Source: Pseudomonadota bacterium (GTDB lineage Bacteria > Pseudomonadota > Gammaproteobacteria > Steroidobacterales > MnTg04). From it: DNA of 64,000 bases. The position numbers and the translations under genes are program-made. The stretch covers positions 1 to 64,000 of the forward strand of contig JACZVC010000014.1 of the NCBI GenBank assembly GCA_022572885.1. The letters run 5' to 3'. Of the stretch, positions 1 to 64,000 are shown one piece after another. The notes below the pieces were generated by a model. It was not told the origin of the DNA, did not search any database, and saw nothing but the letters and a program-made list of their open reading frames with translations. Positions within the stretch are counted from its first letter, which is position 1. Each line of letters starts with the position of its first letter.

Positions 1-500
1 GCTCTTAGAGACCTGGGTCGACTGGAAGAGGCCATAACGCACTATGAACAAGCCATTGCCATCATGCCTAATTATGCTGAGGCACATAGCAGTCTGGGAA
101 ATGTCCTTCAGGAACTAGGCCGACCGAAAGAGGCCATCGCCCACCATAAACAGGCCATTGCCGTCAGACCTGACTACGCCGAGGCGCATAGCAATCTGGG
201 CAATGCCCTCAAAGAACTAGGTCGACCGGAAGAGGCCATTGCACATTATGAACAAGCCCTTGCCATCCAGCCTGACTTTGCTATGGCACATTACAACCTG
301 GGGATTTCCCTTGATGAATTGGGCCGACCGAAGGAAGCCATTAAGCGTTATGAACAGGCCCTCGCAATCAAACCTGACTATGCCGAGGCCCACAATAACG
401 TAGGAAATGCCCTTGATGAACTGGGCCGCCAGGAAGAAGCGATTACGCATTATGAGCAGGCCCTTGCCATCAGGCCTGATTATGCTGAGGCGCATCGCAA
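1..500 (+). repeat. Tandem 102-bp TPR-coding repeat
   Basis: Five in-frame copies of a 102-bp unit encode 34-residue TPR motifs that all contain GRxxEAIxxYEQALAIxPDYAEAH or close variants. The nucleotide copies are very similar, so unequal recombination could change copy number without breaking the frame. Confidence 0.85.
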
Positions 501-1515
501 TTTAACCAAAATAAAACCAAAGCAAGAGCAGGTATCAACAATCGAAAAACTATTGAAAAGTCCTTCACTATCAGAAACAGACGCGATTCATTACCATTTT
601 GCACTTGGGAATATTTATAACGATGTTAAGACGTTCAACAAAGCGTTCAAACACTACGACAAGGCCAACACTCTGAAACGCAGGGCAATAACATATGATT
701 CACAAGAATATACTGCTTATGTAGACAGACTGATTGAAGCTTATTCAAGGGATTACTTTGAGAAAATAACGGCATGCGGGTCTGATTCAGAGTTGCCTGT
801 ATTTATTGTTGGAATGCCCCGTTCCGGGACGTCCTTGGTCGAGCAAATTATCTCAAGTCATCCCCTGGTGTATGGGGCTGGCGAACTCGCCTCATTTGGA
901 TGTTTTGAAGAGTCAATAGCCGAACAATTCAAATCTTCAGACACTTATCCGGAATGTATGGCTCTATGTAACGAGTCTATTACACTTGATTTTTCAAAAA
1001 AGTATCTGAAAGAATTGCGGAATCACTCGCTTGATGCGAAGCGTATTACTGACAAGATGCCTGTTAATTTTGCAAGAATTGGCCTGATTAAGACCCTTTT
1101 TCCAATTGCACGAACCATCCATTGCCAACGCAATGCCCTGGATACTTGTACGTCTAATTTCATGAATTATTTTGCCGTCGGTAATGAGTACTCTTTCGAC
1201 CTGTCTGAATTGGGACATTATTATCTGGATTACGAAAGACTGATGGCGCACTGGAACAGTCTATTTCCGTCTGAAATATTGGGAGTGCAGTATGAAGAAT
1301 TGGTTATGAATCAGGAAAAAGTCAGCCGACAACTCATCGAGTATATTGGATTGGAATGGGATGACCGTTGCCTGGATTTTCACAAAACCAGACGTGCGAT
1401 TCAGACTGCCTCAGTGACGCAAGTTCGACAGAAAATGTATCAAGGCGGTTCGGATGAATGGCGGAAGTATGAAAAACATCTTGGATCAATGCTCGAAATA
1501 TTGAGGGACTTCTGA
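1..1515 (+). CDS. TPR-repeat sulfotransferase, 5' end outside window
   Basis: The reading frame is open to the window edge, so the N-terminus is missing. Five 34-residue TPR units of the type EEAIAHYEQALAIxPDYAEAH fill the first 165 codons. They are followed by a sulfotransferase domain. The PAPS 5'-phosphosulfate loop VFIVGMPRSGTS lies near nt 799-834 and a 3'-phosphate-binding stretch RNALDTCTSN near nt 1129. The family transfers sulfate from PAPS to an acceptor that is not predictable here, and the TPRs probably bind a partner. Base composition is lower in GC than the rest of the window, which may hint at acquisition. The family call is firm and the substrate is unknown. Confidence 0.9.
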   Translation, partial: ALRDLGRLEEAITHYEQAIAIMPNYAEAHSSLGNVLQELGRPKEAIAHHKQAIAVRPDYAEAHSNLGNALKELGRPEEAIAHYEQALAIQPDFAMAHYNLGISLDELGRPKEAIKRYEQALAIKPDYAEAHNNVGNALDELGRQEEAITHYEQALAIRPDYAEAHRNLTKIKPKQEQVSTIEKLLKSPSLSETDAIHYHFALGNIYNDVKTFNKAFKHYDKANTLKRRAITYDSQEYTAYVDRLIEAYSRDYFEKITACGSDSELPVFIVGMPRSGTSLVEQIISSHPLVYGAGELASFGCFEESIAEQFKSSDTYPECMALCNESITLDFSKKYLKELRNHSLDAKRITDKMPVNFARIGLIKTLFPIARTIHCQRNALDTCTSNFMNYFAVGNEYSFDLSELGHYYLDYERLMAHWNSLFPSEILGVQYEELVMNQEKVSRQLIEYIGLEWDDRCLDFHKTRRAIQTASVTQVRQKMYQGGSDEWRKYEKHLGSMLEILRDF

Positions 1516-1688
1516 CCTTTTTCTGACAGAACACATTTCGGGCCACTTGCTTGGGCAATCAACTTGCGAACCACGATTTATGGCTGTAATTCCTCTCTTT
1601 TGGTATTTCGCACCAACGGCCACCAAAAACGCAAAAGCGGCAGTTCTATCCGTGTATAAGAACCAAAGAACTATGAAACTGAGCGAAA

Positions 1689-1889
1689 ATGAATCGACAG
1701 ACGCAGACTCCGACAAAGGTCCGCAGGGATTCGAACTCACGAAACCGGGCCGAAGTTCTTCACCCTGCGTGGTGTGCGCTTATCGAGCTCTGTGAGCGTT
1801 TGGGCTATGGCGAGATCGAGAAGTTAAAGATTCAGGACGGCTTACCCGTTTCAGCGGAGATGACGACACAGAAGATCAAGCTCATATAG
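1689..1889 (+). CDS. Small conserved-looking protein (66 aa), DUF2292/YezD-like layout
   Basis: I recognise only a pattern. The C-terminal half has GEIEKLKIQDGLPVSAE followed by a KIKL tail, which resembles short bacterial proteins built around a G(x)IE(x)L(x)IQDG beta-hairpin such as the DUF2292/YezD group. No signal peptide or membrane segment is visible. The ATG at 1689 has a purine-rich region GAGCGAAAA directly upstream. A strong hairpin at 1923-1962 lies 34 bases after the stop and supports a real transcription unit. The function is unknown. Confidence 0.5.
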   Translation: MNRQTQTPTKVRRDSNSRNRAEVLHPAWCALIELCERLGYGEIEKLKIQDGLPVSAEMTTQKIKLI

Positions 1890-1922
1890 CGATATATCAG
1901 CCCGGCTGACCGAACGATTGGA

Positions 1923-1962
1923 GGCCGCCTGCTCGGGATTCATCATCCCGAATCAGGCGGCC
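1923..1962 (+). terminator. Strong inverted repeat, probable terminator
   Basis: GGCCGCCTG (1923-1931) pairs with CAGGCGGCC (1954-1962), and inside it CGGGAT pairs with ATCCCG. TTTG follows directly. The T tract is short but the stem is very stable. It probably ends transcription from the small gene at 1689. Confidence 0.65.
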
Positions 1963-2014
1963 TTTGTCGTTGATGCCGGTCCATTGGAACCATTTCAAAC
2001 AAGGAGTAAAGACG

Positions 2015-2866
2015 ATGATCCACACAGATACGAAAATATTGAGCCTGGCTGCAGCGTTGTTGCTGTGTTTTGGCACCTACGCCCTGGCCGCTCCGCCGGA
2101 GGGTAAGGGCAAGCCTCCCAAGGGCAACCAGCCGGTTGATGCCACCGCGGTCTTTACAAGAGACATCATTTCTTCTGGACTTAAGGACGGGAGGTTGCAG
2201 GGAGAGCTTGTCAACAACGGCGGCTTCGACACGATGAATGGGCAATTGGTTATGGGTGAGACCATTACCGTTGGCGGCGATGCCGGTGCAGGATTGGCAG
2301 AACTTGATGATCCAGATTTCTCGATCCTGCCAACTGGAGCCACCGTCATGTGCAACGGAAATTGCTCCGTTTTATTTGCGGTCCTCTTAGATGATGAGAA
2401 CAGCGGCGTGACCTGGACAATCCGTCTCGATCGCGACAAGGAGCCCCCGAATCGGGTCCAGTTCAAAATGAGATGGCTCAACGCTGCAGGACTCGAACAC
2501 CATCTGCGGATCGGCTGGGTAGTCCAGGCCTACGAAGATGAAATATACCCGCTGCCCGACAGTGAATACGGAAAGGTTGCCGATGGCGATACTTCGCTGG
2601 AATCCGCGACGGTTACGTTCGACGCGGATTTCTTCAGGATCGATGGGGACGTTGTTGTAGTACTCAGCAGCAAAGGGAAGAAGACGAAGACGAAGACCGA
2701 GCAAGAGGTCTTCTCGCAATACGGCGAACAATTCATCCAGCCGCCCGACGACGACCCTGAAGTTGGACCGACCTCACGTTGGTGTGGGATGGGCGGTACG
2801 GCGACCGATCCTACCTGCCGAGAATCGACCACGATTAGGACAGACTTGGGTACTTCTACTTCCTGA
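2015..2866 (+). CDS. Secreted hypothetical protein (283 aa)
   Basis: I do not recognise this family. The start at 2015 is chosen because AAGGAG stands about 9 bases upstream and because it gives a normal signal peptide (MIHTDTK, then a hydrophobic core ending ALAAPP). An ATG at 1964 would place 17 odd residues ahead of it. The mature protein is rich in Asp, Gly and Lys. It has one CNGNCS pair near residue 114 and two Cys near the C-terminus (SRWCGMGG...PTCRES). It is probably periplasmic or extracellular. No operon partner is visible. Confidence 0.7.
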   Translation: MIHTDTKILSLAAALLLCFGTYALAAPPEGKGKPPKGNQPVDATAVFTRDIISSGLKDGRLQGELVNNGGFDTMNGQLVMGETITVGGDAGAGLAELDDPDFSILPTGATVMCNGNCSVLFAVLLDDENSGVTWTIRLDRDKEPPNRVQFKMRWLNAAGLEHHLRIGWVVQAYEDEIYPLPDSEYGKVADGDTSLESATVTFDADFFRIDGDVVVVLSSKGKKTKTKTEQEVFSQYGEQFIQPPDDDPEVGPTSRWCGMGGTATDPTCRESTTIRTDLGTSTS

Positions 2867-3082
2867 CCGATGGTTGCGCCAGCCGACGAAAGAAAACCGG
2901 ACAACGCATACCGGTCTTGCTGCGCGCGCGCGCCCGGTGGTCTTAAGGTCCTTCGGGGAGTCTTCTGTGGCTTCTCGGAGGACGTGAGGACCCGTGGCTT
3001 TCCGTCCCTGTTTGTCGGCAGGTTTGGCTTTTTCATTTTTTCAGCTGTCGCTCTGAAGTAATGCAAATCACGCAGCGATTTT

Positions 3083-3619
3083 TCAGGGTGCCTTTCCTAA
3101 AGCGCGATTGAAATCATCCTCGGAAACCTGACGAAACGAATATTTGTAACCAAAGTATACGGCCATCCCGTAAAACAGTACGTCTATAATCTCGAACGTC
3201 GATGCCAGCAACTCGTAAGTGATTGCAAAATCCAGTTGCACCAGTATGTCCATGAACGACATTCCTTCGCTAACGGAAATGAAATAGGCCATCGTCAGAA
3301 CGTTGCCGACGACGCAACCGACCAGCGAGAGTACTGCGCCGGCAATGCCAAAAGTCTGGTCGATGCCTTTGCCGGCGAAGCGCACCGAGAATCCGACCAA
3401 TACGCCGATACCCACGGCCAGCCAGCCGATTTGATACTCCGTCACGATCGTAACGACGGCCCAGATACCGGCGCCGAGCAGTGCCGCCGCGAGGCCAGCC
3501 AGCGCGCCGGCGACTATGTTTTGCTCCGACCGCAAGGAATCCATGGCCATCTGCATTTGCTGATCGGACAGCGCCGGCTCCTCAGTTGCTTGCGTATCCG
3601 GTTTGATTTCTTCGTTCAT
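3083..3619 (-). CDS. Small integral membrane protein (178 aa)
   Basis: The start MNEEIKP at 3619 has GAGGAG ideally spaced upstream, whereas an earlier ATG has none. A charged cytoplasmic N-terminus of about 40 residues precedes a Gly/Ala-rich pair of membrane helices (VAGALAGLAAALLGAG and IGWLAVGIGVLVGFSVRFAG). Two further hydrophobic stretches follow and the C-terminus is polar. I know no enzymatic motif for it. It starts 16 bases after the stop of the 3636-4337 gene, so the two are probably co-transcribed. Confidence 0.75.
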   Translation of the reverse strand: MNEEIKPDTQATEEPALSDQQMQMAMDSLRSEQNIVAGALAGLAAALLGAGIWAVVTIVTEYQIGWLAVGIGVLVGFSVRFAGKGIDQTFGIAGAVLSLVGCVVGNVLTMAYFISVSEGMSFMDILVQLDFAITYELLASTFEIIDVLFYGMAVYFGYKYSFRQVSEDDFNRALGKAP

Positions 3620-3635
3620 GGGATTTTCTCCTCGA

Positions 3636-4337
3636 TCAATAACAAAGACGCGAGCCATCGTCCTGATCTTCGCAACCGACCGTAACACCCTGATCCCGGA
3701 GGCAATTCATATATTCTTCTGAGCGATAGCAAGAGCACTCCGCCGCGCAAATGTCGATTGCTTTTTGCTCGTCGGCCGTAGGCGTCCGGCATGAATTCAA
3801 ATATAGAGCTCCATCCATATCACAGCAATTATTGGTCGACCTGCAGGAGTAGTGCCCGGCTGGAAACCGATAATGGCCTTCCAGGACAAATGCCAGGTCA
3901 CCGGAGGCGATGGACGCGTAATGCGACCGCCACTCGAGCTCGTTACCCCCGGCGACCCTGTACGGGCTCATGCGATCCGTCTGGCTCATTACTGCAATCA
4001 TGTAAAGAAAGCGTTTTTCACACGCCAGTTGGAGTTCGTTTCGACTGGCGTCATCAATGACTTCGTTCACCGCGACAGCGCATATGGCTTCCAACGTCCG
4101 ACGATTGCCTGCGCGACTTTCATAAATCGCGGCTTGCACATGCCGGTTGACCGCCTTGAGGCCACCGGAGAAAACAGAACCAAATTCGCGTGATCGCTCG
4201 GCGACAAAATCGAACAGCGCCTTGTTGGTCAAGTCTTGATCAGATTCAGCCAGACAGATGCCCGTCGCAAGCAAGAGCATTGCCAGCACGAAGTGGATTA
4301 GAGCCTTAACTTTATTGCCCGTGGCTGCCTCCTGCAA
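3636..4337 (-). CDS. Exported cysteine-rich hypothetical protein
   Basis: A signal peptide is evident (KALIHFVLAMLLLATGICLAES). The start codon is uncertain: TTG 4337, GTG 4289 and ATG 4280 are in frame, and AGGAGG at about 4327-4332 fits none of them perfectly. The C-terminal 70 residues hold about eleven Cys, including STNNCCDMDGALYLNSC and CAAECSCYRS. This suggests a disulfide-stabilised periplasmic domain. The frame continues open into icd upstream only as a shadow. It lies 29 bases after icd and just before the small membrane protein, so these two may act together in the envelope. No family was recognised. Confidence 0.6.
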   Translation of the reverse strand: MQEAATGNKVKALIHFVLAMLLLATGICLAESDQDLTNKALFDFVAERSREFGSVFSGGLKAVNRHVQAAIYESRAGNRRTLEAICAVAVNEVIDDASRNELQLACEKRFLYMIAVMSQTDRMSPYRVAGGNELEWRSHYASIASGDLAFVLEGHYRFPAGHYSCRSTNNCCDMDGALYLNSCRTPTADEQKAIDICAAECSCYRSEEYMNCLRDQGVTVGCEDQDDGSRLCY

Positions 4338-4366
4338 TCCGCACTTGTCTGGTATTTCTAATCTGA

Positions 4367-5665
4367 CTACATGTTCCCGATCAACGCATCGCCGAACTCG
4401 CTGCACTTGAGCAAGGTCGCGCCTTTCATCTGTCGTTCGAAGTCGTAGGTTACGGTCTTGTTGGCAATGGTCTGGTCCATCGCAGCGAGGATCTTGTCCG
4501 CCGCTTCGTTCCAGTCCATGTAGCGCAGCATCAGTTCGCCGGAGAGTATCACCGAGCCGGGATTGACCTTGTCCTGGCCGGCGTATTTGGGCGCGGTGCC
4601 GTGGGTGGCCTCGAAAATAGCGATACCATTGTTGTAGTTGATGTTGCCGCCCGGGGCTATGCCGATGCCGCCGATCTGGGCAGCCAGCGCATCGGAGAGA
4701 TAATCGCCGTTCAGATTCAATGTCGCGATCACATCGAACTCGTTGGGCCGGGTCAGTATTTGTTGCAGCATGATATCGGCGATCGTGTCCTTGATCAGGA
4801 TCTTGCCTGTGGCCAGCGCCGCTTTTTGTTCGGCATTCGCCTCGTCTTCGCCTTTTTCCGCCTTGGTCCGTTGCCATTGCTCCCAGGTATAGACGAATTC
4901 ACCGAATTCTTTTTCGGCCAGCGCGTAACCCCAGTTACGGAACGCGCCTTCGGTGTATTTCATGATGTTGCCTTTGTGCACGAAAGTAACGCTTTTGCGT
5001 TTTTGTGCGATGGCGTATTGCAAAGCCGAGCGCACCAGCCTTTCGGTGCCTTGGCGTGAAACGGGCTTGATGCCGATGCCGGAGGTCTGCGGGAAACGGA
5101 TTTTCTTGAAGCGCTCCGGAAAAGCCTCCATGAAAATCTCCATGAAGCGCTGGACGTCTTCGGTGCCTTCCTCGAACTCGATGCCGGCGTAAATGTCCTC
5201 GGTATTCTCCCGGAAAATAACCATGTCCACGGCGCCGGGGTTTTTGACCGGCGAGGGCACGTCTTTGAACCAGCGCACCGGTCGCAGGCAAACATACAGA
5301 TCGAGCATCTGGCGCAGAGCGACATTGAGCGATCGGATACCGCCGCCGATCGGTGTAGTCAGCGGGCCCTTGATCGAGACCAGGTAGTCACGGCAGGCCT
5401 GCACGGTTTCATCGGGCAGCCAGCTCGCGAACCGGTCGTAAGCTTTTTGGCCGGCAAAGATCTCCAGCCAGTGAATTTTCCGCTTGCCGCCATAGGCTTT
5501 TTCCACGGCTGCGTCGAGCACGCGCACCGCGGCGCGCCAGATATCCGGACCGATGCCATCGCCTTCGATAAAGGGGATGACTGGGTTGCTTGGTACGCTA
5601 AGTTCGCCGTTTTCAACAGTAATTTTTGCGCCGCCGCTCGGGGCTTCGTATTTCGGATTGTTCAT
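4367..5665 (-). CDS. icd: NADP-dependent isocitrate dehydrogenase
   Basis: It oxidatively decarboxylates isocitrate to 2-oxoglutarate in the TCA cycle, in the cytoplasm. The 432-residue length fits the prokaryotic dimeric class (E. coli 416). Visible signatures are the phosphate/substrate loop [10 protein letters not shown] with the regulatory Ser, [12 protein letters not shown] with the catalytic Lys, the [19 protein letters not shown] block and NGDYLSDA with metal-binding Asp residues. The Lys-Tyr in APKYAG marks NADP preference. The Ser equivalent to E. coli Ser113 is kept, so AceK-type phosphorylation would be possible. It lies 51 bases after the TonB receptor gene on the same strand. Confidence 0.97.
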
Positions 5666-5716
5666 CTTGAGTCAGTGCCTTTTTTTGCTGTAACTGAAAG
5701 ATTTGATGGGCCCATT

Positions 5717-7843
5717 TTATGGTTGTGCGTAACGTATTTCCACAAACAGGCTGCGTGCACGCCCCGGTGTGTAGCGGAAGCGGCCAAAGGCGAAATCGGC
5801 GCGCTCGGCATAACGGATGTCGGCCAGGTTATTGAGCCTGAGCGTCGCTGACCAGCTCGGGCTCAAGCGCTTGTCCAGCCTGAGATTCAGCAGATCGTGG
5901 CCAGCGTAATTATTGGCCTGCTCGGGGTCGATGTAATAGCGCCCGATATGCACCCATTCGAGCTCGCCGGTGTAGCTGCCCTCAGCCCACCGCAATCTTA
6001 CGCTGCCCAGACGTCGCGGGGCGCTATCCACTTCATCGCCTGAGCTGATGGTGTTGCCGCCGGCAACCTGCTGGCTGAAATCATAGCGGTGCAGGGCGTA
6101 ACTGGCGGCGGCCTGCAACGACCAGGCGCCGTTGATCCTCCAGTGCACGCTGGTTTCCAAACCGATGTGCCGGGTCTTGCCATTGTCGACGTTGAAGCCA
6201 TTCGCGTCGCGCAAGATCAGGTTGCGCTTTTTCATCGCGTAAATGGCGACGTCGTATTCGAGTGTGCCGCCGATACTTTTCAGGCCGAGTTCCAGGCTGT
6301 CCAGGATCACCGAATCGAGGTCGGCGATCTGCTGCTGGCTTTGCAGGCGATACAACTCGGTGCTTTGCGGCGGGCGGAATCCGCGGCTTAGCGAAGCATA
6401 GAGGGTGCGTTGCCGGTCAAGGTGATACAACGCGCCGAGCTTGGGCGCGAGTTCGAAAAATCCGTCCTTCCGGTCGGCCGGGCGGGTGTGCAGGCAGCCG
6501 CCAAAACCACAAGGCGTGCCATCGTCGCGGTCGTTGCCGTCTGCCATGCGATTGTCGTAATCGTAACGTAAATATTCAGCGCGCAGCCCGGCGTTGAATT
6601 CCCAGCGACCGGTTTCGCGTTGCATCTGAATATACGGCGCGGCCATGTAGGCGTTGACCGTGTAATCGTAGTGTTTGCCGGCCGGGCGTGTTTCGATCAG
6701 GAAAGCCGAGCCATTGGCGATGGTATCGGCCTGAGTTTCCTTGAGAAAACCATGCGTGTATTCGAGATCGAGGCCGTATATCAAGGCGCCCGATGGCCGG
6801 GCTGCATGGCGGCTGAATAACAAGCCGATGCTGTTTTGGCCGTTGTCCTCGTCGGGTTCCCCTGGCAGGAAGTGCTGGCGGAACCGGGTGCTGGAATGGC
6901 GGGCATAAAGCCTGAGATCCTGTTTTTGCTCCGCGTCGTTATCCCATGACCAGTGCGTAAGCAGGCGCAACGCGCGGTTATCGCGATAGGCGCCGGCTGC
7001 ATCATTGCCTGCGCTCAGGGTCTCGTCCTTGTACGCGTCCTGACCGAAAACGAAGCCGGCGGTCTGCTGATTGAGATAAGTCGCGGCGAGACTGGCACGG
7101 AAAAGGCTGTCGTCCAGTTCGTGCTGGTAAAAAAGATTCAGTTTGCCCTGATCATATCCTGAGTCGGCGCGTGCGCCGCCATCGTGTGTGCCGTTGGCGA
7201 GCAGGCGCCAGTCGCTGGATCGCCCACCGCTATCGAGTTTGACGCGGTAATAATTGTCGGGGCCTGCTTCGAAAGAGGTCGACGGTCCCGATGGGCTGCC
7301 GGCTGGGGTCAGAAAATTCAGCAAGCCGTGCAAGGCATTGGCGCCATACAGCGCGCTGCCGGGTCCACGGATCACTTCGACGGCCTGCATTTGTTCGCTG
7401 TTGATCTCCATGAGCTGGTTGACGTTGCAGAAACCGGCCGGGCGTATGGCTACGCCGTCTTCGAGAAATAAAAATGCGCCGCAAGAACCGGGGCCGGTGA
7501 AAACAGGCGAGCGAATCGCGCTCAAGTGCTCCTGGCCGCTGCCGGTGGTAACCCAGGCGCCGGGTGCCTGCACCAGCAGGTCGGCGACATGCGTATGGGC
7601 GAGTATTTGAATCGAATCCCGGTCGATTACCGTGGCATTGCCGGCGAGCTTGAGTGGGTCTTGCGAGCCGCGTATCGCGGTGACGACGACTTCATCGATG
7701 GCTGCCGATCGTGGTGGTTTGGTCGCGGCCGCTATTGATGGCGCTGCCAGCACCAAGACAAATAGCACACTAGGGAGAACGCGCCCCCCTTTTTTCGAGC
7801 CGTCAGCGACTCTGAATTCGTTCGATCCGGTCACGGACTTCAT
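5717..7843 (-). CDS. TonB-dependent outer-membrane receptor
   Basis: The 708 residues comprise a signal peptide (LPSVLFVLVLAAPSIAAA), a TonB-box-like IDEVVVTA, a plug domain to about residue 170 with VEVIRGPGSALYGANALHGLLNF, and a long beta-barrel. Such receptors import siderophores, cobalamin, metals or organic ligands with energy from TonB-ExbBD. The plug has an unusual Cys pair (GPGSCGAF...PAGFCNV) that may form a disulfide loop. The barrel ends in EIRYAQP rather than in Phe. The start overlaps the thioesterase stop by 41 bases, which suggests co-transcription or a later true start. The ligand is not predictable. Confidence 0.92.
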   Translation of the reverse strand: MKSVTGSNEFRVADGSKKGGRVLPSVLFVLVLAAPSIAAATKPPRSAAIDEVVVTAIRGSQDPLKLAGNATVIDRDSIQILAHTHVADLLVQAPGAWVTTGSGQEHLSAIRSPVFTGPGSCGAFLFLEDGVAIRPAGFCNVNQLMEINSEQMQAVEVIRGPGSALYGANALHGLLNFLTPAGSPSGPSTSFEAGPDNYYRVKLDSGGRSSDWRLLANGTHDGGARADSGYDQGKLNLFYQHELDDSLFRASLAATYLNQQTAGFVFGQDAYKDETLSAGNDAAGAYRDNRALRLLTHWSWDNDAEQKQDLRLYARHSSTRFRQHFLPGEPDEDNGQNSIGLLFSRHAARPSGALIYGLDLEYTHGFLKETQADTIANGSAFLIETRPAGKHYDYTVNAYMAAPYIQMQRETGRWEFNAGLRAEYLRYDYDNRMADGNDRDDGTPCGFGGCLHTRPADRKDGFFELAPKLGALYHLDRQRTLYASLSRGFRPPQSTELYRLQSQQQIADLDSVILDSLELGLKSIGGTLEYDVAIYAMKKRNLILRDANGFNVDNGKTRHIGLETSVHWRINGAWSLQAAASYALHRYDFSQQVAGGNTISSGDEVDSAPRRLGSVRLRWAEGSYTGELEWVHIGRYYIDPEQANNYAGHDLLNLRLDKRLSPSWSATLRLNNLADIRYAERADFAFGRFRYTPGRARSLFVEIRYAQP

Positions 7844-8228
7844 CCGGGAGGGGTGCTTTGCAATTGTTGTTGTAATCGAAACACACTATCGTTCCGCTGC
7901 CTTCGGCGGCGATCTTCCCGGTTGCGTGACTGGCTATGGCATACAGCATTTTGAAGCGGTCTTCTTTCAGCTCGGCAACGCTGGCGCCGATCGAGACCGT
8001 GTCGGGGTAGCTCAACGGGAGTTTGAACCGGCACTCGGTATGCGACAGGATTGGGCCGATGCCTGTTTTGCTCATATATTCCAGCAAACCGGTCTGCTCA
8101 ACATAGGCAAGGCGCGCAGACTCGAAATAGCGAAAATAGATGATGTTGTTGACATGGTTGAAAGCATCCATCTCGCCCCAGACGACGGGCAATTCGATGA
8201 CCACCGGGTAGTCATCGAGGACTTTCAA
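7803..8228 (-). CDS. Acyl-CoA thioesterase, 4HBT hotdog family (YbgC/FadM-like)
   Basis: The hotdog-fold motif VVWGEMDAFNHVNNIIYFRYFE carries the catalytic Asp and the HVNN signature of 4-hydroxybenzoyl-CoA-type thioesterases, which hydrolyse acyl-CoA esters. I start it at TTG 8228. That codon overlaps the stop of the zinc-ribbon gene as TTGA and gives 141 residues, typical of the family. The frame extends further upstream only as antisense to the ribbon gene. It is probably translationally coupled to that gene and overlaps the TonB receptor gene downstream. Confidence 0.85.
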   Translation of the reverse strand: MKVLDDYPVVIELPVVWGEMDAFNHVNNIIYFRYFESARLAYVEQTGLLEYMSKTGIGPILSHTECRFKLPLSYPDTVSIGASVAELKEDRFKMLYAIASHATGKIAAEGSGTIVCFDYNNNCKAPLPDEVRDRIERIQSR

Positions 8229-8455
8229 TTGCCGCGTTCCTTGACCACCAGTTGCGGCCCACCGGGCGGTCCGAAAGTATGTTTGGCAAACACGCCATAA
8301 ACGTGGCCGCAGTCGGCGCACTGGGCGACAAAGAACCACGGCTGGCCTTTCTTTGCGGTTTCGGAACTGGCTCGCGAGACGATCTTGTCCATGCCGCGGA
8401 CTTCACAGGAGGGGCAGCTGGGATCAGCGATGCTGTCGGATTGTCCTTCAGTCAT
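8225..8455 (-). CDS. Small zinc-ribbon protein (76 aa)
   Basis: Two CxxC pairs (CPSCEVRG near residue 15 and CADCGHVYG near residue 49) would bind one zinc ion. The chain otherwise looks like a short cytoplasmic adaptor. The start at 8455 is MTEGQSD. The stop overlaps the TTG start of the thioesterase, so the pair appears coupled. No defined function is known to me. Confidence 0.75.
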   Translation of the reverse strand: MTEGQSDSIADPSCPSCEVRGMDKIVSRASSETAKKGQPWFFVAQCADCGHVYGVFAKHTFGPPGGPQLVVKERGN

Positions 8456-8516
8456 ATTCGGTTGGTTCTGGCTTATCGGGCCTGAAGGCGCTCCTGCGTG
8501 AAAATTAGCGTCATTT

Positions 8517-8765
8517 TTAGCCGGACTTGTCCACTTTGTCGTAGACCAGCGACGGGCGGTCTCCGCGACGTGAATACCGGTGCGTGCTGCGCATATCCTC
8601 GAAAGCGGCATCGCGTTGCTCGGCGCTAGGGTACCAGAGAAATTTCTCCCAGCCCTCATCTACCAGGTTACGAAAGGGATCTTCCCGGTTTAACGTCACC
8701 TTGATGCCGAATGGCCGCGGCAGCCCGCGTTGCTCGGCGAGATTGTGTTCGTCGGAAATTTCCAT
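8517..8765 (-). CDS. Small conserved-looking hypothetical protein (82 aa)
   Basis: The start MEISDEHN at 8765 has CAGGAA a few bases upstream. The protein is charged and Arg-rich, has one Trp-rich segment (EGWEKFLWYPSAEQRDAAFED) and has no Cys or hydrophobic helix. It probably opens the minus-strand run that continues with the zinc-ribbon gene 61 bases on. No family was recognised. Confidence 0.6.
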   Translation of the reverse strand: MEISDEHNLAEQRGLPRPFGIKVTLNREDPFRNLVDEGWEKFLWYPSAEQRDAAFEDMRSTHRYSRRGDRPSLVYDKVDKSG

Positions 8766-8905
8766 GCGGTTCCTGTTGCAGTTGTTGTTAAAAGAACGCT
8801 CCGGCAGCAATATTATTGCACAGTCTCAAACCGGCGAAGTCATTTTTTTCGGGCAAAGAAATACCGGTCTGGCAGCACCAGTCGCAAAAGAGGTCTGTCC
8901 CATTT

Positions 8906-9571
8906 TCAATGGAATCGACGGTCGTTGGCGCCTTCGCGATCCTGCCAGCGCAGGATTTTTCGCGTGACGAACAGGTACAGGCGTTTGCCGGTGGCGGCCC
9001 AGGCGCGGGCGGGCCAGGCCGGCGTATCGAGGATCGCAATTTGCCGCCGGGTCAGTTTTTCCGGGATGTAATTGCGTTTGTGTTTGAGCAGGTGGCGCAG
9101 GTCTTCCCGCGCCAGCATCCGGAAAACCGCGCCGCGCTTTGCCGGGCACCAGGCGAGCTGGAAATCCACCAGTGCCGGCGAGCCGTCGGGTGTGACCAGC
9201 CAGTTGGCCTCCTTGGCAAGGTCATTGTGGGTGATCCCCGCCCGGTGCAGGCGTCTCAACAGCGTCAGTGCCTGGCGGTAGTAGCCCGGGTCGAGAGGCT
9301 TTGCCTGTTGCATCGGCTGGCCTTCTATCCAGCCGCGCTCAAGCGTAGCCCCGTCCCAGCCGAGCAGCGCGGGCAGCCCGGCCATCCCGTCCGCATGCAG
9401 CAAAGCGCGGGCTTCGCGGCGCGCGAGCCAGCGCGCGATGGGGCGAGCCCACACCCGGGCAGCCGTGGTGTCGCGCCTTGTCCATTGCTCGCCGTTTTGC
9501 TCGACTCTCGTGATTCGGCCAAACAGATCGGATTTGAGCTCGGTTTCAGCGCTCTTGTGACTATTGTTCAA
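8906..9571 (-). CDS. RIO/WaaP-like small protein kinase homologue
   Basis: The 221 residues keep the kinase catalytic loop as HRAGITHNDLAKEANWLV (HNDL followed by N) and a metal-binding DFQLA in place of DFG. This is typical of the small bacterial lipopolysaccharide-core/RIO-type kinases. The N-lobe is short. It starts at TTG 9571, since no ATG lies upstream of the conserved region. It is divergent from the large ATPase at 9675 with about 100 bases between. The substrate is unknown and could be a sugar or a protein. Confidence 0.75.
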   Translation of the reverse strand: MNNSHKSAETELKSDLFGRITRVEQNGEQWTRRDTTAARVWARPIARWLARREARALLHADGMAGLPALLGWDGATLERGWIEGQPMQQAKPLDPGYYRQALTLLRRLHRAGITHNDLAKEANWLVTPDGSPALVDFQLAWCPAKRGAVFRMLAREDLRHLLKHKRNYIPEKLTRRQIAILDTPAWPARAWAATGKRLYLFVTRKILRWQDREGANDRRFH

Positions 9572-9674
9572 TATTGTAAGCCTTTGTTTATTGGAACAAG
9601 ATTAGTCCCGGCGCGGCCGGTTGACCAGCGCATGCTGGTACAAGTGTCCGGGTTTAGCCAGAATGTGACGGACC

Positions 9675-12600
9675 ATGAGCGGAACCCATCGTAAATTGGC
9701 TGCCGGCGACGGTAGATCTGCGACCGGCAGTTTTTATGTCGTGGGTGGCCCGGTGCAGTCGGACCGGTCTTGCTACATACTGCGCATGGCTGACGAAAAG
9801 CTGTTCGACAGTCTGCGTGAAAACGACTACTGCTATGTCCTGGGTCCGCGGCAAACGGGCAAGTCCAGCCTGATGGCGGCCACTGCCCGTCGTCTCAGCG
9901 ATAAAGACGAACTGGTTGCCGTCGTCGATCTGACCCAGGTGATTTCCCGACAGGCAGGCACCGACCCATCCCGCTGGTTCTACGGCGTCGCCTACCGAAT
10001 CGTTCGCGATCTCAGGCTTCATGTCGACTTGCAATCGTGGTGGCAGGAACGCGGTGCGCTGACCATGCAGCATCGCCTGTTCGATTTTTTCTGGGAGATC
10101 GTGCTGGCGAACACGAACCGCCCGGTCACCGTGTTTTTCGATGAAATAGAAGACACGCTGGGTCTGCCCTTTGCGGAGGAGTTTTTCTCCGGCCTGAGGG
10201 CCTGCCATAACTCACGGGCGGCCGAGCCCGATTTCGAGCGCCTGCGGTTTGTCGTTATTGGTGTCGCGACACCGATGCAGCTATGCCCGAACCAGGCACA
10301 TGCGCCGTTTCCGATCAGCCGGCAGATTGATCTCAACGATTTCACGATGACCGAGGCCTGTGGCCTGCTGCCAGGATTGGATCTCGATGCGCAACGGGCG
10401 GCCCGGGCGCTTGAACGGATCAGATACTGGACCGGTGGGCATCCCTACCTGACCCAGAAAATTTGTCGTGCGGTATCCAGGCGCAAAGCGGGAGCAGACA
10501 TCGGCGATACCGTCGATGAGATAGTCAACGAGCAATTCCTGGCGAGAAACCGCGCGCGCGAGGAACCGAATCTCGCAATGGTCAGGCGGCGATTATCAGC
10601 ACGGCGCAAGGACGCAGTGGCGCTGAAATTGTATGGAAAACTGTGCAAGGGGACGGCGATCGCCCATGATCCGCGCTCGCGAATACACCAGACACTCTGC
10701 CTTGCTGGCCTGGTGCGGGCCAATAAACAACACCAGCTGGTGGTCAGAAACCGCATCTACAAACAGGTGTTTACGCCGCGCTGGGTCAACCAGCAGTTGC
10801 CGTTCGACTGGCAGGGCCTGGGCAAGGCGGCGGTGGTCGGTCTGTTATTGCTGGGCGTACCTCTTTGGTACACGCAGATCCTGCCGCGCCCCTATATCGA
10901 AACGCTGGGCGCCGCGACCGAGGATTACCAGCTAGCGATGGCGGCATATAACGATTTGCGCTCGATACCAGGTTATGGCGATACCGCGGACCGCCTCTTG
11001 TCCGGTGTATTGATGAGGCGGAGTCTGCGTGCCATGAGCTTGCCGCAGGCGCTGGAAGCAGACCAGGGTTTACGCACGATGCCGGATAACAGTGCATTGG
11101 CCGATCAGTTGCTCGCTGGATTCTGGGACCGCCAGGCGCAGCAGGCAGAGAAGGCCGAGCAGCGCGACGAGGCCTTGTTGTTCCGCCTCTACAGCCTGAT
11201 CGACGACCGGCCCTACCGCAGGCGGCAGATCGCGGAACTGATCGGCAACGATTACCCGGTCCTGGCTGCGACCATCCGTCCGGTGGGCGCCTTGCAACGG
11301 GCGATCATCAGCGCTGATGGCGAGCGGGTGACGACGCTGGCTGCCGGTGGTTCGTTGCAGGTTTGGGATGGTCGCGACGGCACGCCGATGAACCCGGTGA
11401 CAACAGTCCTTGCGGCCGAGGAATACGTGGGTCTGGACCGCGAGATACTGGTGGCCCTGGAGGGCCGCATTCGTGGCGTGAGCCTGGAATTGCAGATTGA
11501 CCACCCGGACCCGACCGCGCTCATGGTTCGTGTTACTTCACCGCAGGGTACATCGGTGATCCTGAATCCATCCGCGGCGAAGACCACGAATGACGGCTTG
11601 CTTTTTGATGCCAGCAGTCACCGCGCGCTGGCGAGCTTGAATCGCGAAGAGATGCGCGGAGACTGGCAGCTGCATATCGAGGATCACCAGAAGCAGGTGC
11701 AGGGTAAGCTCATCGGCTGGCGGTTACGCTTTGCCGGCTTCGGTCAGCAAGCGCAACAGGAAATGCTGGACACACCAGTCAATTTGCCGCAGCCGCGCAG
11801 CACCGAAAGAACCCGCATCGTGTTAAGCGCCAGCGGGCGTTATGCGGCGGCCTACAGTGATAGCGAGACGCTGGGCGGCCTGGTCAACATCTGGGATCTC
11901 CATGATGGCGTGCAACTATCCCGGCCGGTGCGTGTCGCCGGCCTGGCTCCGTTTGCGTTTGCCGATGGCGACCGGCTTTTGCTGGCGCTGGATGCAGCCG
12001 GCGGGAATCTGCTCGCCTGGGATATTCAGGACGGTTCCGTGCAGATGACCATCGAAGCGCTGGAACATTTCGCGGCGGCGCCGGTACTGGATCCAAGCAC
12101 CAATTTGATGATGGTCGAGGACCGGGATGAGCAGGGGCTGCCTCTGCTGCGGGTCTTTGCGATGGACCAGCGCAGTGAACTGGCCCGAATCCCGTTTGCG
12201 CAGAAACCAAGGGCGCTGGCGATAGACCCAAGGCAGGGCCGCTGGCTGGCCTCATCCACCGGCAATCGTGCCGTGGAAGTCTGGGATCTGGCAGCCGAGG
12301 AACTGGTGGCTGAATACCTGCTGGATTTTCCGGTCGATCGCCTGTCGGTTGACTTACGCGGCCGCTGGCTGGCCGCCATTGGGGCGGACGGCTCAGTCGA
12401 TATTCGCGCCATTGACGGCGGCAACGGACGGTCGTTGAGAATCGTTATCGGCGAGCCCGCGGCGCTGATTTTTCACCCGGCGGAGGACGCGGTCCTGATC
12501 CTGCGCCAAGGTGCCTGGCAGCTACTGGGGCTGCCCGCGGGAGAAGCCTTGTCGCCACCTCTGCGCCATGCCGGCGGCGGCGCCAGCCTGGCCGCGGTGA

Positions 12601-13736
12601 CCACCGACGGCAAACTGATGACCGGTAGCGAGGGGCATGCCCTGCGGCTGTGGGATATTCCCAAGACCGGTTCGCGGTCGGGCAGGGATTCGCGCCATGG
12701 CAGTGGCGACGAGTTGACCGCGGTCAAGATAAGCCCGGATGGGCAAAGGGTGGCTGCCGGCTTACCCGATGGCGGCATTCGAATCTGGCAGCGGATCGAT
12801 GATGAGGTGCGTTCGCAACACCTGCCCGCCGACAGCGCGTTTTCCGCCGCCGTAAGCGCGCTGGCTTTTGACCCTGCCTCGAACCTGGTGGCTGTGGCCG
12901 ACCGGGCGGGTGCGATCCGCCTGCTGGATCCTGCTGGCGGGGGCAGCCGTCTGCTCGGCAGTCAGGCTGGGGTCGTCGATCATTTGTTGTTCAGTCCGGA
13001 TGGCTCCCGCCTGGCGGCCGCCGGCGAGTTGGGAGCCCGCCTGTGGTTTGTTGACAGGATCGGCGAATCGGTCCCGATGGGCAGCGAGGACCCGGTTTCT
13101 AACCTGGTTTTCAGCGCGGATGGCAGCCTGCTGGCGATCAGCCCGGAGCTCGGCGAGTTGTCGGTCTGGCATGCCGCATCGGGTGACTCGGCGGGGAGCG
13201 TCCGGCCGCAGGGCCAGGTTAGCGCGGCGGTATTCAGTCCGGATCAGGCGGTTTTGGCCACCGGCACCAGGGACGGTACGTTGCAGTTCTGGAGTCTCGC
13301 AGATGGCTCGGTGGTCTGGCCAGCCGTACAACTGGGGGGCCCGGTCAGGGAGATGGCCTACACCGGCACAGGCAGGTCGCTGGTTGCGATCAGCGATGGT
13401 TGGGCGCATTTGCTGTCGCTGCCTCTTACCGGACCGAGGGTTGTGCAAAGCCGCTTTTTGCCCGAACGCATTCCGCATGGCGGCTTTTTCCTGTCGGCTG
13501 ACGAGCCGCTCGGTCTGCAATACCTGGACTGGGTCGATGGCGGCGCACACCGGATCCGGACCCTGGAAATGGACAGTGCGGAACTGGGAGGCTGGTCTGG
13601 CGATAGTGGTGATTTGACCGCGCGCTGGCAGGATCTGCTCAACCTTGCTATAGACGCGGACGGGCAGATTCGGGCCGGCGACTCGGTTTTCGATCTCGAC
13701 GGTAGTCTGGATAAACAACAGGAGGCATCGCCGTAG
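9675..13736 (+). CDS. Membrane-anchored STAND-type ATPase with beta-propeller and embedded P-domain
   Basis: The 1353 residues read in order: an AAA-like (AAA_35 type) NTPase with Walker A GPRQTGKSS at about 57-65 and Walker B VTVFFDEIED near 150; a winged-helix-like region; one transmembrane helix (VVGLLLLGVPLWYTQI) at about 383-400; a helical linker with TPR-like sequence; the start of a WD40-like propeller; a proprotein-convertase P-domain at about 595-690 (HPDPTALMVRVTSPQGTSV...GDWQLHIED); and then many WD-type blades (VWDL, LWDI, IWQR). The topology puts the ATPase in the cytoplasm and the propeller plus P-domain in the periplasm. A sensory or assembly role is inferred. The P-domain insertion is unusual. 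Confidence 0.85.
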   Translation: MSGTHRKLAAGDGRSATGSFYVVGGPVQSDRSCYILRMADEKLFDSLRENDYCYVLGPRQTGKSSLMAATARRLSDKDELVAVVDLTQVISRQAGTDPSRWFYGVAYRIVRDLRLHVDLQSWWQERGALTMQHRLFDFFWEIVLANTNRPVTVFFDEIEDTLGLPFAEEFFSGLRACHNSRAAEPDFERLRFVVIGVATPMQLCPNQAHAPFPISRQIDLNDFTMTEACGLLPGLDLDAQRAARALERIRYWTGGHPYLTQKICRAVSRRKAGADIGDTVDEIVNEQFLARNRAREEPNLAMVRRRLSARRKDAVALKLYGKLCKGTAIAHDPRSRIHQTLCLAGLVRANKQHQLVVRNRIYKQVFTPRWVNQQLPFDWQGLGKAAVVGLLLLGVPLWYTQILPRPYIETLGAATEDYQLAMAAYNDLRSIPGYGDTADRLLSGVLMRRSLRAMSLPQALEADQGLRTMPDNSALADQLLAGFWDRQAQQAEKAEQRDEALLFRLYSLIDDRPYRRRQIAELIGNDYPVLAATIRPVGALQRAIISADGERVTTLAAGGSLQVWDGRDGTPMNPVTTVLAAEEYVGLDREILVALEGRIRGVSLELQIDHPDPTALMVRVTSPQGTSVILNPSAAKTTNDGLLFDASSHRALASLNREEMRGDWQLHIEDHQKQVQGKLIGWRLRFAGFGQQAQQEMLDTPVNLPQPRSTERTRIVLSASGRYAAAYSDSETLGGLVNIWDLHDGVQLSRPVRVAGLAPFAFADGDRLLLALDAAGGNLLAWDIQDGSVQMTIEALEHFAAAPVLDPSTNLMMVEDRDEQGLPLLRVFAMDQRSELARIPFAQKPRALAIDPRQGRWLASSTGNRAVEVWDLAAEELVAEYLLDFPVDRLSVDLRGRWLAAIGADGSVDIRAIDGGNGRSLRIVIGEPAALIFHPAEDAVLILRQGAWQLLGLPAGEALSPPLRHAGGGASLAAVTTDGKLMTGSEGHALRLWDIPKTGSRSGRDSRHGSGDELTAVKISPDGQRVAAGLPDGGIRIWQRIDDEVRSQHLPADSAFSAAVSALAFDPASNLVAVADRAGAIRLLDPAGGGSRLLGSQAGVVDHLLFSPDGSRLAAAGELGARLWFVDRIGESVPMGSEDPVSNLVFSADGSLLAISPELGELSVWHAASGDSAGSVRPQGQVSAAVFSPDQAVLATGTRDGTLQFWSLADGSVVWPAVQLGGPVREMAYTGTGRSLVAISDGWAHLLSLPLTGPRVVQSRFLPERIPHGGFFLSADEPLGLQYLDWVDGGAHRIRTLEMDSAELGGWSGDSGDLTARWQDLLNLAIDADGQIRAGDSVFDLDGSLDKQQEASP

Positions 13737-13775
13737 CAGTCGATCCAGCGGCTGCAAGTCTTGGCTGTGGCTCGG

Positions 13776-13967
13776 TTATTGTTTGCGCATCAGCTTATCG
13801 ACGGTATTCACCAGTTTTCGGTCCACCCAGGGTATTTCGACAAAATCGGCGGCGCCCTGGCGTATGGCTCGAACCGCTACCGATACGTTGCTTTTCCGGC
13901 TCAGCCATGTCCTCCGGCACCCGGGGTTTATCGGTCGTAACCGCCCCTTAAGGGGGCCCCCAGCCAT
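13776..13967 (-). pseudogene. Response-regulator receiver-domain remnant
   Basis: The last about 45 codons read VSVAVRAIRQGAADFVEIPWVDRKLVNTVDKL and stop. This matches the end of a CheY-like receiver domain, where the usual text is GAxDFxxKPW or GAxDFxxKPF. The invariant Lys is replaced by Ile, and nothing upstream encodes the phospho-acceptor Asp half. I read it as a decayed fragment of an NtrC/FixJ-type regulator. It fills most of the 351-base gap between 13737 and 14088. No other gene is seen there. Confidence 0.55.
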
Positions 13968-14115
13968 AATTATTGACCCGGGGATGTCCTATACTGATAA
14001 GGAAGTTCAAGGAGCGGCAAAAATTATGCCTGCGATGCTGGCTCCTGGGCAATTTTGCGTATAGAGCCGCAGCGCAACGAGATACATCATGAAAGCGGGC
14101 AGCGGGAGCATGCTG

Positions 14116-14451
14116 ATGGCCGACACAGACACTGTCAGGGATTCGCTGATCGAAAAACGTGGGGAACTGGTTGACCGTTTGGGCAGGATCACCAGCGATG
14201 TTCGCCACGAAAATCAACCGGTCGAATCGGATTTTGCCGAACTGGCTGTACAGCGGGAAAATGACCAGGTCATTGATGCGCTGGGCGAGGCAACCCGCCA
14301 GGAGCTGACCCAGGTTAACCGGGCGTTGGCGAGCATCGAGAACGGAGAGTACGGGTCTTGCAGCGATTGTGGCGCGGAGATTCATGTCGAACGGCTAAAG
14401 GTATTGCCGTACAGCACCAAATGCCTGCAATGCGCAAGCCGCAGCGAATAA
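14116..14451 (+). CDS. DksA/TraR-family zinc-finger protein
   Basis: The N-terminal half is a coiled coil and the C-terminal half a four-Cys finger (CSDCG...KCLQC), the layout of DksA/TraR/YbiI proteins. These bind RNA polymerase through the secondary channel. At 111 residues it is shorter than DksA (151). ATG 14116 is preferred because GGGAG stands 7 bases upstream; ATGs at 14110 and 14089 are alternatives. The coiled-coil tip lacks a clear DxxDxA motif, so a DksA-like activity is uncertain. Confidence 0.85.
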   Translation: MADTDTVRDSLIEKRGELVDRLGRITSDVRHENQPVESDFAELAVQRENDQVIDALGEATRQELTQVNRALASIENGEYGSCSDCGAEIHVERLKVLPYSTKCLQCASRSE

Positions 14452-14530
14452 TGTCCCGAAAAAAACGACATTTGTTAATGATCAGCCCGGCAGAGTAGAA
14501 TTCGGCAATGCATAGTCACGGGCCGAACAA

Positions 14531-15196
14531 ATGATCAGACTGTCGCTGGTTTTATTGCCTGCGCTCATTTTCATGGGCTGCGCCGAACCTGAAAAGCCAC
14601 CCGCATCGATTGCGACGCTGATCGAAGACCCGGCTTTGCTCGACACGGTGCTGGCACGGTGTACGGTAGGGGACGAGGAATTTCGTGCCAGCCGGGAATG
14701 CAAAAACGCGCGTCGCGCGGTCGATGCTGTTGCTGCCGCGGAGACCGAGGAACAGAAAACGGTCGACCTGGAAGCCCAGTCCGAACGCAAGCGTGCCGCA
14801 TTACGCCGCGAGCGGGAGCGCGTGGACCAGCAAAGAGAGATTAGCGAGGAGCGAGCCGAGATCGAAGCGGCAGCAAAAGAAGCTGAAGAGCTGACTGGCT
14901 CTGCCGATTATGCTGACCAGCTGATTGGAGAAGAGGCGGTCTTGCCGCCGACCACCCCGATCGGTGCCGTGATCGACCCGGAAATAATCGAGGACGCTCC
15001 GCTGCCGGGGCTGGGTGAGTCTGAGATTTGCACAATCGACCCGGCGGCCTTGTCCGCTGCTGATCTTGAAACGTTGCTGATTGCGTTGCAGGAGGAATGG
15101 CAGTTTCGCCAGTCGCGCGTTGGGCCTGCCGGAGCCGCGGGCGGCCCACAAGAAGACAAACCGGCAGAAGTGTCATCCGGTGGTGACGGCGGCTAG
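14531..15196 (+). CDS. EexN-like lipoprotein
   Basis: A lipoprotein signal (LLPALIFMGC) is followed by IATLIEDPALLDTVLARC...ECKNARRA. This reproduces the C(x)NP...C(x)NA pattern of EexN-type entry-exclusion lipoproteins of conjugative plasmids. A long charged coiled coil (about 75-125) and an acidic, Pro-rich tail follow, and neither belongs to the short plasmid EexN. No conjugation gene is nearby. It is convergent with the YSC84 gene, 12 bases apart. The role is unknown and may be a general envelope one. Confidence 0.7.
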   Translation: MIRLSLVLLPALIFMGCAEPEKPPASIATLIEDPALLDTVLARCTVGDEEFRASRECKNARRAVDAVAAAETEEQKTVDLEAQSERKRAALRRERERVDQQREISEERAEIEAAAKEAEELTGSADYADQLIGEEAVLPPTTPIGAVIDPEIIEDAPLPGLGESEICTIDPAALSAADLETLLIALQEEWQFRQSRVGPAGAAGGPQEDKPAEVSSGGDGG

Positions 15197-15208
15197 ACCG
15201 CGGCCTGG

Positions 15209-16021
15209 TTATTCGTCTGGGTCGGGGTCGGCTTCCGGTATCGGTTCGGGCGTATAGACCGGGAAGGTCTTGACGCCGCTGCTGCTCTCGCCGTCGTCGA
15301 TGCCCGGCTCGCCATACTGGATAGCGCTGCCGGGGGCCGGCGCATATTCTGCCAGCGTCGCCATGAACTCGCGGGCTGGCTGCGGCGGCCTGATGTCGCC
15401 ATAGATGATCTCGCCGGCATCAACGGAGTCGCGATGGTAAAACCTGGCGTTTGCCTTGTCGTCTATGGAAATCACCGAGCCCGCCAATGCCACGCCAACA
15501 AATAACCCGCGGCTTCTGGAGTATGAATAAACCTCTGCATCGAACTTGATATCGGTTGCGGCGCTGCCGGAGCGGCCGACCGGTCCCGCAGCCACCGATG
15601 CATCGGCACCGAGGGTCAGTTTGCCACCGGTGATCCCGTCCACGCCCTTCTTGTTCTTGAAAACCAGGATCAGATCGGTCTCGGAAATGCCAATCTGTAA
15701 TCCCCAGCTACCGCCTGTCAGCTTGATAAAGATTGGATTGCTCCAGCTGTTGTCCGCTCTGCGCACGCTGATGGCGCCCTTGCCAAAGCGGCCGCCAAAA
15801 CCCAGCCCCGCCCGTATGACCCCTGGTATGACAGCAACTGCGTAGGCCTTTGCCAGCAAGGACTCCGGGATACTCGTCTCTCTGATGCGCATGATTTGAT
15901 CGAGGGTCACGACCGCATCGTTGATACGTTTTTCTTCCTTGCTTTGCGCCTGCACCAGCAACGGTGCGAGACACAGAACCACAAGGCCCGCAAGCAGACT
16001 GAATCTTCTGGGCATGGCCAT
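15209..16021 (-). CDS. YSC84/SYLF-domain exported lipid-binding protein
   Basis: After a signal peptide (RFSLLAGLVVLCLAPLLVQAQ) comes a SYLF domain. It includes AYAVAVIPGVIRAGLGFGGRFGKG, SWGLQIGISETDLILVF and GRSGSAATD, the set found in bacterial Ysc84-related proteins, which bind phosphoinositide-like or other lipids. A 60-residue acidic, Pro-rich tail is added at the end. GGAGAG upstream fixes the start at 16021. It is divergent from apbE. Confidence 0.88.
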   Translation of the reverse strand: MAMPRRFSLLAGLVVLCLAPLLVQAQSKEEKRINDAVVTLDQIMRIRETSIPESLLAKAYAVAVIPGVIRAGLGFGGRFGKGAISVRRADNSWSNPIFIKLTGGSWGLQIGISETDLILVFKNKKGVDGITGGKLTLGADASVAAGPVGRSGSAATDIKFDAEVYSYSRSRGLFVGVALAGSVISIDDKANARFYHRDSVDAGEIIYGDIRPPQPAREFMATLAEYAPAPGSAIQYGEPGIDDGESSSGVKTFPVYTPEPIPEADPDPDE

Positions 16022-16180
16022 CTTTATCTCTCCGCGTTTCTGGGTGTGAACCCAAATCCCGTGCAAGGTTCCCGTCGAGGCCGGCATGGCCAGCTTACTT
16101 GAATGGTGGCGGGAATATCCAGCGCCCACGGGTCCGGCTACACTGTGCAAGCTGCCTGTGGTTTTTGTAGCGGAGATCGT

Positions 16181-17170
16181 ATGGAAGGAGCAGTGGTTTT
16201 GCGCCGGTTTATGATGTTTGCAGGCTGCCTGCTGTCATCCGCTGTCGCTACAGCCGAGTGGTATACGAACGAGCAGGCGATCATGGGCACGGTCATTCGC
16301 ACCGAGTTATGGAGCGATGACCCGCTGAGGGCCGCAGAAGCGATCAGGCTGGTGAATAAAGAAATGCACCGCATTGACCGGTCGATGAGTACTTACAAGC
16401 CGGATTCCGAGATTTCGCGGATCAACCGGGACGCGGCGAAAGAACCAGTCAGGGTCAGCGCCGAATTGCTGGATCTCATTGCCAGGGGAATCGAGATGTC
16501 GCGGCTGACCCACGGCGCATTTGACATCACTTATGCCAGCGTAGGCCAGCTGTATGATTTTCGCGCCAGTGTCCGGCCCGATGAGAAACAGATAGCAGCC
16601 ACCTTGCCCGCCATAAATTACCGGTTCATCGAACTGGATCTGATGGAGCGCACCGTATTCTTTGTCAGGCATGGGGTGCGGATCGATCTGGGTGGCATCG
16701 CCAAGGGGTACGCGGTCGAACGCGGTGTGGGCATCCTGCGCGCGCAGGGTATTGAGCACGGGCTGGTCAGCGCGGGCGGCGACAGCCGGGTCCTGGGTGA
16801 TCGGCGGGGTGCGCCATGGATAGTTGGCGTTCGCGACCCGAGAAACAGCGATCGGGTTGTCGCCAGGTTGCCACTGATCGACGAAGCGATTTCCACTTCC
16901 GGTGACTACGAGCGGTTTTTTGAGGAGGAGGGGGTTCGCTATCACCACATTATCAGTCCGGCCACTGGCCACTCGGCCAGCGAAGTGCGCAGCGTCACGA
17001 TTATCGGGCCCGACGCGACGATGACCGACGGTCTTTCCACCAGTGTTTTCGTGATGGGCTTGAAAGATGGATTGCAACTGATCGATTCGCTGGACGACTT
17101 TGAAGCGGTGATCGTCGACAAGCACGGAAAGTTGCACCGGTCCGGCGGGTTTCTACCACCGAAACAATAA
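16181..17170 (+). CDS. apbE: FAD:protein FMN transferase
   Basis: ApbE attaches FMN to a Thr/Ser of exported flavoproteins. The chain has an exported N-terminus (MMFAGCLLSSAVATAEW), the dimer/metal core MGTVIRTEL, STYKPDSEISRIN, GAFDITYASVG, the FAD-binding DLGGIAKGYAVERG and SAGGDSRVLG, and the metal-site region ISTSGDYERFF and DGLSTSVFVMG. The start at 16181 follows GGAG, and upstream ATG codons lack a site. Its flavoprotein target is not obvious in the window. The redox operon beginning at 17855 is the nearest candidate. Confidence 0.92.
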   Translation: MEGAVVLRRFMMFAGCLLSSAVATAEWYTNEQAIMGTVIRTELWSDDPLRAAEAIRLVNKEMHRIDRSMSTYKPDSEISRINRDAAKEPVRVSAELLDLIARGIEMSRLTHGAFDITYASVGQLYDFRASVRPDEKQIAATLPAINYRFIELDLMERTVFFVRHGVRIDLGGIAKGYAVERGVGILRAQGIEHGLVSAGGDSRVLGDRRGAPWIVGVRDPRNSDRVVARLPLIDEAISTSGDYERFFEEEGVRYHHIISPATGHSASEVRSVTIIGPDATMTDGLSTSVFVMGLKDGLQLIDSLDDFEAVIVDKHGKLHRSGGFLPPKQ

Positions 17171-17187
17171 GCAACAGTCGTGACACT

Positions 17188-17206
17188 GGCCGGTTTCCCG
17201 CCGGCC
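17188..17206 (+). terminator. Hairpin after apbE
   Basis: GGCCGG, a seven-base loop and CCGGCC form a perfect GC stem 17 bases after the apbE stop. Only TT follows, so termination would be weak or need help. It probably separates apbE from the riboswitch operon. Confidence 0.4.
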
Positions 17207-17434
17207 TTGCCCGCTTATGTATCAAAGTCAGTGATTGCCGATCGCGAGCCGCTCCCTGTCTCTGACTGGCGACAAGACAATCCCTTTAAAAACAGTAACT
17301 TGAAAAAAACCAGGAAATAACTGTTTGCAGCTTGCGACGTTTGTAGACGCTATTTTCCATAAAAACCTGCACGGCTCACGTCCGGGCTTCGCGTTGGTCC
17401 GCTAAGCCCATGATTTCGCGACCGATTACTCAAA

Positions 17435-17450
17435 CTGGCACGAAAGTTGC
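17435..17450 (+). promoter_or_regulatory. Sigma-54 (RpoN) promoter
   Basis: CTGGCACGAAAGTTGC matches the RpoN consensus YTGGCACGrNNNTTGC at every fixed base, with correct GG to GC spacing. Transcription would start near 17461, leaving about 165 bases of leader before the riboswitch and about 395 before the first gene. RpoN promoters need an AAA+ activator, and none is in the window. The site lies in a gene-free interval (17171-17854). Confidence 0.8.
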
Positions 17451-17624
17451 CATTAATAGTGTGTGGCGTTTCTTTATCAACCACCAGGTGTTCGTCAAGG
17501 AGTCGTCTAGCGAGGCGATACGGATCGAGCGCCGTCTGCCGGCAACCCTTTAAGCCGAGGGTTTTAAAGCGTGCGGCGTTCGATTGACATAAGACGAAAG
17601 CCTGTGCACGGTGCACGGTACTGA

Positions 17625-17709
17625 TAAAGGCAAACTCGCCGAAAGGTGAGGACGCAAAGCACCCGGTCTAAGGGAATTCCTATGATGGCGGGGCTGCCAG
17701 TTTTTTTTT
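17625..17709 (+). promoter_or_regulatory. c-di-GMP-I (GEMM) riboswitch with T9 tract
   Basis: The aptamer shows the GEMM-I landmarks in order: GGCAAAC; a hairpin CTCGCC-GAAA-GGTGAG with its tetraloop; the invariant GGACGCAAAGC; CCGGTCTAAGG; and the closing GGCGGGGCTGCC, which pairs back to the opening GGCA. Nine T residues (17701-17709) follow two bases later. A competing helix can form between GGCTGC (17692-17697) and GCAGCC (17710-17715), which would destroy the closing P1 stem. The expression platform is therefore probably transcriptional. It precedes the operon starting at 17855. Confidence 0.9.
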
Positions 17710-17854
17710 GCAGCCGTTCGACCTTCTTTGCGAAACCCCCAACCGGTCTGTTCTTGGCCTGAGTTCACTACCCATGCCAATGGGAGTGGTGAGCCTGGCG
17801 CCGGGTTCTTTTGCTTTGTTGCCTCCGGGTTACATCGACGGGACGGGTACGGAT

Positions 17855-20722
17855 ATGGACAAAGTAAACAGGCAAAAGTCAGCCGGAGTTTTGATTCTTG
17901 CGGCGGTCGCTTTATTGCTCAGCAGCTGTGGCGATAGCACCAGGGAAGAGGTTGTCGTCGAAGGCGCCCTGGCGATCGTTTTCGTGCAACGCGGCGTCGG
18001 CGCGGTCGGCAACCCGACCGATGGCATTATTTTTCAGGCCGGCGGCGATTTGATGAGCATGGACCTTTCCTCGCCGAGCGCGACGATGACCAATCTGACT
18101 GAGGCATACACGCTGGGCGCCGGCGATGTCTCGGACCCGGAAGTGTCTTTCGATGGCGAGCGCGTGCTGTTCTCCATGCGCGGGCCCAATGACCCGACCT
18201 GGAGTATTTTCGAATACGAAATGGCTACCGCTGCGCTGACCCGTATCGTCAGCGACGATCTTGTCGCCAACGACGGTGACGATGTCGACCCGGCTTATCT
18301 GCCTGACGGTCGAATCGTGTTCAGTTCCAATCGCCAGGAAAAATCGCGCCAGATCCTGACTGCCGAGAATACCGAGCAATACGCGTTTCTCGACGAGTAC
18401 GAACGCGAACGCTCGATCGTCCTGCACGTCATGAATGGCGATGGCAGCGATATTCACCAGATTTCATTTAACCAGAGCCACGACCGCAACCCGACGGTCC
18501 TGGTCACTGGAGAAATCATGTTCTCGCGCTGGGATCATGTCGGTAATCGCAACCATTTCCCGATTTTCTTCACCAACCCCGATGGCACCAACATTTTTAT
18601 CCAGTACGGTGCATTCAGTCCCGGAAACAGCATGCTGCACCCGCGTGAAATGCCTGACGGGCGGGTCATGACTTCGCTGATGCCGCTGTCCGGGACCTTT
18701 GAAGGCGGCGCCGTTGTCGCCGTCGATATCCGTAATTTTTCCGAGTTCAACGAGCCTGCGCCTGGGGCGCCCGCCGGCGCAGTCGGCCAAGTTGAAGTAA
18801 CGCCATTGCCGATCGAATTTGGCGATGACGTATCCGAAAACGGACGCTTCACGACGCCGTTTCCGCTTTGGGACGGCACCAACCGTGCGCTGGTTAGCTG
18901 GTCGCCGTTGCGCCCCGAAATGGAGACCGATCCCTTTTCCGGTGTGGAAATTGAGGTTGAAGGCGATCCGCTTTACGGCATTTACATGCTGGACATGGAC
19001 ACCAATTCGATGCGTCCGATCGCCTTGCCGCCCGACGGCGTGGCCTATACCGACGCGATTCCATTGCAGCCACGCGCCGCGCCAAACACGATTGCCGACA
19101 AACCGCTGGATGCCGCCCTGGCAGCCCAGGGCATGGGCATCATCAACGTCAAGAGCGTTTATGACACCGATGGCCAGGACCTGATGGGCGCGAGCATGCT
19201 GATTGCTGGCGAAACTATCCCGATGATAGCGGCGCCGCCCGGGGATTCACGTTCCATGGTTGCGGACCTGGCAACCATCAAGGACCCGCTGCTGACCACG
19301 GCCGCCGGCCGGGTCGGCCGTTTTATACGGATTACCCGCGCCGTGTCCACGCCGCGCGGTATATCGATGGATGCCATTGGCGAGACCGACATGGAGATGC
19401 AACGCATCGTTGGTTACGGGGTTGAGGAGCCCGATGGCTCGTTCCGCTTCAAGGTACCGGCTGACATTGCCCTGGGCGTTGCAGTCGTGGATTCCAATGG
19501 CCGCGCGTTTCAGACACATACCAACTGGCTGCAGGTTCGCCCCGGCGAAACCCGCACCTGCAATGGCTGCCACTCCCCGCGCCGTGGCGGCGCGATCAAT
19601 TCCGCACCGATCGCCGGCGACCATCCCAATACCTTGCTGGCAGCGCAATCCGGCGAATCGATGGCCGAAACCCGTACCCGCCTGGATCCGCAGGTAATGG
19701 ACCTGATCGCCGATATGGTTTTCCAGGATGTCTGGACCGACCCGGCGATCCGGACGCCGGATCCGGACCTGGTGCTGAATTACGCTGGGCTTACCACGCC
19801 GGCCCCGGTGAGCGGACTGATCAATTATCCGGACCATATTGCCCCGTTGTGGACCAAAGACCGCGGTGCCGATACTTGTACCGCCTGTCACAACAGCAAC
19901 CTGGTGGGCGACCCGGTATCGGTCGGCCTGGATCTTCGCAGCCTCTCGGCAGGCAATGGCCGTTTGTTGTCCTACGAGGAACTGCTGATTGGCGATCCGG
20001 TCATCGATCCGGCTACCGGTCTACCGGTCCTGCGGGTCAGAGATGGCGAGATTGAAGTCGTGCGCCAGGCACCGCTGGTAGCGACCGGATCCCCTCGCCA
20101 GAGTTCGCGGACCAGCCACCTGGTAGAAAAAATCTATGAACAGGAGCTGCGCGCAGGCAAGGACCTGGTGGCGACGACTGTTGACCACAGCGGCATGATG
20201 AATGCGTCCGAACGGCGCCTGATGGCCGAGTGGATAGATGTTGGTGCGCAGTATTACAACAACCCATTCGACGATGCGAATGGAGACGGTTTTAACAGTC
20301 TCAGCGAGGTTCGTGGCGGAGTGCGGGGTCTTAGCGAAAGCGAGTTCAACGCACAGGTCCACCCGATCCTGATGGCGCATTGTGCCGCTTGCCACCAGCC
20401 GTTCACCGGCAATGGCACGCCATCCGACCCGCAAAATCCCGGGTTTATCCCCAATCGCTTCGTGCTGACCGGCAGCCAGGAAGGCGATTTCAACATTACC
20501 GTCAGCATGGTCGAAAACGTTTGCATGCCGGAACAAAGCAGCTTGCTCAAACGACCGGTCAGCGACGAGCTTGCCAATCCGCCGCATCCGCGCATCGACG
20601 ATCCAAATGTTGTCGACGATCCTGCTGATCCGCTCGCTGACGATATCACGGTGTTGAACATTGCCGACCCCGATTATCAGACCATTTTCAACTGGGTTTC
20701 GGGTGGCGTTTGTATTCCATGA
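17855..20722 (+). CDS. HzsA-like three-heme c-type cytochrome lipoprotein
   Basis: The 955 residues start with a lipoprotein signal (LLLSSC at the lipobox). A TolB-like beta-propeller region follows (DPEVSFDGERVLFSMRG, DPAYLPDGRIVFSSNR), then a region like the middle domain of hydrazine synthase alpha subunit. Three heme c motifs are present: CNGCH at 569, CTACH at 675 and CAACH at 843. These HzsA-related proteins are widespread and usually not hydrazine synthases, and the partner subunits HzsB/C are absent here. It is predicted to be periplasmic and lipid-anchored, doing electron transfer or oxidation. It is first in the riboswitch-controlled operon. Confidence 0.85.
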   Translation: MDKVNRQKSAGVLILAAVALLLSSCGDSTREEVVVEGALAIVFVQRGVGAVGNPTDGIIFQAGGDLMSMDLSSPSATMTNLTEAYTLGAGDVSDPEVSFDGERVLFSMRGPNDPTWSIFEYEMATAALTRIVSDDLVANDGDDVDPAYLPDGRIVFSSNRQEKSRQILTAENTEQYAFLDEYERERSIVLHVMNGDGSDIHQISFNQSHDRNPTVLVTGEIMFSRWDHVGNRNHFPIFFTNPDGTNIFIQYGAFSPGNSMLHPREMPDGRVMTSLMPLSGTFEGGAVVAVDIRNFSEFNEPAPGAPAGAVGQVEVTPLPIEFGDDVSENGRFTTPFPLWDGTNRALVSWSPLRPEMETDPFSGVEIEVEGDPLYGIYMLDMDTNSMRPIALPPDGVAYTDAIPLQPRAAPNTIADKPLDAALAAQGMGIINVKSVYDTDGQDLMGASMLIAGETIPMIAAPPGDSRSMVADLATIKDPLLTTAAGRVGRFIRITRAVSTPRGISMDAIGETDMEMQRIVGYGVEEPDGSFRFKVPADIALGVAVVDSNGRAFQTHTNWLQVRPGETRTCNGCHSPRRGGAINSAPIAGDHPNTLLAAQSGESMAETRTRLDPQVMDLIADMVFQDVWTDPAIRTPDPDLVLNYAGLTTPAPVSGLINYPDHIAPLWTKDRGADTCTACHNSNLVGDPVSVGLDLRSLSAGNGRLLSYEELLIGDPVIDPATGLPVLRVRDGEIEVVRQAPLVATGSPRQSSRTSHLVEKIYEQELRAGKDLVATTVDHSGMMNASERRLMAEWIDVGAQYYNNPFDDANGDGFNSLSEVRGGVRGLSESEFNAQVHPILMAHCAACHQPFTGNGTPSDPQNPGFIPNRFVLTGSQEGDFNITVSMVENVCMPEQSSLLKRPVSDELANPPHPRIDDPNVVDDPADPLADDITVLNIADPDYQTIFNWVSGGVCIP

Positions 20723-20755
20723 GCAGGCGCGGAAAAACGTCCTGGAGATTGATTG

Positions 20756-21274
20756 GTGATTGCTAAATTGAGGTTTTTAATCGCAGTGGGCCTGCTCGTG
20801 TCGGTCGTCGCCTGTAATGAGGTGGAGAACGAGGAGCAGGCACAGGTGGCGCAATCGCTTTGCATTGCCGATTTCGAGGTCTGCGTCAATCCGATTTTTG
20901 ACGGAACACTGAATGGCAGCGTGGGGCTGGTTACCTGCTCGGCCAGTGGTTGCCACAACCAGGCCGCCGGTTCGGGTGGCGCTTTCAAGATTTTTGCCAA
21001 TGCACAGCCAGGATCGACCGAGATGCTGGCGAATTTTTTTGCGGCGAAGTCTTTTGCCAACCTGGATAACCCGGCACAGAGCAAACTTCTGCTTGAGCCG
21101 CTACAGGGCGTGTCCTCGATCAGCGGCACGCATACCGGCGGCGATATTTTTCCGGACTCCGCCGATCTGTGCTACCAGGCAATTTTTAGCTGGATATCGA
21201 CACGCGTGGATGACCGGAACTCATCGAGTTGCGGTGTCTGCACGGCCGTTGCACTGGCCAGTTGCGGGTTTTGA
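20756..21274 (+). CDS. Lipoprotein with CX4CH heme-like motif
   Basis: GTG 20756 lies 8 bases after GGAG; TTG 20753 is an alternative. The lipobox is VSVVAC. The mature part has CSASGCH, a CX4CH motif that resembles a non-standard heme c site, plus seven further Cys. These include DLCYQAIFSWI, the ending seen in small planctomycete-type cytochrome c domains, and CGVCTAVALASC at the end. It directly follows the HzsA-like gene and is probably its redox or structural partner. Heme binding is an inference. Confidence 0.7.
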   Translation: MIAKLRFLIAVGLLVSVVACNEVENEEQAQVAQSLCIADFEVCVNPIFDGTLNGSVGLVTCSASGCHNQAAGSGGAFKIFANAQPGSTEMLANFFAAKSFANLDNPAQSKLLLEPLQGVSSISGTHTGGDIFPDSADLCYQAIFSWISTRVDDRNSSSCGVCTAVALASCGF

Positions 21275-21384
21275 ACCGGGGCGGTGGTCGATCCTTATGT
21301 AAAAAACTGTGAGGCGGGTAACGGAACGAGCCAGGCATTAATGAGGAAATGGAGCTTGAAATCGTTAATGACACTGGAAAACCG

Positions 21385-22116
21385 ATGAATGCGATTCGGC
21401 TCGTCTGCCTGCTGCTGCTGATTCCGCTGGTGATGGGCGCTGCCGCCTATCAGCGGGTCCAGGTGCAGGATCCATATATGGATCTGCATACGGGGCCGGG
21501 GCGTGGTTTCCCGGCTGTCCAGGTCGTCGAGCGCGGCGAATGGGTGGAGATACTCAAGCGCAAGACGGACTGGTTCAAGATCAGGAGCGGACAAGGCAAG
21601 GAAGGATGGGTGCACAGAAGTCAGATGGAAAAAACGCTGACAGAAGCGGGCGTAACGAAAAACTTTCGCGATGTCCTGATGGACGACTATCTGAGCCGCC
21701 GTCTCGAGATAGGCTTTGCGGCTGGCCGTTTTGACGGTGACCCATCGCTAACGGTGCGCGCCAGTTACCGGTTCAACAATTTTATCATCGGCGAATTTAA
21801 CCTGAGCCAGGTATCGGGTGTTTTTTCCAGTTCCAGAATAGCCGACCTCAATGTGCAGATTGCACCTTACAGCGACAACCGTTTCTCACCGTATTTCAAC
21901 CTTGGCTTCGGCCACTTCAGGAATGAACCCAAGGCCACGCTGGTAAACGCGGTGGATACCAGCGCGACAACGGCGGTAGTCGGCGTCGGCCTGCGTATCT
22001 ACCTGACCCGGCGATTCATTGTCAGGGCCGACTTCAAAGACTACGTCGTAATGATAGATGCGGACCGGAACGAGGAATTTCAGCAATGGATGACGGGTTT
22101 TTCATTTTTTTTCTGA
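21385..22116 (+). CDS. SH3-domain outer-membrane beta-barrel protein
   Basis: A signal peptide (MNAIRLVCLLLLIPLVMGAAA) precedes a bacterial SH3 domain (DLHTGPGRGFPAVQVVERGEW and GKEGWVHR) at about 28-85. An eight-strand-like small barrel ends in FSFFF, the terminal Phe typical of BAM substrates. SH3b domains often bind peptidoglycan or peptides. The layout resembles the small OM proteins found with Agl-Glt/Nfs machines. An ATG at 21349 would lengthen the N-terminus but give a poor signal peptide. It is followed 9 bases later by a second barrel gene. Confidence 0.75.
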   Translation: MNAIRLVCLLLLIPLVMGAAAYQRVQVQDPYMDLHTGPGRGFPAVQVVERGEWVEILKRKTDWFKIRSGQGKEGWVHRSQMEKTLTEAGVTKNFRDVLMDDYLSRRLEIGFAAGRFDGDPSLTVRASYRFNNFIIGEFNLSQVSGVFSSSRIADLNVQIAPYSDNRFSPYFNLGFGHFRNEPKATLVNAVDTSATTAVVGVGLRIYLTRRFIVRADFKDYVVMIDADRNEEFQQWMTGFSFFF

Positions 22117-22125
22117 GGCGAGGCA

Positions 22126-22806
22126 ATGTTTGATCAAGGATTCTGCAAAATACCGGTACTGTTATTTTTGACCAGCTTCCTGGCCACCGGATGCAGCCTG
22201 CTTCCGGGCCGGGGAAACGATCAGGGGGCGCAGGAATTGCCGCTCGAAGAGGCGCCGGGCCAGGTAATCGCTCCGGCTGTGGAACGGCGCGAGATCGCCG
22301 TGCCAAAAATCGACACGGAGAACTGGGAGATCGGCCTTTATGCCGGCGTGCTCAGTGTGGACGATTTTGGTTCGCGAGCCATTTATGGCGTACGCGCGGC
22401 CTATCACGTCAGCGAGGATTTTTTCCTGGAAGGCGCCTATGCGAGATCGACGGTTACGGATACCAATTTCCGGAACATCGGTCTGCCGATATTTCCGAAC
22501 GAAAAAGAAGACCTGACTTTTTACAGCTTTTCTCTCGGCTACAACTTCCTGCCCGGCGAAGTGTTCGTCGGCACCAAATGGGCAATGACCAGCAGCATGT
22601 ATTTCATTTTTGGGGTCGGCAATACCGAGTTTATCGGGGAAGACGATCTGACTTACAGCATCGGCTTCGGGCTGCGTGTGCTGCCGCGGGATTACCTGGC
22701 CCTGCGAATCGAGGCAAAGGACAACATTTTTGAGGCCGATTTACTGGGCACCAACGAGTACAAACACAACCTGGAATTCAATCTTGGATTCAGCGTGTTC
22801 TTTTAA
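22126..22806 (+). CDS. Outer-membrane beta-barrel lipoprotein (OMP_myx_plus-like)
   Basis: The lipobox FLATGC is followed by a 40-residue acidic linker and a small barrel. The strand pattern is GLYAGVLSVDDFGSRAIYGVRAAYHVSEDFFLEG, and the chain ends FSVFF. This matches the outer-membrane barrel domain type first noted in myxobacteria and often next to Glt-like genes, from memory of the family. It probably forms the OM part of the machine together with the 21385 product. It is separated by 12 bases from tlpA. Confidence 0.75.
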   Translation: MFDQGFCKIPVLLFLTSFLATGCSLLPGRGNDQGAQELPLEEAPGQVIAPAVERREIAVPKIDTENWEIGLYAGVLSVDDFGSRAIYGVRAAYHVSEDFFLEGAYARSTVTDTNFRNIGLPIFPNEKEDLTFYSFSLGYNFLPGEVFVGTKWAMTSSMYFIFGVGNTEFIGEDDLTYSIGFGLRVLPRDYLALRIEAKDNIFEADLLGTNEYKHNLEFNLGFSVFF

Positions 22807-22818
22807 AGGAGTGGCTCG

Positions 22819-23313
<495 letters not shown>

Positions 23314-23320
23314 CGCGGGC

Positions 23321-23536
23321 ATGAGGAAACTGACTTTATTGCTGATTGTCCTGTTGCTTGGCGCCTGCGCCGTGCAGCCGTGGGTCCGGCCGTACGAGCG
23401 CGAAGCTCTGGCTGATCCGCTGATGTCGTTTAATCAGGATCCGCTGGCCGACAGCGCCAGAACGCACGTTTTTGAAGTTCGCGAAGGCGCTCGCGGCGCC
23501 GGACAGTCGCACGGAGGCGGTTGTGGCTGCAATTAG
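23321..23536 (+). CDS. DUF4266 lipoprotein (71 aa) with GGGCGCN tail
   Basis: A short lipoprotein (lipobox LLGAC) has the DUF4266 pattern: VRPYEREALADPLM, then a His-containing helix and a C-terminus GGGCGCN. The Cys-Gly-Cys tail is conserved in the family and suggests a metal or cofactor site or a covalent modification. DUF4266 genes commonly sit beside TlpA and DUF3570, as here. The 3' end overlaps the DUF3570 start by 14 bases, so translation is coupled. Its biochemical role is unknown. Confidence 0.85.
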   Translation: MRKLTLLLIVLLLGACAVQPWVRPYEREALADPLMSFNQDPLADSARTHVFEVREGARGAGQSHGGGCGCN

Positions 23537-24614
23537 CGAAAGGATACTGGTCTTGCTGTTTACCGCCATGGTCGCCGGGCCTGTCGTTGCGGCCGCATTG
23601 CCGGAGGAACGGGCCGACGCGCTTTACCACTATTACAGTGGTGGCGGCATAGATGTACAGGGACCGGCGCTGCTGGTTCGTAAAAATTTCGCAGAGAAAT
23701 ATTCATTCAACGCCAGTTACTACGTGGACAGCATCAGCGGCGCCTCGATCGACGTGGTGACCAACGCCAGCGCCTACACCGAAAAACGCAACCAGTTCGG
23801 GCTGGGGTTCGATTATCTCTATGGCGATACCTTGATGAGTATTTCCTACACGCAAAGTGATGAGAGCGACTACGAAGCCAAGACACTGGATGTCGGGCTC
23901 AGTCATGATTTCTTCGGTGGCATGAGTACGCTCGCGATGGGGTTTAGCCGCGGCGACGATACGGTTATGCGTGTCGACACCTCGTTCGAAGACACTGTCG
24001 ACCGTTTCCAGTACCGGCTGGGCTGGACCCAGGTCCTGTCCCCCACCCTGGTTGCCGCGCTCAGCTACGAAGGCATTTCAGAGGAAGGTTTCCTGAATAA
24101 CCCCTATCGCTCGGCGCGGGTACTGGGAGCATCGGTCCAGGAACGCTACCCACGGACCAGGACCAGCAACGCGCTTGGCATTCAGGCCAGCAAGTACTGG
24201 GGCGACCGCAGTTTTGTGACGCAATTGAAATACCGTTTTTATGACGACACCTGGGGTATTACCGCGAACAACATCGAACTCGTATTTTCGCGCCGCCTCA
24301 GCGAAAAAACCGAGATTGGGTTGGGGGGTCGTTTTTACACTCAAACCGCCGCCAATTTTTACAGCGATAACTTTGCCCAGGAATTTCGCTACATGGCGCG
24401 CGACAAGGAACTGAGTGATTTTACCAGCGCCTCGATTGGCGGGCGAGTCAGTTATGAGTTGTTCCGCGACCGGGGACGGTTGGCAAAAGGCAAGGTAACG
24501 CTGATGTTCGACCGTATCCATTTTAACTATGACAATTTTAGCGATGTTCGCAGCGGCGAGCTCTATAAGTTCAACGCGAATGTCTTCCAGTTGTTTTTTT
24601 CTGCCTGGTATTGA
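23523..24614 (+). CDS. DUF3570 outer-membrane barrel protein
   Basis: I start it at GTG 23523, with GGAGGCGG upstream inside the DUF4266 gene, because this yields a clean signal peptide (ISERILVLLFTAMVAGPVVAAA). The following 340 residues are alternating beta-strand sequence with SGGGIDVQGPALLVRK, NASYYVDSISGASIDVVT and TQSDESDYEAKT, typical of DUF3570. These are predicted outer-membrane barrels that accompany DUF4266. The C-terminus is FSAWY. A secretion or electron-conduit role has been neither shown nor excluded. Confidence 0.85.
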   Translation: MAAISERILVLLFTAMVAGPVVAAALPEERADALYHYYSGGGIDVQGPALLVRKNFAEKYSFNASYYVDSISGASIDVVTNASAYTEKRNQFGLGFDYLYGDTLMSISYTQSDESDYEAKTLDVGLSHDFFGGMSTLAMGFSRGDDTVMRVDTSFEDTVDRFQYRLGWTQVLSPTLVAALSYEGISEEGFLNNPYRSARVLGASVQERYPRTRTSNALGIQASKYWGDRSFVTQLKYRFYDDTWGITANNIELVFSRRLSEKTEIGLGGRFYTQTAANFYSDNFAQEFRYMARDKELSDFTSASIGGRVSYELFRDRGRLAKGKVTLMFDRIHFNYDNFSDVRSGELYKFNANVFQLFFSAWY

Positions 24615-24616
24615 TT

Positions 24617-25183
24617 ATGAACAGTAGAAATTCTGCAAACCATTTCTTGCTAACCCTGGTATTGATGCTGGGCATGCCCGTCACAAGCTCGGCGCAGGAA
24701 CAACTGGCCGCGGTCAACAGCGGCGACAGCGGAGAGTTTCGTAGTCTCGACGAGGACATACAGGATCTCAAGCAGGAGGTGCTGGCGCTCAATCGCGATC
24801 TGTTCATCCTCGAGGAAGAACTGCTTTTTCCGGCGAACACCCAGGTCGCGATATTCGTATCCATGGATGTCGGTACTTTTTTCAGCCTCGACTCCGTACA
24901 GATCAAGTTGGACGACAAGGAAGTCTCCAACTACCTGTATACCGAACGCGAATCGAAGGCGCTGTTAAACGGCGGCGTTCACCGTATTTACCTGGGCAAT
25001 CTGCGTACCGGCAAACATGAGCTGGTCGCCTTTTTCACCGGTCAAGGAACGCACGACCGCGATTACCGCCGGGGGGCCAGTTTGCAATTCGAAAAAGGCG
25101 TGGGGGCGAAGTTTGTCGAACTGAAAATCAGCGACCGGCAACGCAATCTGCAGCCGGAGTTTTTGATCGAGGAATGGGAGTAG
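24617..25183 (+). CDS. Periplasmic coiled-coil protein of the machine operon
   Basis: I do not recognise the family. A signal peptide (LLTLVLMLGMPVTSSAQ) leads to a short coiled coil (DEDIQDLKQEVLALNRDL) and a beta-rich domain (AIFVSMDVGTFFSLDSVQIKLDD...GVHRIYLGNLRTGKHELVAFF) that looks like an Ig-like fold. It could be a structural periplasmic element comparable in position to GltF. It sits 2 bases after the DUF3570 stop and abuts the TPR gene at 25184 (TAG then ATG). Confidence 0.7.
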   Translation: MNSRNSANHFLLTLVLMLGMPVTSSAQEQLAAVNSGDSGEFRSLDEDIQDLKQEVLALNRDLFILEEELLFPANTQVAIFVSMDVGTFFSLDSVQIKLDDKEVSNYLYTERESKALLNGGVHRIYLGNLRTGKHELVAFFTGQGTHDRDYRRGASLQFEKGVGAKFVELKISDRQRNLQPEFLIEEWE

Positions 25184-27049
25184 ATGAAGAGACGCTGTCA
25201 CCGGTTTTTGATCGCAATTACGCTGTGCCTTGCCGGCGCGGCGCAGCTGCATGCGGATGAGGATTCCCTGGCTATAGGCCCGGTTCGGGATCTGCCGTTT
25301 GGTGAAGTGTTGTTTTATTTCTACCAGGATGATTATTTCCCGGCCCTGACCCGGCTGATGGCGGCACAGTATCGGGGCGAGTTGGACGAGCATGACGATG
25401 ACGCCGAGTTGTTGCGTGGTGGCATGATGCTGTCATACGGTCTGCACCGCGATGCCGGCGAGATTTTCAATCGCTTGCTCGATCGCAAGGCGCCCCAGTC
25501 AGTCAAGGACAGGGCCTGGTATTTTCTTGCCCGGGTCTGGTTCCAGCGCGGTTATTACGAACGCGCCGAGACCGCGCTGGCTCGCATACGCGCACCCTTG
25601 CCGGAGCACATGCAGGAGCGCCACATGATGCTCAGGGCTCAGGTCATGATGGCGCGCGATGATTTCAATGCCGCCTCCCGCCTGCTGGATGATTGGCGGA
25701 GCGATGGCGATCTGGCGAACTTCGCCCGCTACAACCTGGGCGTGGCCCTGGTACGCCAGGGCAGGCTGAGCGAGGCCACTCGCCAGCTTGAGCAGGTCGG
25801 GCGCATCCGTACCACCGATCTGGAAATGCTCGCATTGAGAGATCGTGCCAATCTCGCACTGGGCTTCGCGCTGATCCAGGATCAACAAGCCCAGGCCGCA
25901 CGGAAAGTGCTCGGCAGGGTCCGCCTGTCCGGGCCATTTTCCAACAAGGCGTTACTGGGTGCGGGCTGGGCCGACATCCTGGCCGAGGACTACCAGCGGG
26001 CGCTGGTTCCCTGGCGTGCGTTGCAAGATCATCGTCTGCTCGACCCGGCGGTGCTGGAATCCTTACTGGCGGTGCCTTATGCGCTGGGAAAATTGCAGGC
26101 GAACCGGCACGCGGCCGATGCCTATCTGAGTGCAATTCAGGCCTATGCCAGGGAGACCGATCAACTGGACCAGGCAATCGCGCGCATGCGTTCGGGCGAG
26201 TTTCTCGACCAGCTGCTGCAAGGCGATGAGCTGACCGATCCGGGCTGGAGCTGGCGGCTGCAGACGATCCCGGACAGCAACGAGAGTCGCTACCTGTATT
26301 TGCTCGTCGCCAGCCATCGTTTCCAGGAAGGGCTGAGAAATTATCGCGATCTGCGTTTCCTGCAATACAACCTGGGGCAGTGGTTGCAGAGCCTGGCTGC
26401 GTTTGACGACATGCTGGACACCCGTGAGCTCGCCTACGCGCAGCGTGAACCCGCGGTGGTCCGCGCGATCGATGAAGTCGATCTGGATTCGCTGGCAAGG
26501 CGGCAGCTTGAGTTTGCGGCCAGGATTTCCAGAATCGATGAAAACAGCGACTACCTGGCGCTGGCCAGCGCCGCCGAGCAAAGCCAGCACCATCGCTTGC
26601 GATTGGTCGAAAAGAAACTCAACCATCTGCCGTTTGGCGCGGAAACCAGCGATTTGCGCAAAAAACGGCGTCTGTTGTCCGGGGTGCTGCGCTGGCGGCT
26701 GGAAGCGAGATTCAAAGAGCGGTTGTGGCGTCAAAAGAAAACCCTGAACGATCTTGATATTGCCATGCAGGACGCGCGGCAACGCAGCGCGAAAGTTTCC
26801 CGGGCGCGAACGGAAATGCCCGTCAAATTCATCCGCTATCGGCATACCATCGGTAGCTTGCGGCCGCGGCTGCGAGCGTTGATCAAGCAGGCTGCAATCG
26901 TTGCTGCAAAACAGCAGGAGTTTTTGCAGTCGCTGGCGGTCACCGAGCTGGAAGCGCAGAAAGGTCGCTTGCACACCTATCGCGTGCAGGCACGATTCGC
27001 CCTGGCGACCATTTATGATCGTGCGACGACACAGGGGCTTTCGCCATGA
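25184..27049 (+). CDS. Exported TPR protein (GltC/GltD-like position)
   Basis: A signal peptide (LIAITLCLAGAAQLHA) is followed by helical repeats of TPR type (DRAWYFLARVWFQRGYYERAETAL, ARYNLGVALVRQGRLSEATRQL) to about residue 320. A long helical, basic C-terminal half follows (RRQLEFAARISR, KKRRLLSGVLRWRLEARFKERLW). It is probably periplasmic and a scaffold for the envelope complex. It overlaps the next TPR gene by ATGA. The specific orthology to Glt proteins is inferred from order and type, not shown. Confidence 0.8.
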   Translation: MKRRCHRFLIAITLCLAGAAQLHADEDSLAIGPVRDLPFGEVLFYFYQDDYFPALTRLMAAQYRGELDEHDDDAELLRGGMMLSYGLHRDAGEIFNRLLDRKAPQSVKDRAWYFLARVWFQRGYYERAETALARIRAPLPEHMQERHMMLRAQVMMARDDFNAASRLLDDWRSDGDLANFARYNLGVALVRQGRLSEATRQLEQVGRIRTTDLEMLALRDRANLALGFALIQDQQAQAARKVLGRVRLSGPFSNKALLGAGWADILAEDYQRALVPWRALQDHRLLDPAVLESLLAVPYALGKLQANRHAADAYLSAIQAYARETDQLDQAIARMRSGEFLDQLLQGDELTDPGWSWRLQTIPDSNESRYLYLLVASHRFQEGLRNYRDLRFLQYNLGQWLQSLAAFDDMLDTRELAYAQREPAVVRAIDEVDLDSLARRQLEFAARISRIDENSDYLALASAAEQSQHHRLRLVEKKLNHLPFGAETSDLRKKRRLLSGVLRWRLEARFKERLWRQKKTLNDLDIAMQDARQRSAKVSRARTEMPVKFIRYRHTIGSLRPRLRALIKQAAIVAAKQQEFLQSLAVTELEAQKGRLHTYRVQARFALATIYDRATTQGLSP

Positions 27050-29838
27050 ACGCCGCCTGGATAGTGATCGCGGGTTTGTCGCTGTGGCCGTTTGGCGACA
27101 AGAACGACGATGCGGATGTCAGGACTATCGACAGCCTCGATCGGCAAAAGCCGGTGCTGGTTGAAAAGGACAACCCCGACGCGAGCGGGCAGAGCGCGAT
27201 CCAGAACTATCGCGAATTCCTGCGGCTTTATCCGGATGCTCCGGAGTTACGTGCCGAGGCCATGCGCAGGCTGGCCGATCTGCAGCTTGAGGCCGGCGAG
27301 GAGCGGATGATCGAGGGTGACCTGGCGATGTTGCAGGGCATCGAGTACCGCGATGCGGTGCATCTTTACGAGTCCCTGCTGAAGCAGAATCCGACAGCCC
27401 CGGGTAACGATCGTATCCTCTACCAGCTTGCCCGGGCGTACGAAAACACCAACCAGACGGAGAAGGCGCTGACCACGCTTGACCAACTGGTCAACCGGTA
27501 TCCCGATTCGCCGATGGTGATCGAGGCGCAGTTCCGCCGCGGCGAAATACTTTTTGTCGCCAAGCAGTATTACCCGGCACAGCGAGCCTATGCCGGTGTG
27601 GTCGCCCGTGACGATGAGTCTCGCTATTACGAACAGTCCCTGTACAAACTCGGCTGGTCGATGTTCAAGCAGGGCGAGTACGAAGGCGGCCTGGATGCGT
27701 TTTTCGAGTTGCTCGATCGTCGCCTGGTCGATCGAAACGGTGAGCTGATATCGACCGAATTCATGACCCGCCCGGAGCGTGAGCTGATAGACGACACGTT
27801 CCGCGTCAGCAGCATCAGTATTTCCTATCTCGAAGGACCCGCGACACTGGACCGCAGGATCGCGGGCGATACGCCGCCGGTTTATGTCTACCGTCTTTAC
27901 CAGGGTCTTGGCGACTTGTACCTGGAAAAGGAACGTTACCAGGACGCGGCCGCAAGCTATCGTTCCTTTGCGGTAAACCGGCCAATGCACGAATTGGCGC
28001 CATTGATGCGGACGCGGGTGATCGAAACTTACAAAGCAGGCGATTTCCCGTCCCTGGTTTTGCTGGCCAAACAGGAGTTTGTGGACGAATACGATGTGGA
28101 CAGCGCGTACTGGACTCGACACGAGTGGCAGTCCCGAATCGAAGTGACTGGTCTGTTGCAGGAGCATCTCGATGATCTCGCAACCCATTACCACGCAGTA
28201 TCGCAGGCTGCCGAAGAACCGGAATCCTATGCTCTCGCCGCGGATTATTATCGCCGCCTGATCCGCGCTTTCCCGGATGATCCGGCCGCTGCAGAAGCCA
28301 ACTTCCTGCTGGCCGAGATACTATTCGAATCCGGTGAGTACGCAGATTCGGCGATCGAGTACGAACGCGCCGCGTATTCCTATCCGTTGTCGCCGCATGC
28401 GGCGGAAGCGGCATACGCCGCGGTCCTGGCATACCAGGCCCATGAGCCGTCTTTAGAAGGTGAGGCTCGTGCCGATTGGCATCTGATGGGAATCGATTCC
28501 GCATTGCGCTTTGCCGGGCGGTTCCCGGGACACCCGGAAAGCCTGCCCGTGCAGACACAGGCAGCCGAAGCCTTGTACGAACTCGGCGAATTACAGGGTG
28601 CACTGGCAGCCGCACAGCCGGTGCTGGGCGATCCGGACGCGCCCGATGAGCTGCAGCGCGTCGCCTGGACCGTGGATGGCCACAGCAACTTCGACCTGAA
28701 CAATTATATGGCGGCAGAAGTCGCCTACCTCAAGGTACGCGGTCTGACGCCAGCCGATCATCCTGGCCTGCCTGATCTCGAAGAGCGGATTGCCTCTTCT
28801 GTTTACAAGCAGGGTGAAATCGAGCGCGCCGGCGGCGATATGGAAATGGCCGTCATGCACTTTGCAAGAGTCGGCGAAATGGCGCCCAAATCGAAGATCG
28901 TGGTGACCGCTGATTACGACGCAGCCGCGGCTTTACTGGCGATGGAAGACTGGCATCGGGCCGCGCCCGCACTGGAAGACTTTCGCCGCAAGTATCCCGA
29001 CCACGAGTCAATCACCGATATCGGACGCAGCCTGGCGCAAAGCTACGAAAAATCGGGGCAGGGACTGGCGGCCGCGACTGAGTACCGGCGTATTGCAGAC
29101 GACGAAACAGAACGCGCCGATGTCAGGCGCGAGGCACTGTGGCATACCGCCGAGTTGCTGGAAAGTCATGCGGCTGCCGATGATGCGGCTGAAGTCTGGC
29201 AGGAATTTATCAAACGCCACCCGTCACCGATCGACGATTCGATGCAACTGCGTGAAAAACTGGTTGCCTATCACGCCGGTCGAGCTGACGACAAAGAACG
29301 GATCTCGTGGTTACAGGCAATCGTTGCCGCCGATGCCGCGGCTGGCGAAACGCGCAGTGACTACAGCCGTACCGTCGCTGCGAAGGCGTCGCTCACCCTG
29401 GCGCAGCCAAAATTGACTTCGTTTGTCGCCATCAAGCTGAAAATTCCGTTAAAGGACAGCCTGGCGATGAAAAAGAATTTCATGGAGCAGGCTTTGGTGG
29501 CTTATGCGGCGGCCGCTGACTACGGGATCGCCGAAGTGACAACGGAGGCAACATTTCAAATTGCAGAAATTTATCACCAGCTAAGCCGGGATCTGATGGA
29601 TTCGGAAAGGCCGAACGAGCTGAGCGCAGAGGAGATTGAGCAGTACGACATCTTGCTCGAGGAACAGGCATACCCGTTTGAAGAACAGGCAATCGAAATT
29701 CACCAGGCGAACACGGTGAGGGCGGCCAGCGGATTTTACAACGAATGGGTGCGCGCCAGTTTCGAGGAACTGGCGAAACTCTCGCCGGCACGATATGCGA
29801 AGGCGGAAATCAGTGAAGACTATATCAACACAATGTAG
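27046..29838 (+). CDS. Large TPR protein (930 aa) of the machine operon
   Basis: It starts with a short hydrophobic segment (AAWIVIAGLSLWPFG), perhaps a signal anchor. About twenty TPR-like repeats follow (YQLARAYENTNQTEKALTTLDQLVNRYPDS, ANFLLAEILFESGEYADSAIEYERAAYSYP). The YPD/FPDDP repeat spacing is like that of YbgF/BamD-type periplasmic TPRs and of GltD-class proteins in gliding machines. The start overlaps the preceding stop by four bases, and the end overlaps the next gene by 26 bases. A scaffold role between channel and outer membrane is inferred. Confidence 0.8.
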   Translation: MNAAWIVIAGLSLWPFGDKNDDADVRTIDSLDRQKPVLVEKDNPDASGQSAIQNYREFLRLYPDAPELRAEAMRRLADLQLEAGEERMIEGDLAMLQGIEYRDAVHLYESLLKQNPTAPGNDRILYQLARAYENTNQTEKALTTLDQLVNRYPDSPMVIEAQFRRGEILFVAKQYYPAQRAYAGVVARDDESRYYEQSLYKLGWSMFKQGEYEGGLDAFFELLDRRLVDRNGELISTEFMTRPERELIDDTFRVSSISISYLEGPATLDRRIAGDTPPVYVYRLYQGLGDLYLEKERYQDAAASYRSFAVNRPMHELAPLMRTRVIETYKAGDFPSLVLLAKQEFVDEYDVDSAYWTRHEWQSRIEVTGLLQEHLDDLATHYHAVSQAAEEPESYALAADYYRRLIRAFPDDPAAAEANFLLAEILFESGEYADSAIEYERAAYSYPLSPHAAEAAYAAVLAYQAHEPSLEGEARADWHLMGIDSALRFAGRFPGHPESLPVQTQAAEALYELGELQGALAAAQPVLGDPDAPDELQRVAWTVDGHSNFDLNNYMAAEVAYLKVRGLTPADHPGLPDLEERIASSVYKQGEIERAGGDMEMAVMHFARVGEMAPKSKIVVTADYDAAAALLAMEDWHRAAPALEDFRRKYPDHESITDIGRSLAQSYEKSGQGLAAATEYRRIADDETERADVRREALWHTAELLESHAAADDAAEVWQEFIKRHPSPIDDSMQLREKLVAYHAGRADDKERISWLQAIVAADAAAGETRSDYSRTVAAKASLTLAQPKLTSFVAIKLKIPLKDSLAMKKNFMEQALVAYAAAADYGIAEVTTEATFQIAEIYHQLSRDLMDSERPNELSAEEIEQYDILLEEQAYPFEEQAIEIHQANTVRAASGFYNEWVRASFEELAKLSPARYAKAEISEDYINTM

Positions 29839-30415
29839 GGGCTTGCTACCCGGTCTGCTGGTGTCGGTCATGCTCACCGCTTGCTCGACGCTGCCGCATG
29901 GCTGGTCTTCGAGTTCGACCAGGAGCGATAACCCCGCAGCGTACGAAGAAGCGCTGGCCTTGATGGATAGCGGTCACCTCGAGGCCGCCGAAACCATCCT
30001 GCTGCGCCTGACAAAACGTTACCGTCGGTCTGCCGGGCCGTGGATCAATCTGTCGATCATTTACTCGCAAACTCAACATTACAACCGGGCCGAGGAAGCA
30101 TTGAACCGCGCCCTGGAGCTGGACCCGCGCAGCGCAGTTGCCTACAACCACCTCGGCATTCTTTTGCGCAGGGATGGCCGCTTCGAGCAGGCAGACCAGG
30201 CCTATGCAAAGGCCATCAGGTTCGATCCCGAATACAGCCTGGCCTATCTGAACTACGGAGTGCTTGCCGATCTGTACCTGCAGCAGCCCGAACGCGCCCT
30301 CGTGTACTTCCAGCGCTACCAGGAACTGCAAGGCGATGAAGACCAGCGGGTCCGCCGCTGGATTATTGAACTGGAACGCCGGGTCGCCACAAAAACCGCG
30401 CAGGTGTCTCCATGA
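29813..30415 (+). CDS. TPR lipoprotein (GltE/AglT-like)
   Basis: GTG 29813 is chosen: AAGGCGGA precedes it and it gives a lipoprotein signal (LLPGLLVSVMLTAC). ATG 29795 is the alternative. Three to four TPRs follow (AWxNLSIIY, AVAYNHLGILLRRDGRFEQADQAYAKAI, SLAYLNYGVLADLYLQQPERAL). A small TPR lipoprotein next to TolQ/TolR genes is a recurrent element of Agl-Glt systems (AglT/GltE). It probably anchors to the outer membrane. It overlaps the following gene by ATGA. Confidence 0.8.
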   Translation: MKTISTQCRGLLPGLLVSVMLTACSTLPHGWSSSSTRSDNPAAYEEALALMDSGHLEAAETILLRLTKRYRRSAGPWINLSIIYSQTQHYNRAEEALNRALELDPRSAVAYNHLGILLRRDGRFEQADQAYAKAIRFDPEYSLAYLNYGVLADLYLQQPERALVYFQRYQELQGDEDQRVRRWIIELERRVATKTAQVSP

Positions 30416-30873
30416 CCAGTTTGCGAATTACGGTCGGTCTGGTCTTGTTTGCCGGTTGGCCGATGGGGCTGGCCTGGTCGCAGGAATTGCCCGTGGCGGA
30501 AGAACTGCCGGCCTACGAAAGCCCGGTTATTGCCGAGGAAGAAGGGGCCGAGGAAGAAGGGGCCGAGGAAGAAGGGGCCGAGGAAGAGGGGGCCGCAGAT
30601 GATGTGGATGACATCAACCCGGCGGTCGATACCAGCGCCGGTGTATACGACGCGGAAAGCGGTACTTTGAGGACGACCATAGTCACGGGTAACGCGGAGT
30701 TGCCGCGCGTGCTGTATATCGTGCCGTGGAAAAAAGCCAATCCCGGCGACCTGATGGGTAAGCCGGTGAACAGTCTGCTCGACGATGTCCTGCAGCCAAT
30801 CGACCGCGGGGAATTCCGGCGGCAGCTTCGTTATTTCGATGCATTGAATCAAAGTGAGGCAAGCGATAAATAG
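30412..30873 (+). CDS. Exported acidic-repeat protein of the machine operon
   Basis: A signal peptide (VGLVLFAGWPMGLAWSQ) precedes four perfect EEEGA repeats at residues 42-61 and an acidic stretch. The C-terminal part is conserved-looking (LPRVLYIVPWKKANPGDLMGKPVNSLLDD). The acidic segment may bind cations or act as a flexible spacer. No family was recognised. It lies between the TPR lipoprotein and the TolQ-like gene, which start 4 bases before its own start and 46 bases after its stop respectively. Confidence 0.75.
   Translation: MTSLRITVGLVLFAGWPMGLAWSQELPVAEELPAYESPVIAEEEGAEEEGAEEEGAEEEGAADDVDDINPAVDTSAGVYDAESGTLRTTIVTGNAELPRVLYIVPWKKANPGDLMGKPVNSLLDDVLQPIDRGEFRRQLRYFDALNQSEASDK
30535..30594 (+). 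repeat. 15-bp tandem repeat, four copies
   Basis: The unit GAGGAAGAAGGGGCC occurs four times head to tail, with one substitution in the last copy. It encodes EEEGA. The unit is a multiple of three, so slippage would lengthen or shorten the acidic spacer while keeping the frame. Confidence 0.95.
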
Positions 30874-30919
30874 ATTTATTTCGCTGCTTCTTAGGTGACC
30901 ACAAAGAGGAGATAGGAAA

Positions 30920-31570
30920 ATGGACGTTTACAGAACTATAGTCGGCTTCTTCCAGGAGGGCGGGCTCTTCATGTACCCGATCGTTCTGGTCATGGCCCTG
31001 GGTGCGGGAATTGCCATCGAGCGCTGGGTTTATCTGACCCGATCGCGAATGGTGAATCGCCGGGTCTGGAACCAGTTGCAGCCATTGCTTAGCAAGGGCA
31101 AGTATCAGCAGGCCTATACGATTTGCAGCAAATCCAAGGCGGCAGTCAGCAACATCCTGAGTTACGGGCTGGGGCGGATAAAGAACGCCCGCCGACGGGA
31201 CGACATCGAAAAAGCGATGGAAGAAAGCCTGATGGAAGAAATGCCCAGGCTGGAAAAACGCACGCACTACCTCGCGACCTTCGCCAACCTGGCAACGTTA
31301 CTGGGGCTGCTTGGCACCATCATCGGTCTGATCAACGCATTCACCGCCGTGGCGGCCGCCAACCCGGCCGAAAAAGCAGACATGTTGTCGGCCAGCATTT
31401 CGGTCGCGATGAATACGACCGCGCTTGGCCTGATGGTCGCGATACCACTGTTGTTCATTCACGCTGTTTTGCAGACCAAGACCAACGAGCTGGTCGATAG
31501 CCTGGAAATGGCGACAGTCAAGTTTCTCAACACGGTATCTGAGAGGCCGGCCGCAGAGTCCGCGTCATGA
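30920..31570 (+). CDS. MotA/TolQ/ExbB-family proton channel protein (AglR-like)
   Basis: Three membrane helices are visible: YPIVLVMALGAGIAIERWVYL near residue 20, then the pair ATFANLATLLGLLGTIIGLINAF and ISVAMNTTALGLMVAIPLLFIHAVL. The GLLGTIIGLI and the Thr/Pro residues of the TolQ/ExbB pore are kept. Together with the two ExbD-like proteins downstream it should form a proton-driven stator in the inner membrane. GAGGAGATAGG gives it the strongest ribosome binding site of the operon, fitting the high stoichiometry of this subunit. It overlaps the next gene by ATGA. Confidence 0.92.
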   Translation: MDVYRTIVGFFQEGGLFMYPIVLVMALGAGIAIERWVYLTRSRMVNRRVWNQLQPLLSKGKYQQAYTICSKSKAAVSNILSYGLGRIKNARRRDDIEKAMEESLMEEMPRLEKRTHYLATFANLATLLGLLGTIIGLINAFTAVAAANPAEKADMLSASISVAMNTTALGLMVAIPLLFIHAVLQTKTNELVDSLEMATVKFLNTVSERPAAESAS

Positions 31571-32064
31571 TTCGCCGCCGTCACAGGAACCATCGGCGGG
31601 AAACCGCCGACCTCAACGTTACCGCCTTCATGAACCTGATGGTGGTGTTGGTTCCGTTCCTGCTGATTACCGCTGTGTTCTCCCGGATGGCCGTGCTGGA
31701 ACTCAACCTGCCCGGCGAAAACAGTGAGCCTCCGCAACAAGAGGCATCGCTGCAACTGGAGATTATTGTTCGCGATGGCCGGATCGAAGTTGGCGATCGC
31801 GACAGCGGACGTGCTGCTGTATTTGCCAGCAAAGACGGTGAGTACGACCTGGAAGCATTAGGCGACTATTTGCAGCAGGTCAAGGCGCGATATCCGGACA
31901 AGCTGGATGCGACCTTGTTGCTCGAACCCGACATTTCCTACGATTCACTGGTCCAGGTGATGGACACGGTGCGGGTTGTACAACTGGTGCAGAATGAAAG
32001 GTTTGTTCAGGCCGAGCTATTCCCTGATATTTCCATCGGCGACGCACCCCCGGGTACAAGGTAA
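31567..32064 (+). CDS. ExbD/TolR-family protein 1 (AglQ/AglS-like)
   Basis: After a basic N-terminus comes the single ExbD helix (LNVTAFMNLMVVLVPFLLITAVF). The pore Asp normally found as D-x-x-x-x-L near the start of the helix is represented by DLNVTAFMNL. A periplasmic domain follows (LQLEIIVRDGRIEVGD...YDSLVQVMDTVR) of typical TolR/ExbD fold. It works with the channel protein as the peptidoglycan- or TonB-contacting stator part. Confidence 0.9.
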   Translation: MIRRRHRNHRRETADLNVTAFMNLMVVLVPFLLITAVFSRMAVLELNLPGENSEPPQQEASLQLEIIVRDGRIEVGDRDSGRAAVFASKDGEYDLEALGDYLQQVKARYPDKLDATLLLEPDISYDSLVQVMDTVRVVQLVQNERFVQAELFPDISIGDAPPGTR

Positions 32065-32075
32065 AGGAGCCCGAC

Positions 32076-32600
32076 ATGGAACAGTCGAAAAGAGCCAAAC
32101 GAATGCGCAGACACCACGGGCGCAACCGCACCGTTACATTGCAGCTGGTGTCATTGATGGATATTTTCACCATTTTGGTGTTTTTCCTGCTGGTCAATTC
32201 CTCAGACGTCCAGGTATTGCCCAATGTGAAAGACATCCAGATGCCCGAATCCATCGCCGAGCAGAAACCCCGCGAGACAGTGGTCGTGCTGGTCACCGAG
32301 CACGCTATCCTGGTCCAGGGGAGGCACGTGGCAACGATCGATGAGGCCATGAACACCGCTGGACTATTGATCCCGGCGCTACAAACCGCCCTGTTGAATC
32401 AGAACAAGCGACTCCTCAGTCAGGACCTCGCTGCGGACATCGCAAAACGGGAAGTCACGATCATGGGTGACAAGGAAATCCCCTACAGTCTGCTCAAGAA
32501 AGTGATGGCGACCTGCACCCAGTCAGACTATGGACGAATTTCTCTGGCGGTCTTGCAGCGGTCGCCGGTAACGCCGGCAACTGACGCCACGGCAGGTTAG
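32076..32600 (+). CDS. ExbD/TolR-family protein 2 (AglQ/AglS-like)
   Basis: AAAGGAG precedes ATG 32076. A basic N-terminus (RAKRMRRHHGRNR) leads to TLQLVSLMDIFTILVFFLLVNSS. This helix has the conserved pore Asp in LMDIF, better preserved than in the first copy. The periplasmic ExbD domain follows. Two non-identical ExbD proteins with one TolQ is the AglR-AglQ-AglS arrangement of the myxobacterial gliding motor, unlike the single TolR of Tol-Pal. Confidence 0.9.
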   Translation: MEQSKRAKRMRRHHGRNRTVTLQLVSLMDIFTILVFFLLVNSSDVQVLPNVKDIQMPESIAEQKPRETVVVLVTEHAILVQGRHVATIDEAMNTAGLLIPALQTALLNQNKRLLSQDLAADIAKREVTIMGDKEIPYSLLKKVMATCTQSDYGRISLAVLQRSPVTPATDATAG

Positions 32601-32610
32601 GAGAAGGATT

Positions 32611-33543
32611 TTGGATGCCTATTACAGAATCTACGATTTGCAATGGACGCCGGATGCGGAGCAGGAAGCCCGCTTCCGTCGTACATTGCGAAACACGCTG
32701 GCGATCATACTCCTGCTGGCGCTGATCATACCCTGGTTGCCGTTGCCGGAAAGAAGCCCGGATGATATCCCGGAGATCCCGCAACGCTTTGTCAAGTTGC
32801 TGCTGGAACGGAAAGCGTTGCCGCCGCCACCACCGCCTGTGGTCGTAAGAAAAGAACCGGAACCGGTTACCGAGCAGGTGGCCAGGGAACAGCCAAAGCC
32901 AGTTGAGGTACCGCCGCAGGTGGTTCCGGAGCGGATTGAGAAAGTTCGCGAGCGGGCCAGCAAGGCCGGGTTGCTGCCGTTTGCCGAGGCTTTGGCCGAT
33001 CTTCGCAGCAACGACGCGGTCGCCAGCGTGGTCAGCAACGGTCGGCTCAGTCAGGGTAGCGGTATTGCCAAACGTACCGAGCGCGCCGTGATTACCTCCA
33101 AAGTAGCCGGTGGCAGTGACGGTATTCGCACCTCCGGGTTGTCCCGCGATACTGGCGGCGGTGGCCTGAGCGGCCGGGATACCACCACCGTCGTATCCAC
33201 GATCAGTGCTGGCAGCGGCAGAGGCGGAGGCGGGTCCGGCCGCGGCGGTTCGGCTGGCCGCAGCCTGGAAGAAATTGAAATGGTTTTTGACCGCAACAAG
33301 GGAGCGATTTTCGCACTCTATAATCGAGCGCTACGCAAGGATCCCTCTCTGCAGGGCAAACTTGTACTTCGGCTGACCATCAGCCCGGGTGGGCAGGTGA
33401 CGTTCTGCGAAGTGGTTTCCAGCGAGTTGGGTGATGCCGAACTTGAACGCAAGCTGGTCATGCGGGTGAAGATGTTCCGTTTCGATGCCAAGGACGTCCC
33501 GGCGTTTACCGCGACCAAACCCATTGATTTCTTCCCTGCGTAG
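32611..33543 (+). CDS. AgmX/PglI C-terminal-domain TonB-like protein (GltG-like)
   Basis: TTG 32611 is preceded by GGAGAAGG. The protein has a cytoplasmic N-terminus, one membrane helix at about 28-46 (TLAIILLLALIIPWLPLP) and a Pro-rich rod (LPPPPPPVVVRKEPEP). A Gly/Ser-rich linker (GSGRGGGGSGRGGSAG) leads to a C-terminal domain at about 220-305 (EEIEMVFDRNKGAIFALYNRAL, LVLRLTISPGGQVTFCEVVSS). This C-terminus is the AgmX/PglI type found in GltG and GltJ of the gliding machine. It likely spans the periplasm to transmit force. Confidence 0.88.
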   Translation: MDAYYRIYDLQWTPDAEQEARFRRTLRNTLAIILLLALIIPWLPLPERSPDDIPEIPQRFVKLLLERKALPPPPPPVVVRKEPEPVTEQVAREQPKPVEVPPQVVPERIEKVRERASKAGLLPFAEALADLRSNDAVASVVSNGRLSQGSGIAKRTERAVITSKVAGGSDGIRTSGLSRDTGGGGLSGRDTTTVVSTISAGSGRGGGGSGRGGSAGRSLEEIEMVFDRNKGAIFALYNRALRKDPSLQGKLVLRLTISPGGQVTFCEVVSSELGDAELERKLVMRVKMFRFDAKDVPAFTATKPIDFFPA

Positions 33544-33550
33544 GACGGGC

Positions 33551-34183
33551 ATGCCGGTAACATTCAAAAAAATCTGTTCGCTGCTGACGATGCTTGCAAT
33601 CGCTAGCCTGGGTACGCTTCCATCGACCGGAGCCGCAGAGGAGCAAAGACTTGCCGGCACGGTGGAAAACAACGGAACCTTTCTTGCCATCGTCGAAGAT
33701 AGCGGCAGACAATGGTTGCTCAGTACAGGCGATACGCTGGGGGAGTGCCGGGTCGGCGAAGTTCGCGCGACCCTGTTGCGGCTGAAATGTCCGGCTGGCA
33801 TTCGCGAACTGCACATCCGCTCGTTGCCAGGGCAGGGCAAGGCAGACAACCCGTCAGATGAAGTCACCTTCCTTGCCATTCAAAAGGATATTCTTCACCA
33901 ACTGATCGGCGATCGGCAGGATTTGGTCAATCAGCTTGACCTTGCACCCGAGGTCGATGCGACGGGCGTAATGAAGGGGTGGCGCGTCGTGTCGGTTCGC
34001 GCGGGCAGCGAAGTGGAATCGCTGGGCTTGCGGGCCGGTGACCTGATAACTGCGGTCAACCATGTGGCCGTCGCAGATAGTATTTTCATGGATGCGCTGC
34101 GCTCAATGCCTGAACAGGGCCTGATCAATCTGAGCCTGCAGCGGCAGCAAAAGAAAATAGAGCTGATCTATTCCCTGTATTGA
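33551..34183 (+). CDS. Exported GspC-like PDZ protein
   Basis: A signal peptide (ICSLLTMLAIASLGTLPSTGAA) precedes a GspC homology-region-like beta domain (RLAGTVENNGTFLAIVEDSGRQWLLSTGDTL). A C-terminal PDZ-like domain follows (GWRVVSVRAGSEVESLGLRAGDLITAVNHV). In type II secretion GspC links inner and outer membrane components; here it ends the machine operon 7 bases after the GltG-like gene. A connector role is inferred. Unlike true GspC it lacks an inner-membrane anchor and has a cleavable signal. Confidence 0.8.
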   Translation: MPVTFKKICSLLTMLAIASLGTLPSTGAAEEQRLAGTVENNGTFLAIVEDSGRQWLLSTGDTLGECRVGEVRATLLRLKCPAGIRELHIRSLPGQGKADNPSDEVTFLAIQKDILHQLIGDRQDLVNQLDLAPEVDATGVMKGWRVVSVRAGSEVESLGLRAGDLITAVNHVAVADSIFMDALRSMPEQGLINLSLQRQQKKIELIYSLY

Positions 34184-34252
34184 CAATGTTGCCGCCGTGC
34201 GCCATGGACCATCCCGGTTTTCAAGGCAAGTACGGCAGGCGTTTGAACCTGC

Positions 34253-34645
34253 TCAGTCATTGGCGGCTTTCTCGCAGGAATAATCGAGCAGCGTCTTGTC
34301 CGCCATGCTTTCTTTTTCATCGCTGCAATAGACTGTGATGTACATCCGGGTGACCGTGCGGCGCGGCGCATAGATCATCACGCCATTTTTGTCCGGTTGA
34401 ATCGTGGTTTTACGGGTCCGTCGGTCGGGGCCGGCCTTGAACTTCGTTTCACAGTAAATCTCCCTGCCCTCGTAGTTTTCCACGCGCACAAAAGCCTGGT
34501 TGTTGATCACGCCAAAGTCGAACCCAACCGACATGTTATCCAGGCAATGGGTGATCGTTAGCGGATAATTCGCCACGGCGACCAGCGGAACCAACGCAAT
34601 TATCAGGGCCAGGCACAGGTTTTTCACAGCTAATTTGGTTTGCAT
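34253..34645 (-). CDS. Small exported protein (130 aa)
   Basis: A signal peptide (LCLALIIALVPLVAVANYP) precedes a beta-rich domain with three Cys that could form disulfides (THCLDN, REIYCETKF, VYCSDEKE) and a fourth at LDYSCEK. The start lies 3 bases after the stop of the TPR gene, so it is the last gene of the tesA operon. It is convergent with the machine operon. No family was recognised. Confidence 0.7.
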   Translation of the reverse strand: MQTKLAVKNLCLALIIALVPLVAVANYPLTITHCLDNMSVGFDFGVINNQAFVRVENYEGREIYCETKFKAGPDRRTRKTTIQPDKNGVMIYAPRRTVTRMYITVYCSDEKESMADKTLLDYSCEKAAND

Positions 34646-34648
34646 ATT

Positions 34649-35704
34649 TCACCGGGGGGCGGGGTCTTCTCCGCTATCCATTGTCTGCCGGATTCGTTCG
34701 CGCAAATCATGCAGGCGCTGGTCATTCGGTGCAAGCTCCAGCGCCTGTTCCAGATAGCCGTGGGCGCGTTCGGAGTTACCCATGACCAGCGAGGTTGCCG
34801 CAAGATTATACAACGCCGCGAGGTTTTCCGGGTCGATGTCCAGGGCCAGGCCATAGACCGCCATCGCCCTTCGATGGTCTCCGCCGGTGGCTGCGTTTCT
34901 GCCTACGCGAACATAATAACCTGCTCCCTTTTCGCGCGCCTTCATCAGCTCGATCCAGGGATGAAAACTGGAGGGAATCCGTTTGCCGCTTTTCCCCAAA
35001 TGCGCCGTGGCATTGTCGCGGTCACCCAGGTTGCGATATGCCATTGCCAGTCGGTAATGCAGCTGCGTGGCTTCGGGTTGAATGCGCAAGGCGGCCTGGA
35101 AGGCGTTGATCGCATCGCGGTATTGATCCCTGCGCAACGCGATGGTGCCGAGGCCCGCGATGGCCGCGACCTGTCCGCGTTCCAGGGAAAGCGCGTCGCG
35201 GAATGCTTTTTCCGAGCCGGGCAGGTCACCCGCTTCCAGCAACACTTCAGCAAGGCGCAGCCAGGTGCCGGCCATTTGCGGCGCTATTTTCAGACTGGCC
35301 GAATACAGCCTGGCGGATTCCGCCAACTCACCGACTTCCTCGTGATAAATGGCGAGATAAAAAGGCCATTGGGCGGCGTCCGGCTCGAGCAGGATGGCGT
35401 TGCCATAAGCGGCTTTTGCCGCGGCTTGTAATTGCAGCGCCTGGTAGACCATGCCTAGTTTTCCGTATGCTTGGCCCAGCGATTTTCCATCGAGCGAGGA
35501 TTTCTGCTGGTGAAAATAATCCTGGGCGCGGCGAAGCTTGGCTTGTGTCGCCGGCTGCAATCGCTCGAGATCCGGCTCGGGTACCGGCATCAATTGCAAA
35601 GCCGTTTCGCTTTGTGCCGGTGAAGAAACCGGCCAGCAGGCGAGCAGCATCACTGCCACGAGGCGGGTCAACAGCAGGCCGCGAGGCTGTATCGGTCTGT
35701 TCAT
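34649..35704 (-). CDS. Exported TPR protein
   Basis: The start MNRPIQP at 35704 overlaps the CRTAC1 gene stop as ATGA. A signal peptide (LVAVMLLACWPVSSPAQS) and about seven TPRs follow (LGMVYQALQLQAAAKAAYGNAILLEPD, LHYRLAMAYRNLGDRDNATAHL, LAALYNLAATSLVMGNSERAHGYL). CRTAC1-type repeat proteins are often encoded beside TPR genes, and the two products probably interact outside the cytoplasm. Confidence 0.82.
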   Translation of the reverse strand: MNRPIQPRGLLLTRLVAVMLLACWPVSSPAQSETALQLMPVPEPDLERLQPATQAKLRRAQDYFHQQKSSLDGKSLGQAYGKLGMVYQALQLQAAAKAAYGNAILLEPDAAQWPFYLAIYHEEVGELAESARLYSASLKIAPQMAGTWLRLAEVLLEAGDLPGSEKAFRDALSLERGQVAAIAGLGTIALRRDQYRDAINAFQAALRIQPEATQLHYRLAMAYRNLGDRDNATAHLGKSGKRIPSSFHPWIELMKAREKGAGYYVRVGRNAATGGDHRRAMAVYGLALDIDPENLAALYNLAATSLVMGNSERAHGYLEQALELAPNDQRLHDLRERIRQTMDSGEDPAPR

Positions 35705-37434
35705 TCGCTGACTCGTATTCCGCTGCCGCGCCTCAATTCGTGATAACGGTTGGTCGCCAACCCGTTCCAAGTTTCGCGCTCGCCGCCGGGCCAGCTAACC
35801 TCTACGGTTTGCGGCCCCCGATTACCGCCAAGGCCAAAAAGAATCCTTGGATCCCTTGCCGAGCCGTAACTGCCATCGGTATGCACGCGGCGCCACAGCG
35901 GCGGCCCGTTTTCACGAATCAGCGCGACCTCGCTGCCGGTGACATGAGATTTTCCGGCAGCGTCGAGTATGCTGATGCCGAGCCAGGCGTTCCTGGTGCC
36001 GACCTGGTTTACCAGCAACCGCACAGGACCGCTGTTGTTGCTGATGACAATATCGATATCTCCATCGTTATCGATGTCGCCGATCGCCGCGCCGCGGCTG
36101 ACTGCCGACAGTTTGAACGCGTCGCCGGCCAAATCGCTGATTTCGATGAATGCCTTGCCCTGATCGTTTGCGAACAGCTGGTTGCGCCGGTCCAGCGGGA
36201 ATACTTTGTCGGTGGGTTCGTGTGACTCGAACAGGGTAACCGCGCCATTGACGCTGAGCAGATCCAGCCAGCCATCGTTGTCAATATCCAGCCAGGCGGT
36301 GCCAAAACCCGAATACGGCAGGCTTGGGACGCCCAGGCCGGTTTCTGCTGTTTTGTCGTCGAACCAGCCGGTGCCGTCGTTGACATACAGGGTGTTGGTT
36401 TCGCGAACCAGGTGGGTCATGAACAGGTCTTCATCGCCGTCGCCGTCGAAGTCGGCCGCAGCCACGCCCATGCTCGCCTCGGGCATGCCATAACGGTTGA
36501 CCGAGACACCGGCCAGCGGCGCGGTATCTTCGAATGTCCCGTCCTTTTGGTTGATCCACAACTGGTTGGCCACGCCGTCATTGCCGACATAGATATCCGG
36601 CCAGTGGTCGCCGTCGAAGTCGGCTGCGATGACGCCCAGCGCGCCACCGAAAACTTTGGTGATGCCTGATTTTTCGCTGATATCTTCGAAGCTGCCGTCG
36701 CCTCGGTTGAGAAACAGACGATCGGTGAGCGGCGCAAACGCCTGTGGGCCGCAATAATCGCGAGCGGTGGTTGCGGAACGGCATGGCTTCGGGTTTTCCA
36801 TGTCGTAGGCTACATAATTGCCGACGTACAGATCGAGCCAGCCATCGAGGTTGATATCGATAAAGGCGGCGCTGACGCTCCAGCGCGGATCATCCACGCC
36901 CGCCTTGTCGGTGATGTCTTTGAAGGTGCCGTCGCCGTTATTCAGCCATAGCTGGTTGTGAGAGAAGTTGCTGATATACAAATCGATCCAGCCATCGTTA
37001 TTGATATCGCCCGTCGCGACGCCCATGCCATAACCGCGAGCCCTGATGCCGCTTTTTTTGGTGACATCGGTAAAACGCAATCTGGATTTGCCCGGGGCGG
37101 TATCGTTCCTAAACAGGCGGTCTGTCAAAACAACACCCTTTTCCGGTGGCAGGATCGCCTCGCTCAGGGTCTTCCCCGGGCCGATCATATGACCCTGCAA
37201 CAAATAAATATCCAGGTCGCCATCGCGATCGAAATCGAAAACAGCCACGCCGGCGCCCATGATTTCCGGCAAATAGAGTTCACCGGACATCCCGTTGAAA
37301 TGGACAAAGTCCAGTCCGCTGGTCTTACCGGCTTCGATGAACAACGCTTCGCCTGTCTCATCCGCTGCCACCGCCATCAGCAGGCAACAGCAGAAAGCAG
37401 GGATAACGGCTTTTCTGAGGCGCGATTTATTCAA
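35701..37434 (-). CDS. CRTAC1-family FG-GAP/VCBS repeat protein with ASPIC/UnbV domain
   Basis: After a signal peptide come seven or more FG-GAP/VCBS repeats with calcium-type loops (DFDRDGDLDIYLL, DINNDGWIDLYISN, DFDGDHWPDIYVGN, DIDNDGDIDIVISN), forming an integrin-like propeller. The C-terminal ASPIC/UnbV domain is recognisable by GSYGSARDPRILFGLGG and VEVSWPGGERETW. Such proteins are extracellular and presumably calcium-dependent. Neighbouring genes overlap by four bases on both sides, so the operon is tight. Confidence 0.92.
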   Translation of the reverse strand: MNKSRLRKAVIPAFCCCLLMAVAADETGEALFIEAGKTSGLDFVHFNGMSGELYLPEIMGAGVAVFDFDRDGDLDIYLLQGHMIGPGKTLSEAILPPEKGVVLTDRLFRNDTAPGKSRLRFTDVTKKSGIRARGYGMGVATGDINNDGWIDLYISNFSHNQLWLNNGDGTFKDITDKAGVDDPRWSVSAAFIDINLDGWLDLYVGNYVAYDMENPKPCRSATTARDYCGPQAFAPLTDRLFLNRGDGSFEDISEKSGITKVFGGALGVIAADFDGDHWPDIYVGNDGVANQLWINQKDGTFEDTAPLAGVSVNRYGMPEASMGVAAADFDGDGDEDLFMTHLVRETNTLYVNDGTGWFDDKTAETGLGVPSLPYSGFGTAWLDIDNDGWLDLLSVNGAVTLFESHEPTDKVFPLDRRNQLFANDQGKAFIEISDLAGDAFKLSAVSRGAAIGDIDNDGDIDIVISNNSGPVRLLVNQVGTRNAWLGISILDAAGKSHVTGSEVALIRENGPPLWRRVHTDGSYGSARDPRILFGLGGNRGPQTVEVSWPGGERETWNGLATNRYHELRRGSGIRVSE

Positions 37435-38051
37435 GGGGCCGCTCCCAGCGCCGGCAACAGGACCGGCCAGACATTGTTCAGCAACACTTCCTGTGCCGCC
37501 GCGTTGGGGTGGATACCATCCGCCAACATCAACTCCGGATCGAGCGCTATGTGCTCCAGGATAAACGGAATCAGCAACAGGCCGTATTGCTCGGCCAATT
37601 CCCGGTAAATCGCATGGAAGTCCTGGCCATAGGCCTGACCGTAATTGGGCGGAATCCGGATCCCGGCGAGCACGACGATCGCACCGGCCTCCTGGCAGGC
37701 CTCGACCATGTTTGCGAGGTTGCCGCGGGTTATTTCCAGCGGCAGTCCGCGCAGACCGTCATTGCCACCGAGCTCGATGATCACGATAGTTGGCCGAAAG
37801 CGCTCCAGCGCTCGCTGCAGCCGGTAACGGCCACCTTGGGTCGTATCGCCAGTGATGCTGGCATTAACAACATGATAATCGTAACCTTGAATGCGCAGTC
37901 TGTTTTGCAGCAACGACACCCACGATTGTTCCAGCGTCATGCCATACGCGGCGCTCAGGCTGTCGCCAACGACCAGTATGGTGGAGTTTTCCGCATGGAC
38001 AACGTCAATCGGCAACGCCGTGAGCCAAAGCAGTGTCAATAATCTGATCAT
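37431..38051 (-). CDS. tesA: Periplasmic GDSL esterase / acyl-CoA thioesterase I
   Basis: It hydrolyses acyl thioesters and esters in the periplasm. The signal peptide is LLTLLWLTALPIDVVHAE. The SGNH blocks are visible: VVGDSLSAAYG with nucleophile Ser, the Gly of TGDTTQGG, GGNDG and DGIHP with the catalytic Asp and His. The length (206) matches TesA. Its ATG overlaps the divergent ybbA ATG in a shared CATG. The same gene order (tesA divergent from ybbA-ybbP) is found in E. coli. It heads a four-gene operon here. Confidence 0.93.
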   Translation of the reverse strand: MIRLLTLLWLTALPIDVVHAENSTILVVGDSLSAAYGMTLEQSWVSLLQNRLRIQGYDYHVVNASITGDTTQGGRYRLQRALERFRPTIVIIELGGNDGLRGLPLEITRGNLANMVEACQEAGAIVVLAGIRIPPNYGQAYGQDFHAIYRELAEQYGLLLIPFILEHIALDPELMLADGIHPNAAAQEVLLNNVWPVLLPALGAAP

Positions 38052-38748
38052 GTCACCCTATACTTCCGCAGAACCCGTTTTGAAAACCTGTGCACTGACC
38101 AAGAAGGTTAGCAGCCCCGAGGGCAGCTTAACCATACTGGATAATGTCAACCTGGAGATTTATGCCGGCGAGTCGGTAGCCGTGATCGGTGTTTCCGGCG
38201 CGGGCAAGTCGACGTTGCTGGCTATGCTTGCCGGCCTGGACGAACCCAGCACCGGTCAGGTCTGGCTCAATAATACCGAAATTACGGCGCTGGATGAGGA
38301 TGGCCGTGCGGTTGCCCGCGCCGAGCACGTGGGCTTCGTCTTCCAGTCTTTCCACCTGATTCCCTCGCTGACCGCGCTGGAAAATGTGATGTTGCCACTG
38401 GAACTGGCGGGCAGGGAACATGCGGAGGACGAGGCGCTGTCCGTGCTGACCAAGGTCGGGCTGTTGCAACGCAAAGGTCATTACCCCCGACATTTGTCGG
38501 GCGGGGAAAAGCAGCGAGTCGCCATTGCCAGGGCGTTCGTTACCCGGCCGGCGGTCCTGTTCGCCGATGAACCGACCGGCAACCTGGATAGCAAGACGGG
38601 CGGATTGATTATCGATCTGCTGTTCGACCTGAACAAGGAATCCGGTACTACGCTGGTCCTGGTCACCCACGATATTTCCATGGCCGAGCGTTGCGACCGC
38701 GCCATCCATATCGAATCCGGCCGCATCCTCGATCCGGCCGTCGCCTGA
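38050..38748 (+). CDS. ybbA: ABC transporter ATP-binding protein (YbbA/LolD type)
   Basis: The 232 residues carry Walker A GVSGAGKST, the Q-loop FVFQSFHLIPSLTALENV typical of MacB/LolD/YbbA ATPases, the signature LSGGEKQRVAIARA, Walker B VLFADEPTGNLD and the H-loop VLVTHD. It pairs with the permease encoded one base further on. Substrates of YbbAP are not settled; lipid or peptidoglycan-linked products are discussed. The ATG at 38050 lies inside the tesA start region. Confidence 0.93.
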   Translation: MSPYTSAEPVLKTCALTKKVSSPEGSLTILDNVNLEIYAGESVAVIGVSGAGKSTLLAMLAGLDEPSTGQVWLNNTEITALDEDGRAVARAEHVGFVFQSFHLIPSLTALENVMLPLELAGREHAEDEALSVLTKVGLLQRKGHYPRHLSGGEKQRVAIARAFVTRPAVLFADEPTGNLDSKTGGLIIDLLFDLNKESGTTLVLVTHDISMAERCDRAIHIESGRILDPAVA

Positions 38749-38749
38749 T

Positions 38750-41239
38750 ATGCTCAGTCTGCGACTGGCACTGAAGACTCTGGCGCGTGACTGGAAGTCG
38801 GGTGAGCTGCTGGTTTTGTCGCTCGCGATCATGGTTGCGGTCGCCGCGTTGACCGCCGTTTCGTTTTTTACCGACAGAATTTCCCAGGCGGTCAAACTGC
38901 AGGCCAGCGAGGCGTTGGCAGCGGATCTGAGCTTGCAGAGCACCGGGCCATTGCCGCAGAACTACAGCCAGGCGGCGCGGGCGGCTGGCCTGGATATTGC
39001 CAATGTCGTTTCCATGGCCAGCGTGGTGTTTGCCGGCGAAGGCAATGCGTTGGCCAATGTGCGTGCGGTCAGCGATGGCTACCCGCTGCGCGGCCGCATG
39101 AAGATAGCCGATGGCTTGTTGCTGCCGGCACGGGCCGCGGACGCGATCCCGGCGCCGGGGGAGGCCTGGGCGTCGACCCGGTTACTGGCCAGGCTTGGCG
39201 CCGATGTAGGCGGCACCATCGAGGTGGGTACGGCCAGGCTAAAACTTGCCCAGGTCCTGACATACCGGCCGGATCGCGGCATGCGGTTCATCGATATTGC
39301 GCCCAGCCTGTTGATCAATGAAGCGGATCTGGACGCCACCGGCTTGATTCAGCCCGGCAGCCGGGTTCGCTACCTGATGTTGTTTGCGGGCGATCGCGGC
39401 CAGGTCCGCCGCTTCAAGGCTGAATTGCGGGAAATGCTGGGTGACGGCGAGCGTCTTCGGGATATAGCCGATGTCGGCCCGCAAATCAGCTCGGCGATGG
39501 ATCGGGCCCAGCGCTTTCTGAACTTGTCGGCGCTGGTCAGTGTGTTTCTGGCCGCGGTCGCAGTGGCGATGGCCGCTCGCCGATATGTCAGTCGGCGGCT
39601 GGACACAGTTGCTTTGATGAAATGCCTGGGTGCGAAACAGGGGCTGATTCTGCGGGTCAGCGTCATTCAGTTATTGCTGATGTCGGTGATTGCCGGGTTG
39701 CTCGGTGTCTGGTTCGGTTATATCGCGCAGGCCGGGCTGAGTTTTATTATGCGAGACCTGATTGGCAGCGAATTGCCGCCGCCCGGATGGAAGCCGGTTT
39801 TCCTCGGCCTGGCGACATCGGTAAGCGTGTTGACCGGATTCGCGTTGCCGGGTTTCATGCAACTGGGACAGACCCCGCCGCTGCGTGTACTCAGACACGA
39901 TATGGGACCCCCGCCGTTACGCTACTCGGTTTCCTACGGGGCCGCGATGGCATCGATGCTGCTGGTCCTTTGGTGGGTAGTCGGAGACGCTGGATTGCTG
40001 ATCCGTATCGCCATCGGCAGCATCATCGCGATGATGATACTGATGGGCGCCGGCTGGCTGCTGGTGCGCATGCTCAGCGGAATCCGCGGCGCGGCCGGGG
40101 TAGCCTGGCGTTATGGTCTGGCCAATATTTCTCGACGTGGCCGCGATAGCGCAATCCAGGTTGTGGCTTTCGGGCTGAGCCTCATGGTCTTGTTGTTGCT
40201 GACTGTCGTGCGCAACGACCTGATGGACCTGTGGCGCAACAGCCTGCCCGCCGATGCGGCCAATCGCTTTTTAATCAATATCCAACCGGATGAAGTATCC
40301 GGCGTCGATGATTTTCTGGCCAGTCGTGGTCTTGGCCGCCTGGAATTCGTGCCGATAGTGCGCGCGAGGATGACCGCCATTAACGACGTCTCATTGCGCG
40401 ATCGTGAATTTACCGATCCCGATGGACGGCGGCGCGCCAGCCGCGATGCCAACCTGAGCTGGGCCAGTACTTTAGCCGGCGACAACCAGGTCGTCGCCGG
40501 GCGCTGGTGGGGTGAGGTCGTTCCCGAGCACCCCGAAATCTCGGTCGAACAAGGATACGCGGACGACCTCCAGCTCGAACTCGGCGATATCATTAGCTTC
40601 AATATCGCGGGAGAAACGGTATCGGCAACGGTAACCAGCTTCCGTACGGTCGAGTGGGATTCTTTCAAACCCAATTTCTTCATCATTTTTTCGCCTGGCG
40701 CACTCGAACCGTATCCCGCGACTTACATCAGCAGTTTTTATGCCCGCGAAGGGCAGGACGCGGAAATCCTTGACCTGGTTCGCCGCTACCCCAGCATCAC
40801 GGTGATCGATATCGACGCGATCATGAGCCAGGTACGCGGCGTCATGGACAAAGCGGCGCTCGCCGTGCAAGCGGTTTTCCTGTTTACCTTGTTTGCCGGC
40901 CTGATGGTCTTGCTGGCTGCGGTACAGGCCACGCGGGACCAGCGCCTGTATGAGGCGGCGATATTGAGAACGCTGGGCGCAAAACGCAGGCAGATCCTTT
41001 GGGGTGTAGCCACTGAATTTTCCGTGATCGGTCTGTTGGCCGGAGGGCTGGCGGCGTCAGGCGCCAGCGCGGCCGGGTGGTTTCTCGCGGAAAGTCAGTT
41101 CCAACTGGAGTATCATTTCGATCCGGTGTTATGGCTGACCGGGCTGATTGCCGGCATGGCGATCGTCGGTCTGGCCGGCACTCTCGCGACTCGCTCGGTG
41201 CTGAATCACCCGCCGGTCCATACGCTACGCCAGGCGTAG
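38750..41239 (+). CDS. ybbP: FtsX-family ABC permease (YbbP)
   Basis: The 829 residues have an N-terminal membrane helix with a large periplasmic domain (RVRYLMLFAGDRGQ region) and two FtsX/MacB four-helix units: about 255-400 (LSALVSVFLAAVAVAMAARRYVSRRLDTVALMKCLGA) and 700-820 (VFLFTLFAGLMVLLAAVQATRDQRLYEAAILRTLGA). Each ends with the Leu-Gly-Ala coupling element. This duplicated layout is that of E. coli YbbP. It is co-transcribed with ybbA. Confidence 0.93.
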   Translation: MLSLRLALKTLARDWKSGELLVLSLAIMVAVAALTAVSFFTDRISQAVKLQASEALAADLSLQSTGPLPQNYSQAARAAGLDIANVVSMASVVFAGEGNALANVRAVSDGYPLRGRMKIADGLLLPARAADAIPAPGEAWASTRLLARLGADVGGTIEVGTARLKLAQVLTYRPDRGMRFIDIAPSLLINEADLDATGLIQPGSRVRYLMLFAGDRGQVRRFKAELREMLGDGERLRDIADVGPQISSAMDRAQRFLNLSALVSVFLAAVAVAMAARRYVSRRLDTVALMKCLGAKQGLILRVSVIQLLLMSVIAGLLGVWFGYIAQAGLSFIMRDLIGSELPPPGWKPVFLGLATSVSVLTGFALPGFMQLGQTPPLRVLRHDMGPPPLRYSVSYGAAMASMLLVLWWVVGDAGLLIRIAIGSIIAMMILMGAGWLLVRMLSGIRGAAGVAWRYGLANISRRGRDSAIQVVAFGLSLMVLLLLTVVRNDLMDLWRNSLPADAANRFLINIQPDEVSGVDDFLASRGLGRLEFVPIVRARMTAINDVSLRDREFTDPDGRRRASRDANLSWASTLAGDNQVVAGRWWGEVVPEHPEISVEQGYADDLQLELGDIISFNIAGETVSATVTSFRTVEWDSFKPNFFIIFSPGALEPYPATYISSFYAREGQDAEILDLVRRYPSITVIDIDAIMSQVRGVMDKAALAVQAVFLFTLFAGLMVLLAAVQATRDQRLYEAAILRTLGAKRRQILWGVATEFSVIGLLAGGLAASGASAAGWFLAESQFQLEYHFDPVLWLTGLIAGMAIVGLAGTLATRSVLNHPPVHTLRQA

Positions 41240-41267
41240 CGACAATCGATGACGCAAGGAGTTTGCC

Positions 41268-41786
41268 GTGAAAAAATCGCTGACCGCGGGATGGTTGATT
41301 GCTTCAGTATTTTTTCTTGTCGCCTGTAGTCAGGATAACGGTACGGCAAGAGAAGATCATGGCGAGGCTGCTGGCAGCGCTGATGCAGAAATCGTAATAA
41401 GTATCAGCAACCATGATAACGAAGTCGACCTGGTGCTGACGGCTGAATCGCTTTACCTGCAATTGTCCGCGGAAAAACTGGCCGAAATCAAAGCCGAATT
41501 CGATGACGAGCGTGCGGATGAGGAAGACAATGCGCTGGCCAGCGCGATAAAGAGCGTTGTGCTCGATAACGTAGAGAAATTCTTACTGCAGCGAATCGAA
41601 TACCCGCTCGAGGAAATCGAATCGATGTATTGGGACGACGGGGAAATCGTCATCGAGGTCGAGGAAGAGAATTTTATTTCCTTCGACGACGTTCAGGGTG
41701 ATGGGGGCAACATACTGGAAACCTTCGACGAGGAACATGCCCTGGAGTTCATCGAGGCTTTCGAAAAAATTCGCGGCGGTTCCTGA
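41268..41786 (+). CDS. Acidic lipoprotein (172 aa)
   Basis: AAGGAG precedes ATG. The lipobox is FFLVAC. The mature protein is very acidic (many DDE and EEE runs) and mostly helical with no other Cys. I do not recognise the family. It follows ybbP by 28 bases and could be part of that unit. It is convergent with the SlyB-like gene. Confidence 0.75.
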   Translation: MKKSLTAGWLIASVFFLVACSQDNGTAREDHGEAAGSADAEIVISISNHDNEVDLVLTAESLYLQLSAEKLAEIKAEFDDERADEEDNALASAIKSVVLDNVEKFLLQRIEYPLEEIESMYWDDGEIVIEVEEENFISFDDVQGDGGNILETFDEEHALEFIEAFEKIRGGS

Positions 41787-41804
41787 CTTGCTTAACGACA
41801 ATTG

Positions 41805-42266
41805 TTAACGGATTTTTAGCACCCGTGCGTGTCCGCCACGCCCGGTCAGTACACGAACGCGTTCCCCTTCGAAGAATTCGACTGTCGCGGCCTGAACGAT
41901 GGCGATTACCCTGCCGTTGTCCATTTCAATGGTAATTTCCTGGCCGTCCTGTTCCGTGATTTTCTTTTCGATCGCCTGGCCGGCGACCGCGCCGACAACG
42001 GCGCCGACGGCCCCGGCGACCTGCCGGCCGCCACCGTCGCCGATCTCGCGTCCGATCTCATAACCGATCGCGCCGCCGCCGACCAGGCCGAGCCGGGTTG
42101 CCCTGCCATCGATGACGACCGGAACGACCATCAGCACTTCGCCGTAACGAACATCCATGGCGCGCAAGGTGTCCTTGCGACTGTAGACCTCGCCGGCAGT
42201 ATTCGGCGTCGCGCAACCGGCCAGTAATCCGACCGTGCAAAGCAGTGAAATCAAGGCGGTTTTCAT
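41805..42266 (-). CDS. SlyB/Pcp-type glycine-zipper outer-membrane lipoprotein
   Basis: Start MKTALIS at 42266; lipobox VGLLAGC. The central glycine zipper (GLVGGGAIGYEIGREIGDGGGRQVAGAVGAVVGAVAGQ) and the following beta domain (GQEITIEMDNGRVIAIVQ) match the 17-kDa/SlyB family. These proteins stabilise the outer membrane in stress, in E. coli under PhoPQ. A small inverted repeat (TTAAC...GTTAA) lies in the 18-base space to the convergent gene. Confidence 0.88.
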   Translation of the reverse strand: MKTALISLLCTVGLLAGCATPNTAGEVYSRKDTLRAMDVRYGEVLMVVPVVIDGRATRLGLVGGGAIGYEIGREIGDGGGRQVAGAVGAVVGAVAGQAIEKKITEQDGQEITIEMDNGRVIAIVQAATVEFFEGERVRVLTGRGGHARVLKIR

Positions 42267-42351
42267 AGTCGCGCTCCGTACAATCGAGGTCCTGATAATA
42301 ACGCACCAGGCGGCCATCGGTTGACCGGCTGGCGCCTCGGTGACATGCAGG

Positions 42352-43866
42352 CTAGTCGCTATCGATAAAGTGGGCCAGATCCTTTTTGTATTTGACCAGC
42401 GAAGGCGGGTGCAGGTACATCATGTGCCCGGACTCATACATCTCGATCGTGATGTTCTTTTGCTGCTCTGCAGAAATCGTCAGATGATCGATCATGTATT
42501 CGGTGGCAAAAGCCGGTGTTGCGAGATCGTAGTAGCCTTGTTGAACGAGCACCCGGAGTTCCGGGTTGTCGTTCATCGCGCGGGACAAATCAGGCATCGT
42601 ATTCGGCGATGGCATCGGGAAATTGCTGCCAGGCTGCGAGTGACCCCAGTCCCATTTCATGAACAACCGACCGCTGATTTTGTAGTCCTTGTCGCGGCCG
42701 AATTTCAGGTCATTGTGATAATAATCCAGGAAATTGCTGACGAACGCCGGTCTTACCGAAGTAAACATCGGGTCATAATCCATTTCCTCGCCTAACAGGT
42801 TCAGACTGTTGCCGGTAAACCGGGAATCAATTCTTCCGGCAGTCAGTTTCCTGTCACGCAGCAGTTCCTGCGCAAATTGCTGATGTGAAATGCGCAGATT
42901 GGCGCGATCAACATAGTCTTCGCTTAGCCCCAGGTATCTGGAAATTCGGGCGATCACCGCCTGGCGCTCATCCGCGCCAAGGCGATTACCCTTCATCAAC
43001 GCCGGGCCATAGACATCGACCGCGAACTGTTTCACTTCCTCGTAGAATGCCGCGAGGTCGGCTGGCTTGCTTGCAATGGCATCGTGATACCAGGCGGTGG
43101 CGGCCAGCGTCGGCAAATACAGGATATGCGGTAAATCCTCACCGGCGCCGTCCACGCCCACCGCAAAATTGAGAAACGGCGATACCAGGATGACGCCATC
43201 GAATGCCATGCCATGTTTACTCTGCACATAGTTGATGACACCGGCCGAACGCATGCCGCCATAGCTTTCACCGAGCAGATATTTTGGCGAACGCCAGCGG
43301 CTGTTTTCAGTCACGTACTGCTCGATAAAGTCGGACACGGTCTTGATATCCGCATCGACGCCCCAGAATTCCTCGCCCTCGGCGTCACCGATCGGCCGGC
43401 TGTAACCGGTGCCGACCGGGTCGATCATGACCAGGTCGGTCCGGTCGATGATGCTGTATTCGTTGGCGACACGTTCGAAGGGCGGGCCGGTAAAACCGGC
43501 ATCTTCCGTTTTCACGATGACCGGGCCGAGTACACCCATGTGCAGCCAGATTGATGAGGACCCCGGACCGCCGTTGTAAGCGAACATGATCGGACGATCG
43601 GCCAGGTCAGATACACCGTCCTTCAAATACGCGGTATAGCCAAAGGTGGCAAGCGGATCGCCATCGTCATCCTTGAGGATGATGGTGCCGGCTACCGCCG
43701 TGTAGCGGACGGTATTTCCGTCGATCCGGACCTGGTGTGAGGTGATCGAGCTTTCAGCCTTCGGTTCTTTGGCCTCCTGTTTGGATTCCCCGTTTTCCTC
43801 ATCCTGAGACAAGCCAACGCCGGAATATACAGTCAGAAAAAAGATCAGCAGCAGTTTGATTCTCAT
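42352..43866 (-). CDS. Exported S10-family serine carboxypeptidase
   Basis: A signal peptide (LLLIFFLTVYSGVGLSQ) precedes a full S10 alpha/beta-hydrolase. The oxyanion/substrate motif is NGGPGSSS, the nucleophile is in LLGESYGG, an Asp follows YYDLATPA and the catalytic His is in YESGHMMYLH. The family removes C-terminal residues from peptides, often at acid pH. It is predicted periplasmic. It is encoded alone between slyB-like and uup. Confidence 0.9.
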   Translation of the reverse strand: MRIKLLLIFFLTVYSGVGLSQDEENGESKQEAKEPKAESSITSHQVRIDGNTVRYTAVAGTIILKDDDGDPLATFGYTAYLKDGVSDLADRPIMFAYNGGPGSSSIWLHMGVLGPVIVKTEDAGFTGPPFERVANEYSIIDRTDLVMIDPVGTGYSRPIGDAEGEEFWGVDADIKTVSDFIEQYVTENSRWRSPKYLLGESYGGMRSAGVINYVQSKHGMAFDGVILVSPFLNFAVGVDGAGEDLPHILYLPTLAATAWYHDAIASKPADLAAFYEEVKQFAVDVYGPALMKGNRLGADERQAVIARISRYLGLSEDYVDRANLRISHQQFAQELLRDRKLTAGRIDSRFTGNSLNLLGEEMDYDPMFTSVRPAFVSNFLDYYHNDLKFGRDKDYKISGRLFMKWDWGHSQPGSNFPMPSPNTMPDLSRAMNDNPELRVLVQQGYYDLATPAFATEYMIDHLTISAEQQKNITIEMYESGHMMYLHPPSLVKYKKDLAHFIDSD

Positions 43867-43999
43867 ATTGATTTACCCTTCGAGTCTGCAGGTTGTAAAA
43901 TGCGAGGGCCGTCGCCTACCCCTGGTTTCGATGTTATCCGCCAAGCGTAGAAGCACCGGCCGCGGACGGCAAGCCCGGACGCTGCTGTTAATCTGTTTT

Positions 44000-45922
44000 T
44001 CAGGGCGTTTTGTCGTGCGACATGCTGGCTATAGAATCCAGCTCATCCCAGCGTGCATAGCTTTGATCCAGTTCGGCGTTGACTTCGTTCAGCCGTTCGA
44101 GCGCCGGCTCCGTCTGCGCATGGGGCAGGCGGAAAAATTCCGGCTCATTGACCCGGGCCATCAATTCGGCCTGCTCGGTCTCAAGCGCGGCAATGGTTTC
44201 GGGTAGCGCCTCCAGTTCGTTTTTTTCACGGTAAGTCAGCTTGCGCGGCTTCGCTGACTTGCTTTGCGGTTTTTTCCTGGCGGCAACGGCTTTGGCTGGA
44301 TTTTCCTGGCGTCGTTGTTCTTCCCGTGCCTGGTGATATTCCCACCATTCGCTATAGCCGCCGACATGCTCGCTGATGACGCCATCGCCACCAAAAACCA
44401 GCACACTGGTGACCACATTATCGAGAAAGGCGCGGTCATGGCTGACCAGCAGCAGTGTGCCGGGGTAATCCGCGACCAGTTCCTCGAGCAACTCCAGGGT
44501 CTCGATATCCAGGTCGTTGGTGGGTTCGTCCAGGACCAGCAAATTGGCTGGCTGAGCGAACTTTTTTGCCAGCATCAGACGATTGCGCTCGCCGCCCGAC
44601 AAGGTGCTGACCGGTGACTCGAATCGTTCGGGCGGGAACAGAAAACTTCGCAGATAGCCGGCCACGTGGCGGCGATGGCCATTGATCATGATGTACTGGC
44701 TGCCATCGGCCACATTGTCCATGACCGATTTTGCAAAATTCAGCTGCTCACGTTGCTGATCGAAATACGCGACCTGCAGTTGCGTGCCTTTGCGTATGGT
44801 TCCCCGGTCGGGTTCGAGTTCGCCGAGCAGCAGTTTGATCAAGGTCGATTTTCCCGATCCGTTGGCGCCGATCAGGCCAACCCGGTCTCCCCGCATCACG
44901 CGAAGGTTCAGGTCATTGACGATCGGCGTATCCGCATAGGCAAAGCTGACATGCCTGGCTTCGAACACCAGCCGGCCCGAATGCTCGCCTTCATCCAGTT
45001 TCAGGTTGGCCTTGCCCGATCGACTGCGGCGCTGACGCTGCTCTTCCCGCATGGCTTTGAGCGCGCGGACCCTGCCTTCGTTGCGCGTGCGCCGGGCCTT
45101 GATGCTCTTGCGGATCCACGCCTCTTCCTGCGACAGTTTCTTGTCGAACGCGGCATGTCGCTTTACTTCCTCTTCGAGCTGTTTCGCCCGGCCCTCCAGG
45201 TACTTGTCGTAGCCGACGGACCAGGACGATATTGCGCCACGATCCAGGTCGAGGACGCGAGTGGCCAGCCGCCGGGCCATGGCGCGGTCGTGGGTAACGA
45301 ACAACAGGGAACCCGCATAGCGGAGCATGTATTCTTCCAGCCAGCGGATGGCCGCAATATCCAGGTGGTTGGTTGGTTCGTCCAGCAGCAACAAATCGGG
45401 CGCGCTGACCAGCACGCGCGCCAGCATCACTCGCCGGCGCCAGCCGCCGGAGCGGGTGCTCATAAGTTCACTGCCATCCAGTCCCAGGCGAGAGAGCACG
45501 GTTTCGACTTTCTGCTCTATTTGCCAGCCATCGGCGGCTTCCAGTTCATGCTGCAGTTCGGCCAGGCGTTTTTCGGTGGCCTTGGTGTGCTTGCTCGCGA
45601 GATCCGCCGCCGCCCGGTGATAAGCGGACAGCATGGCGCCAAGCTTTGGCAGGCCGCCGGCCACGACTTCGAACACGGTCTCCTCGCTCTCGAGCTGCAC
45701 TTCCTGCGCCAGGTGTGCGACCCGAATCCCGGGCCGGACCCAGACCTCACCGTCATCGGGTGCGGTTTCGCCGCTGATCAGTTTCATCAGCGAGGACTTG
45801 CCTTCGCCATTGCGGCCGACCAGGCACACCCGTTCCGCCGGATGGATTTCCAGCGTGACCTGGTCCAGCAGGGGCCGGTGCCCATAGGCAAGCGAGACTT
45901 TGTCGAGGCGAATGAGTGGCAT
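44000..45922 (-). CDS. uup: ABC-F ATPase Uup
   Basis: Two ABC domains are linked by the ABC-F connector (KRHAAFDKKLSQEEAWIRKSIKARRTRNEGR). Walker A motifs are GRNGEGKSS and GANGSGKST; signature regions are RSGGWRRRVMLARVLV and LSGGERNRLMLAKKF; Walker B motifs lead to DEPTNHLD and DEPTNDLD. A C-terminal coiled coil marks Uup, which binds ribosomes and DNA branch structures. The start MPLIRLDKV at 45922 is supported by homology, as the frame extends upstream without similarity. Confidence 0.94.
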   Translation of the reverse strand: MPLIRLDKVSLAYGHRPLLDQVTLEIHPAERVCLVGRNGEGKSSLMKLISGETAPDDGEVWVRPGIRVAHLAQEVQLESEETVFEVVAGGLPKLGAMLSAYHRAAADLASKHTKATEKRLAELQHELEAADGWQIEQKVETVLSRLGLDGSELMSTRSGGWRRRVMLARVLVSAPDLLLLDEPTNHLDIAAIRWLEEYMLRYAGSLLFVTHDRAMARRLATRVLDLDRGAISSWSVGYDKYLEGRAKQLEEEVKRHAAFDKKLSQEEAWIRKSIKARRTRNEGRVRALKAMREEQRQRRSRSGKANLKLDEGEHSGRLVFEARHVSFAYADTPIVNDLNLRVMRGDRVGLIGANGSGKSTLIKLLLGELEPDRGTIRKGTQLQVAYFDQQREQLNFAKSVMDNVADGSQYIMINGHRRHVAGYLRSFLFPPERFESPVSTLSGGERNRLMLAKKFAQPANLLVLDEPTNDLDIETLELLEELVADYPGTLLLVSHDRAFLDNVVTSVLVFGGDGVISEHVGGYSEWWEYHQAREEQRRQENPAKAVAARKKPQSKSAKPRKLTYREKNELEALPETIAALETEQAELMARVNEPEFFRLPHAQTEPALERLNEVNAELDQSYARWDELDSIASMSHDKTP

Positions 45923-46088
45923 GGGATCGGATGATAGCAATGAAGGCTTGCCGGGGCGGCAAGGAATCAGCGGGTCCGGGCATGACCGATCGACCAGCGC
46001 AAACCCTGGGCATGGTCTATATTCAATTAAACGTTGGGTCTTTTGGCCGGGCATCTGCTGGCGCCGCTGGCAAACCAGGAGCAGAACA

Positions 46089-47576
46089 ATGAAAAGAAGG
46101 GAATTTTGCAAGTCCGCATTCGCCGCCGGTACGCTGGCATCGCTGCCGATGTCGCAGGCCATGGCGGCCGCGATAAGCTCCATGTCGGTATTGTCATCGA
46201 TTACCGCGACCAAGCTCGGTGGTCAGCAGACGGTCATCGAAAAGGCCGCGATCAAAGAGTTCAGGGACAGCCTGCAGGGGCAGTTGCTGATGCCCGGTAA
46301 CGGCGCCTATGAAGTCGCGCGCAGGCTTTGGAACGGCATGATCGATAAACACCCGGCGTTGATCGCTTTTTGCGCCAACGCGGCCGATATCGCTCACGCG
46401 GTTTCTTTTGCCAGGGATCACGAATTACTGGTCGCGATCAAGGGCGGCGCACACAGCTTTTCCGGAAAATCCTCGTGTGATGGTGGCCTGATGATCGATT
46501 TGTCCGGCATGAAAGGCATCGAGGTAGACGCCGAAAAACGTATCGCCAGGGTCCAGCCGGGTGTGCTCGGCGGCGAGCTCGACGTGCAAACCCAGCAGCA
46601 CGGGCTGGCAGCGATGACCGGGGCTATCGCGCATACAGGGATCGCCGGTCTGACCCTCGGCGGTGGTCTTTCCCGGGTCAGCCGTAAATACGGCCTGATG
46701 ATCGATAGCTTGAGATCGGCCGATATCGTCACGGCCGATGGCAGGCATCGCCATGCCAGCGCCGATGAAAACCCGGATTTGTACTGGGCGTTGCGCGGTG
46801 GTGGCGGCAATTTCGGTGTCGTGACTTCGTTCGAATACGATTTGCACGCGGTTGGGCCGGAGTTGCTCGCTGGCACTGTGGTATATCCGTACGAGCAGGG
46901 CAGGGATCTGCTGAGCTTTTACCAGGAATTCGCGGCGGCAGCGCCGGACGAACTCAGTGCGAAGATTTCGATGGGTACCTCACCGGAGGGTGAGCGATTC
47001 GTTGGCATCGAAGTGATTTATGTCGGGGACCCGGCCGCTGGCGAACGTGCGATCGAGCCGCTGCGAAAATATGGCAGTCCGATGTCGGACAGTATCGGCC
47101 TGATGCAATACAACACTTTGCAAACCGGCGCCGATGTAGCGTTACGTCACGGATTGATGTATTACCTGAAATCCGGGTTTGTAGACGAATTCTCAACCGG
47201 GTTGATTGACGATTTGCTGGGCAATTTGCCTCAGGATGCGGCGGTCATGATTTTTACAGATCACCTGCGCGGAGCCATTTCCAGCGTCGGGCAGGAGGAA
47301 ACCGCTTTTGCGCACCGGAATGCGTTTGCCCTCATCGGAGTTCTTGGCGTATGGGCGGAACCGGCACGGAATGAAGCCAATATCGCGAAGGTGCGTAGTT
47401 ACTACAACAGCTGGCACGATCATACGATCGGCTATTACACTAACCTCAACGACGAAAGCGAAAAGAAGACCCATTCGAACTATGGGCCCAATTATCCGCG
47501 CCTGGTCAAGATAAAGAATCGTTACGATCCAAAGAACATGTTTCGCCTGAACGCGAATATCAGCCCGTCAGGTTAG
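46089..47576 (+). CDS. Exported FAD-linked oxidase (BBE family)
   Basis: The N-terminus MKRREFCKSAFAAG resembles a Tat signal. The PCMH-type FAD domain includes AIKGGAHSFSGKSSCDGGLMIDLS, with the His that can bind FAD covalently, and AHTGIAGLTLGGGLSRVSRKYG. The C-terminal BBE motif is NYGPNYPRLVKIKNRYDPKNMF. The second covalent site, a Cys before TVGVGG in bicovalent enzymes, is not present. It probably oxidises sugars, alcohols or phenolics using oxygen or another acceptor. It is divergent from uup and ends before a clear terminator. Confidence 0.9.
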   Translation: MKRREFCKSAFAAGTLASLPMSQAMAAAISSMSVLSSITATKLGGQQTVIEKAAIKEFRDSLQGQLLMPGNGAYEVARRLWNGMIDKHPALIAFCANAADIAHAVSFARDHELLVAIKGGAHSFSGKSSCDGGLMIDLSGMKGIEVDAEKRIARVQPGVLGGELDVQTQQHGLAAMTGAIAHTGIAGLTLGGGLSRVSRKYGLMIDSLRSADIVTADGRHRHASADENPDLYWALRGGGGNFGVVTSFEYDLHAVGPELLAGTVVYPYEQGRDLLSFYQEFAAAAPDELSAKISMGTSPEGERFVGIEVIYVGDPAAGERAIEPLRKYGSPMSDSIGLMQYNTLQTGADVALRHGLMYYLKSGFVDEFSTGLIDDLLGNLPQDAAVMIFTDHLRGAISSVGQEETAFAHRNAFALIGVLGVWAEPARNEANIAKVRSYYNSWHDHTIGYYTNLNDESEKKTHSNYGPNYPRLVKIKNRYDPKNMFRLNANISPSG

Positions 47577-47606
47577 CGGGCCGGGGGAAGTTTGCTGTGG
47601 TTAAAC

Positions 47607-47634
47607 AAAACCCCGCCCTCCGTGGCGGGGTTTT
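47607..47634. terminator. Bidirectional intrinsic terminator
   Basis: AAAACCCCGCC (47607-47617) and GGCGGGGTTTT (47624-47634) form a perfect stem with a six-base loop. T or A runs on both sides serve the FAD oxidase on the plus strand and the small basic protein gene on the minus strand. Confidence 0.93.
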
Positions 47635-47669
47635 GCTGACCTGCATGGGGTCGGTGGACCTGGTGTCGC

Positions 47670-47822
47670 TCACCAGCGCAGCGTGAATAGCGACGGAGCG
47701 CTCGGCGCGGTGCCGAAGTTGCTGTGGTTCTGGTGACGACGACGCATCCGCCTGGCCCGCGCTTGTTCCCGGGCTACCTGATTCTCATCAGTGGTCTGGG
47801 TCTTTGCTTGGTAAAGGTTCAT
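47670..47822 (-). CDS. Small basic protein (50 aa)
   Basis: ATG 47822 follows GAAGGAGAG by six bases, one of the best ribosome binding sites in the window. The 50 codons start MNLYQAKTQTTDENQVAREQ, continue with a strongly basic segment (RARRMRRRHQNH, residues 22-33) and end SLFTLRW. There is no hydrophobic helix. The terminator at 47607-47634 follows the stop. The basic centre suggests RNA, DNA or membrane-surface binding. No family was recognised. Confidence 0.65.
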   Translation of the reverse strand: MNLYQAKTQTTDENQVAREQARARRMRRRHQNHSNFGTAPSAPSLFTLRW

Positions 47823-47876
47823 CGCTTCTCTCCTTCAAAAGATGTGCATCTGAATCACGGGAACTATAGTAATGCC

Positions 47877-47904
47877 TTGATAAAACAATAAAAATCGATA
47901 TAAT
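47877..47904 (+). promoter_or_regulatory. Sigma-70 promoter of the LysR gene
   Basis: TTGATA (47877-47882) and a perfect TATAAT (47899-47904) are separated by 16 bases. The expected start near 47911 leaves a leader of about 26 bases before ATG 47937. The region is AT-rich compared with its surroundings. Confidence 0.75.
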
Positions 47905-47916
47905 TTCACCTATTAA

Positions 47917-47933
47917 TGTGAGTTTTAATCACA
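47917..47933 (+). promoter_or_regulatory. Dyad operator candidate at the LysR start
   Basis: TGTGAGTTTTAATCACA is a perfect TGTGA/TCACA dyad with a seven-base centre, ending three bases before the ATG. It fits a LysR T-N11-A box better than CRP, which needs six bases in the centre. Its place over the ribosome binding site suggests autorepression. A second half-site TTCAC lies at 47904-47909. Confidence 0.55.
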
Positions 47934-47936
47934 GCT

Positions 47937-48827
47937 ATGAAAAAACTTCCACCATTGAATGCACTGCGAGCCTTCGAGGCCGCCGCACGCCACAAGAGCT
48001 TCACGGCGGCGGCGAGCGATCTGTTCGTTACCCATGGCGCGGTGAGCCGCCAGATCCGGCACATCGAGGAATTCCTGGGTCGCCGCCTGTTTGAAAGGCT
48101 GCCCCGTGGCGTCGAGTTGACCGATGAAGGCAGGGAATACGCCGCGGTCATCCGGCGCGCCCTGGAACAGGTGGCGGAGGCCTCGGACGCCATCCGGACG
48201 CGTGCGGACGAGAAGCAGATCCTGACGATCAGCACCACGCCGCGGTTCGCAGTCGGCTGGCTGATGTCGCGCCTGCACCTTTTCCAGCGCGATTATCCGC
48301 AATATGGCATCCGCATCAGTTCGACCACGCGGCTGGTCAATTTCGAGCGCGAACGGATCGACGTGGCTATCCGCTATGGCCGTGGCAACTGGCCGGGATT
48401 ATCGGTTACCCGGTTGTTCGACCATGAGGAGGTGCCGGTCTGTGCGCCGGCGCTGCTGGATGGACCCAACGCTTTGCGATCTCCCGAGGACCTGGCGCGG
48501 GTCCGGCTGTTGCATGACGGCAGCTATCAGTACTGGAGGTCATGGCTGGATTTCGCCGGTATCGACAATGTGGACCCACACGAGGGCTGGGTCATGGACG
48601 ACCCCAATGTCCTGTTCCAGGCGGCGATGCAGGGGCAGGGCGTCGCCCTGGCCAACCCGCGGACCGTCGAAACGGAGTTGCGCGACGGCAAGTTGGTCCA
48701 GCCGTTCGACCTGATCCTGGCCACCGACGTCGCGGCTTACGCCGTCTGTCCGGAGCAAAACGCCGACGATCCCAAGATTCGTGCAATGATCGAATGGCTG
48801 GTCGCGCAGGCCGAAGCGCAGGAGTAG
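47937..48827 (+). CDS. LysR-family regulator, GcvA-like
   Basis: The N-terminal winged helix is PPLNALRAFEAAARHKSFTAAASDLFVTHGAVSRQIRHIEEFLG, the GcvA/AmpR subgroup text. The effector domain runs from about 92 to 290 (ISTTPRFAVGWLMSRLHLFQ, VDVAIRYGRGNWPGL). GcvA controls glycine cleavage genes and AmpR controls beta-lactamase, but many paralogues regulate other neighbours. The divergent small basic gene 47670-47822 shares the 114-base control region and is the obvious candidate target. Confidence 0.92.
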   Translation: MKKLPPLNALRAFEAAARHKSFTAAASDLFVTHGAVSRQIRHIEEFLGRRLFERLPRGVELTDEGREYAAVIRRALEQVAEASDAIRTRADEKQILTISTTPRFAVGWLMSRLHLFQRDYPQYGIRISSTTRLVNFERERIDVAIRYGRGNWPGLSVTRLFDHEEVPVCAPALLDGPNALRSPEDLARVRLLHDGSYQYWRSWLDFAGIDNVDPHEGWVMDDPNVLFQAAMQGQGVALANPRTVETELRDGKLVQPFDLILATDVAAYAVCPEQNADDPKIRAMIEWLVAQAEAQE

Positions 48828-48881
48828 GGGCTTGGTTGGTGCTATGATTTCAGCCGGTATCCCATTGAGCGGGGCTTCGTC

Positions 48882-51080
48882 TTGAACCAAAACGGCGGGT
48901 TTTTCCAGGAACTCAAACGCAGAAATGTTTTTCGCGTTGCCGCCGTCTATGGCGTCGTCGGCTGGTTGCTCGTCGAAGTCGCCTCGGTCATTTTTCCGAC
49001 CTTCAACGCACCCGAATGGGTGATGCAGGTCTTCACTTCCTTGATGATCCTCGGGTTCCCGGTCGCTTTGGTGTTTGCCTGGGCGTTCGAGATCACGCCC
49101 GAGGGCATCAAGCTTGAAAAGGACGTCGACCGCAGTCAGTCCATCACCCATGTCACCGGCCGGAAACTGGATTTTACGGTTATTGCTATCCTCGCCGCGA
49201 TCATCGTGTGGTTCGCCGCGGACAAATTCTTCCTGTCCGGCGATCAGCTACAGACCACCGCCGACCACTCGCTCGATCGCCGTTCCATCGCCGTGCTGCC
49301 TTTTGCCAATCGCAGCTCGGCACAGGAAAACGCGCAATTTCTGGCCGATGGCATCCACGACGACTTGTTGACCCTGCTCGCCAACCTGGGTTCGATGAAG
49401 GTGATATCGCGTACCTCGGTCATGGAATATCGCGACACGACCAAGAACATAAAAACCATCGGCGAGGAACTGGGTGTGGCGACCATCCTGGAAGGCGGCG
49501 TACAGCGCGCCGGCAACCAGGTGCGCATCAATGTGCAGTTGATCGATGCCGGCACCGATGAGCACATCTGGGCCAAGACCTATGACCGCACGCTGACCGC
49601 CGAGACCCTTTTCGCCATCCAAAGTGAAATTGCGGCATCGATCGCCGAGCATCTCGAGGCGGCGCTGTCGCCTGATGATCGGGAATTACTGGAAAAAAGG
49701 CCGACCGGGAACCTGGAAGCCTACAACGCCTACCTGATGGCCGGACAGTTCTACGTCCGATCGGGATTCGACGATCTTTTTCAAGCCGAAAATTACTACC
49801 GGCAGGCGATTGAGCTGGATCCCGATTATGCGGCTGCCCACACGGGCCTGGTGCGAACCTACAACCAGCTTGCGGATACGGGCGCCATTACGCTCGCCGA
49901 ACTCGAGGAGAAGGCCGGGCCCATCGCTGAAAGAGCCATCGTGCTGGATAGCCAGTCGGGTGAAGTTTGGGCTGCGTTGGCTGCTTTTCGATTTTTTACC
50001 AATGGCGATAGCGTTGAGGAAATTTTTCAAAAGGCACTGTCGCTAAGCCCGAATAATTCAATGGTTCTACAGGGCTATGCCAAGTATCTGAGAAAAGAAG
50101 GGCGCTATGAAGAAGCGATCCCGTATATCGAAAAGGGTCTGGCTATCGATCCATTGGCCACCGATCACCTGTTCGAACTTGGCCGGGCGCATGTTTATCT
50201 GGGCCGCTTCGATGAGGCGCTGGCCGCGTTTGCGAAGTTGCGCGTACTCAGACCGACCAACCCGCAGGGGTACTATGGCGCGTCAGGCGTCTATGGGACA
50301 TTGGGCGATTTTGCCAACGCTCTTATTTTACAGGAGCAGGCCGTCCGGCTGGATCCGGACGATCCCGAGACAATGAGCTTTATTGCGTGGAACTACATGG
50401 AATTGGGTGACGAGCAATTAGCTCTTGAGTGGCTGAATCGGGCGATGGCTACCGGCACGGGTCAGGCCCTTCCTCTGGCTATGGCCGCTGCCTTCAAGGT
50501 GTATGCTGGCGAATACGAAGAGGCGGCCGCGATTGCGCGAACCGCGTTGGAAAATCAGGTCGATAATCGCTGGGGATCGCATACGATCTATTTGAGAGTT
50601 TTGCGAGATGCTGCGTTGCGCTCCGGGGATTATAAAGAAGCATTGAATTGGTACCGGCAGTTAATGCCGGATTTGTTCGCAAAACACGTTGAAATCACCC
50701 AGTTCAATACGCGGGACGCGGTGAATCTGGCCTTGTTGCTGCGCGAGTCGGGTGAGCAAGAGCGAGCAAACCGGTTGCACAACGCCGTGCAGATGTTTGA
50801 TGACCCCACTTACCGGTCATATTTCTACAATGGTTCGCGCGGAATCGCCAACGTTCATGCCCTGGCTATAGCGGGACGGACCGAGGAGGCGATAAAGGCA
50901 TTGCGAGTCGCCGTGGATAACCGGTTTCGATTCGGCTGGAATTGGTTTGCCGAACTGGATCCCAATATGGAATCGTTGCGTGATGACCCGCGCTATCAGG
51001 GCATGATTGCCGAAATCAAAGCGGACATGGCGGGGCAACTGGAACAATTGCGTGTAAAGCAAGCCCAGGTTGGCGAATAG
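48882..51080 (+). CDS. Membrane TPR protein with TolB-N-like/FlgO-like domain
   Basis: TTG 48882 is used as start. The N-terminus FFQELKRRNVFRVAAVYGVVGWLLVEVASVIFP plus WVMQVFTSLMILGFPVALVFAWAFEITPEGI are two helices typical of a large proteobacterial family that follows adenylate cyclase- or CadC-like domains. A third helix lies at about 88-106. A TolB-N-like periplasmic domain follows (SIAVLPFANRSSAQENAQFLADGIHDDLLTLLANL...VATILEGGVQRAGNQVRINVQLID). Then come about ten TPRs. No catalytic or DNA-binding domain is present. It is probably an envelope scaffold or sensor. Confidence 0.85.
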   Translation: MNQNGGFFQELKRRNVFRVAAVYGVVGWLLVEVASVIFPTFNAPEWVMQVFTSLMILGFPVALVFAWAFEITPEGIKLEKDVDRSQSITHVTGRKLDFTVIAILAAIIVWFAADKFFLSGDQLQTTADHSLDRRSIAVLPFANRSSAQENAQFLADGIHDDLLTLLANLGSMKVISRTSVMEYRDTTKNIKTIGEELGVATILEGGVQRAGNQVRINVQLIDAGTDEHIWAKTYDRTLTAETLFAIQSEIAASIAEHLEAALSPDDRELLEKRPTGNLEAYNAYLMAGQFYVRSGFDDLFQAENYYRQAIELDPDYAAAHTGLVRTYNQLADTGAITLAELEEKAGPIAERAIVLDSQSGEVWAALAAFRFFTNGDSVEEIFQKALSLSPNNSMVLQGYAKYLRKEGRYEEAIPYIEKGLAIDPLATDHLFELGRAHVYLGRFDEALAAFAKLRVLRPTNPQGYYGASGVYGTLGDFANALILQEQAVRLDPDDPETMSFIAWNYMELGDEQLALEWLNRAMATGTGQALPLAMAAAFKVYAGEYEEAAAIARTALENQVDNRWGSHTIYLRVLRDAALRSGDYKEALNWYRQLMPDLFAKHVEITQFNTRDAVNLALLLRESGEQERANRLHNAVQMFDDPTYRSYFYNGSRGIANVHALAIAGRTEEAIKALRVAVDNRFRFGWNWFAELDPNMESLRDDPRYQGMIAEIKADMAGQLEQLRVKQAQVGE

Positions 51081-51109
51081 CGAGGATCGCCGATAACGCA
51101 TTCCACCGT

Positions 51110-51637
51110 CTATTTTTCCGCGGTGCTTTCGTGATCCGTCAAATAATGGGCGAGCGCGGAGCCGGCATAGTAACCGCCATAAGCGGCGATAAACCATAAC
51201 CATATCCGGTTGGTCTCTATTTCTGACATCCAGTAAGCCGGCCACGTGACAGCGACAATAAAATTGACCAGCGCTTCGACAAAGATGTTGATGAGGAGGT
51301 TTAGATTCAGCCGCGATATCAAATCGCCAAAACCGCTTATCCCACCTAGAAAGTCAATGAATTCATACCATTCAACCAGGACATAAGTCATCAGGGCGAC
51401 GGCGCCGTAAAAGCCACCGCCAAATACAAACCACTTTTTGTACAACGGGTTGTTTTTGAATTTATGTTTGTCTTTCTTGCGCTCTTTGGACATGCGCTTC
51501 AATTCTTTGTGAAAGTCTGCTACTCGATCGGGCCGCTTGATTTGACCGAGGTGCAGACCCCAGTAGATCAGGCCGAAACTAAAGGCGCCCACCAGCACAG
51601 CGGCTTTCAGTATGGCTTCGAAGAATTCCAGTATCAT
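51110..51637 (-). CDS. Integral membrane protein (175 aa)
   Basis: Four hydrophobic segments are visible (ILKAAVLVGAFSFGLIYWGL, FVFGGGFYGAVALMTYVLVEW, LNLLINIFVEALVNFIVAVTW, IWLWFIAAYGGYYAGSALAHYL). A very basic cytoplasmic loop lies after the first (KELKRMSKERKKDKHKFK). No family was recognised. It is the last gene of a three-gene minus-strand run after the LEA lipoprotein, 27 bases on. Confidence 0.75.
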   Translation of the reverse strand: MILEFFEAILKAAVLVGAFSFGLIYWGLHLGQIKRPDRVADFHKELKRMSKERKKDKHKFKNNPLYKKWFVFGGGFYGAVALMTYVLVEWYEFIDFLGGISGFGDLISRLNLNLLINIFVEALVNFIVAVTWPAYWMSEIETNRIWLWFIAAYGGYYAGSALAHYLTDHESTAEK

Positions 51638-51664
51638 CGGGTGCAGTGTCGCTCAGCGGAATTT

Positions 51665-52126
51665 TCAGGTGCCGGACATCGAAAGTTCGCCCCGTTTCCG
51701 GATGCGGATATCCGGCATCAACCCACCGAGGTCGATCGTTGCCGAAAATTCATAGCTCACCAATTCCTTTGGGTTTCTGAGCAGATCGACAAGCAGGGCG
51801 GCGCTGGCTACCAGGTTCGCCTGGGCCAGGATCGGGTACTCGCCCTCCCCATTTGCCTCGACACTGCCCAGCGCATCGGCAGTACCGCTAATGATCCGAT
51901 GGCCTTCGATACTGGCCGCATAGGAGATTGCCTCCAGCCTCAGCGTAACCGGGTTCGGGTTCTTGATATGCAGCATGATTTCAAAATTCAGGGCAGTACC
52001 GTCGGAGGGCAAAGCCCGAAACGAGCTTACGGTGATTTCAGGTTGCTGGATATCAAACAGCAAGGTTGAGCACGCCGCGCCCATCGCCATCAGCAATACA
52101 ACAAATATTCTGCACAATGGTCTCAT
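51665..52126 (-). CDS. LEA type 2 (LEA14-like) lipoprotein
   Basis: Start at 52126 (MRPLCRIF) with lipobox MGAACS. The domain FDIQQPEITVSSFRALPSDGTALNFEIMLHIKNPNPVTLRLEAISYA is the water-stress/LEA14 fold, with the NPNPVTL motif. Such proteins are linked to desiccation or envelope stress in bacteria. It follows the CPXCG gene by 20 bases. Confidence 0.85.
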   Translation of the reverse strand: MRPLCRIFVVLLMAMGAACSTLLFDIQQPEITVSSFRALPSDGTALNFEIMLHIKNPNPVTLRLEAISYAASIEGHRIISGTADALGSVEANGEGEYPILAQANLVASAALLVDLLRNPKELVSYEFSATIDLGGLMPDIRIRKRGELSMSGT

Positions 52127-52146
52127 CGGCTGGTCCTTGATTCTGC

Positions 52147-52341
52147 CTAGGAGTCTGCGTCCATCAAGCTCAAAATCACCGTGCCTTCCTCGTCTGCCGT
52201 AGCCTCGATCGAGATCGGTTTGCAGCAGACCTCGCAATCTTCCACGTAAACCTGATGATCAACGCTGCAATCGACGACCAATGTAATCTGTTCCCCACAG
52301 TAAGGACAGCAGGCCCGTACCGTTTTCGTCTCGTTCAGCAT
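52147..52341 (-). CDS. CPXCG-motif cysteine-rich protein (64 aa)
   Basis: CCPYCGEQITLVVDCS and QVYVEDCEVCCKPI give the CPxCG...CEVCC arrangement of the small family named for this motif, probably a zinc ribbon. The typical length is 60-70. The function is unknown. It leads the minus-strand run towards the LEA lipoprotein. Confidence 0.9.
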   Translation of the reverse strand: MLNETKTVRACCPYCGEQITLVVDCSVDHQVYVEDCEVCCKPISIEATADEEGTVILSLMDADS

Positions 52342-52530
52342 TCTTGTCAGTACTTTACCCTATCGCTCGCCCGATTCGGAGCGCCTGGCGGCAGGTCCCT
52401 GGAAATTGACCAAGAATAGAGCAAAACCAGTCAATTCAAAGCCTCCAGCTCGTCAGATTGTGATCCAGGTCACTGATTGCCGTTATGTAAGGTCACTACA
52501 ATTAGCCTTGGTTTTTTCGCAAGTGAATCC

Positions 52531-53385
52531 ATGTACGCAGATCCGCATATTATCAGCTCTTTGAGCGCTGCCGCCGCGGCGGCGGTTTTATTTTTGCTCG
52601 GCAGTAAAATCTGGGATTACGCCGATACCTGGTTACGGGCGCAGACGCCGTTCGCATCGATGATAAAAAGGGAAGCAGTCGGCAATTACTACAAGACGCT
52701 CAAAAAAATGGAAGCGTCTATTAATACACATGCCGCCGCCATTGCCGTTGCGGTTTTGGTGTTTCTCAGCATTTTCTTTTTCGCGAGCGAACCGTGGTAT
52801 TCCCCGCTCGACAACATGAGCTGGTGGGTGGTTTTTGCTTTCCTGAGTACCCTGCTGGTAATGGAAATCGTCAGCCTGATTCGGCTTCAGCGTTCCCGTT
52901 TCCTGCTCGCCAAACAGCTGGATGCCAGGATCACGGCCGCGCAGGGATTACAAGTCGTTGCGACCAAGGGCAACCATATTTTCCATTCCATCGCGATTGG
53001 CGATGAGCTGATAGATCATGTCGTCGTGGGATCGGATGGTATCTATGCGGTTCATGTGCTGGTCCGCAATCCGAAGAAACACGGCACGGTCAATCTCCGA
53101 GACAACAAGCTTTTATTTGGTCAAAACGCGCCCGCGTACAACCTCGATAGCTGGAACAAGACGCTCAAGGCTTTTGCGACGATACTGAACGGTGTGCTTG
53201 GCCACCCGGTCCGCGTCATGTCGGTTATCGCTGTCCCCGGCTGGTTGACCGGTGATTATGGTTCGGATCGCCACCTGATCGCGAACCAGGACAACCTGAT
53301 CACGCTGACCGGATGGAAACATGCCGACGCCTACCTGATGAACGATGACGTCGAGAAAGTAAAACACTATCTGGAAATGCAGTAA
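52531..53385 (+). CDS. Membrane protein with NERD-like domain
   Basis: The start MYADPH at 52531 is preceded by AAGTGA. There are three membrane segments (SLSAAAAAAVLFLLGSKIW, AAAIAVAVLVFLSIFFFAS, WWVVFAFLSTLLVMEIVSLI). A cytoplasmic domain follows with HSIAIGDELIDHVVVGSDGIYAVHV, like the core of nuclease-related NERD domains (IDHIVVxxxGxFVIE). The usual catalytic Glu/Lys pair is not preserved (VHVLVRNPKK), so nuclease activity is doubtful. The function is unknown. Confidence 0.65.
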   Translation: MYADPHIISSLSAAAAAAVLFLLGSKIWDYADTWLRAQTPFASMIKREAVGNYYKTLKKMEASINTHAAAIAVAVLVFLSIFFFASEPWYSPLDNMSWWVVFAFLSTLLVMEIVSLIRLQRSRFLLAKQLDARITAAQGLQVVATKGNHIFHSIAIGDELIDHVVVGSDGIYAVHVLVRNPKKHGTVNLRDNKLLFGQNAPAYNLDSWNKTLKAFATILNGVLGHPVRVMSVIAVPGWLTGDYGSDRHLIANQDNLITLTGWKHADAYLMNDDVEKVKHYLEMQ

Positions 53386-53442
53386 GGGTTTCCGCCCAGG
53401 AAAGGCTCGCACAGCGTCGCTCAGCCCCGGCTCACACAACAC

Positions 53443-53489
53443 GCGTTCAGCTTGTCGCCATCAAAATGCCTGAAATAACCAGCGGAGAA
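53443..53489 (-). pseudogene. 3' fragment of a VOC/glyoxalase gene
   Basis: Read on the minus strand, this stretch encodes AGYFRHFDGDKLNACCVS. That matches the C-terminus of the intact VOC protein at 54124-54495 (AGYFRDLDGNKLNAFCMK). Over 47 bases the two differ at 7 positions by my count. Only the end is present and the frame upstream does not continue as VOC. It is a partial duplicate or a paralogue remnant, on the other side of the toxin-antitoxin pair. Confidence 0.65.
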
Positions 53490-53555
53490 TCAACTATCTC
53501 CACATTGGCCCGGTACACGCCGGGCAACTGATTTGCGAGGTGTTGATATTCGCCC

Positions 53556-53589
53556 CTAGCGTCTTGACGTTAAGACGTCAAGACGCTAG
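53556..53589 (+). promoter_or_regulatory. 34-bp palindromic operator of the toxin-antitoxin pair
   Basis: CTAGCGTCTTGACGT (53556-53570) is the exact inverse complement of ACGTCAAGACGCTAG (53575-53589), around TAAG. Ribbon-helix-helix antitoxins bind such palindromes to repress their own operon. Confidence 0.88.
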
Positions 53590-53592
53590 TGT
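53564..53592 (+). promoter_or_regulatory. Toxin-antitoxin promoter, probably leaderless
   Basis: TTGACG (53564-53569) and TAGTGT (53587-53592) are 17 bases apart and lie inside the palindrome. The predicted start falls at or within one base of ATG 53599, and no Shine-Dalgarno sequence precedes that ATG. The message may therefore be leaderless. Confidence 0.55.
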
Positions 53593-53598
53593 TGAGTT

Positions 53599-53835
53599 AT
53601 GAACGAAACCGCCCAAAAAAGAGCCACCGTTTACTTCGACCCGTTACTACATCGCGCGCTGCGTCTAAAAGCGGCTGCAACCGATCGCAGTATTTCCGAA
53701 CTTGTCAACGAGGCCGTCAAAGCCGCCCTTGCGGAAGACGCCAGCGACATTGAGGCCTTCGAAGTTCGGGAAAAAGAACCAGACTATGCGTTTGAGGACG
53801 TCGTTAAGGACTTGAAACGACGTGGCAAAATATAG
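53599..53835 (+). CDS. Ribbon-helix-helix antitoxin (ParD/CopG-like)
   Basis: The N-terminal RATVYFDPLLHRALRLKAAATDRSISELVNEAVK is a ribbon-helix-helix DNA-binding domain. The acidic C-terminal tail (EAFEVREKEPDYAFEDVVKDL) would wrap the toxin. At 78 residues it is typical in size. It overlaps the toxin gene by 14 bases and should repress the palindromic promoter directly upstream. Confidence 0.92.
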   Translation: MNETAQKRATVYFDPLLHRALRLKAAATDRSISELVNEAVKAALAEDASDIEAFEVREKEPDYAFEDVVKDLKRRGKI

Positions 53836-54088
53836 TCTGCGGATTAAGAAATCGGCCCGTAAAGAACTTGAATTGATCGCCACGAAGGCGGATCGGCGGC
53901 GCGTTATCAGGCGTATAAAATCACTCGCTGATAATCCAAGACCTCCTGGTGCATTGAAGTTGTCAGGCCTCGAGCGTTATCGAATCCGCCAGGGTCGCTA
54001 TCGCATTCTCTACACCATCGAGGATGCGGTATTGATCGTCCACCTAATCAAAATCGGCGATCGCAAGGATGTCTACCGAAGCAAGTAG
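53822..54088 (+). CDS. RelE/ParE-family toxin
   Basis: The 88 residues show the RelE/ParE fold: YSLRIKKSARKELELI, RRVIRRIKSLADNPRPPGALKLSG, YRIRQGRYRILYTIEDAVLIVHLIKIGDRKDVYR. The GLERYRIRQGRYRILY core and the final IGDRKDVYR are diagnostic. The family includes ribosome-dependent mRNA interferases (RelE) and gyrase poisons (ParE). The basic/Tyr C-terminus is closer to RelE. It is translationally coupled to the antitoxin. Confidence 0.92.
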   Translation: MAKYSLRIKKSARKELELIATKADRRRVIRRIKSLADNPRPPGALKLSGLERYRIRQGRYRILYTIEDAVLIVHLIKIGDRKDVYRSK

Positions 54089-54123
54089 GCAACGATTCAT
54101 AAATAAATCAGAGGTTCCCAAAG

Positions 54124-54495
54124 TCACTTCATACAAAAAGCGTTCAGCTTGTTGCCGTCCAGATCCCTGAAATAACCCGCGTAGAACCCGCCGTCGCGAC
54201 GTTTACCCGGCGCCCCCTCGTCCTTTGCGCCCAGTTCCAATGCCTTGGCATGCAGTTGATCCACTTTGTCTGGAGAATCGACGCTGATAGCTACCATGCT
54301 TCCGTTGCCGACGGTCGCCGGGTTGCCGTCATTGGGCTTGATCACGGATATAGCTGGCGTGGTCGGGGAAACGCTCCACGCGATAAAGGTTGCCGATTCC
54401 ATGAACCGGCTCGCACCCAGCTCACCCAGGAGCGCATCATAAAATGCGGCCGCGCGTTCGATATCGTTAGTCCCCAGGGTTACGTAACCAATCAT
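54124..54495 (-). CDS. VOC (glyoxalase/bleomycin-resistance-like) protein
   Basis: The single VOC module of about 123 residues starts MIGYVTLGTNDIERAAAFYDALLGELG and ends GGFYAGYFRDLDGNKLNAFCMK. Residues at the metal positions of true glyoxalase I are only partly present (Asp/Asn in place of His/Glu), so the activity is not predictable. It is convergent with the toxin gene 35 bases away. Confidence 0.85.
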   Translation of the reverse strand: MIGYVTLGTNDIERAAAFYDALLGELGASRFMESATFIAWSVSPTTPAISVIKPNDGNPATVGNGSMVAISVDSPDKVDQLHAKALELGAKDEGAPGKRRDGGFYAGYFRDLDGNKLNAFCMK

Positions 54496-54604
54496 TGCCA
54501 GTCTCCTTTACCAGGCGCGGGCGGATTTACCCGAAATATTTTCGTTGTGCAGTTTAGCAGATCATTATCTATACTGTTTGCGGAATGAAACGGATGGGAA
54601 TGAA

Positions 54605-56173
54605 ATGACAATCAGATGGGCAGTTATTGCAACGATTCTGACGGGCATGATCGCTTGTGCGCCAGACAGCCCGGATAGAAGCCCCGCATACCTGTCCGTT
54701 GGCCAGCTTCAGGAGGCGATGACGAGCGGCGAGTTCAGTTCTGCGGAACTGGTGTCTCACTTGCTCGCACGCATTGAAGAAATCGATCGCAGCGGACCCG
54801 GTCTTCATTCGATCATCGAGATCAACCCCGATGTCCTGGCGATCGCGACTGCCCTGGACGATGAGCGCAGGGCAGGGCGCGTGCGAGGGCCGTTGCATGG
54901 CATACCGGTCGTGTTAAAGGCCAACATCGATACCGGCGATGCCATGGCGACGACCGCCGGTTCTTTGGCGCTGGCCGGTCATCGAGCGCCGGACGATGCA
55001 TTCCATGTTGCGGCATTGCGGGAAGCGGGCGCGATCATCCTGGGCAAGGCCAACCTGAGCGAATGGGCTAATTTCAGGTCTTCCGATTCGTCCAGCGGCT
55101 GGAGCGGGATCGGTGGGCAGACCAAAAACCCTTATGTGCTGGACCGCAACCCTTGCGGCTCATCGAGTGGATCGGCGGTTGCAGTAGCGGCGGGGCTGGT
55201 GCCGCTGGCAGTCGGTACCGAGACCGACGGGTCGGTCACCTGCCCATCCGGTATCAACGGTATCGTCGGGATCAAGCCAACGGTAGGGCTGGTCAGCCGT
55301 GACGGGATCATCCCGATCTCTCATACGCAGGACACCGCCGGTCCGATGGCGACAAGCGTCCGGGATGCGGCCATTCTGTTGACCGCCATGGCGAAAGAGG
55401 ACGAAACGGATCCAGCGTCCTCGAACCATCCGGGTGATCGGGACTACACAGCGGGGCTTGATTCAGCTTCCCTCGATGGCGTGCGCATTGGCGTCTGGCG
55501 TAAGTATCACGGTGCCGATCGTCGCCCCAGGGTAAAAGCAATTTTCGAGCGCACTATTACCCGGCTTGATGATCTTGGCGCGACAATTATCGATCCGATC
55601 GGTTTTAATATCCCGGTAGGCGCCAACGATGCTGAGTACGAGTTATTGTTGTACGAATTCAAGGCGGGCCTCACCAAGTATCTCGCTGATGCCGGCGTCG
55701 ACCCGTCTATCAACGATTTGTCCGGGATCATCGCATTTAACCGCGATAACGCTGAGCAATCGATGCCCTGGTTTGGCCAGGACATCCTGGAAAAGGCCGC
55801 GGGCAAGGGTAAGCTGGATGAGCCCAGGTATTTGCAGGCCTTGCAGGATAGTCAGTTAGCGATGCGCCAGGCGCTCGATGAGGTTTTGGGTCGGCACCAG
55901 CTGGATGCGATCGTTGCGCCAACCAATGCACCGGCATGGCAGACGGATTTCCTCGATGGTGACCGCTTCAGCCTTTCCAGTTCCAAGCCGGCAGCGGTCT
56001 CCGGTTACCCGGCAATCACACTGCCTGCGGGTGATGTATTGGGCCTGCCGGTGGGCATTACGTTGTTTGGCGTCCCGTTTAGCGAAGAAAAACTGATCCG
56101 GTACGCCTTCGTGCTGGAACAGGCCACAAAAGCCAGGAGAAATCCGCAATTCATACCTTCGCTGGAAGAATAA
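54605..56173 (+). CDS. Amidase-signature lipoprotein
   Basis: Start at 54605 (MTIRWAVIA) with lipobox TGMIAC, so it is exported. The amidase-signature triad is visible: Lys in GIPVVLKANIDT, cis-Ser and nucleophile Ser in NPCGSSSGSAVAVAAGLVPLAVGTETDGS. FGVP and LPAGDVLGLPVGITLFG form the C-terminal core. The family hydrolyses amides, including some peptide amides. The substrate is unknown. A 157-base gap to the hemoglobin gene follows. Confidence 0.9.
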   Translation: MTIRWAVIATILTGMIACAPDSPDRSPAYLSVGQLQEAMTSGEFSSAELVSHLLARIEEIDRSGPGLHSIIEINPDVLAIATALDDERRAGRVRGPLHGIPVVLKANIDTGDAMATTAGSLALAGHRAPDDAFHVAALREAGAIILGKANLSEWANFRSSDSSSGWSGIGGQTKNPYVLDRNPCGSSSGSAVAVAAGLVPLAVGTETDGSVTCPSGINGIVGIKPTVGLVSRDGIIPISHTQDTAGPMATSVRDAAILLTAMAKEDETDPASSNHPGDRDYTAGLDSASLDGVRIGVWRKYHGADRRPRVKAIFERTITRLDDLGATIIDPIGFNIPVGANDAEYELLLYEFKAGLTKYLADAGVDPSINDLSGIIAFNRDNAEQSMPWFGQDILEKAAGKGKLDEPRYLQALQDSQLAMRQALDEVLGRHQLDAIVAPTNAPAWQTDFLDGDRFSLSSSKPAAVSGYPAITLPAGDVLGLPVGITLFGVPFSEEKLIRYAFVLEQATKARRNPQFIPSLEE

Positions 56174-56330
56174 TCCAACGAAGCCAGGCAATGGCATAAA
56201 CACAGGCACAGCATTTTCACTGTATGGCAGTGCCTTATTCGATGCTGTAAAGTTAAAGACAGACACCGGGGTCAGATACTGCACAATAAAGGAAAACTGG
56301 CAACCGGAAAAAAAGGGGGGGAAGCAGGAT

Positions 56331-56795
56331 ATGAAAATTTCGAGTTTCTTTTTTGGCGTGATTATGGCTACGCTCGTTTTGATCGGTGCGCCAGCGTTCG
56401 CCGAACAAACAGCCGACGATCCAGTGGTCGATACGGGCCCAACCTTGTATGAGCGCTTGGGTGGTGGCGAGGGCGTACAGAAAATCATTAGCGATGCGAT
56501 CTCGTTACATCTGGAGAACCCGACAATCAAGCACCGGATGGAAGGCGTTGACTTGAAATACCTGGTGGCCTCCGTATCGGCATTTTTTTCCGCGGGTACC
56601 GGCGGACCAAACAACTATACGGGCCCGGACATGGCCACTGCGCATGCCGGCATGATGTTGAGCCACGAAGAATTTGACGCGGCCGTGTCAGACGTGCTGG
56701 CTGCAGTAATGGCTAACGTCGACGATGGACAGGCCGAGCGTGACGAGGTGCAGGCAATTTTGCTGTCGCTTCGTGACCAGGTGGTGGGCAAGTAA
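56331..56795 (+). CDS. Exported group 1 truncated hemoglobin
   Basis: A signal peptide (FFFGVIMATLVLIGAPAFAEQ) is followed by a group 1 trHb domain: TLYERLGGGEGVQKIISD, FFSAGTGGPNNYTGPDMATAHAGM (proximal His in TAHAGM) and LSHEEFDAAVSDVLAAV. These bind heme and handle oxygen or NO. Most are cytoplasmic, and this one is predicted periplasmic. GGGGGG and AGCAGGA precede the ATG. Confidence 0.88.
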   Translation: MKISSFFFGVIMATLVLIGAPAFAEQTADDPVVDTGPTLYERLGGGEGVQKIISDAISLHLENPTIKHRMEGVDLKYLVASVSAFFSAGTGGPNNYTGPDMATAHAGMMLSHEEFDAAVSDVLAAVMANVDDGQAERDEVQAILLSLRDQVVGK

Positions 56796-56929
56796 GATCA
56801 GCCTGTCACAATGGATTCGATGTCGATAGCAGGGAGTATCGCCATCAAATGCTGTTTCCGTCCAAGGTGATATTGGCCTGGAAAAAATTGGGGTCAGGAA
56901 AACTGCTGGCCACCAAAGATCCAGGCAAT

Positions 56930-56963
56930 AAAAAAGGGGATGAAGTACGAATACCTCATCCCC
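56930..56963 (-). terminator. Intrinsic terminator of the candidate RNA
   Basis: On the minus strand GGGGATGAGG and the near complement of GGGGATGAAG (56936-56963) form a long stem, followed by six T residues (56930-56935). It defines both the strand and the 3' end of the RNA. Confidence 0.88.
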
Positions 56964-57345
56964 CGTTCAGTTTTCTCTTTCCAGTTCATCCGCGAGGTGA
57001 ATCGCTTCTGTCCCGGTCGGTTCCAACTCGGCCCCTGACTTAGCCACCGACGTAGTCCATGACTTAGCCCGATACCGGCTCGGGAACCTCAGTCCCCTGG
57101 AATTTCTTTTTGGACGCTTAGCTACGTCCCCCGCCAAAGCATTCCGGTAACGCTTTCACGAGCCCTGGCAGCTTCCCTCTACATCGCAGCCCGATTATTC
57201 ATCCGACTACTCTGCCGCGCATATTGCCCTTTCGGGCCCTACCCACGTGTAGACTTCGTCTACCGGTTGGTCACTCCTGGCGTGTGACCCTGCCCCAGCC
57301 AATTGGAGCCCGGCTTCCTTCCAACCGAGGTTTTCCAGTTGCCGT
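56930..57345 (-). ncRNA. Candidate structured non-coding RNA, about 415 nt
   Basis: The segment has no credible gene. It is flanked by a good minus-strand promoter (57352-57379) and a perfect intrinsic terminator (56930-56963). Compact hairpins are frequent: GGTCAC...GTGACC (57269-57289), GTAGAC-GAA-GTCTAC (57249-57263), GCCC-GAAA-GGGC (57226-57237), AAGCGTT...AATGCTT, GGACG...CGTCC and GGGGAC-TGAG-GTTCCC. The decamer GGCTAAGTCA occurs twice. I tested by eye for RNase P RNA, tmRNA, SRP, 6S and group I/II intron cores and saw none. The role is unknown. Confidence 0.6.
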
Positions 57346-57351
57346 GGATTT

Positions 57352-57379
57352 AATATATCACTAAAAATAATCCTGCCAA
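57352..57379 (-). promoter_or_regulatory. Promoter of the candidate RNA
   Basis: On the minus strand TTGGCA (57374-57379) and TATATT (57352-57357) are separated by 16 bases. A start near 57345 is expected. The surrounding DNA is AT-rich. Confidence 0.6.
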
Positions 57380-57877
57380 TAGCAAAACTTGTGGGAAGTT
57401 TGTGGATAAGCGGTGCATATCAGAAAAAGAATGATTCGGGGACTTTTTTCTTCGTTTTCATTCGTTTTCGATGGAGAAAAGCACACTTCCTACCCTTTTT
57501 TGAGAAAAATTTAGATGCGATTTATCAAAGAGTTGCTGCAATGTGTTGAGGTTTGAATTGAAGAAAATGCAAAAAAATATCACTCGTGTCGCGCGCAAAA
57601 AATTCTCATTTCCAAGTCTGATCGCCACCATAATGCATTGATTTTAAAAGAGTAAAAAAGAGTATTCTTATGGTGGTGCGGATGTTCGATAGATAAAACG
57701 AATACTTTCTGTAGCCAGGCACCTCCGTTGCTGTCTGGACTCATTCTCAAGTTATTATTGAACGACGGTCGCATCAAATCCGCGTTGCTCGCGACCTGTT
57801 GCGCTGTCATTGGCGGCTTTCGCTTGATAGCCTCGGATTCGGCGACCATATATTAGATTTTGGTCCTAAAAACGCGC
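57380..57877. other. AT-rich intergenic region without recognisable gene
   Basis: About 500 bases between the RNA promoter and the MalT-like gene hold several A/T runs and no coding-like frame. A minus-strand frame at 57580-57849 has no signal of being real. The region probably contains regulatory sites for the two divergent units, but no clear operator was found. Confidence 0.6.
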
Positions 57878-60800
57878 ATGCAACATTCGTCCGTCAGGTT
57901 TGCAAAAATCAGCCGCCCGCGTCTGCCGGAGGTCGCGCCCCGTCCCCGTCTGTTTACGCTGCTGGATGAAGGCAGGCAGAGATCGATAATCTGGGTATGT
58001 GGTTCGCCCGGGTCGGGCAAGACCACGCTGGTCGCCGATTATCTCGATACCTGGGCAGTGGATGATGTCTGGTACCAGGCCGATGAAAGCGACGGCGATG
58101 TCGCCACCTTTTTTTATTACCTGTCCCGGGCGGTCACCGAATCGGACGATGGCGATGCCAAACCTCTGCCGGCTTTTTCTCCCCAGTACCTGAGCGATCT
58201 CCCGGCATTCTCTCACGGTTATTTCCGCGAGCTTTTCGCCCGCCTGGCGCAGCCTTTTGCGGTGGTTATCGATAATTTCCAGGATGTACCCGACAAGTCC
58301 CAATTTCATGATGTGATTCGTAATGGCCTGGCCGAGATACCGCAGGATTGTTGCGTGGTGATCATCAGTCGGGATGAGCCGCCGGCCTGGACGGCGAGAT
58401 TCCGAGCAAACCAGCGCATGCTTGCGCTGGGCCAGTCAGACATGACTCTCACACGAGAAGAATCCGATGCCATCATCCGGGTTCGCGGGCAAGAGTTTGA
58501 CGACGAGGCCTGCGAGCGATTGTTCCAGCGAACTCGCGGGTGGGTCGCAGGCCTGGTCCTGATGCTCGAGCAGCGGCAGGGAAACGGACCGATAAAAGAC
58601 GTTCCGGAAGATTCTACCCCACAGGTGATTTTCGATTACCTGGCGGGCGAGGTCATCAAGCGGATGAACGATCATGACCAGGAATTAATATTGCAAACCT
58701 GTCTGCTGCCGCAACTTACCGCCGAGCAGGCCGATAAGCTGACCGGCCACAGCGACTCAGCGAATATCCTCAGTTTTCTCGCGAAAAACGATATTTTTGT
58801 CACTTCCAGGCAGGGTCTGGACGAAATTATCTATGAATATCATCCCTTGCTGCGCGAGTTTCTGTTGGCAAGGGTCAAGGAAAAGCTGGGCACGAAGGAG
58901 TACGCAGAACTACAGGAACGCGCGGCGAGCCTGCTCGAGCAGGCAGGACTAATAGAGGACGCGATCAATCTGCGTATCGAAAACCGGCAGTGGGACGAGC
59001 TGGCCAAGCTGATCGGGCAACACGCAGCGAGGGTACTGGAGCATGGGCGCGACGAGACCTTGCAGGAATGGCTGGAGAAATTGCCCGCGGAATTTGTGGA
59101 AAACGATCCGTGGATGTCGTACTGGATGGGCGCCTGTCGTTCGGCATACGCGCCGGTGGAAAGCCAGCTTTTTTGCGAGCGCGCCTATGCGATGTTCCGC
59201 GAGCAGGAACAGATCGACCGGGATGGGCTTTTCATGGCCTGTGGTGGTGTACTGGACGCGATTTTATACGACCTTAACGACCTTGCGCCGCTGGATCACT
59301 GGATCAGCGAGGTTGAACGTCTGCTGGAGGAATACCCGGATTTTCCGGAGCACCCGTATGGCGCCAGGGTGACCTACAACATGTACCTGTCGCTGGTCTA
59401 TCGCCGCCCCGCACACCCGGAAATCAAGCTTTGGGCAGAGCGCACGGTCGGCGTAATCGAAAAAGCGCAAGATTCGGCTACGCGCCTGCGGGCAGTGACA
59501 ATGTTGTGTTCCGGGATCGTTTGGACCGGGCGTTTTGATGTTGTGCGGACGGTTATCGAGTCCATACGGCAGATTGTCGATGCGCCAGATGTCCCGCCGA
59601 TTGCGGTTACTACCTTGCACGCGTTCGAGACCATGTATTACATGCTGTTGGGGAAACATGAAGAATGTCTGAAAGTCGCCGGCCAGGGTCTGAAAGCAGC
59701 GAAAGACAGCGGTATCCACCTGTGGAGGAACACGACGCTGATTTACGGTGCGGCCGGGGCGGTGGGCGCCGGCGACCTGGAAACCGCAGAAAGCATGCTG
59801 ATGCAAATAGACGAGGACGCATTAAAAACCAGGCGCTTTGATTCCAGTCAGTATTATCTTATTCGTGCCTGGATCGCGATGGAAAGGGGCGATTTGCAGG
59901 ATGCTTTCAATCAGCAAAAAATCGCGCTGAGGCTGATTCAGGAACTCGGCCTGCCATTCATCGAAGCCGTCATCATGACGGGTATGGCGCAGATCCAGTT
60001 TGAACTCGGCGATACCCGGAAAAGTATCGAGCACATGAAAATGGTCAGCAAAATAACGCGGACCATCGACAACCGGCTTTTCGAATTCCAGAGCCTGTTG
60101 ATGTACGCCTACCTGGCGTTCGAATACGGTCGCAAAACGCGGGGACTGCGCGCCCTGAGTGCGGCGCTAAAAATGGGCCGGGAAAATAATTACTCCTACA
60201 CAATCTGGTGGCAAAAGCAGGTGATGGCCAGGTTGGCCGTTATCGCATTACGCAACGGGATTGAACCCGAATACGTCAAGTGGCTGATCGTAAAACGGCG
60301 GCTGATGCCGGACGAACCGCCACTGGATGTCGAAGATTGGCCGTGGATGTTTCGGGTCACGACGATGGGGAAATTTGAAATTGAATGGGTCGGGCAGGCG
60401 GCCAGGAAAAAGAAAGGCAAGGCGCAGGGGCGGCCGATCGAGTTACTGAAGGCAGTCATTGCTTTTGGCGGCAGGGATGTTCGCGTTCAAAAAATTACCG
60501 ACGCGATGTGGCCGCACATCGATAGCGACTACGCCAACCGCTCTTTCAACACGACACTTCACCGCCTGCGTAATATCCTCGGCGATGAGCAGGCGCTGAT
60601 CCTCGAAGGCGGCCAGCTAAGCCTTAACCCAAGTCTTTTCTGGCTCGATCTCTGGGCGATGGAGCAGGCGCAGAAGCAGGTTAGCGGGTTGATTGGCGGC
60701 GACATCGCCGGAGGCCTGGTTGAAATCAGGGAGATAGTCGCCAAGGTCATGCATATCTACCAGGGTGCGTTCCTTGGTGATGAAGAAGCGTCCTGGGCGC

Positions 60801-61093
60801 TGGGTACGCGCGAGCAAGTCAGAAACCGTTTCACGCGGTACAGCAGTCAGGCCGTAAATTATTTCAATGCAAATGGTTGTCCGGACGAAGCGATCAACTT
60901 AATTGAGCATGCGCTTGAGGTTGATGACCGATCGGAAAGTCTTTACCGCCTGTTGATGCTTTGCCACGCGGAGCAGGGTCGAAAGGCCGAAGCCATAGAA
61001 GTGTACAACCGTTGCCGGACCACGCTGGAAGGCAGGCTGGGAGTAACGCCGTCACCGGAAACCGAAAAAATTTACCAGCAGATTAGCGGCTGA
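57878..61093 (+). CDS. MalT-like STAND regulator with SARP/BTAD C-terminus
   Basis: The 1071 residues have an N-terminal STAND NTPase (Walker A CGSPGSGKTT at about 36-45, FAVVIDNFQDV as Walker B, and the MalT-type winged helix ending YHPLLREFLLARV). A long superhelical TPR region spans about 330-800. An OmpR-like DNA-binding domain follows near 825-915 (MGKFEIEWVGQ...RSFNTTLHRLRNILG), then a bacterial activator (BTAD) domain to the end (SESLYRLLMLCHAEQGRKAEAIEVYNRCRTTLEGRLGVTPSPET). The start is ATG 57878 or TTG 57860. It likely activates transcription on ligand and ATP binding. The target is unknown, and the divergent RNA is a candidate. Confidence 0.88.
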   Translation: MQHSSVRFAKISRPRLPEVAPRPRLFTLLDEGRQRSIIWVCGSPGSGKTTLVADYLDTWAVDDVWYQADESDGDVATFFYYLSRAVTESDDGDAKPLPAFSPQYLSDLPAFSHGYFRELFARLAQPFAVVIDNFQDVPDKSQFHDVIRNGLAEIPQDCCVVIISRDEPPAWTARFRANQRMLALGQSDMTLTREESDAIIRVRGQEFDDEACERLFQRTRGWVAGLVLMLEQRQGNGPIKDVPEDSTPQVIFDYLAGEVIKRMNDHDQELILQTCLLPQLTAEQADKLTGHSDSANILSFLAKNDIFVTSRQGLDEIIYEYHPLLREFLLARVKEKLGTKEYAELQERAASLLEQAGLIEDAINLRIENRQWDELAKLIGQHAARVLEHGRDETLQEWLEKLPAEFVENDPWMSYWMGACRSAYAPVESQLFCERAYAMFREQEQIDRDGLFMACGGVLDAILYDLNDLAPLDHWISEVERLLEEYPDFPEHPYGARVTYNMYLSLVYRRPAHPEIKLWAERTVGVIEKAQDSATRLRAVTMLCSGIVWTGRFDVVRTVIESIRQIVDAPDVPPIAVTTLHAFETMYYMLLGKHEECLKVAGQGLKAAKDSGIHLWRNTTLIYGAAGAVGAGDLETAESMLMQIDEDALKTRRFDSSQYYLIRAWIAMERGDLQDAFNQQKIALRLIQELGLPFIEAVIMTGMAQIQFELGDTRKSIEHMKMVSKITRTIDNRLFEFQSLLMYAYLAFEYGRKTRGLRALSAALKMGRENNYSYTIWWQKQVMARLAVIALRNGIEPEYVKWLIVKRRLMPDEPPLDVEDWPWMFRVTTMGKFEIEWVGQAARKKKGKAQGRPIELLKAVIAFGGRDVRVQKITDAMWPHIDSDYANRSFNTTLHRLRNILGDEQALILEGGQLSLNPSLFWLDLWAMEQAQKQVSGLIGGDIAGGLVEIREIVAKVMHIYQGAFLGDEEASWALGTREQVRNRFTRYSSQAVNYFNANGCPDEAINLIEHALEVDDRSESLYRLLMLCHAEQGRKAEAIEVYNRCRTTLEGRLGVTPSPETEKIYQQISG

Positions 61094-61106
61094 CAGGGTT
61101 TACCGG

Positions 61107-61571
61107 TCAGGATCCCAACGCTGCGCTCGGGATGCCGCCGACCAGCAACGTCGACCACGCGACAAAAGCATAGCGGGAGACGATTCCGCCAAACCCGGCG
61201 CCGACAAACAAGCCAAAAGGAACACGCAAGGTTCCACTGGCGATCGTGATGGCAAAAAACGGCGGTACTGACAAAGATGAGCTTGCCAAAAGTATCATTG
61301 TCATCGTCTTGCGTTTCTCTTTGTATTTTTCCGCCTGATCGATGAGTTTACGAGCTTTTTGCGGCAAGTATTTTGGCGCCCAGCGGGCCGCTGCGTAGAG
61401 GCTGGTTTTGGCGAGCATCTGGGCCGCGGTGCTGACGAATACCAAGGGGACAAGTGCCTGCGGCGAGACCAATAACGCGGCGCCGATCAAAATGGCTTCG
61501 GCGCCGGGCCAGGGGAGGAACCCGGCGATAAATATGCCCACGAAAACGCCTGCCAGGAGTTGAATGTCCAT
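61107..61571 (-). CDS. VTT/YqaA-like small membrane protein
   Basis: ATG 61571 follows GGAG. The 154 residues hold about four hydrophobic segments. The motif GFLPWPGAEAILIGAALLVSP resembles the re-entrant Pro-rich loop of DedA/VTT proteins, and LPPFFA-like text (SVPPFFAITIASGTLRVPFGLFVGAGFGGIVSRY) matches YqaA relatives. These proteins act in lipid or ion movement across the membrane. Its ATG overlaps the preceding stop by one base (TAATG). It is last in the PQQ-dehydrogenase operon. Confidence 0.75.
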   Translation of the reverse strand: MDIQLLAGVFVGIFIAGFLPWPGAEAILIGAALLVSPQALVPLVFVSTAAQMLAKTSLYAAARWAPKYLPQKARKLIDQAEKYKEKRKTMTMILLASSSLSVPPFFAITIASGTLRVPFGLFVGAGFGGIVSRYAFVAWSTLLVGGIPSAALGS

Positions 61572-62272
61572 TAATTTATCTCCGCGAGTTTTTTGCGTTG
61601 CAGGAAGCAATGGGTCGGTGGGTGTTGGTTAATACCTCTGGCGATCAGAACCAGGCTGACCATCATCAAGATGTGGGAGATATCAAGATGCGTGAACCAT
61701 GGCCCGATCGAAACTTGGAAGACATAGATCAGACCGGTGAAAAAGGACAGCAACAGCCCGGCCGCGATCCAGCCGCTGCCCGCATACGCGAAACGCCAGT
61801 TGACAATATTGGCAAGCAATACCGGTATCAGCCCCATTGCGGAGTTTGCAGTGGCAACCAGAAAGCCGTCAGCGGCAGTGCCGATCACCATGAAAACAGC
61901 CAGTTGCAGGTAAATCGCCAAACGCAGGGAAAAACGCGTGTTTTTCCGCAGGACAAAAGTTTCGACGGTTGCCAGTTGTGCGCACGTAGTCGCCACGCCG
62001 CTGGCCAGGCACGACACGAGGACTGCGCTGCCATACAGCACTCCCGGGTAATGGTGAAAACCGTGTTTGATCGCGCCCGCAAGCGTGGCGATCGCCAGGA
62101 ACAGGAAAAACCGCGCCCAGTAGGAATTCCGGGCGATGGCGGCTGCGGGAGATTCTGCGCGGTACATTTGCCGGCACAGGAATGCACACAGGACCGCCAG
62201 GAACAGATTACTCAGTACCGTAACCGGCCAAAGTATTACGACGCCCAGGAACTCGATCGACGGAATGTTCAT
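61571..62272 (-). CDS. Polytopic membrane protein (233 aa)
   Basis: Start MNIPSIEF at 62272. About seven membrane helices fill the chain (LGVVILWPVTVLSNLFLAVLCAFLC, WARFFLFLAIATLAGAIKHGF, LAIYLQLAVFMVIGTAADGFL, WIAAGLLLSFFTGLIYVFQVS, LDISHILMMVSLVLIARGI). His-rich positions (KHGFHHYPG, HLDISH) could bind a metal or heme. No family was assigned with certainty. It is coupled to both neighbours by one-base overlaps. Confidence 0.78.
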   Translation of the reverse strand: MNIPSIEFLGVVILWPVTVLSNLFLAVLCAFLCRQMYRAESPAAAIARNSYWARFFLFLAIATLAGAIKHGFHHYPGVLYGSAVLVSCLASGVATTCAQLATVETFVLRKNTRFSLRLAIYLQLAVFMVIGTAADGFLVATANSAMGLIPVLLANIVNWRFAYAGSGWIAAGLLLSFFTGLIYVFQVSIGPWFTHLDISHILMMVSLVLIARGINQHPPTHCFLQRKKLAEIN

Positions 62273-63300
62273 CAGCGGGTCTTTATGGCGTTGCTGGCCG
62301 ATGCATGATTTTTTTTCCACCAGGCGAATGCCTCCGGGATGCCGATGTCTGGTGTCATATAAGGCGACCAGTCCAGTTCCCGCCGGGCGCGATTGGAAGT
62401 GAATGGGTTGTCGCGTGCCAACAAGTCGAAGACACCCCGCATGTGTTGCGCGAGGTCGCGACGCCTGACGGTCGATAGCAACAGCGCGAGTGTCCGGAAA
62501 ACGGCTTGCCCCATGCGCATGGGGACATCGACCGTTTTGATGCGCCGGCCCAGCCCTTTCTCGGCCAGGGCAACAAAATCCGCAAGGGTCAGCTCAAAAT
62601 CGTTGGTGAGATGATAAATTTTTCCACCGGCGGAAAATCGAGTGGCAGCACGCACGGCGCCGTCCGCCACCGAGCTGGCGTGTACCACGGCCAACGTTGT
62701 ACGGCCACCGCCGATCAACGGAAATATCCCGCGCCTCAGCAAGGGAGCAATGCGCGGCAGGAACTGGCGGTCGTGTCTGCCATACATGACTGGCGGCCGG
62801 ATTATGCAGCCCCATATCCTGCCCCTGCTGTGAGCCGACAGGATGACTTTTTCGGCGTCCTGCTTTGAACGGCCATAGACATCGATTTGCGGCAGTTTCG
62901 GTAGCGGCGAAAACTCGTCGGTTGGTTTTTCGTGGTAACGGTCGCGACCAAATACCGAGGTTGTACTGATGTGGACGACCCGGGCTCCCGCAATGGTCGC
63001 AGCCTGCACCAGGTTGGCTGTGCCGACGACATTGCCGGTCCAGATCGACCTCGGGTTGTCGCCCGTTCCGATTGCGGCGGCTGTGTGAAATACAACATCC
63101 CGGCCCATTGCCGCCTTTGTCAGCGAACTCACATCCAGGATGTCTCCCTGGATCAGGGTCCCGCCGATTTCCTCAACCCAGGCAGACCTGGCCGGGTCGC
63201 GAACGAGAGCGGCAACGCACCATCCATCGGCATGCAATCGCTTTACGATGTAGGAACCGAGCAATCCGCTGGCCCCGGTTACCAGTGCGGATTTCATCAT
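62272..63300 (-). CDS. NAD-dependent epimerase/dehydratase (extended SDR)
   Basis: The Rossmann signature TGASGLLGSYIVKRL is at residue 8. HTAAAIG and the catalytic STTSVFG with YGRSK (Tyr and Lys) follow. The RPPVMYGRHDRQFLPRI segment recalls 3-beta-hydroxysteroid dehydrogenase-like SDRs. The substrate is unknown and might be a sugar nucleotide or sterol-like alcohol. Its start overlaps the PQQ-dehydrogenase stop as ATGA. Confidence 0.9.
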   Translation of the reverse strand: MMKSALVTGASGLLGSYIVKRLHADGWCVAALVRDPARSAWVEEIGGTLIQGDILDVSSLTKAAMGRDVVFHTAAAIGTGDNPRSIWTGNVVGTANLVQAATIAGARVVHISTTSVFGRDRYHEKPTDEFSPLPKLPQIDVYGRSKQDAEKVILSAHSRGRIWGCIIRPPVMYGRHDRQFLPRIAPLLRRGIFPLIGGGRTTLAVVHASSVADGAVRAATRFSAGGKIYHLTNDFELTLADFVALAEKGLGRRIKTVDVPMRMGQAVFRTLALLLSTVRRRDLAQHMRGVFDLLARDNPFTSNRARRELDWSPYMTPDIGIPEAFAWWKKNHASASNAIKTR

Positions 63301-64000
63301 CGATCCTTGCCGGAATCCGGCAGCGTGTAGGCAACGACGTAGTCGCCAAGTGCTGAGCGCATAAGGGCGTGGCCACCGGCGGCGATCACCAGGAACTGGC
63401 GACCGCCCCGGCGCGCACGGTAAGTCATTGGGGTCGCCTGGGCGGATGCGGGCAGTTCGTCTTCCCAGGCGAGCTCGCCGCTGGCCAGGTCGAATGCACG
63501 AATACGGCGGTCCATGGTGGCGGCGATAAAAACCAGGCCGCCGGCGATGATCGCCCCACCAAGATTGGGAGACCCCCAGGCCGTTGGCGAGGGCAGGACA
63601 ATCAGGTCGCGCATGGTCCCCAGCGGGATTTCCCAGCGCAGTTCACCGGTGCGGGCGTCGACGGCGTGTAACAGCCCCCAGGGAGGAGGGCTGCAGGGAA
63701 CGTTCAGCGGTGACAGCAGAACCGAGCGGCGGACGCCGTATTGAGCGGGCGCCTGGTTTGCGACGACGGACTGGTCATCAAAACTTTGGCTTGCCCTGGC
63801 GAGCTGATGCCTGGGGATCAATGTCGCGACCGTGGCGATCCGATTGGTGTTGGTAACGATGATCTGCGCGTCAGGGTCATAGGCAATGCCACCCCAGCTG
63901 GTGCCGCCGAGGAAGCCCGGAAACACGATCGTTCCTCGCAGACTCGGTGGGGCGAATATCCCATCGTGTCGAAGGCCGTTGATTTTCTTGCGGCAAACTG
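63297..64000 (-). CDS. PQQ-dependent dehydrogenase (glucose dehydrogenase-like), 5' part outside window
   Basis: The frame is open to the window edge and reads GIFAPPSLRGTIVFPGFLGGTSWGGIAYDP, the typical propeller blade of membrane-bound quinoprotein glucose-type dehydrogenases. LLHAVDARTGELRWEIPLG, GGLVFIAATMDRRIRAFDLASGELAWEDELP and the final MTYRARRGGRQFLVIAAGGH follow. It would oxidise a sugar or alcohol in the periplasm and pass electrons to quinone. About 233 C-terminal codons are present. Confidence 0.9.
   Translation of the reverse strand, partial: VCRKKINGLRHDGIFAPPSLRGTIVFPGFLGGTSWGGIAYDPDAQIIVTNTNRIATVATLIPRHQLARASQSFDDQSVVANQAPAQYGVRRSVLLSPLNVPCSPPPWGLLHAVDARTGELRWEIPLGTMRDLIVLPSPTAWGSPNLGGAIIAGGLVFIAATMDRRIRAFDLASGELAWEDELPASAQATPMTYRARRGGRQFLVIAAGGHALMRSALGDYVVAYTLPDSGKDR

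Follow-up and report, generated by a model that had tools for sequence, protein, structure and literature searches.

There are few large structured bacterial RNAs without an assigned function, and recent work has shown three of them to be assemblies made of RNA alone (PMC12286853). OLE is a dimer, in which a loop that alternates among GGCC, GAUC, and AGCU marks the place where two copies meet symmetrically; in ROOL, a kissing loop that had been detected by covariation turned out to be intermolecular, joining one copy to another (PMC12286853).

We describe here a stand-alone noncoding RNA gene found in a 64,000-nt stretch of gammaproteobacterial DNA (the window). The gene lies on the minus strand at 57346..56930 (∼417 nt, 5′ end near 57346; coordinates are accurate within a few bases) and was delimited by promoter and terminator scans, homologs, covariation, and a folding z-score. 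Its design is most similar to that of OLE, ROOL, and GOLLD, but it is a member of none of these families, and none of their Rfam covariance models matches it. Like OLE, it is a large structured RNA with a palindromic loop that switches sequence, here from CCGG to CGCG; unlike OLE, it is shorter (OLE has 577 nt), resides in a gammaproteobacterial host, and has no protein gene common to its loci. With ROOL and GOLLD it shares an ornate structure and loop–loop contacts detected through covariation, but it is again shorter, and no phage or prophage genes were recognized alongside it. We place it in a new family of large stand-alone structured bacterial RNAs and grade that claim by its parts: The novelty of the family is well supported, whereas its function is unproven, and both function and oligomerization are inferred. 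The reading we favor, with reasonable though not strong confidence and without transcript data, is a trans-acting structured RNA of ∼400–455 nt, encoded by its own gene and belonging to an uncatalogued family.

Gene boundaries, neighbors, and distribution

An initial annotation had credited the interval with its own promoter, a perfect terminator, and no plausible protein, and all three claims held up. The promoter is of the sigma70 type (TTGGCA-16-TATATT with an extended −10 TG; 57379..57352, minus strand) and was the sole promoter-like site in a scan of positions 56500–57900. Shuffled sequences yield ∼1.3 such sites, so the site by itself is not significant, but the promoter together with its upstream stretch is 94.6% identical in the congener G009. 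The terminator scan placed an intrinsic terminator at 56964..56935 (minus strand), with a 13-bp stem followed by TTTTTT. No reading frame within the RNA is conserved across six lineages. The RNA itself is 98.3% identical in G009, compared with 81% and 66% for the adjacent spacers and 79% and 73% for third codon positions of the flanking genes, which argues that constraint on the RNA is stronger than on its neighborhood.

The RNA is present in at least eight genomes (that of the window and seven others), representing six divergent lineages in four families of the order; the hosts are metagenome-assembled, uncultured gammaproteobacteria. A DNA search of 396 genomes of the order recovered two congeners at 98%–99% identity, G049 at 69%, and patches in G042. 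A first covariance model, built on a 137-nt core from hairpin P3 to hairpin P7, added G016 (76 bits), and searches of the class (369 genomes) and the phylum (379 genomes) returned nothing besides the window's own copy. A second model, which included G016 and was used to search 39 relatives with greater sensitivity, scored G004 (E 0.01) and G019 (E 0.06) weakly, below threshold. We accepted both as homologs on the basis of independent anatomy and not of score: They carry the upstream box, complementary P0 and P1 loops, a P6 with a CCGG loop, P7, the A-rich linker, and P8. In G004 a terminator follows at the right distance, and the G019 copy is interrupted by a contig end. As the first model had overlooked both, a failure to detect the RNA in other genomes does not establish its absence there, and the distribution is underestimated insofar as two homologs lie below threshold and were recognized through their anatomy.

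Several candidates did not survive inspection. An apparent second copy in G049 was an overlap of two contig ends with no duplication, and weak matches in G001 (27 bits), G042 C299, G018, G035, and G053 were dropped as coding-like or unrelated sequence. A pattern scan of genome contigs gave, among the matches listed, mostly chance hits, and the model filter left only members already known; the same scan and filter found no member in viral contigs. BLASTN against phages and plasmids gave no relevant match, and an empty-site comparison found no DNA match for the RNA-flanking genes in G036 or G047.

The genomic surroundings differ from family to family. Pfam identified an amidase, a globin, and a MalT/BTAD-like regulator near the RNA in the window, ShlB and a solute-binding protein in G049, an Asp/Glu racemase and DUF885 in G042, and SPOR and PCMT in G016, while reading of open frames placed an SPFH-type membrane protein near the RNA in G004 and G019. 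No neighbor gene was common to different families, as judged by Pfam in four contexts and by reading of open frames in G004 and G019. With no partner gene shared between families, the RNA is more likely to be trans-acting than to be a leader. Elsewhere in the window, a small gene pair at 53599–54088 (plus strand) has a Pfam match to the ParE toxin in its second frame, and its first frame looks like the partner antitoxin.

Secondary structure and covariation

Of the two strands, the RNA strand alone has an unusually stable fold. Its minimum free energy is −177.7 kcal/mol (z −5.85), and none of 100 shuffles was equally stable. A repeat test with 30 shuffles gave z-scores of −5.7 for the RNA strand, −6.0 with the terminator removed, and −0.45 for the opposite strand; the background over 52 tiles of the window had a mean z of −0.42 (SD 1.24) and a lowest value of −4.67.

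Covariation, which the initial annotation had proposed as a check, proved strong across six divergent lineages. When four core sequences were aligned with plain MAFFT, two-sided changes appeared at 10 pairs, a number reached in 0 of 500 shuffles. The model-aligned set of six sequences had 16 such core pairs (again 0 of 500 shuffles), with 93.6% of cells paired in the core compared with 35%–46% in slid-partner controls. This model-made alignment favors the structure. P0, P1, P6, and P8 covary across the six lineages, although their pair counts come from hand-picked helices and are hence biased toward the structure.

The RNA had been described as holding at least six compact hairpins, one with a GAAA tetraloop, and the inventory below, all on the minus strand, bears this out. 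The 5′-most 35 nt are poorly conserved. P0 (57292..57309, loop UUGGC at 57298–57302) and P1 (57269..57290, GGGUCAC..GUGACC, loop GCCAG) are supported by covariation and have loops complementary to each other. P2 (57249..57263) appears in the centroid fold, with equivalents read by eye in G042 and G016. The covarying P3 (57216..57247) carries the GAAA tetraloop (57227–57236, closing stem covarying) in the window genus, G049, G042, and G016, and lacks it in G004. P4 (57186..57210) has 10 pairs, covaries, and has a conserved loop, whereas the short P5 (57168..57182, GUAG/CUGC) is weak, with 87.5% of cells paired and no two-sided change. The stem of P6 (57130..57162) covaries strongly beneath a palindromic apical loop, CCGG, within 57142–57149. 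P7 (57112..57129, GGACGUAGCUAAGCGUCC) has the highest primary-sequence conservation in the RNA. P8 (57082..57097), 3′ of the A-rich linker, rests on pair counts across the six lineages, in which two-sided change affected all six of the pairs counted and none was broken. P9 (57067..57079, CCG/CGG) and P11 (56992..57005, with a conserved GAUUCA-like loop) were not counted; like P10 they were read by eye only, as was P2 apart from the centroid fold. In the P10 region (57039–57070), GGCUAAGUCA occurs twice in the window copy, a repeat not seen in the other families.

Known RNA families and competing explanations

Scanned over the whole window at the gathering threshold, Rfam 15 returned a c-di-GMP-I riboswitch alone and no family at the RNA locus. 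Subthreshold matches to the window copy were chance-like (E 0.06 and 5.6), and permissive scans of this copy and three homologous loci gave scattered chance-like matches that did not agree with one another. The minus-strand check suggested by the initial annotation therefore found no family, group II introns included, in the window copy or in the homologs from three genomes. Its statement that the interval fits no RNase P RNA, tmRNA, SRP, 6S, or intron also stands: Rfam models gave no match at the locus for RNase P, tmRNA, 6S or SRP RNA, or group I or group II intron cores (e.g., domain V), and ARAGORN found no tmRNA in the window. The absence of an Rfam family and the strong covariation over six divergent lineages together support its central proposal, an undescribed large structured RNA gene. 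Our searches of the literature, which covered only part of it, brought up no account of an RNA like this one. The riboswitch itself (17619–17701, plus strand; 77.4 bits) lies directly upstream of a 1004-aa frame (17708–20722) with CxxCH-type motifs.

The alternative that survives best is a monomeric trans-acting regulator, whose conserved loops (CCGG in P6, YUGG in P0) would sequester a protein or pair with mRNAs. CsrB is ∼360 nt long, and CsrB, CsrC, and RsmZ are likewise gammaproteobacterial RNAs with their own promoter and terminator. Size and transcription signals of our RNA are thus like those of CsrB-like RNAs, and the stand-alone gene without conserved neighbors and the regulator-like box upstream of the promoter also suit a regulator. 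However, a CsrB-type GGA sponge had to be rejected, since five of the six lineages have GGA counts close to or under those expected (e.g., 15 observed vs. 12.8 expected in the window copy and 4 vs. 7.7 in G019), the exception being G049 with 16 vs. 9.6, and most members thus show no enrichment. CsrB/Rsm families give no Rfam match, and structural constraint extends over nearly the whole length, beyond what is usual for base-pairing small RNAs. We consider such a regulator rather unlikely, although it remains a live possibility.

It is improbable that the RNA is a divergent member of a known family for which the Rfam models are too narrow. The family diverges fast, and G004 and G019 escaped the first model we built, but four divergent copies gave no consistent or significant match even at permissive thresholds.

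A large catalytic RNA, either a ribozyme or a processing RNA, is very improbable. The compact multi-helix fold, GNRA tetraloop, and loop–loop contact are features of known ribozymes, but no ribozyme, intron, or RNase P model in Rfam matches, no ribozyme core was recognized in the RNA, and outside the surroundings of P7 it lacks a universally invariant unpaired core like theirs. Type A RNase P RNA is comparable in size, and some look-alike strings occur in the 5′ part of the window copy (GCCGGGCUCC..GGGCAGGG), but these are not conserved in the homologs G049, G042, and G016, and the source genome already has a normal type A RNase P RNA on another contig (C7; 327.5 bits).

The idea that the RNA serves a mobile element or defense system as a guide or accessory (TnpB/IscB omega RNA, retron, or CRISPR-like) can be set aside almost entirely: The RNA's occurrence among sampled genomes is patchy, as this idea would have it, but the patchiness is partly an artifact of search sensitivity, the source genome has a single copy, and the neighbors are unrelated between families, with no transposase and no adjoining nuclease or reverse transcriptase (Pfam in four contexts, reading of open frames in G004 and G019).

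Loop–loop contacts, an upstream box, and a possible oligomer

Covariation shows, at the level of sequence only, that the P0 and P1 hairpin loops pair with each other. The loops are complementary in all six lineages: UUGGC:GCCAG in the window genus and G049, CUGAC:GUCAG in G042, CUGGC:GCCAG in G016, GCUUGG:CCAAGC in G004, and AGCUUGG:CCAGGCU in G019. Two positions of the contact vary on both sides, and the summed complementary length was reached in none of 20,000 joint loop shuffles. The linkers between P0 and P1 are only 1–4 nt long, so pairing within one molecule or between two is possible; covariation cannot separate these, and linkers this short are no less compatible with intermolecular pairing.

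The P6 loop is CCGG in five of the six lineages and CGCG in G016, both palindromes, while its stem varies freely. In G016 the loop is longer, and its CGCG occurs nowhere else in that RNA. All five members with a CCGG loop have CCGG elsewhere in the RNA too, so another partner for the loop is possible there, and the switch between palindromes rests on one lineage. Given this switch and the precedent of OLE and ROOL, homodimerization is a reasonable inference, although unproven.

We therefore propose only tentatively, as a serious possibility short of an even chance, that the RNA acts as a structural scaffold that dimerizes or oligomerizes through its loops on the model of OLE, ROOL, and GOLLD, an inference drawn from sequence signals alone. 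The palindromic P6 loop (CCGG, or CGCG in the one lineage) would pair with its counterpart in a second copy, and P0 and P1 would pair within or between copies.

Upstream of the promoter lies a DnaA-box-like 9-mer (TTATCCACA; 57401..57409, minus strand), ∼55–65 nt from the RNA start and in the same place in all eight genomes. The DnaA box consensus is TTWTNCACA. The 9-mer fits it in six of the eight genomes, where it reads TTWTCCACA (TTATCCACA in the window, both congeners, and G049; TTTTCCACA in G004 and G019); in G042 and G016 it is ATTTCCACA, with A in the first position. Transcription may be coupled to DnaA or to another factor reading TTWTCCACA, in which case the level of the RNA would track growth or the replication cycle. 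With no binding data, we offer this coupling as a conjecture that could well be wrong, and the box could serve a protein other than DnaA. Two loci from different genera with different neighbors (L016 and L017) also have in common ∼31 nt upstream of the RNA (ACAAAATTTCCACAGGCTGTGCACAGCTTGTT), containing a second, palindromic element (TGTGCACA). Caulobacter has a 182-nt cell-cycle RNA at its replication origin, CcnA (PMC8959179); we found no relation between it and the RNA described here.

Taken whole, the proposal of a new gammaproteobacterial ornate RNA whose palindromic and complementary kissing loops join its copies into RNA-only homo-oligomers, under DnaA-controlled transcription, is speculative and unlikely to hold in every part. 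At ∼417 nt, the RNA is small enough for probing and cryo-EM, and its covarying kissing contact and palindromic loop make the question of how common RNA-only assemblies are directly testable. The DnaA-box-like site, if functional, would link the RNA to the replication cycle.
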